Positions 1-32,531 of a stretch of DNA of 32,531 bases are shown here, piece by piece; within the stretch, counting starts at the first letter, position 1; each line of letters starts with the position of its first letter. The stretch is from Planoprotostelium fungivorum. Taxonomy: Eukaryota; Evosea; Variosea; Cavosteliida; Cavosteliaceae. The translations under genes and the position numbers were made by a program. Location: NCBI GenBank assembly GCA_003024175.1, contig MDYQ01000178.1, positions 1 to 32,531 of the forward strand, in the 5' to 3' direction. The notes under the pieces are model-generated. The model worked only from the letters and a program-made list of their open reading frames with translations, did no database searches and was not told where the DNA came from.

Positions 1-728
1 AGTGTCTCCGGCGGTGGCCTTGACCTCAAAGATACCGTCGTCGATGGTGAGCAGAGAGACATCGAAGGTACCGCCTCCGAGGTCGAAGATGAGAATGTTC
101 TGCTCCTTTCCGCGCTTGTCCAGACCGTAGGCGATGGCGGCGGCGGTGGGCTCGTTGATAATACGCTTGACCTGGAGTCCAGAGATAACTCCGGCATCCT
201 TGGTGGCTTGTCTCTGAGAGTCGTTGAAGTAGGCGGGGACAGTGATGACGGCGTCGGTGACTGTGCTTCCCAAAAAGGCCTCAGCGGTCTCCTTCATCTT
301 CAGGAGAACCATGGAGGAGACTTCCTCAGGTGTGAATGTCTTGGTCTCTCCCTTGAATGAGACCTGGATGACGGGCTTGTCTCCCTCCTTGGCGACGACC
401 TTGAAGGGCCAGTGCTTCATGTCAGACTGAACGGCAGAGTCGGCGAACTTTCGGCCAATCAGACGCTTGGCGTCGAAGATTGTGTTCTCGGGGTTCATGG
501 CGACCTGAACAACAGTTAGAGTTGGATAAGGTGAGGAAATAGAGTGAGAGGACATACCTGGTTCTTAGCGGCATCTCCGATAAGACGGTCAGAGTCTGTG
601 AAGGCAACGTATGAGGGAGTCGTTCTGTTTCCTTGGTCGTTGGCAATGATCTCAACACGATCGTTTTGCCATACTCCAACACAGGAGTAGGTTGTTCCTA
701 AATCGATACCAATTGCAGGTGCGGGCAT
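1..728 (-). CDS. HSP70: Cytosolic Hsp70 chaperone, N-terminal part (3' end outside window)
   Basis: ATP-driven protein-folding chaperone of the cytosol. Exons 558-728 and 1-504 (continuing off the left edge); the 53-nt intron 505-557 (GT..AG) is phase 0. The first 225 residues are visible, covering about half of the nucleotide-binding domain. The signature IDLGTTYS lies close to the start and [12 protein letters not shown] near residue 200; [14 protein letters not shown] is also intact. The start at 728 gives the short [14 protein letters not shown]-terminus without a signal or transit peptide, which fits a cytosolic Hsc70 rather than BiP or a mitochondrial form. The C-terminal motif that would prove the compartment is outside the window. 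Confidence 0.97.
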
Positions 729-1580
729 TGTGTGTGTTGCTGTGTGAAAATAATGAACCCAAGAGGCCACAAACGTGAAGGAGAAAAAAGGATGATTTGG
801 TCACGTGGCAGTTCCCCGTCTTTGAAAACTAATGGAGATTTCTAATTGATTTATCGAATCGCCCTTCACCTGCCCGAAATCTCACCGACCCTTCTATTTC
901 TAAGATTCTATTGGGTTCTCACAGACTTCTCTCATGAATTGATCCTCTTCACAGAATCATTACGTGTAATGCTGTCTGTGTCTATCATTTTTATGAAGCC
1001 ATCGAAATGATCGATCATCATGTTAGGGCTCGAGATATCGAGTGAAGAGATCTTTTATGTGACCAGTATACCACTGTTCATGCATATCACACTAGAAAGT
1101 AAAGATGCTCCGAACGTCCCTTTCATCAAAGAAGCTCATCCGTCAAAATGAACTCACCTAATCCAGCATGCAGGCCACAGATCAATCGGTATATTCGACC
1201 ATAGATCACAGATCAGAGGCTTATCATCCCATTGAGGCGCCACCTTGCCCTTCTCAATCTCAAATTGAGAGCGCGAATTGTTTTTGGCTGTGGCGTAACC
1301 ACATATCCAGGTGTAGTGTTGAGAGTTCGACATCGATTTGGTCGCCAGATCACGCTTTGCCTGAGAACATAAAGCATCACAGGAGGTAGTATGTGCGACA
1401 TTGATACCTTAATTCTTCAAATACAGTTTGGATCATCTTCTCATTAAGATATTTATTCTCTTGCACATACAAGTGCAATCTCATCCTCATCCACAACCAA
1501 CGACAACAGAGAAGGTCTCATCCGAAACCAAGAGGGAGAGTAAACGGAGACATTCGAATCATCATCGCCTTCCATCCTCT
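729..1580. other. Gene-free stretch upstream of HSP70 and downstream of FLCN
   Basis: About 850 bp between the HSP70 start and the FLCN stop. It must hold the HSP70 promoter and 5' UTR and the FLCN 3' UTR. Short ORFs here have no recognisable product and do not join into a spliced gene. A CACGTG hexamer lies at 802-807, about 75 bp upstream of the HSP70 ATG. I found no convincing heat-shock element array (alternating nGAAn units). Confidence 0.6.
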
Positions 1581-4353
1581 TCACGTTCTCTCCTTGAACT
1601 GCCACCTCATCGACGCTGACCAGAAGCGTAAGAGCTGCGTGTCACCCGACAAGAGTCCCATCCCCGTCTCAAACTTTTTCAGCCTCGGATCCTTCTCCGA
1701 AGTCAGAGTTGTAGACAAGTGGTAGAACATGTTCGCTTTGCTAAGAAGGTCAGACGTGCATGTGGTGATGATCGCCTCACTTTGTCCACTCTTGTACGAT
1801 GCTGTTGATCCGCATGTCTTCCAGGAATTCAGAGAGATTCAAGTGAGCCACCCTCTCCAGCTCTCCCCCCATCGTTGTCTTTGTCGCTTTGGGTCCGAGG
1901 GCCTGGTGACGTCAGATGACATCATCATACGGCACTCACTTGGATCTCGATGTCATCGTTCGAACCGGGAGAGTAGTAGGGATCAGTAATGATGCTGACC
2001 ATCATGGCAGAGTCTCTCGTCACATGCGAGGGGATCGGTGTCTCGAGGGACAGCCCCAACAAGTTGCACTCGTAGCTCTCGTGGTAGTGATCTGAGAAGG
2101 GAACGATCTTACTGCATGGTGGAGGGAGTAATTTCTGCTCTCTTCAGTGTGGTGTGTGAGAGAGATATTCACCCTCAATAAATTAATGAGCGCCGTGGCT
2201 AAGAATTGCAATCGACTTCGCACGACGATTTGGCAGCCGATCAAGAGAGCAGAGATGATGTCCCGGAAGACATCACTTCTTCTGCAGGCACCGTTGAAGG
2301 ATTTGAGGGTGGAGAAGGTGGAGGAGAATCTCGTAGAGGATTTCAACACCATCGTGATCTCTTCGTCGATCTTGCATCGGAGCTGTACCACACGGTCAAT
2401 CGAGGGAAGAGATTCAGATGGAAGATGGAGATAGAGGATGAGATAGAGGATGAGATATAGGATGGGATAGAGGATGAGATAGAGGAAGTACCTTTGGACA
2501 TGAGACGGAGGGTAGAACGACGGCAGATCGCTCGATTTGTCTCAATAACCAACAGAATCGAGTGTGCATCGTTACGAAGCAACACTATTCACGAGTCAGG
2601 TGGAAAAGAGAGAATTATTCAATTAGATGGAAAGAAAGAGGATGATGAGATACACACGGGATCAGATAAGATTTGAGTGAGTGAACGAGCAGAACCACCA
2701 CCCCCTGCTTCTCTTCTGAAGATACCAAGGGTTCTGATGGGTGGTCGATATGCCGTGTTCGAGTTGTAGTCCGACTGGTTCTCCCTCTCCATCAACTCGG
2801 TCGCTTTCTCTTGCATCCCTCTGACAACGAGAGAAAAGAATCTGTTCACGTTGAATCAAATAAGGAACACTTGAATCGATCGGCTCACTTTGTGATGAAC
2901 GACATGGAGCTGACGAGACGGGCGTGATCCTTCAGGATGAGGAGAAAGCAGTATTGTCTCTGGAATCCTCGTGCTTTCGAATCAGCCAACTTGAAAGAAT
3001 AAGACAAGGCCCAGTCCTTTGGAAGATTCTCTTCTCCCTCTGTGGGTGCGAGACTGAATAGGACTGAGCCTGCTCATCGTCAATTCGATACATCTCGTGT
3101 ATATTTTGTTTTGGATGAAGATGGAGAGGATTGAAATCGAGTGATGAGGGCTTCACCTTCTTGCCCTGGAGTGAATTCTGAAGAGAGACTTCTCACACAA
3201 GCATTTCGGACGGCAGCGTAGTTGATACTGTGAGGAAATCTCGTACTGATGAACAACCACTGATGTCGAGACTATTTTCATCAGATGATGACACAAGGAT
3301 GAGTGTGGTGTGAGATTAATGGAGAATCTTTGTACGTACTTGAGAATCGTCATCGTGTTTCGAATGAGATAGTAATCCACTACTTTCAGCGAGAGAGGAA
3401 CAAGAAGCACAGGCAGAAGTGCTGGGTTTGTGTTGCTCGTTGACCGTAGATGGCTTCACCAGAATCTCCACCGATGGTGGACCTACCTTCCTTTAATTCT
3501 TCTCCTCGATTTCATCTGCCATCACATCGACATCTCACCGTCTCTATACATGGCTGGTGAATTCATCTCGGATGAAGCTTCTACATGATCCGTCTGTACC
3601 TCTTCCTTATCCGTCATCTTCTCTGGAAAGAGTTGTCTCCGGGAGGCATCTCTATCATTCAACAGACCACTGTCTGTCGTTGGTGATACGAACACGGTCT
3701 GAGTCTCGATGGCCTCAATTGGATTGTCATTGATGGGTGACTCTCTCGCCAGGGAGGAGGAGAGACTCACGGTCACTGGTCTCTGTTTGTTGATGGTGAT
3801 GCTCCCCGGTGGAGTTCGACTCACTGTATTCAGTGAGAAGAGTGCACAATGTGTTCAGATATCGTATAGGAGGAGAGAGGATGGTGAAGATGTAGATTGA
3901 GGATCACCAGGGAAGGAATGGATCGTTTTGAGGTGAACTTCCTCAGACTTGGGGGGAGTCAATGAATCGGGAGGGAAAGCAAAGGTAAGTGTAGGTGACA
4001 ACAACTCTTTCTTACTGTCGCAGTGAATCAGAGGTGGTGTCTGAGATGATTCACCTCAGAGGAGTCAATGTAGGTTGAGAGCCCAGAGATTGTCTCAGCC
4101 AAGGAGAGGGTGTGAGGTGTGGAGTCAGGCGAGAGTGGTTCGGTAGGACGGGTGTATTCCCCTTCTCTAGGTCAGCGAGAATGCTCGGTAGGACGTGAAG
4201 CGACTCTAAAAATGTGGGAGGAAATGTGTAAATGGGTGAGGAAGTGGGAATCATCTGTGTGGTGAAAACGATCGATGGTCCATGGACTTCGCAGAAATGG
4301 GTCAAGCATAGAGTACCGAAAGTACCAGAATCGTTATGTGCATCGTGATTCAT
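1581..4353 (-). CDS. FLCN: Folliculin (FLCN), Rag GTPase regulator
   Basis: In animals and yeast folliculin works with FNIP proteins on the lysosome or vacuole as a GAP for RagC/D-type GTPases, controlling TORC1. Twelve exons, all phase-consistent, give 674 residues: 4055-4353, 3908-4014, 3539-3823, 3340-3482, 3157-3259, 2889-3039, 2658-2841, 2492-2584, 2173-2382, 1940-2107, 1781-1902, 1581-1740. Landmarks: LCLTHFCEVHGPSIVFTTQ near the N-terminus (the family HFCELHGP motif); a CASC motif in exon 4; NACVRSLSSEF; KARGFQRQYCFLLI (longin-type domain); and in exon 10 VPFSDHYHESYECNLLGLS, the start of the DENN module. Exons 2-3 encode a low-complexity Ser/Pro-rich linker. An upstream in-frame Met at 4431 is possible; 4353 was chosen because conserved sequence begins soon after it. 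Head-to-head with ITFG2, starts 125 bp apart. The acceptor of intron 2108-2172 must be the second AG (GCAGTAAG) to hold frame. Confidence 0.93.
2428..2487. repeat. 12-nt tandem repeat in a FLCN intron
   Basis: Five near-identical copies of GAGATAGAGGAT lie head to tail (starts 2428, 2440, 2452, 2464, 2476) inside intron 2383-2491 of FLCN. On the coding strand this forms a pyrimidine-rich ATCCTCTATCTC tract between donor and acceptor. Confidence 0.85.
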
Positions 4354-4478
4354 GGCCTGTGGCCTGCCCACAGCGGGCCTGACGGTGACTTGTTCTTCCG
4401 GATGAGATGCCACTTCATTCGCGCAGCGCAAATTTCAGTCCTCTCACATCACATCACATCACATCATCACCCAAACCA
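4354..4478. promoter_or_regulatory. Shared bidirectional promoter region FLCN / ITFG2
   Basis: Only 125 bp separate the divergent start codons of FLCN and ITFG2, so promoter and both 5' UTRs must lie here. It contains four tandem CACAT units (4445-4464) just upstream of the ITFG2 ATG and a GC-rich stretch at 4354-4390. No TATA box is evident. The role is inferred from position only. Confidence 0.5.
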
Positions 4479-7400
4479 ATGGAAGGGGATGATAAGAGTC
4501 CTCCCGAGGACGATCGAGAGCATCCTGGAGGTGATACGCTAGTTTCTGTGATGACTGACCGTGTTAGGATCTACGAAATCAGAAAGCCTTCTAGAAAAGG
4601 CGCGCCAAGTGTCCTTTTCACAGAGACTAGTGTTCTCATGGAGAGGGAGAAGAGGGAATGTCCAGAAGAGAGCCGTGGCATTTGGTGATGTAGACAACGA
4701 TGATGCCAAGGTAGAGCGACAAATCCTTTCGAATGGAACTGAGCCAACGGATAGGATCCAGAGTTGGTAGTAGGGACAACGGAAGGTCATTTGACCATCT
4801 TCAAAGGCTCACTCAAAGCTCCCTGGCGCATAGCCTCCAAGTTGGGAACCGTGAGAGATTCTTCATGTTATCAATCATCTTGCAACCCGATCTTGCATCA
4901 TCTTGATCGACACCTGCAGATCTCCTGTCTGGCCATCGGGAAGATTCATCCAAATTCAGATAAGGTGAAGTCACCGTGATGAATATGAAGAAACGAGCGA
5001 TTCACAGAACTCACTGATCGTCATCGCCAACGAGGGCTACGCTTTCATCTTTGACAATATGACACCTCTCAACAAAGGTTCCGCCACTAGCTTAGCTCAC
5101 AGAAACGCTGGAAAACTGTCTGGACCCCTTCGTCTCTCCACTTCTTCTCTCACAGGTGATCGTCTATGACTCATCGTGGATTGACACAGGCAGGTAGTTC
5201 ACCCCCGGCGGGCACACAGGGGATACCGGTGAACGCAGCGAATCCTTCCTTCATCGCACCCTCCATCATCAGCCGAGTGCCCATCAACATCACCAGCATC
5301 CTCATCGATGACATCGGTGAAGAGGAGGAGATGATCCATAGATTGACGAGAACAGATGGTGACGGAGAGAACGAGATTGTCATGGGAACGAACGATGGAG
5401 AAGTCCACATCTTCAATCTGAGAGGAATGGAGACGGTGCAGAGTCCCTCGCCGATGTTGAGTCAGCAGGAACCCTCTTCTACGTTTCAGAAGGTGGTGCA
5501 GTGTCTCTCTATCATCACGGAGATCATCAAGAAGTTCAGTGGAGGGAGGATACACACCGAAGAAGAGCAACTCCTCCTTACCATCAATCGCAGTCAGGAA
5601 TTCAAAGAGTTTGGTCTGTCGGTGAAAGAACTGCAGAACGTGAGATCGATCGATTGTATCTCCTCTGACGAGTGATGAAGGCCAGTCTCGATGCGGTGAG
5701 GAACGAAGAGATCTTACCCTTCCTCGTCAATCTTCACAATCTGTTGATGATCCACGCGACGATTTTATTCTCTGGACAGAGAGAGAGCCGTGTCAACTTC
5801 TTGAAGAGGGCAGTATACAACATAGGAGGTGAATCTACCGCACCTCCCCCACTGATCAAGACAGGGAGAGAGTTCTCTCTCTTAGAGTTGGACAGTCTGT
5901 TCATTCGAGGAAACAGTACGAGCACACCCAATCTATACGGTCAGTCACCTTATCATTCCTTATCCAATCGTGACGAATGTACAGGTTACGGTGGTCCACA
6001 GGGCCCAAAATTGAAGACGGACGATCCTAGAGGTGAGAAGAGAAGGAGAACCAATGAATCACCTTCGTTCAGGTCGATTCGTCAACACACGCGTAGAACC
6101 TCGAATCAACTTCACGCTGAATCTGGCCACCAAGTGAGAGGGAACGAAGGAGCGGAATGACACGCAGCAGGAGCTCACCCTCCATAAGGATCTACCACAC
6201 GAGCACGTGGCAGATGCAGATGGAAGAGGCCACGAGAGAGTATCTGAGGGAGAGGGTGGTCATCGACAGCACGAGGAAGACGGTGAGAGAGGAGAATGTA
6301 GAGAGAGTGATGTCTTCAGATCGTACTACCAAAGGTGATGGAGTGGTACTCTTCTGATTTCGGAAAGAATCGAGGAGAGGCCATCACGTGGGCCTTGAGG
6401 TATCTCAGAGCAGAGACGACCGATCAATATCGTGAAGATTACAATCTCAATTATGAGCCTTTCAGTTGGGATTTCTGCTTTCACATGGCCCTCCCAATGG
6501 TAGAGATGTCTCGTCTTACTCTTCTCACTAGTTCGCAGAATCGACAAGTCAGTGCACCACAGATCATGACTACGTCTCATAATACTCTCAATCCGAACAC
6601 ACCCACCAATATGACGTCCAGCCCACAGAATACAAACAGCTCCTACGGTAACTCACTCAAGAACCTTCTGGGTCTAACTCAGAAGAAGGAAGAAGTGAGA
6701 ATGATGAGAAGAAAAGATCTCAATGAATCACAGGAACCTCCAATACCTGATGCCAGGAGATCATCTGTGAATCTATCCTCCAAGAGTAACAACAGCGTCT
6801 CTTTTGATTCAAAGTCATCCCGAAGCAGTCTGAAGGGTCCACCGATCGAGATCGAGAACGCCAAGGAGAGATCGACGTTGGGACATTCAGCCCAACAGAA
6901 TGTCTCTGCACCCACTCGTGAATTGAACTTGAAGATGAAGAGATCGTTTCATCTGGACGGAGAGGTGGTCTACATGCTATCTCGGAGAGATCACGATGGA
7001 AAGATTCTTCAGGTGAGGGAATGAAAGGAGAGGAAATCTGATGGAGGGGAAACAGTTGGGGCTGTTCGACAAACAAGGACAGAATCGTATCGGCACCATA
7101 AGGCATCACGATCAAGTGAGAGAGACGACAACGTCGTCGGACTGATGTTTGTAGGTCCAACTGTGCCCCTATCAACTTTTGGGAAGCACGAAGAAGAATC
7201 AAACGGAAGGAAAGATCATCGATGTCGTCAACGTCTCTCATCAACCGGATCGACCAGCTCGATCCATCACATGCTACGATGATGGTGATCTCTCTGATCG
7301 AATCTTCTATCTACTCTCGAGTGGTGTCTGATTGAATCAGGACACTTGAGATTGACGGAGAACGACCGAACCTTGTGGGAGGTACGAGTAGATGCCGAGG

Positions 7401-8092
7401 TGCTTGGTGTGGGGGTGACTCATCACGTGAGTTGAATGATGGATGATGGATCTGAGAGAGATAGATGGTCAAAGAGAAGACGAGTGAAGAGCACATCGTG
7501 ACGGTGGGATGGGAGGGAACGACATTCATCATCGATCAAGAGGGGAACATGGTCTATCATGAGATGGAAGACAAGATCACCACCTTTGGTGTGGGTGGGT
7601 GTCCCCGTATCGTGTGAATACTGAGGAGAGGAGGGTTGTATTCTGTCGAGCCTGGGCAGCCCACATCGGCCATCGCTTACATCACGGGAACGGATGAGAT
7701 CATACTGTATTACGGAATCTGCTCTTCGTTGATGGTGAGTTCACTCTTAGTGCGATCTATTCAGATCACCTGTCGATCAAATGATGTAACATCCGTTCAG
7801 TCGATGAAGACGACAAACGTTAAGAATCTACTTCGTGAAGAGATGCAAGGGAGAGACCTCTTGAAGAAGAATCCACACTCGGGTGAGAAATCATGTTCAC
7901 CTTGAAGCTGTTCTCAATTGCTCGACAGAATGGAGCCACGAAGAGCTGGCGTCTCTCTATTACACGGCGATCAACTACGAGAAGCCAGAGGGTATCGACA
8001 AGTACAGAAAAGAATTGTTAGACAAGATCGAGAAATCAACGGGGGAGGTAAAGAAGCTGGAGGCGAAACTGATGAAGACACGACACGGATAA
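4479..8092 (+). CDS. ITFG2: ITFG2-like FG-GAP propeller protein with an inserted DUF547 domain
   Basis: In animals ITFG2 is a subunit of KICSTOR, which tethers GATOR1 to lysosomes in nutrient signalling. Eighteen phase-consistent exons give 946 residues, about twice human ITFG2: 4479-4530, 4568-4710, 4764-4850, 4920-4964, 5008-5155, 5194-5316, 5356-5639, 5681-6032, 6073-6133, 6168-6282, 6335-7012, 7056-7115, 7155-7284, 7341-7426, 7465-7594, 7634-7734, 7801-7882, 7929-8092. The N-half (residues 1-230) has QKRAVAFGDVDNDDAK, LVVGTTEGHLTIFKG and the FG-GAP calcium motif DIDGDGENEIVMGT. The C-half (about 675-890) has GGHLRLTENDRTLWEV, VGWEGTTFIID and SAIAYITGTDEIILYYG. Between them (about 260-500) sits a DUF547 domain: LPFLVNLHNLLMIHA, AVYNIGG, VEPRINFTLN, MEWYSSDF; then a Ser-rich linker (510-670). 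The tail is coiled-coil-like. A 45-nt in-frame segment at 5938-5982 (GTCAG..ACAG) could be a further intron. ITFG2 identity is firm; treating it as one gene rests on continuous splice phase. Confidence 0.88.
5540..6500 (+). other. DUF547 domain region inside the ITFG2 gene
   Basis: Exons 5356-5639 (3' part), 5681-6032, 6073-6133, 6168-6282 and the 5' part of 6335-7012 encode a recognisable DUF547 domain. It shows the typical order of motifs: an F/W-x-NL-x-N-LL-x-HA helix; a YNIGG turn followed by the FSLLELDSLFIRGN strand-helix; DPRG..RINFTLN; RSSPSIRIY; and MEWYSSDF near the end. DUF547 is common in plants, protists and bacteria; its biochemical activity is not established. I know of no described ITFG2 protein that contains it. 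Confidence 0.82.
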
Positions 8093-8094
8093 AT

Positions 8095-9838
8095 TTATCT
8101 CCTGTAACGGTATTTCTTGAATTGGAACCACAAGTGCAGTATTCCTCTCTCGAAATCACATCGAAAGCCCTTCTTGTGGGAGTGCTCCCATTCCTTCTTC
8201 ACCACAGTAAAACCAATGTCCTATCCCAGTCAGCCACTTGTTGTGGTGGTGACTCACCTCGTAGGGTGGTCCTGCGTGGAAGAGAATGAGAACGTAGTCG
8301 GGAGACTCTGCGGGGAGAATCTTGTAGCTGGGTGTCTTGGTGACATCGGCCAGATCAGGGTAGAAGATGTTGAACGTGTAGCCCAGAACAATCTTGGGTG
8401 GTGGGTTATCCTCTGTAAAGATTTAATATTTGATACTCTATCCTGATTGTAGAGAGAGGAGAGAGAGGAGAGAGGATGGATAGATCACCGTCATAGTGAG
8501 TCTGATTGTATCTGTTCCAATCGTGTCCCGTCTGCACTCGATTGAAGTATTTGGGTTTCCTGGCGACATAATCGTACGTCTTGTCTAGCTTGGTCTCCGT
8601 ATTGAATGCCTCTTCATCTTGCTCCATCACAATATTCGCCTGACCTCACGTCATCGGGAGAAGCGTTGAGAATCGATCGCATGACGTGTACAGAGATAGA
8701 AGAAGGAACTAGAGTAAGATCTCACCTCTCGTTTGAGCATCTCTTCATCTGTGGGTATCTTCTCTTCTCTGTTTCCCTGAGCCTTCGCTCTCAGTCTCTG
8801 TGCTTCTCTCTCTAACGCAGCCCTCCTCGGATCACTGTGGTGGTTATTTCGATGTGACGAACGTTTCTCTCACGGCTGTCTGGGGGTGGGAACGTATTCT
8901 TCGACGATATCGTCCTCGTTGTAGACAGACTCCACGGTCTTACCCTGCGGTGCGGTGGTGTCTCCCTTCAACTCTGCCAACTTGATCTTCGCCTTTCGAA
9001 CGCGAAGCTTCTTCAGGACAGAGTCCCAATATTCAGGGATGGCAGCTTCATCTCCATTCTGATTGTCTTCGATCTGTCTCTCCATGTCCACCAGCTCGTT
9101 GTAGTCCTTTCCTTCGAAGATACTCTTGATGTCCTTGCTGATGCTGTCATCGGCTGCATCCTTTCCTTCTCTGTCTTTCAACTGCGAGTGATCAGGGTCA
9201 CTGGTTCTGAAGCATGTCGTGGGATGTACACACCTTCTGTCTTTGGTTCTGGATGGTGGCTCTGAGAGCATCCCAGTAGATCTTTCCTCCTTCCTCGAGT
9301 GAACTGTACTTCTCTATGTTCGATTCCACTTCCTCTAATTCTTTCGGATTCAAGTTCTAAGGCTGTCGTCAGAGAGATGAGACGGTGGGCTTGGCTCACT
9401 TTGATGATCTGAAGTGCATCTTGGCGTATGGGGTACTGTGCGTCCTTATAGATTAGCTTGTATAACTTATCCAGTGGTTTCGCTCTTCCTTCCTTCAATC
9501 GAATTTGGATAGCCAGCATGTCCTGGTTTCTGAAGAATTGATTGTCTTTCTCCTCCCATTCGGCTACGTTGGCATTCTCTCGGTTTCTTACTTCTCTATC
9601 CTTCTGTCTCTCCCTCTCGTGGTGATTCGCCTCCCTCTCAACTCTTCTCCTCTTTACCTTATCGATCTCACTCTGTATTTTTTTATCAGCTCAACTCGTC
9701 AAACAAATAAACGATGAATAGTTACTTGTATGTCTTGCGCTCTTCTTCTCTGATCGTCAGCCGATAAGGAACCGGGCCTCTGTTGAGAATCTCTTTTGGT
9801 CCAAACGAACCGGTGATCGGTCGCTTGCCTCTATCCAT
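8095..9838 (-). CDS. CACTIN: Cactin, spliceosome-associated protein
   Basis: Cactin is a nuclear protein linked to the spliceosome and, in animals, to innate immune signalling. Eight exons, all phase-consistent, give 451 residues: 9726-9838, 9400-9670, 9234-9356, 8874-9181, 8726-8834, 8489-8639, 8258-8412, 8095-8220. The N-terminal half is charged and helical (VKRRRVEREANHHERERQ), followed by IRLKEGRAKPLDKLYKLIY, then the Cactin_mid region. The C-terminal domain is nearly textbook: RKPKYFNRVQTGHDWNRYNQ, PPPKIVLGYTFNIFYPDL, ILFHAGPPYEDIGF, ending HLWFQFKKYRYRR. The protein is shorter than animal cactins because it lacks the long RS/DE-rich N-terminus. Its stop codon is only 2 bp from the stop of the convergent ITFG2 gene. 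The first intron's acceptor must be the second AG (CAGAG) to keep frame. Confidence 0.95.
8450..8477. repeat. GAGAGAGG microsatellite-like tract in a CACTIN intron
   Basis: A purine tract of repeated GAGAGAGGA-type units lies inside intron 8413-8488; on the coding strand it is a CT-rich tract. No function is implied beyond a possible polypyrimidine role. Confidence 0.6.
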
Positions 9839-9993
9839 GATATTTAGAAGAGATATACGAAGAATACACCACAACTCACATGATCCTGGCTCATCTGATG
9901 AAAAACACAAAGTCATCTGTGTGGGATGGTCTTGGCTCGTTGTTTGTGGAGTCATGAATTGAGACGAAAGCAGGAAGAATCCGCACAGGGATC
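9839..9993. promoter_or_regulatory. Shared intergenic promoter region CACTIN / NOL10
   Basis: 155 bp between divergent start codons, including both 5' UTRs. I see no clear TATA box or repeated element. The assignment is by position only. Confidence 0.4.
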
Positions 9994-12652
9994 ATGAGTG
10001 GTTCAGGAACAGGACTATCCGCTTTGCCTGATTTAGGTGGATTCAAAGTGTACAATGTGGGTGTGGGCAAGTCTTTAGAGGAGTGGATTCAAGAAAAAAA
10101 GTCGAAGAGAGCTCTTCGCTATGATGAAGGTATCAATTAGTTGCCAGACTCAGTTTTTAACCGTATTACTCAGATTTCAGGAGAAGAATCGAGTTGTTGC
10201 AAGATTTCAACTTTCCTGCCAGTTCTCAGGCCATCCGATTATCAAAAGATGGACAATATGTTATCTCTTGTGGTAAGTTCTGTCTTTTCGTCGCGCCGGT
10301 CTCTTTTAGGTTCACACATCTTAGGAATGTACCCACCTCAGATCAAGATCCATGATACACAACAATTATCTGTCAAGGCACAGAGAAATATTGAAGCAGA
10401 AGCAATCACTTTCGAAGTGAGATGATGTGATCGTACATGGTTCTAATCACACCGAAGATCTTGTCCGATGATTTCCGCAAGTTAGTCATCTTGAAGTGCG
10501 ATCGTTCTGTAGAATTTCATGCAGGAGGAGGTGTCTACTCCCAAGTTCGCGTTCCAAGGGTGGGTGCAGGAGGTTCACCAAGTTGCTGATGTGTTGATCT
10601 CAGGTGGGAAGAACCTTACTGTACGATCAATACTCTTGCGATGTTATCGTTGGAGGAGCATCCAACCAAGCGTATCGATTTAACCTCGAAACGGGGACGA
10701 TGATGGAGCCTTGGAATACTACACTACCAGGTGAATACCGTCAAAGAGAAAAATAAGAGTAGAATAGAAATAAGAAGAAATAATGATAGAGATAAGAGAT
10801 GAGATAAAATAAGAGGAAACAAGAATCGATTCAAGGAAAAGGATGATGATGGATGATAGGGATCAACAGCATAGACATGAGCGCTGAGCATCAACTATTG
10901 ATCTTTGGAGGCGAAAAAGGATTGACAGAGTACTGGGACCCCAGAGCCAAGAAGCCGATCTCAACAAAATTCATATCGGTCGATTTAGCAAGCGGAGAGT
11001 GAGTGACGTTCATTTGTGCATACAAACTGAACCATCTCAGTGAAGGAGAAGAAGTATCGAAAGTGAAATTCGATCCGTTCAACATCCTCCAATTCGGCAT
11101 CGGAACATCTGGAGGAAACATATTACTGTATGACCTACGAAAGAACACACCCATCGCCATCAAAGATCACAGAAATGACATTCCCATACGAGGCATCCAC
11201 TTTGCTTCCAAGTCTCACGTGAGTCCATGCTTCCATCACACGAATAAGTGATGGTGATCCTCCTCAGTTGTTGACCCAAGACGCTCGCATCGTAAAGATC
11301 TGGGACGTATCAGATCACGGAGCGGGAGGAGAGTTGGGCAAGATGGTCTCTTCCATCGAGCCATCTCATTCCATCAACGATGTGAGTCGATTTGTCACCG
11401 TGAAACTGAAGAGTTCAGATGGTGGTGGCCAAGGACAGTGGATTAGTATTGATGGCCATGGATCATCCACGCATGAATGCCTACTTCATTCCAGCTCTGG
11501 GGCAGGCTCCCAAGTGGTGCTCGTTTCTCGATTCCATGACGGAGGAATTGGAGGAAGATGCGAACACGCCAAATCAAGACATGAAATTTGTCACTGAAGA
11601 TGAGATCAAGAAACTGGGTGGGTTCTCCTCCTTCCTCCTTCCTCACCACTTCAGGTCTGGCCCAATTGATCGGTACCAAGTATCTGAAGCAATTCATGCA
11701 CGGATATTGGATCGACATGAAGTTGTACAGCAAGGTGAGTGTCGAGAGCTTCTCCTCTCACCTGGGAACAGTTCAGAGCCATCGTGAGCCCGTACGATTA
11801 TGAGAAGGCGAAGAAGGAGAGGATTGCACAGAAGATCGACGAAGAGAGAGAGAACCGAGTCAAGACGAAGACGGCAGCACCAAAGGTGAGGGAGAAGAGA
11901 GAGAAGAGAGTGACGGGTGCAGGTGAATGCGAAGGTGGCCGCACGATTGATGGCAGACGCGGAGGAGGGACCAGAGAAGGCGAAGAAGACGGCACAGAGC
12001 ATACTCAACGACACGAGATTCTCCAAGATCTTCTCCGATCCCAACTTCACAGTCGATGAGATGGACCCTCGATACCGAGTGAGTGACTGATCGTGCTCTC
12101 TCTCATCCCTTGAAGGTCATGAAGGTCGATCCCAGGAGAACCATCGACATCAATGAACACTTTTTACCCGTGAAGATGACAGAGGAGGATGAAGATGACG
12201 AGGAAGAAGAGGAAGAGGAGACACCTCAGAAGGAGGTCAACTTTTACGAGCTGAAGGTGAGGAGAAGATGAGATGAAGCTGACGTGGATAGGAGGGGCAT
12301 GACAAGTTCATCGAAGGGGACGTGGAGGATGATACGAATATGACGTTAGAGGAGAGACTGAAGAAGATGAAGACGAAGGACAGGAGCCGAGCTGTCATTG
12401 AGACGTCGAACGGAACTCGGTCGATATCGTTTGATCTGAAGCCTAAAGTAGACAAGACCAAGGAGAGCAGGTGAGAGAGGAGGGGGAAGGGTCAAACTGA
12501 AAGGGGAAAGGTACAAAGAGCAGATGAAGGAACACAGACAACGGAGGGGAGAGAGAAGAGGAATCAGAGAGCTGCGATTGCCTGACATCGGATCGGGTCC
12601 AGGAGGAGTGGTCATTGCTGGGGTGGATAGACCCAGAAAGAAGAGGCGATGA
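9994..12652 (+). CDS. NOL10: Nucleolar protein 10 (Enp2-type WD40 protein), 40S ribosome biogenesis
   Basis: Homologue of human NOL10 and yeast Enp2, a nucleolar WD40 protein needed for early 18S rRNA processing. Fifteen phase-consistent exons give 665 residues: 9994-10129, 10174-10272, 10325-10416, 10458-10559, 10604-10730, 10860-10998, 11041-11218, 11268-11381, 11419-11617, 11655-11734, 11772-11885, 11923-12078, 12116-12256, 12292-12470, 12511-12652. Landmarks: FKVYNVGVGKSLEEWIQEKK at the start; RRRIELLQDFNFP; IKIHDTQQLSVK; GGNILLYDLRKNTP; DARIVKIWDV; YFIPALGQAPKWCSFLD; KKLGLAQLIGTKYLKQFMHG; and NDTRFSKIFSDPNFTVDE. An acidic EEEEEE tract precedes FYELKEG, and the C-terminus is basic (PRKKRR). 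Five of its 14 introns are exactly 37 nt long. Confidence 0.97.
10731..10859 (+). other. Unusually long purine-rich intron in NOL10
   Basis: This 129-nt intron is about three times the local norm. Its middle (10745-10850) is almost only A and G with scattered T, made of degenerate AGAATAAGA / GAGATAAGA units and nearly free of C. It is bounded by GTGAAT and ATGATAG. The other NOL10 introns are 35-52 nt. Confidence 0.8.
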
Positions 12653-12984
12653 GTGTACAGGAATAAACGCTGTTCGACAAATGCTTCTCTCAACAACAAA
12701 TAGCTAAGGGAAGGTGTGGGACTCTTCTGCTTAGTGGGTGCCCAGACACGTCCTTAACTCGACGTGAGATGGACAATGAAACGCAAGCCCGATGATCTCA
12801 AGTGTTGTGAGTTTCCCTTAATCATCAGGCAGTTCTTAGGGTTGCATTTAGTTGAAGCTTTGTTATGTTTATATGTAATGTTCATGTGTGATGTTGTCCT
12901 CATACATTTCAATTAAACAATGGCCATTGTTCGCAAGCAACCGCTCTTCGGAATACAGCTGCCAAAAAAATTGTAAAGCAAAAT
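12653..12984. other. Intergenic stretch between NOL10 and tRNA-Arg
   Basis: About 330 bp after the NOL10 stop, holding its 3' UTR and the downstream flank of the tRNA gene. No coding region, RNA or repeat is recognisable apart from the T-runs described as the tRNA terminator. Confidence 0.6.
12964..12983 (-). terminator. RNA polymerase III T-run terminator(s) of tRNA-Arg
   Basis: On the minus strand TTTT (12980-12983) follows the tRNA 3' end after one base, and a longer TTTTTTT run (12964-12970) lies 14 nt downstream of the tRNA. Both match Pol III termination signals. Confidence 0.75.
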
Positions 12985-13056
12985 CGCCACCCGTGGGGGT
13001 TGAACCCACAACCTTTCGGTTCGAAGCCGAACGCGCTTCCATTGCGCCAGGGAGGC
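12985..13056 (-). tRNA. tRNA-Arg (anticodon TCG)
   Basis: A complete 72-nt intronless cloverleaf can be folded by hand: acceptor GCCTCCC/GGGTGGC, D-stem GCGC/GCGC with loop AATGGAA, anticodon stem TTCGG/CCGAA with loop CTTCGAA, variable loop AGGTT, T-stem GTGGG/CCCAC with loop TTCAACC, discriminator G. Anticodon TCG is at 13022-13024 and reads CGN arginine codons. A20 in the D-loop and discriminator G fit arginine identity. One T-T mismatch breaks the fourth acceptor pair. The T-loop and D-loop hold the B-box and A-box promoters. An apparent protein ORF over this locus is only the tRNA read through. Confidence 0.95.
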
Positions 13057-13191
13057 CGGTGATGAAGCTCACGCAGCTTCTGTTATTCATGTGAGGTAGA
13101 TGCGAATGTCAATCTACAGCATCGGGCGGTTCAACTACAACGATCTTTTTTTACCGCACCAAGCACAGCGCACATGTATTAACGCTACTTG

Positions 13192-15778
13192 ATGAGCACA
13201 CCCGAGAAGCTGTTGTCCAGAGCCGATTCATTTGGAAAGGAGCTACAGAACATCTATACTGTTAGCCCTTTACGAACCAGAAAGGCTGTGGGCTCACCAA
13301 CGAAACTCTCATCTTCTTCAAATGAGGCCTCTCCACTCACACCTCGAAGATCTGCAGCTACCGACGTTCCACAACCAGAGTCGCTCCTGCAGTCGCCATC
13401 GAAGGCACCCGTCTCATTGTCGCCAAAGAGGCTGACTTCGTCTTTGGATTCTTCACCAAAGAGAAGAGGTGAGACGATCATCGAATATCGCACTTTTCGC
13501 ATTCTAACGCGGTACAGTGCATAACATCCGCTCACACGCGGCAGTAAAAGAAGCCCTGGAGAGCACCGATTTCGACGACACACCTTCCGGGGGAGAATCA
13601 CCGAGAACATCATCAACGATAACAAAGCGGACGTACAGAAGCTCTTCGGATATCTCTCTTCACTCAACAACGTCACTGCATTCTACCGTTAGCTCCATAT
13701 CCACACCAAGACGGCTGGTAAATATAGATAGAACATCCTCAGATCTGAATTCCTTCAGGCGAACAAAGATATCCAAGCTGTCGAGAAGCTAGCCGCCCAC
13801 ATAGAGTCTAACGCTGACGAACACATTTACACTTCCACATTAAATTCAAACTGGCAAGCAGAAGAGATCTGCAGGTGGGCCTCACGTGCTCATGAAAGTC
13901 CTTAAGCGATCTAGAATGCTTCAACAAGGAGAAACGAATCTCGACAATTATAATGTGAGAAGCTGCTGTGCGGCGCTTCTGCTACTGGCTGAGAATTTTT
14001 CTGGTTTCATCTCCACGGACCTGGCTCAGCGCATCAATAATTGCGATAAGAAGAGAATCAAAGAGAAACATATAGAATCCTCCGTGAGACCTCACGCCTG
14101 GGGTATGTTTCACCGTGTCACCGTCAACTAACCTTTTTAGATTTTTGGTTCACCATTTTGAATCACTTCCAACGGTTAGCGGAGAGGAATTTAGTGCCGG
14201 TAACGAGATGTTGTCTTGTATTAAGCCGCGCGGTTAAAGCGGCTAAGGAAAAGATTCAGTCATCCAAGAAGCAACTTTCGCCTGAAGAGGCTAGGAAGAA
14301 GCAATACCACGATGCTCTCAGCCAATACGTCAAAAAACAGACGGACGGAGGATCAAATGAGGATTCTATTTGGGAATGGGAGAACGTGAGTAACAATCGT
14401 TGATGTCGCTTCACGATTTAATTGTGATACATGATGACTTGCAGATACTGGTGGTGGAAGATCTTTTCCTCGTGAAATCTCTGTTGAGCAGAGCTGCGTA
14501 CGAAGAGTTACCACTTCTTGTGGATGGATTAGTCTATTGTTTCGATGCCAAGGGTATATCCATGGCTCTAATAGAGGACATGCTCGTCTGCGAAATCGAT
14601 CTCCACAGTGAGTGAATGCTTATGGATATCATTGATTGAACGTGGAAGGCGATCCCCTGGATCTGTTCAAGAATGAGACGAGATGCACCCACATGTTGGC
14701 TGCCTTCTCTAAACTCTATGCAAATCCATTCGTAACGTCTTGTCTGTCCAGCTCTGTAGAACACATCATAGCCAGCTACAAAAAGTTCCAGGTGATAACA
14801 ATATTCGCCTTGGCAATCGTCGTCATCTCACTCGGCTTCACAGTCCGACGAGGATAGAGCTTCGGATGAGATGGCCCCACTGAAAAGTGCTAAGACGGTG
14901 ACGAGAGATCAGCTGATGGAGGCCACAGCACAATCAATCTTCGATCAGATGTCAGCCAACAGCAGTCTCTTCCCCGAACCAATGCGACACCTATGCAGTT
15001 TGATTCGAAGTTGTGTGGAAAAGAAGTTCCCTGGAGGATCTTTTCATTCCTTAACGCATTTCGCCATTCGAAGGATGTTGGCACCAGTCATAAGGAACCC
15101 TGCCTCTTGTCCAGGCCTTTTAAAGGGTGAACGCCTTATCCACGCTACCATTCATAGCTCCTTTATTGTGCCTGATGATAGTACAGCTCCGATTGCCCAA
15201 CGTCAACAGAACGCTCTAAAGAATGTTGCGAAGGCTTTAGAAGATTACTCGGACAAACTTCTTGCCACTATAGAACCCGATCTGGGTGCCACCCTTGGAA
15301 TGAGTTTATCTGCTAGATCTGCTCTCTCTAACGACCAACGACCCGCCAGACTCTTGATCAATTTTTTGAAGAGCATCACAACACCAACGCGGTCTTACAT
15401 CTCCATTGTAGACGTTAACATGCGATTGGCTGCACTGGAGAATACCTTGAAGGTATTTCGAAGGAAAGTGGTTCACGTGGTGAAAGACTTTGAGACGCCA
15501 GAAGAGAAGATTCCACTGGAAGAAGACAAGGTGAACAAGAATAATGGTGATCGAGACTGAAGAGGAAGGTTTATCTCTTCTTGGAAAGCATCATGAAGAG
15601 GAGGGTGACGGAGGTGAAGAGGCGACCGGCCAGTATGACAGTATCGCCATCTCTACTGTATGCTGCGCCTCATTCTCCCTCTTTAACACCCTTTCTGAGA
15701 TCTCATCACGACCTTAAGAAGATGTCGCTTCCTGAGGCTTCATTCTCCTTCGAGGAGAATTTGACGGGAGGACTATAA
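13192..15778 (+). CDS. RasGAP-domain protein lacking the canonical arginine finger
   Basis: Contains a Ras GTPase-activating-protein domain. Nine phase-consistent exons give 742 residues: 13192-13468, 13518-13717, 13759-13874, 13915-14102, 14141-14385, 14445-14607, 14649-14791, 14844-15530, 15569-15778. Residues 1-160 are Ser/Pro/Thr-rich with many SP sites and look disordered. A helical region follows, then the RasGAP domain (about 385-620): CEIDLHSDPLDLFKNETRC, MLAAFSKLYANPFVTSCL, PEPMRHLCSLI, EKKFPGG and FAIRRMLAPVIRNP (residues 517-526; matches the FLR..NPAI block). At the arginine-finger position (LFRxN in active RasGAPs) the protein has Lys404 (LFKNE). The C-terminus is Ser/Pro-rich. 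Ras GAP activity is therefore doubtful; an IQGAP-like binding role is possible. Family membership is clear, subfamily unknown. Confidence 0.88.
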
Positions 15779-15869
15779 ATATAGTTTGTACATACAGTAA
15801 TCAGAGATGTTTGTTCTCTGCCTCTCATCTATACTCCTACGTTAAGAATCGAGCAACGCGGAAACTTTA

Positions 15870-17083
15870 TCAATCGACGTCATCAGTTGGTAGATCCTCT
15901 TCGTTACCCTCAGAAGGCATCGGACTCCCAGAGAGGAGTGAAGGGCTTGCCATATTCATACCACCCATCGGTGGACCATTGCCCATGAGAGATTGCAGGA
16001 GACCAGAGAACATGTTGTTCGGTGCTGCTCGAGGTGGTCTGATCTTGTAGAAGTTGAATCCGATCTGGTCTAGATACTATCATCTCATCAGCCATCCATT
16101 CATCTTATCGCGAGGAAAGTGAATGCATCGTATTTCATCTGATGAATCACCTCGTCAAATGTATCGTCTCTGTCCAAAGAAGGTTGATAGACCTTTCTCA
16201 GCTTCTGGAAGAGAGGAGCCGCCTCTCTCTCCAAGGTGCATAAGAGGAAACGAATAAAGTTGATGAGGGGTGTTGTGGGGCACGTCTCGATGAAAGATGT
16301 GAAGACGACGTTGGCATCCTTGAGGTTACCCTCTGCTAGATATTGTAACACGGCACGAGCGATGTAAAGATCTTTTTCGCTGGAATACCCTGAATGTCGT
16401 AAGATGATGTGGAACACACGATGGAGATCGTGATGCGAAGATGTACGAATGTTACCATTGCTGGACCATTCGCTCAACATGTTGGCAAAGTCCCGCGGTG
16501 AGTCAGAGTGTAAGAAGTACTTTTGCGATTTCTCATATCTCTTCCACCTCTGTGCATCTTTCGCGAATAGAGTGTAGAGTCTTGGATCCCCTTTCGGATA
16601 CTTTTTCTTTGTCCATCTGTCTTCTCGTCAACATTGGATATGACCTCATGTTGTCACACTTGAGCGCGGTGACGGCAAATGAATCTTTAGCTTTCCTAAC
16701 TTCTTCATCTTCCTTCACCTCTGTACCACTGACACTCTTTTGTTTCTCGTCGAACAAAGAGAACAGTTGACTCAGTCTGTCGACAGCATCGTCGTCAACG
16801 GGGTGATGGGTTTCACTGTACGTCTGTATCAACAGATTGGATAGATCGGCTCCTTCGTTGACGTGTCCGTGTTGCAACATTACTGAAGCACCACCGAATA
16901 AGAGCTCATATACCTGATCGTATTTGCCACGATTCTTGTGCCTATGAGTCGCTCAGACATCAACTTCGCACGGATTTACCTGAAGTAAAGTGTTTTGATC
17001 ATCTGTTGCGCTTCGTAGTAGTTTCCATCCTTCACGTTAGCCTCCAACCGTTTGAGAACATTGTCTATCCTTGCATCTCCCAT
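15870..17083 (-). CDS. GET4: GET4 (TRC35), tail-anchored protein targeting factor
   Basis: Cytosolic GET/TRC-pathway subunit that, with GET5/UBL4A, delivers tail-anchored proteins to GET3. Five phase-consistent exons give 330 residues: 16980-17083, 16660-16941, 16456-16616, 16151-16389, 15870-16076. The alpha-solenoid shows the family pattern: VKDGNYYEAQQMIKTLYFR near the N-terminus, HGHVNEGADLSNLLIQTY, KYFLHSDSPRDFANMLSEW, SSEKDLYIARAVLQYL, ANVVFTSFIE, LINFIRFLLCTLER and YQPSLDRDDTFDEYLDQIGFNFY. The tail is Met/Gly/Pro-rich and acidic at the end. It shares a 72-bp intergenic region with the divergent MYDGF-like gene. Confidence 0.95.
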
Positions 17084-17155
17084 CTTGCTGAATCGATGGG
17101 CCTGATCTCCTTTGGCACTACAACACAAATTCCCACTCTTTTTTGTGACAAAGCA
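17084..17155. promoter_or_regulatory. Shared 72-bp promoter region GET4 / MYDGF-like
   Basis: Divergent start codons are separated by only 72 bp, so core promoter elements and 5' UTRs must overlap or lie within neighbouring sequence. It contains a T-run (about 17139-17144) and no obvious TATA box. Confidence 0.45.
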
Positions 17156-17768
17156 ATGAGGATCATCTTAGCGTTTCTTTCTCTCCTGGTTATCTCCTCT
17201 CTCGCAGAGGAAAAGACCGAAGAGTTTAACCTCAGACCGGGAGCACCTGATAGGGTCTCGACGACTGTCGATGGTGTGACCTGTGATTTCCACTACAAGA
17301 CTAGTGGAGGTACTTCAGAGTTGTGGATAATGACCCTCAAGAAGTCTGGTGGTGATGTGACCTGCACCATCTCCAGGTAAGGCGTTTTGTCCTCACATCA
17401 CGATGAGCAGTTAGAACTGAAGAGGACCACAGACCAGTCCCACCTTCTTATCTAGTGTTCGATGACTTTAGCGTTACGCTCGATGGAAAGGGAGCCACGG
17501 TCAAATCGGTCGACATGCAGGTGAAACCTCGTGTTTCGCTTCGAGCCAAGTGTAACGAGTGAGCAAGGGTCTCAATGGACAATTGGCAGAGAGTGAATAC
17601 TCCATCTCTGGAAACAAAGGTGAGAATCAGCTACTCATCGGTGAAAAAGGTCTGAAGAGGATAGTGACACCAGGAGAGACGTTCAAGAGATCCATTGGAG
17701 TGTTAGAAGTGAAGGGAAAGACGAAAAGGCTCAAGAAGAAGGCACCCAAGACCAAGACTGAACTGTGA
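17156..17768 (+). CDS. MYDGF: MYDGF-like secreted / ER-resident protein (UPF0556)
   Basis: Homologue of myeloid-derived growth factor (C19orf10), a small beta-sandwich protein of the secretory pathway. Three phase-consistent exons, 17156-17376, 17433-17520 and 17568-17768, give 169 residues, close to the human length. Residues 1-18 are a clear signal peptide (MRIILAFLSLLVISSLAEE). The body has FNLRPGAP, TCDFHYKTSGGTSELWIMTL (human-like CxFxYxxxGGTxExWxM block), VTCTISRP (second conserved Cys) and YLVFDDFSV. It ends in a basic stretch and KTEL, resembling the RTEL/KDEL-type ER-retrieval tail of animal MYDGF. Function in this organism is unknown. Confidence 0.87.
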
Positions 17769-17828
17769 TAAAGACATGGAACGAGATCGTATTGAGACAT
17801 TGTGAACGTTGGCATTTTATTTCAGACT

Positions 17829-18881
17829 CTAGAAGGACTCTCCATTCTTTGAGGCCTCCTCCAGCTCTCTGAGAACGGGGTGGTTGAGAGGGGGGAGGTC
17901 GTTGTAGACCAGTGTCTTGACTGGGGCAGAGGGTTTAACCTCAGCCTGACCCTCTTTCAGTGACTCCAGGTATCTGGCAGCGAATGTCTCGAGGGCCTAA
18001 AGACGTTCAACGTGATGATGAAGGTGACGGACACTCACAGCATCGACGGCACGTTGCATGTTTCTGACGGAGCGGTCGATCTTGGTATCACCGACTTGAA
18101 GAGTGTAGCCTCCCTGGATGGAGGGGTCCACCTTCACCTCCACAGTGATGGAGTGTCCTGGAGACAGCTTCTGTGCTTCGGTGGTGTAATCCTTCAGATC
18201 AGCTTCGGAGGGCTTCTGTTGTGAAATGTTCAGAACAATCCAAAGAGGATGAGCCCACCTCAGTGACGGTCAAGATGGCAGTGCGCTCCTTTCTGATCTG
18301 CTTCTGGATGTTTTGGTAATCGGCAACGATGTCCTTGAGGAGTCCAAATCGGTTAGTCTTATCCAAGAAGGCTGGTTCACTTCAGACACGGAGGAGAAGA
18401 TGTTCAATCCAACTCACACAAGAAACCGGCGGTAACTCTGTCGGGTTTGGCCATCTCAATGAACTTTTCAACGAAGGGTCCAGCTCTCTCGCCTTCACGG
18501 AGGAAGACGTTAGCGACTCTGGGAACTTCGAAGATCTCGGCCAACTTGGCGATATCCTCCTCGACGGCCTTGTGGGCCTTCAGGTCCTCTGAAATTTGCC
18601 ACAGAGCGGCAGCATGAGAACCAGAGTTAGAGTGGGCAGGTCTGAAGGGCAGGGTGATTGGCTTCTAAGAACATGGTCAACAAGCATATCTTCGACTGAA
18701 ATTACCGAACGGTTGGGAACGAATGCAGAGAGGACACTGGCTGGGGTCTGAACAGATGCCCTACGGATCTAACTTGGAATGAGGTCACGCCTAAAATTAT
18801 ATAAATACAGACCTGTTGAGGTGCAATCTTAATGGGAGCAGCAAGACGGCATTGTCTGATAGAGTTTGTTAAGAGCGCCAT
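17829..18881 (-). CDS. ATP5PO: Mitochondrial ATP synthase subunit OSCP (delta) with C-terminal extension
   Basis: OSCP links the F1 head to the peripheral stalk of mitochondrial ATP synthase. Six phase-consistent exons give 278 residues: 18813-18881, 18706-18768, 18418-18664, 18259-18371, 18039-18215, 17829-17996. The N-terminus (residues 1-45) is basic and Ser/Arg-rich with few acidic residues, as expected of a mitochondrial presequence. The helical domain runs through HAAALWQISEDLKAHKAV, VPRVANVFLREGERAGPFV and NRFGLLKDIVADYQ; the hallmark C-terminal block is VKVDPSIQGGYTLQVGDTKI DRSVRN. OSCP normally ends soon after this. Here the last exon adds about 55 residues (224-278) ending VLRELEEASKNGESF that I do not recognise. 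Confidence 0.93.
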
Positions 18882-18990
18882 GTTGGTGGAGACCGATGAT
18901 GTAGACAAACGGAGACTGCAGCACTTTATTTATTTCTATTTATTTTATTTATTGTTCAATACGAGGAAAATTCCCTCAGAGATTACCATC
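18882..18990. promoter_or_regulatory. Shared 109-bp promoter region OSCP / RING protein
   Basis: Divergent genes with 109 bp between start codons. Contains an AT-rich tract at 18923-18953 (repeated TTTATTTATTT units) that could supply AT-rich core promoter function on either strand. Inferred from position. Confidence 0.5.
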
Positions 18991-20186
18991 ATGCCATCGA
19001 AAGAAGGGAAACGAACGAAAGATGAAGATACAGAAGAAGTGATTGAGGACGAACCAATACCCAAGAGAAAACGTTCAGGAATAGACATGTCGCATGTTCC
19101 AAAATCCCTATTGGACGAGGGATTTGCCGAGGTTAACGATCCAGATACGACTGTTCCGGATTACCTTCAGTGTCCCGTCTGTAGAGAGATTCTCGTGGAG
19201 CCTGAGATGAATTCCTGTGGTCACACTCTATGTAAGATATGTGTCATGGCGTCGAAGAAGTCACACCTCTTGAGGTATATCACTTTCATCATCTTCTACA
19301 ATGACACGTGATCAGCGACTGCCCTGTATGTAAATGTGCCTACTCTCACCCTCCTGTACCCAACTTTGTTGTAAAGCAGATCCTCGATAAGGAATATCCA
19401 GAACTACAGAAAATAAGAAATCAACAACTGAAAGACATGCAAGAACTGAGCCAACGGGTGAGTGACTGTCAACACCATCCATCCAAAAGGTCTTCTGACA
19501 CATCAACGACAGATAACAAGTTATCCACGTTCCTCTCGCTACAGATCTCTCAACGATTGCTTCACAAGGACCATGAGCGAAGAGATGATCCAACCTGTGA
19601 CAAAGATCATCGAGACCCTGAAGAAGAAGAGCAATCTGAATCCCCATCCTAGTGATGCTGAGATCGAATACTACATGGCTTGGAAGCTGAACCTGAGATT
19701 CCAGAGTGAATATCGCGACGTGGGGCAGTTGATCTTCTACTGCCCAGGAGAAGACGTCTCCGTTTACATCGACTGGTTAGAGCACCACAAGTCGATCGAA
19801 TACACACGATGGACTCCCGTTCTCTTCTTCGCCATCTATCGATCCACCTCCTACGCTTCACTCAAGAAGGTGGCGGACATCCATCAGTTAGAGTGAGTCA
19901 CAGATCGAGAAGATTCCAGTGTGGAGTTTCTATGGTGTGCTGATGGGAGATAGCATCGGACAGAAGATCTCGCTGGACGAATGGCTGAATCGACCGGCAT
20001 TCTGGTTGAAGGGGTTAGACTTGGGGGATATCGGTGTGTTTCTGATGTGAGAGAGAGCTGAAGAGAACAGTGGAACTGGACAGACCCAGACACATCTGCA
20101 GGGGGCACCACATGCTCCCCTTCTACATTCATTCGGATTCGGATCAGTACGACTCTGACGGTTCACTCTCTGATGATTACGAATGA
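18991..20186 (+). CDS. RING finger protein (putative E3 ubiquitin ligase) with unrecognised C-terminal domain
   Basis: Five exons, 18991-19274, 19316-19457, 19513-19869, 19904-20033 and 20071-20186, join in phase to 342 residues. The N-terminus is basic/acidic with a KRKR nuclear-localisation-like motif. A C3HC4 RING lies at about residues 62-105: CPVCREILVEPEMNSCGHTL, CKIC, CPVC, with the last pair just across the first intron. This predicts E2 binding and ubiquitin transfer. The second half (from about residue 150) is a folded, aromatic-rich region, including EEMIQPVTKIIETLKKKS, YRDVGQLIFYCPGEDVSVY and WLNRPAFWLKGLDLGDI, then an acidic Ser/Asp tail. I do not recognise this domain. Acceptors at 19512 and 19903 were chosen because only they keep the long downstream frame; the last intron is the local standard 37 nt. 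Confidence 0.78.
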
Positions 20187-20255
20187 AAGGATGTTGGACA
20201 GGGGTGTATCTGTGTGATCATAGTATGGATCGAGGAGGTTCACAAGAGCTTTCCA

Positions 20256-21527
20256 TTACTCTTTATGTTCAAATTCGGTATCTAACACGTGCTGTAACTG
20301 TCCAGAGGACATGGGAATGATGTAAGAAGGAACGTCCTTGTCGTTTCTGACCACAAAAACTCTGTGATCAAAGAATTCCGTCAAGTGTGAGCGGAACGAA
20401 GCCTCGTTTGCCACCAGAAATTTCTCCTTGCACTTTTGATAGAAGAGACTGTAAGGCAACCCTCCTTCTTCTCCCTCATCCATCGTCAGCGTCGTCATCA
20501 TCATTCGGCTCACCGATTCGATTTGTTGCTGTGCCAGGATGTGAAAGATCTTCCTTCCGTTCTGCGTCAGACTGCGCAAGATGTATCTCAGACCGTTCAT
20601 GTGGATGTCTTTGTCACTGGTGGTGGTGTTATGAATGACACTGTCTGAATCTGTCGTCTCTTGTAGATAATGTTCAAAGGTACTGGCCTCGTACCACACC
20701 CAACGAAAGCCTTCCAACATCTCTGCATCCCATCCTGTTTGGAATGAATTCCTCTCAATGCAGTTTGACTTCACCAGTCATTCCTTGGTAATGATCGATG
20801 GATGCGATGACAGTGAGGTTAGTGATGGCAGCCAGAAGACTCAGACGGTTCTGATCGGCCCAGTTCTCAATGGCCCTTCCGTCTATGCTGTGGACCAGGA
20901 GACGCAACTTCCTCTCTCTGTTTGCCATTGCACTGCGTATTCTCGATAACTGTTCCAGTGGTGTACCTGAGGCACTGATGTGTAAAACTTGGTTGAGGAC
21001 GATCTGAAGGATCTGTTCGGGTCATGACGGAGCTCATTACTCTGTTGAATACCACACCTGACGAGTGTCTGCTGTTGGTGTGTATCCGTTGAAGACAATC
21101 CAATCGTGCTCGTCGCTGTTCTCTTGGCAGTAATCCACGAAATTTTCGAGCAGCTGATGTTTCGAGCCCCAACCGTAGACCATCACATTATTACCCATCG
21201 TCAACTGTATATTCCATTCTTCGAATTGATGGTTGAGATGTTGCAGTGTCTGCTGGCGACGGTTGATTACTGATTGTTGTGATTGTATGATGACCTCTCG
21301 CAACTGCTGGGATTGAGACAAGTTGAGATTGTATTCTTTATCACCTGTTTCGCGGAGAGGATTTCAGATCTCGTTAGGGTGGCGTCCGAGGTCCGTGAAT
21401 TGGTTCCTTCTCATGTCAACGCGTTCGACTTTTTAGACACACCTTGTATGTTGAAATAGTCATTCTTTTCTGATTCTTCGTCAGAGACATAGATCTCATC
21501 CATCTGAAGGGTCCTCATTTTTGACAT
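20256..21527 (-). CDS. ORC2: Origin recognition complex subunit 2
   Basis: ORC2 is part of the complex that marks replication origins and loads the MCM helicase. Four phase-consistent exons, 21443-21527, 21058-21344, 20775-21012 and 20256-20734, give 362 residues. Landmarks: MVYGWGSKHQLLENFVDYC (AAA+-like core, family YGxGSKxxLL motif), WIVFNGYTP, LLVHSIDGRAIENW, LTVIASIDHYQ, GFRWVWYEASTFEHYLQET and ILRSLTQNGRKIFHIL; then the winged-helix domain with FYQKCKEKFLVANEASFRSH and LTEFFDHRVFVVR. It is much shorter than animal ORC2 (about 577 residues) because the N-terminal disordered region is nearly absent. Start codons of ORC2 and the divergent eIF4E gene are 53 bp apart. Confidence 0.95.
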
Positions 21528-21580
21528 GATCATCACGTGGTTATACAACGAGCCCATCCACCCAAGGATCACACATCACC
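21528..21580. promoter_or_regulatory. 53-bp shared region ORC2 / eIF4E-family gene
   Basis: The shortest intergenic spacer between divergent starts in the window. A CACGTG hexamer at 21534-21539 lies close to the ORC2 ATG. The region must serve two promoters or lie within overlapping 5' UTRs. Confidence 0.45.
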
Positions 21581-22523
21581 ATGAGCACACCAGACAACAA
21601 TTCGACGGCCGTTCAATCAGCCACAGGCAGCCAAAATGAATCTGGCACTCATCGCCTCCAATCTACGTGGACCTTCTGGTAGACACCTGTCCTCGTATTC
21701 TACCTCTCCTAAACGGGAACAGGTTTGACAAGAAGAACAAATCCAAAAATGTGAGCTATGCCGACAATCTGATTAATACCATCTCATTTTCCACCATCGA
21801 GGACTTTTGGAGGTAGGCACTGAGCGGATGATCCTTGTGATACTGAAACAACAGATCTTATGTTCACTTGGTCAAAGCTTCCGTTCTACCCAAGGAGGCA
21901 AACATCCACCTCTTCCGTTCCGGGTTAACTCCCATGTGGGAGGTGAGTGCATTCATCCACGGTCCTTCTCTTCACTTACATGATGCAGACCTTCCCTAAA
22001 GGAGGTTGCCACATTAAGAAAGTGAGAAAGGGAGACCCCAACTTGACTGTGCTGTGGGAGGAGTTGGTGAATGTACTCCCCATCAACTTCACTGACCTTG
22101 ACAGATGGTGGCTCTCATCGGTGAGGCCTTTGAGGATCCCGACGTGGTTGGCATCGTCCTCAGCATCCGACAGAAGGAGGATGTCATCTCCGTGTGGAAC
22201 GCAGACTGCTGCAATTTCTCCCTGAGACCCAGACTGAAGTAAGCAAGAGAAACAGAGTTCGAGCTGACCCCAATAGCGAGGTGTTGAAGTCTGTCTGGGG
22301 AGCTGAGAACTGTGGAGGGATCGAGTACAAGACACACAATGCATCCATGAAGGATAGATCCACCTACAGAACTCGAGGCAACTCGGTCGATGTCGTAGCT
22401 GCAGAGAAGGTCATCGCCGCTGCAGAGAACAATGCCACAGAGAAGAACGGTAGCGCAGAAAAGACAGAAGAGAAAAAGGAAGAAGAAAAAGAGCAACCAA
22501 CTGCGGGGGAGAAGAGTGGATAA
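21581..22523 (+). CDS. eIF4E-family cap-binding protein (4EHP-like, class III-type residues)
   Basis: Binds the mRNA 5' cap. Six phase-consistent exons, 21581-21678, 21723-21812, 21855-21942, 21989-22066, 22105-22238 and 22277-22523, give 244 residues. Conserved blocks: LQSTWTFWFDKK, VSYADNLINTISFSTIEDFW, HLFRSGLTPMWE (cap-stacking Trp of eIF4E W102), LWEELVMVALIGEAF and VISVWNADC (eIF4E W166). By alignment, the Trp-43 position is Trp while the Trp-56 position is Tyr (VSYADN). That combination fits class III eIF4E rather than class I (Trp/Trp) or 4EHP class II (Tyr-Phe/Tyr). The last about 45 residues are Glu/Lys/Asn-rich and look disordered. A repressor or specialised translation role is an inference. 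Confidence 0.92.
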
Positions 22524-22553
22524 CTCAATACAATCAAGTAGACACAATCTTCT

Positions 22554-24636
22554 TTACAATGTATCCCTGGCCATCGTCCTCTTTGAATTGAACAGGACGT
22601 TGTTGGTCCTCTGCTCCGATGAGTCTTCCACGATGAACAACTTGGCTTGCACTCGATGGATGAGAATCGCTCCACACCCTCGTGGAGATGCGTTGGGAAG
22701 GGAAATGGCAACGTACCGACCATCAGAAGATATCACAGGACTGCCCCATGCGATGTCTTGCATCGCAACGCCCATGTTCTGATCGGTTCAGAGTCGTGGA
22801 TGAGGGATGTCTCTTCTCACCTGCACTCTCCAATTGTTGTAGAACTGAGGAATGGCACAAGTGAAGAGGTAAGCCTTGTCACTGCTGTGGATCACCTCTG
22901 CAATGATTCCTGACTGTTCGCATCGAATTCCTGTCGCCTGTGCACAGATGTTGGTGGATGAGATGAATGAAATGATCCAATTCACTTGATCCACTGGATA
23001 TTCAACGATCTGCTGTTTGTTGTTGCAGGTGAAGTTGTTGTTGATGACAGTGAGATCCACAGGATTAGTCTGGACTTCCACCGTACAGAACTGAATGACC
23101 GCCTTATCTGAAGACGATGTGGAGGATTCACTGCCATCCCAGCCGATATAGCCCGAAGCACCCATTATAAATGGAGATACCACCTGAGCAGTCAATACAA
23201 TGAATCATTGTGCAGGGAACGATCTCACCTCCAAATCGACAGCGTGCCACTGTTGCCCATCGTAGATGCTGAGAATCTGACTGTGCTTCGACCATCTGAT
23301 CTCCTTCATGTCTGTGACGGTTTCTGGCAATTTCAACACGACGCTCTTGACTGCTGCCTGGTTCATCTTCATTTCCTATGCAGGTGAGATGAGGTATTTT
23401 GTAGAACCCACGAGATTCCTGACGATGGTGATGGTGTTGTTGATGGGTAGTCTGGCCGTAATGATGGCCGCTATGATGTCACAGTCGCGACTGGATATGT
23501 ATTGTGCCTCATCGGTGTGAAGGAAACTGATGATCAATTCCGTCCTACTTGAATTAGAAACGAAGATCATCATCACATACCGGTTCTCGATGGAGATCTT
23601 GTCGATGTTCGAGTACAAGAAAGAAGCCTTCACTACTTGTTTGTTCTGTACACTGCCTGAAAAGGTCAGTCTTTCTCGCATGTCGAATGTCTCACCAGAC
23701 GGTTCAATCCTCTCGAAATGATCAGAGTAAAATCGGAAGATGCGTCGTTGTCCTCGACCATACCAATTGGTTCGTATGACCTTACATATCATTATCACCG
23801 CATGATTTCGATCAGCATGAAATGTCCCAGTGTACACACCTCGATGTCTACTGGCTTGTCTTCTTCTGTGGAAGAGGGTCTGGGATCGTAGGAATAATCG
23901 CTGGACCAATAAGACAGCACGTTGGGGATGATGTTGTAAGATTGGGCCGCAGACCATTTTGCTGCCCAAACTGTTCACCTATGATGAGAGAGTCGCTCGT
24001 GGTACATCTCATCACCTGAGTTGTCAATGATGGTGGATAAATAATTCACGCTCTCTGCATCATCTTTTCGTCGAGCAGAAGGAATGACGTGAGAAGAGAG
24101 GAGGTTATCGAGAGCTTGAAGTGGATTTGCATTGGCTATCATTCGTTGAGATGATGTAGGAGTTGTGGAGAAGACTCACCCAAAATGACGCAGCCACGAA
24201 AGAATGAGTTCAGATCAAACAAGACTTTGTCCCTGTTTGAATTGGTTTCACACAACCGCTCGAGGATTTCTCGTTGTGTGGCAAGAAGCTCATTCAAACC
24301 CTTCATTCCGTCATTCGAGTGAGGCACAAAAAGGACGTACCAGCCACTTGGATTGTTGAACAAAATAAATGAGAGGAGTACCCTTGCTGATCACCGAACT
24401 GCACCGCAGGATGACTGGCTTGACTCAGTATCATAAAAGGGTATTGCTCAGCTACCTGCGTCACTCTGCATTCTTACTAATGAGATACTGTCATTGTTCA
24501 ATCCCTCTATATGTTGATCGAGAAGATGCCCGATGGCTTTTCGAATCTCCTCTAGTTGATGAAGAAGAGATTGACTGTCGCTCTCAAACAAAATGAGAGT
24601 CTTCTTTCCCACCACCGCATCGTTCCTTTGTGTCAT
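22554..24636 (-). CDS. Uncharacterised protein, possible PH-like central region
   Basis: Ten exons join in phase to 555 residues: 24456-24636, 24180-24386, 24016-24135, 23840-23970, 23696-23780, 23581-23656, 23412-23544, 23229-23375, 22821-23183, 22554-22778. I do not recognise the family with confidence. Residues 1-130 are helical (LLHQLEEIRKAIGHLL). Residues about 215-300 (VIRTNWYGRGQRRIFRF, SNIDKISIENRTELIISF) recall the PH-like N-terminal repeats of the DNAJC13/GRV2 family. The C-terminal part (MKEIRWSKHSQILSIYDGQQ, DIAWGSPVISSDGRYVAISL) is beta-rich and propeller-like. The 36-nt introns 23376-23411 and 23545-23580 are inferred. If the first is not spliced, the locus would split into two genes, with a start near 23375. 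The stop lies 30 bp from the stop of the eIF4E gene. Confidence 0.65.
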
Positions 24637-24717
24637 TTGTTGTATGTGATATGATCGAACAAAAGCGAAATTTCTGTGCGTGCGTTTATTTCCGAATCAA
24701 CTTCCGGATGTTTGGGC

Positions 24718-27357
24718 TCAGGCTTTGGTCTCTTCCTCTCCTTCTTTCTGGTTCTCTTCTAACATGGCATACAGTATACTGTGTGTGCTCAACCCAGTGA
24801 CCACCTCGAAGTAGTCTTGGTCGTTTCTTGCCTCCACTGTACCGTCCGGGAGTGGTCGAATGGCGGAAAGATTCCTTGGAATATACACTTGCATGAAGAC
24901 CGCATCCTCTTTCAACTGCTCCTCGATGCTCTTTGGTCCTGTTTCCTTCAGCTTACTCTCTTTGACCATTCACCTCCAGAGGAAGAGATATCCTGCTCGA
25001 TCTTCTCGATGTACTGGTCAATGTCTACACCCTCGGCGGCCGTTTCTACAACAAAATCGAACAGACGACGAGGAGACATGGTACTCTGCACTCCCTGTCT
25101 GTGTCACTTTCTTCACCTGATGTGACGATCCACCTTTTTGTTGAAGAAGGTGGCCATGGACACACAATCTTTCTTGAGGAAGTCAAGAGCGAGGGGATGG
25201 TCCAAATCAACGGCTTGGGCGACGTCGATGACCCACAAGACCCTCTTCCTGTACATCAGATTGTATTCACTCAGATCGGCGTGAACCAACTTGCACTGAT
25301 GATACATCTTCCTCATGGTCTATCCCGTTCAGTCTTCTTCACCATCTTCATGTTACCTTGATGACTGAGTGGTAGATCCCCTTCCACACTTGAGTGTCCA
25401 CTTCTACATCTCTCAGTCTGGGTGCAGGGAAGCCATCTCTGCCGATGAAAGACATGATGAGGATGTTTTCCCTTAACAGGATGGGCTCGGGACATTGTAT
25501 CCCTGCACTTCTCATCCTCTTCAGATTCCTCGTCTCTTTCTCGGCCCACAACTACGGGTGTCATTCTTTTCTCTTCCATCGCTCTTCACCTTGATCAATT
25601 TTCTCGTGTTGTGCTGGCTCTTCTTGTTCTTGAATCGATAGTCACCTGATAGCGTCAGCGATGAGCTCTCTTGTCTCTCTCACCCTCAAGGTACTCCGCT
25701 CTGTTCTTGAATTCATTCATGCTCGTCTTAAAGATCTTGATGGCACACTCAACATTGCTCTCTATTCCTATCGTAGTGTTCATTCATGTCTCACTTCTCT
25801 CCTCACCTTCATAATCGCCGGTGACTGCGTGATACACGTTGGCCTCTTTTCCTGCAGAAACAACACCGTGAATCTCTCTGTTGTTGGTATCAATCGATTC
25901 GACCTCCAAAATGAATCTACACACCTGAGAACACCCGAGTTGAGCATCTTGAAGACGATGGTCTTCGTACGAGGGTCCATCACCTTCTCCTCAGTGGCAA
26001 CGTCCATCTTGTTTCCTCTGACCTGATATCGTCAGACTCCCCTCTCCCTCAGCCTTACCCTATTGGCCCTCGTCCTCTGTCTCCTGACGTTCTGTCTCAG
26101 GTTGTTGAAGACTGGGTTGGATACACGGATATCCTTCATGCTCCCAGACTCCATGTACTTCTCGATCACTCTGGCGTTCTTGATGGCAGCGATGGTGGGA
26201 TCGTGCTTCGTGACGTACATGACTCCTTTGGCACTCGGTGTTCTTCCCCTCGCTCCCGCTCTTCCCCACTCATTCGTTTCCTGTCTCTGTCATTCTCCCT
26301 CATTTCATCCTTTCCTCTCTCGTCTTGCTAGTTCCTCTCACCTTGACAACAGATCCTTCAGCACCCGACTGTCTTCTGATCTCTTCTAGATACAGCATGA
26401 TCTCGTCGTCTTCTTCTTCACTCTCTTCTCCCTCGTCCACCATATCGGGAGATGGCGTATCGTTGTAATGAGGATCGTAGGTGCAGGAGACCTGACCATC
26501 TCAGTATATCTTCCACTCCTTCTGTCACCTTGGAGGAAGGATCTAATGTGCGTCTCTCTCTCTCTAATTTTCTTCTCATGGCATTCTCTTGTACCACATG
26601 ATCGTAAGCGTCGTTTTCATTCTGCATTTTTCTGGCCAGCATTTCTGACTCGAAGTCTGCTTGTAGTTGTAGGGCTGCCGCGTAATCTTCATCGAGTTGG
26701 TGTTGGGCGACCACCTGTAGACGCTGAGGGTCTGCTAGTGATCTTCGCGTTCACCTCTTCATCGTGAATGACCACTCCATCACGGAGAGATAAGCCGTGA
26801 GACTCGATCATGACCTCTTCTTCGCTCTTCTCTTGCTTCTCTCCTTCATCTATTAAAATCAATGCGATGTTTCAGGCACTTCAAAACTGACCTGGAATGG
26901 ATAAAATGGTTTCTCTCTCTTGTGCTTCTGCTGCACTCATGGCTAATACCAATTGGAGTTCTTCATCTTCATCCAGCTGATTCTTTGGCAGTCGACCGCT
27001 GTCAGACTCGTTATTGTGCTGTTTGTCCTTCAGAAAGTTGAGTCTGCGTCAGTTGTATAGAGCACCTCGTCATCGACATAAAGGGCGTGCTGTGGATGAG
27101 GCTTGTGCGCCTTCTGCTCATACAACGAAGGTGTGGTCGATTGTTGACGTCTTGTGGGTGTCTCAGGCGAGACAATTGCAGAGATTTTCTGGGCATACTG
27201 CTCGTCCATCAAAGACAAGAGAGAAACTGATGGTGTCCTGCGGGGGATGAGACTCGTCAGCTGGTGCGGTTCGATCTGCTCACTTTGCAGGAGATGCCTG
27301 AGTGTAGTTCTTTGTGGGGGTAACTGGGATATTCTGGTTACCGCTTGGGGTAGACAT
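24718..27357 (-). CDS. RIO-family atypical kinase (RIOK1/RIOK3-like)
   Basis: RIO kinases act in late 40S ribosome maturation. Fifteen phase-consistent exons give 672 residues: 27284-27357, 27124-27237, 26892-27043, 26755-26849, 26529-26714, 26342-26491, 26059-26280, 25925-26022, 25807-25877, 25684-25761, 25590-25645, 25357-25551, 25134-25319, 24974-25094, 24718-24938. Kinase landmarks: VMDPRTKTIVFKMLNSGVL, EIHGVVSAGKEANVYHA (RIO P-loop), CAIKIFKTSMNEF (ATP-binding Lys), WAEKETRNLKRM, KLVHADLSEYN (catalytic Asp) and LWVIDVAQAVDLDHP (metal Asp). The segment KDIRVSNPVFNNLRQ before the kinase is RIOK3-like, whereas the tail VYIPRNLSAI is RIOK1-like. Residues about 85-105 (EDEELQLVLAMSAAEAQE) fit a ubiquitin-interacting motif. 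The acceptor of intron 26281-26341 is uncertain by a few codons; the first three exons are inferred from phase. Confidence 0.9.
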
Positions 27358-27499
27358 GTTGTCAAACTGATGATGTGGTCGTGCACGTGGACTATTTGAA
27401 CACGTGATTCGGTGAAAGAATTCCCGGAAAAAAACACGCTCAGATCACGTTGTAGAGCCCTTATAGCTTTCGCGCCAGCCGATCAGTTCAAAGGACTAA
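27358..27499. promoter_or_regulatory. Shared promoter region RIO kinase / PSF1
   Basis: 142 bp between divergent starts. Two CACGTG hexamers occur at 27384-27389 and 27401-27406, 17 bp apart. No TATA box is evident. Confidence 0.45.
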
Positions 27500-28317
27500 A
27501 TGAGCAACAGCAAGGTGATAGCTCTCCTTCAAGAGCTATCAAACAGTTCAACATTGCCGCCGTATGATGTGAGTCAGAGTCGAAATCACCTCACACGAGT
27601 GGGCTGATGGCATCAAGGAGGAGACAGTTCGAGAAACAGGCCAGGAGATCAATAACACACATTCAGAGATCATTCAATTGTTTGCTGAGACTCCAGCGAA
27701 AGGTGAGAGATGTTGCACCATACACCGCTCATTATCTGTTCTCAGAGAGAAAGCGTTTGGGTTCTAGTGTAGTGGTTCGACATCATACTATCGCTCGCAA
27801 CAAAAGATGTATATTAGCTTATCTGTGAGTACATAGACCAATCGTTAATTCATTGAAGACCAGGAAGAATCGAATCGATGTGATTAAACAGCTGCGATGG
27901 GAGTTAGACAATAGCATTCCAGAAGATGTAATGCAGAATTTCGGATCGAAGGAGGGAGAGTTTCTTGTCAAATACGACGAGATTCTCACTCAATACATTG
28001 ATGATGTTGGTGTGGACCTTTGCAAGGTGACGATGACGAGGAAATATAGATACATCAGGTGAAGTGACCGATGACAGGATCTGCAAGGACCACCACAAGT
28101 ATTGTACATTCAGGCTAGAGTTTTAGAAGATTGTCAATTGCCAGGTGGGATACACTATTCAAGACAAAAGACATGTCATCATCAGTGCGAGTTGTAACGA
28201 GTACCAGGTGATGATCAAGAGGAAGGGAGGCTGCTAAAGAAAGGGACTGAGCATTTCTTGAAGAGAAGTGATGTTGAGGGCTTGATCCGTGCTGGGGTGC
28301 TCCAGCACGTAATATAA
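27500..28317 (+). CDS. GINS1: GINS complex subunit PSF1
   Basis: PSF1 is a subunit of the GINS complex, part of the CMG replicative helicase. Six phase-consistent exons, 27500-27568, 27618-27702, 27746-27824, 27864-28026, 28078-28144 and 28208-28317, give 190 residues, close to human PSF1 (196). Landmarks: N-terminal VIALLQELSNSSTLPPY; VVVRHHTIARNKRCILAYLKNRI; IKQLRWELDNSIPEDVMQNF; and in the B-domain PPQVLYIQARVLEDC and LLKKGTEHFLKRSDVEGLIR, ending LQHVI. The intron 28145-28207 was set because only its second acceptor restores the conserved C-terminal B-domain. Confidence 0.94.
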
Positions 28318-28426
28318 AGCACGGGGATATGTTCGAAGAGTTTTGTACAAAATGAATCTTACCTTTTGTGACTCAGCTGTGACCAAACAATCCTCAGAGT
28401 CAGAACTGAATACGTTCTTTTTATTC

Positions 28427-28975
28427 TCATCTTTCAAAATTGGATTTTCCTCCTGTTTTAGATAGAAGTACGGTTTCCCTTATGACTATGTCGTGTGAAA
28501 TAGCCTTGCACATGTCATAGATGGTCAGGGCAGTTATTGTAGAAGCAGTGAGAGCCTCCATCTCTACACCCGTTTTGTGTGTAACCCCCACAACGGCCTC
28601 TATCACCAAGGTACCTTCATTCTTGAGTTCGATCGTGATGTCACACTGTTCAATTGGCAGAGGATGGCAAAATGGGATCAAATCGGCTGTTTTCTTTGCT
28701 GCCATAGTTCCTGCGATGACAGCAGTGGCGAAAACTGGCCCCTTGGGAGCCAGGATCTCTCCTCGGTTCAAATTCTGATACACTGAGGCAGGGAGCTGCA
28801 TGATCGTTCTTGCTCGTGCGATTCTTTTGGTAGCTGCCTTATGAGCAACATCGACCATCGCAGGTTGTCCCCTATGATCCACGTGCGTGAAGTCAGATAT
28901 GTTTCTGAGAGAAGCTCTTCCCCGAGGAAGCCCTGAGGAGCATAGTGCGTGTCCTATTCTGTTCCAGCAAAGCAT
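28427..28975 (-). CDS. MoaC, cyclic pyranopterin monophosphate synthase (molybdenum cofactor)
   Basis: Converts the MoaA product (3',8-cyclo-dihydro-GTP) to cyclic pyranopterin monophosphate, an early step of molybdenum cofactor synthesis. A single uninterrupted reading frame of 182 residues. Landmarks: FTHVDHRGQPAMVDVAHKA at the start of the MoaC domain; KTADLIPFCHPLPIEQC with the catalytic His region; GVEMEALTAS; and IYDMCKAISHDI with the conserved Asp and Lys, ending LLSKTGGKS. Residues 1-28 (MLCWNRIGHALCSSGLPRGR..) are basic with no acidic residue and could be a mitochondrial targeting peptide. It stands alone, not fused to a MoaA/MOCS1A domain within this window, and it is the only protein gene here without introns. 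Confidence 0.96.
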   Translation of the reverse strand: MLCWNRIGHALCSSGLPRGRASLRNISDFTHVDHRGQPAMVDVAHKAATKRIARARTIMQLPASVYQNLNRGEILAPKGPVFATAVIAGTMAAKKTADLIPFCHPLPIEQCDITIELKNEGTLVIEAVVGVTHKTGVEMEALTASTITALTIYDMCKAISHDIVIRETVLLSKTGGKSNFER

Positions 28976-29370
28976 TACGCAACGTCGATCGATGATCCGT
29001 TTTGTGTTTCCCCATCAATAAATATTGGTATATACGAATATTTATTCTCAAAATTTTGCCGATTTATGCAGGAATGCCTTGATTGGGAGGGCCAAAAGTT
29101 TCCAACGTCAGACGCGGCAGGATGTTTTGACCTATGGAATGCGCTCATATTCCACCTTATTGTGGTCGTTTTTGGGTCAGCTGTGGTGAACACTTGTGGT
29201 GAAGAGGCTTACAGTGCATACGATAATATACAGAGACACTACTTACAGCGTGAACAGACGGAGTCGAGGAACTGTGTATAGTTGCAGCAGCTCACTTTCA
29301 TAACACGTACTCTCATCAGCAAAGCAACAGACAACGCTAACAAACAACGTCAACAAATAACAACTGAACC
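28976..29370. other. Intergenic region between MoaC and the MULE gene, with AT palindrome
   Basis: 395 bp between divergent starts. No coding region is recognisable. It contains a near-perfect 30-bp palindrome listed separately; the rest shows no repeat I can identify as a transposon terminal inverted repeat. Confidence 0.55.
29017..29046. repeat. 30-bp near-perfect AT-rich palindrome
   Basis: Arms AATAAATATT (29017-29026) and AATATTTATT (29037-29046) are exact reverse complements, and the 10-nt centre GGTATATACG contains its own palindrome GTATATAC. Only two of the 30 positions break symmetry. It could form a cruciform or act as a dimer-binding site or as part of a mobile-element end. Confidence 0.85.
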
Positions 29371-30154
29371 ATGAACAACAACGACATCATCGCACCCACT
29401 GACATTGAGGTCGCACCACACTCAAATCAAGCCATCGATCACGTGAAAGCCTTCTCGCAGAACGTGGTCCTTGAGACCTACGAGGACTGTCACTTCTATG
29501 ATCTCGACGCACTCGGATTGAAGGCGCCATGCCAGGAGCTGATCTCAATTGCACCTGAGCTCCAAGTCTCCCTCCGTCCTGTCGACACCTCTGACGGCCC
29601 CCAGGACAAGAAGAGGAAGAAGCGAACCAAAGAGCATTTTGGGATGCAGAAGCTACCCAACAATGAGTTGCTCACGATGACAGAGGAGACCGTCACCACC
29701 TGGAGATGGCAGTCAAATGGAAAGAAGACTCGCAAGTCAGACGGGGCCACTGTCATATATTACATCTGCTCTGCCAAAGAGCTGACTGGATGCGAAGCCA
29801 GTTACGTGGATGTGAGTTGTATTCATTGAACGTCAACTGATTGTATTTGAAGGTGCAGTTCGATCACCTCAACGAGAAGGTAGAAGAGGACTACATTGAG
29901 ATCAAGAATTCGACCCACAATCACACTGCCCACTCAATGTCAAGCCAAGCGCCATAGTAGTCAAGGAAGCGATGACGCAACTACAATACGGTGTCAACAG
30001 TGGGACAGTACACACTAGAGTGACAGAGATGTGCACTTCACAAGGTCTGCCGTGCCCAGATCGTAGATCAATAGAGAACATGGCTGTTCGGGCCAAGCTC
30101 CTTCGTCTTCCTAGTCCAGATGCATATGTAAACCTACAGGTGATCCTCATTGCA

Positions 30155-30270
30155 ATCTCACGACACCATCACGATCTCACGACACCATCACGATCTCCTG
30201 ACATCATCACGATCTGATGACATCATCACATCATCATAATCTCCCAACATCATCACGATCTCACAACACG
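30155..30270. repeat. Minisatellite, 19-nt unit, in the MULE intron
   Basis: Units start at 30155, 30174, 30193 and 30212. The first two are identical (ATCTCACGACACCATCACG), the third and fourth diverge, and degenerate copies run on to about 30270. It lies inside the inferred intron 30140-30346. Confidence 0.85.
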
Positions 30271-31607
30271 ACCATGAACGAGTTTGTGACATCAATTAGA
30301 TTTTATTTGGTGGTGACACTCAACCAAAGGCACCTTTCTTCGAAAGATCGTCTTGCCAGAGCTGATCCTCATCTTCATGGCTCAGGGAGCACGAGATCTC
30401 ATCCTCAATCACGGACAGAATTACGTCATGGTGGACGGGACCTTCAACTACGTAGAGGGAAGACTCATACTGCTCACCATCATGGTTCCCTTCCACGGGA
30501 AAGGTATCCCTGCCGTCTGGATCTTATGCAAGTCGAAGACAAGAGCAGCCTACGAAGAGATCTTTCGCATCGTCTACGACCTGTTTGATCATTCATGGCG
30601 TACTCACTGATTACGAAATCGCTCTGATGGAAGGGATTGCAACTAGCCTCAACACTAGAGTGGTTGGAGACATCTTCCACTTCGTACAAGCGTGCAGACG
30701 GAAGTTTGTGGATTGCAACAAGCCTTGGTTGCATCCAAAGACGAAGAAGAGTGGAAGAAGGTGAGAGAACGACACTGAGAATAATCGATTCTCACCCTTC
30801 TCAGATCCTACCGTACTTGCGAGCTCTCTACATGTCGAAGTCGTTCCACGAGTTTGAAGAGGATTGAGACCATCCGCACCTTGTTTGGATCAACTCAGCA
30901 CAAGTTCTTCTCATACCTTCAGCACCAATGGGTTCGAGTCATCTCCCCGATGAAGTGGATCATTGGAGGTAGAGGTAACGACGTGCCAACTGGAGACCAA
31001 CAGTTGGAGGCGTGGCATCGAAGATTGAGCGCCATCACTTCAGGCACCTTTGAGAAGATCGATCACTTCTCTCTGAGGCTGTGGGACGAATGGTCGCACT
31101 GGGAATCTGTCATCAACAATCCGGTGTCAGCCACAGAGGCACTGACGAGACGGCTGCTCACCTCAGAGAAGTCTCAACGACGTACAATGACCTCCTATCT
31201 TCCATCAGCAGGAGCAATCAATAATGGTAAGGAGGTCGCAGGATCTTCGAGACCAACACCCACCCCTCTCTTGACTGATCGTGAGAGTTCTCTCACTGTG
31301 GAGGAAGTGAGGCGCTAAATCGATAACATACACTCACCTCTTTCAGTTTCATGAGCCAATGGAGAAAGACGTGGTGACCAGCGCTGGTAGAAGTGGCGAC
31401 ACACCAACCTCGTCGCAGTCCTCTCAACAGTCCTCCTCAGCCCTCTGTCCCTGCGGACGTTCCGGTAACAAGGACTGCAGGAGCTTCAGCGGCCCTCTCT
31501 GTTCAACCTGCTGTGGAAAGGCGTCAGGATTCGTCTGCTGCTACCCTCACATGACGGCTCGAAACTCTCACCTGCCTGCCATCATTGACGCCGCCATCGA
31601 GAAGGGG

Positions 31608-31800
31608 TCGACTCTCAAGATCACCTACGACAGCGGTCAGAACAAGAACCGTGGGGCTCGAAACATCATTCCACGAGGATGGAGACGAAACGGAAAGACT
31701 TCGTTCAATGCAGATGATCTCACCTTCTCGGTAGAGGCACGACACGTATCCAAGACGTTCAAGGTGGCCTGGATTCGTTCCCTTGAGGAAGTTCGCCCTC
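31608..31800 (+). other. WYL-like domain at the C-terminus of the MULE protein
   Basis: The last about 63 residues read as a beta-rich module: LKITYDSGQN, NRGARNIIPRGWRRNGKTSF, DDLTFSVEARHVSKTFKVAW, IRSLEEV. This order (Y-strand, R-x-I-x-P, N-x-D, then K/R-x-F-x-x-x-x-I-x-x-L) resembles the WYL fold of bacterial ligand-sensing regulators. It directly follows a Cys-rich block at 31440-31550. Similarity is judged by eye only. Confidence 0.45.
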
Positions 31801-31805
31801 AATGA

Positions 31806-32531
31806 GATCTCGCCACCCGATCGTGTAAGGAGCAAATGTGTGATAAATACACAAAAATTTATGTGTTGTAGTTCCGGTTCCGACTTCCGAATAATAGACT
31901 ACTTTTTTTCGAATGGGTCAGACCCTGTTTTGCGGACCCGGACCACGTCGTCCGACTCCTGAAAATACCGATCTGGTCCGGATTTCCGAGTCCAACTTTC
32001 CGGAAAAAAGCGGGACCTAACCGGATATATCGTTGCGGTAGAACCCTAAACCCAACTGCCTTGCAATTTGGGGAGAGTTGAGAACTAGGTATCACATTGT
32101 CTGGATTCCCCTCTGGGTTCAGCTGTAGTGGGTGGTGGTCCCGCTCCTTTTGGATTTCCACGGATCCCAATAACCGGCTACAATATATATTGAAAAACGA
32201 CTATTTCGTTTCGTTTCGTTTTTATTTCGTCGCAAATTAGTGCAATCTACAATTAGATCGCTTGCCCAGCGGGATTGCAACTAGAGCCCAAGGGTGGCAG
32301 GCTCTTCAAAAAGGAAGGGGTGGAGGCACACGCTTTGACCGGGAGGCACACTGGACCACGGGGAGAGCGCTGATGCGCCAGGTGCAGATAGCGGGAGGGA
32401 ATTAGGAGAGCAAGAGAAGGGAGACGATGTGAATGAGATTTATTTTGATCTGGTAGGGCTTCACTGCTGGATCATGGAGATGAAGGGATTGATTGGGGAT
32501 GACTCAGGACAAGGCTGCTTGAGTCTGGCTG
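31806..32531. other. Non-coding, repeat-like right end
   Basis: About 725 bp without a recognisable gene. At 31870-32030 many TCCGG / TCCGA motifs recur (for example GGTTCCGACTTCCGA and GGTCCGGATTTCCGAGTCC), with an imperfect inverted CGGAC..GTCCG at 31946-31961. A (TTTCG)n short tandem repeat lies at 32203-32217. This could be the end of a mobile element or an unannotated repeat family; no terminal repeat could be paired within the window. Confidence 0.5.
32203..32217. repeat. (TTTCG)3 short tandem repeat
   Basis: Three head-to-tail TTTCG units, followed by a T-run and another ATTTCG, in the non-coding right end. Confidence 0.8.

Follow-up and report, generated by a model that had tools for sequence, protein, structure and literature searches.

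The gene at positions 4479..8092 (+ strand) of the window, by which we mean the whole 32,531-nucleotide stretch of Planoprotostelium fungivorum DNA that was analysed, is confirmed, at the level of the predicted protein, as the Planoprotostelium orthologue of ITFG2 with an internal and complete DUF547 unit. A preliminary description of this DNA had assigned the motifs of an ITFG2 N-half (GDVDND, DIDGDG), of DUF547 and of an ITFG2 C-half (GHLRLTENDRTLWEV, VGWEGTTFIID) to one gene. All of them do lie in a single splice-compatible frame, and a Pfam HMM search, suggested at the time as a check, found Itfg2 and DUF547 both above cut-off in one product. Judged from sequence and within the searches made, this is a real and undescribed architecture of a known family.

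Gene model, ITFG2 halves and junctions

The gene model was made by hand from the DNA letters and the stop-to-stop frames, with Pfam matches along it. It holds the complete coding region in 19 exons with zero internal stops, and its 18 introns are all GT-AG and 37–69 bp long. Three of the introns named in the preliminary description (5317–5355, 5640–5680 and 7013–7055) were kept. The fourth, 6283–6334, was corrected to 6283–6319, by which the motif IVLPKVMEWY is retained; acceptor 6334 was not adopted, as it would cut IVLPK out of this family motif. Beyond these four, the rebuilt model has five introns before 5317, three within 5940–6170 and six past 7055, and the product, formerly put at 946 residues, has 933 or 934. 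These two lengths reflect intron 10 (6134..6170, +), where the splice model and an alignment by eye reveal a tandem acceptor, CAGCAG, at 6165–6170. The second AG (acceptor 6170) yields 933 residues and the stretch LATKSSPSIRIY, the spacing of which matches, by eye, LGTKHSPRIRVF of the PTEN-like locus described below; the first AG (acceptor 6167) shortens the intron to 34 bp and adds one residue, giving 934. Two products, one residue apart inside a conserved DUF547 motif, are thus possible.

On the 934-residue version, the Itfg2 profile (PF15907) scores 120.7 bits (E 1e-34; Pfam cut-off 27) in two stretches flanking DUF547, and the score rises slightly, to 124.2 bits, when the insert is omitted. 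The N-half, with its FG-GAP-like repeats, covers aa 1–221 (4479..5426, +; exons 1–6 and the start of exon 7; Pfam and phmmer) and by itself scores 59.2 bits over aa 78–218 (profile 2–104; cut-off 27). The C-half, aa 654–933 (6923..8089, +), was assigned by the Itfg2 profile and by phmmer to human ITFG2; it scores 67.5 bits by itself (profile 197–328 of 330; cut-off 27) in a scan that began four residues upstream, and matches human ITFG2 with E 4e-12.

The whole product was matched by phmmer to the human ITFG2 chains in the PDB (9o5a_G, E 1.7e-29; 25ge_B, E 3.5e-29), and with the insert left out the E value for human ITFG2 is about 1e-30, as against about 1e-29 with it. The human protein, as represented by 9o5a chain G and 25ge chain B, shares FG-GAP-like repeats and block order with the Planoprotostelium protein. 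Thus, three blocks (aa 24–129, 182–219 and 743–875) are collinear, the middle one scoring weakly when taken alone (11.6 bits, phmmer). What differs is the spacing of the second and third blocks, which are 120 residues apart in the human chain and 523 in the Planoprotostelium protein. The extra length, about 400 residues, is placed after the third FG-GAP-like repeat. Human ITFG2, at 447 residues, would not accommodate DUF547, whereas the Planoprotostelium protein holds it. The region from the end of the linker to aa 742 gave no significant alignment to human ITFG2, even with the insert removed.

Both transitions between ITFG2 and DUF547 take place inside exons. Exon 7 (5356..5639, +), which is free of stops in translation, opens with the third FG-GAP-like repeat DGDGENEIVMGTNDGEVHIFNLRG, ending the N-half, and leads, with no intron between, straight to the beginning of the DUF547 unit; the other two forward frames contain 3 and 1 stops. 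The second junction is in exon 12 (6320..7012, +; 231 stop-free codons), in which the last part of DUF547, IVLPKVMEWYSSDFG, is followed by a polar linker and then by the start of the C-half, LNLKMKRSFHLDGEVVYML, and where the other two forward frames contain 14 and 11 stops. Frames of at least 237 codons from stop to stop, the length of the exon-12 frame, number 2 in the window; 60 first-order Markov sequences averaged 0.07, with 2 as the highest count. Because that maximum is also 2, the open length of exon 12 is not decisive by itself, and it is the Pfam matches that decide.

The insert is, on its predicted sequence, a complete DUF547 unit, in which similarity to bacterial proteins begins ahead of the Pfam core and extends as far as the last aromatic motif. 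The core (5693..6246, +, introns included) scores 66.7 bits with PF04784 on the 934-residue product (E 2.4e-18; cut-off 27) and covers profile positions 3–125 of 125; its stretch 5693–5914 was also picked up by the genome-wide profile scan. The extended unit, delimited by blastp, occupies aa about 261–503 of the 934-aa version and reaches the aromatic motif YEPFSW (5544..6469, +, introns included). In blastp against a set of 80 sequences, the insert is 25% identical to bacterial L057 over 258 columns (E 2e-20) and 24% identical to L016 over 241 columns (E 4e-18). The linker that follows (6482..6922, +) has 147 residues, 41% of them S, T, N or Q, and includes RRSSVNLSS, which we take to be a basophilic-kinase-like, putative phosphorylation stretch.

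The structure of the junctions bears on two alternatives in which the cell would make an ordinary ITFG2 or the assembly would be at fault. If the roughly 1.4 kb containing DUF547 were skipped in the RNA, or were a nested separate gene, a normal ITFG2 would be produced, and GT and AG dinucleotides do occur within exons 7 and 12. Both junctions are, however, open and exon-internal, which makes both a nested separate gene and a simple error of splice modelling improbable; a 1.4-kb intron would also be exceptional beside the other introns of the gene. Taken together, we regard this alternative as highly improbable. Harder still to credit is an assembly chimera of two genes, one for ITFG2 and one for DUF547, since it would have to exit ITFG2 in frame and re-enter it in frame with the remaining gene in order, and the flanking parts keep collinearity with human ITFG2; we give it almost no weight.

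Elsewhere in the window, a converging cactin gene follows (8159–8422, −; Pfam CactinC_cactus, 67.1 bits), and a RasGAP domain lies at 14799–15557 (+; 29.8 bits, cut-off 28.3), separate from the RasGAP that lies near DUF547 at the locus L129 described below. GET4 (16103–16627, −), ORC2 (20259–20777, −) and MoaC (28430–29014, −), all assigned by Pfam, are ordinary neighbours.

DUF547 residues, fold and other loci

The embedded domain was compared with a bacterial set of at least 115 stretches from at least 80 loci (L013–L092), collected with the pattern F-W-x-N-x-Y-N-A, the letters of which are invariant in the set by construction. A few of the 80 bacterial open reading frames are short or may be chance matches (e.g. 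L015, L082, L083 and L085), and all were kept in the counts. The alignment used for folding, A1, covers 34 of the 80 loci and all of its members carry both cysteines, for which reason residues were counted on all 80. In one alignment with L016 numbering, and among the matches listed, E136 occurs in 72 of 80 loci, H173 in 73, C178 in 64 and C183 in 65; all four residues occur together in 64 of 80. The two cysteines co-vary, again among the matches listed: 64 of the 80 bacterial loci have both, 11 have neither and 5 have a gap in place of one or both. On the evidence of the alignment, such paired gain and loss would suit a disulphide or metal pair.

At these four positions the embedded DUF547 has D, N, L and S, and the bacterial set is therefore absent from it. 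The domain retains R141, P184, W228, D232, F233 and W273, and it also has F89, N92 and N95, positions that the search pattern fixed. The E/H/C/C set is no condition of PF04784 membership. We infer that any catalysis the bacterial domains may perform is not shared by the embedded one.

The fold was of little further help. A PDB sequence search with the DUF547 region returned nothing significant (best E 0.69). The structure model of bacterial L016 has a mean pLDDT of 86.0 and a pTM of 0.83, and none of its 17 listed PDB matches in Foldseek reached E<=0.001. In VIA-align, over 113 chains, the best Z was 2.6 (rmsd 5.7, 155 aligned), and we did not believe weak fold relatives such as SAMD9, which has that Z. 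With the model lacking a clear PDB match, the fold gives neither a readable function nor a transferable pocket.

In the Planoprotostelium assembly (36.9 Mb, 471 contigs), the genome scan for DUF547 gave 8 matches on 6 contigs, including the contig of the ITFG2/DUF547 gene. One of them, on contig C343 (27.8 bits, 2 internal stops), was not reproduced at E<=0.001 on read-through frames and was left uncounted; a GRAM-like stretch spotted by eye at L004 had no Pfam match and was dropped. Three of the four other DUF547 loci sit downstream of PTEN-like, RasGAP or DENN sequences. At L128 (G000:C53:28500-34500), a hand-joined PTEN-like phosphatase (DSPc, 37.7 bits) and PTEN_C2 (30.8 bits) precede a DUF547 that scored 28.1 bits in the genome scan and 23.6 bits on rescan, under the cut-off of 27. 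At L129, RasGAP (56.9 bits) precedes DUF547 (50.5 bits) by about 1.5 kb, and at L130 DENN (48.7 bits) precedes DUF547 (29.5 bits) by about 3.2 kb. At L131 the DUF547 scores 61.3 bits; a bromodomain match some 3 kb upstream of it was provisionally assigned to a separate gene. The order at L128, PTEN-like, PTEN_C2 and then DUF547, agrees with that in print for Entamoeba PTEN, and tubulin matches lie upstream at this locus. From this adjacency and the published precedents, DUF547 may be joined to the PTEN-like, RasGAP and DENN sequences in candidate single genes. In this genome DUF547 is thus found alongside sequences that regulate small GTPases and phosphoinositides. At all four loci both cysteines are absent by eye (at L131 also in its aligned copy, L002), and by eye the histidine is kept at L129 and L131 and missing at L128 and L130.

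A proposed built-in module of KICSTOR

ITFG2 belongs to KICSTOR, and it is through this complex that the Rag GAP GATOR1 is recruited to the lysosome (PMC11836306). KICSTOR was described as vertebrate-specific in one paper (PMC10957897) and was later reported in early-diverging fungi (PMC11836306). In a genome scan of Planoprotostelium, KICS2 (PF09404) is present as one stretch (30.5 bits, cut-off 22), together with NPRL2 (best stretch 54.2 bits, cut-off 27.5) and IML1/DEPDC5 (151.3 bits, cut-off 26.2). ITFG2 and KICS2 hence co-occur in a non-vertebrate despite the vertebrate-specific label. For ITFG2 itself, the scan with PF15907 gave one match, 7486–7719, in parts of exons 16–17 of the present gene. 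Since these scans go exon by exon and this one missed the gene's other exons, a second, diverged ITFG2 copy is possible. From its homology, the ITFG2/DUF547 product is presumably a KICSTOR subunit, and a link of DUF547 to TORC1 is suggested by that homology and by the KICS2 and GATOR1 genes in the genome.

We think it reasonably probable that the product is a KICSTOR subunit with a built-in, non-catalytic DUF547 binding module that serves recruitment or, perhaps, ligand sensing. In such a protein, the ITFG2 propeller would extrude the DUF547 unit at the point where its third FG-GAP-like repeat gives way to the following propeller segment, and would still close round it and pair with the KICSTOR partners; closure of the two halves into one propeller is suggested by the collinearity of the flanks with human ITFG2. 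The polar linker would lend the domain reach and a possible phosphorylation stretch in RRSSVNLSS. The module might act as a binding or recruitment surface that adds an input point to KICSTOR, whether by localising KICSTOR with GATOR1 at a membrane site or by linking them to a further input. A recruitment role may be proposed by analogy with the loci at which DUF547 lies beside PTEN-like, RasGAP and DENN sequences. The preliminary description spoke of an enzyme-like or scaffold domain inserted into ITFG2. The internal position is supported and 'scaffold' agrees with the data; 'enzyme-like' fits less, in view of D, N, L and S. 'Inserted' implies a gain, and the alternative, with one species compared, is that DUF547 may have been lost from animal ITFG2.

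Two other roles were weighed against this module. An active enzyme delivered to KICSTOR would agree with the full-length profile match and with the retention of F89, N92, N95, R141, P184, W228, D232, F233 and W273, although the first three are fixed by the pattern. Yet E, H, C and C, found together in 64 of 80 bacterial loci among the matches listed, are replaced in the module by D, N, L and S, which makes an active enzyme unlikely; five Planoprotostelium DUF547 loci lack both cysteines, four of them judged by eye only, and to our knowledge the family has no assigned activity. We accord such an enzyme very little probability. A nutrient sensor that binds a ligand deserves more attention: DUF547 would then be an erstwhile enzyme that a propeller loop in the TORC1 pathway took over, in the manner argued for Unmet, Sestrin and CASTOR with GATOR2. 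For this reading there is the precedent of the GATOR2 loops (PMC10957897); the insert does interrupt the series of repeats in a propeller protein of KICSTOR, and conserved polar residues have been lost from it. On the other hand, the bacterial DUF547 model has no PDB match in Foldseek at E<=0.001 from which a pocket could be transferred, and the proximity of its paralogues to PTEN-like, RasGAP and DENN sequences points to binding of a more general kind, so that we view this sensor as possible but rather unlikely. Its sharper form, in which the degenerate DUF547 in the KICSTOR propeller loop responds to a metabolite or membrane lipid and sets GATOR1 recruitment, is a little more doubtful; were it true, a TORC1 input would be wired covalently in this lineage, with no detachable sensor.

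For the non-catalytic binding module that we favour, as for the sensor, the location of DUF547 inside a nutrient-signalling subunit ties the domain to a measurable readout, namely GATOR1 localisation and TORC1 activity. The architecture thereby offers a new route to ask what role DUF547 plays in growth control.

Comparison with known systems

In the literature searched, we found no paper joining DUF547 with ITFG2 and none joining it with 'DEP domain', nor did a paper on the structure of KICSTOR come up. DUF547 has, however, been noted in other signalling proteins. EhPTEN1 of Entamoeba histolytica carries it in a C-terminal extension (PMC9122207, where the text prints DUF457 and a figure legend DUF547). 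Like EhPTEN1, Planoprotostelium combines a PTEN-like locus with DUF547; unlike EhPTEN1, in which the domain is C-terminal, Planoprotostelium ITFG2 has it within another domain. An Oxytricha protein carries DENN and DUF547 (PMC5940158) and so resembles the pairing at L130, but the partner is not ITFG2. The bacterial homologues L016 and L057 are similar to the embedded domain across most of the unit, and the difference lies in E, H, C and C, kept by these two proteins and absent here.

A parallel in concept comes from GATOR2, the variable propeller loops of which are argued (PMC10957897) to have captured former enzymes as nutrient sensors, namely Unmet, Sestrin and CASTOR. As a model, the Planoprotostelium protein would resemble these in having an enzyme-derived fold joined to a propeller of the pathway. 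The difference is one of linkage: Unmet, Sestrin and CASTOR are separate proteins that bind GATOR2, whereas the DUF547 of Planoprotostelium is predicted to be part of the ITFG2 chain itself.
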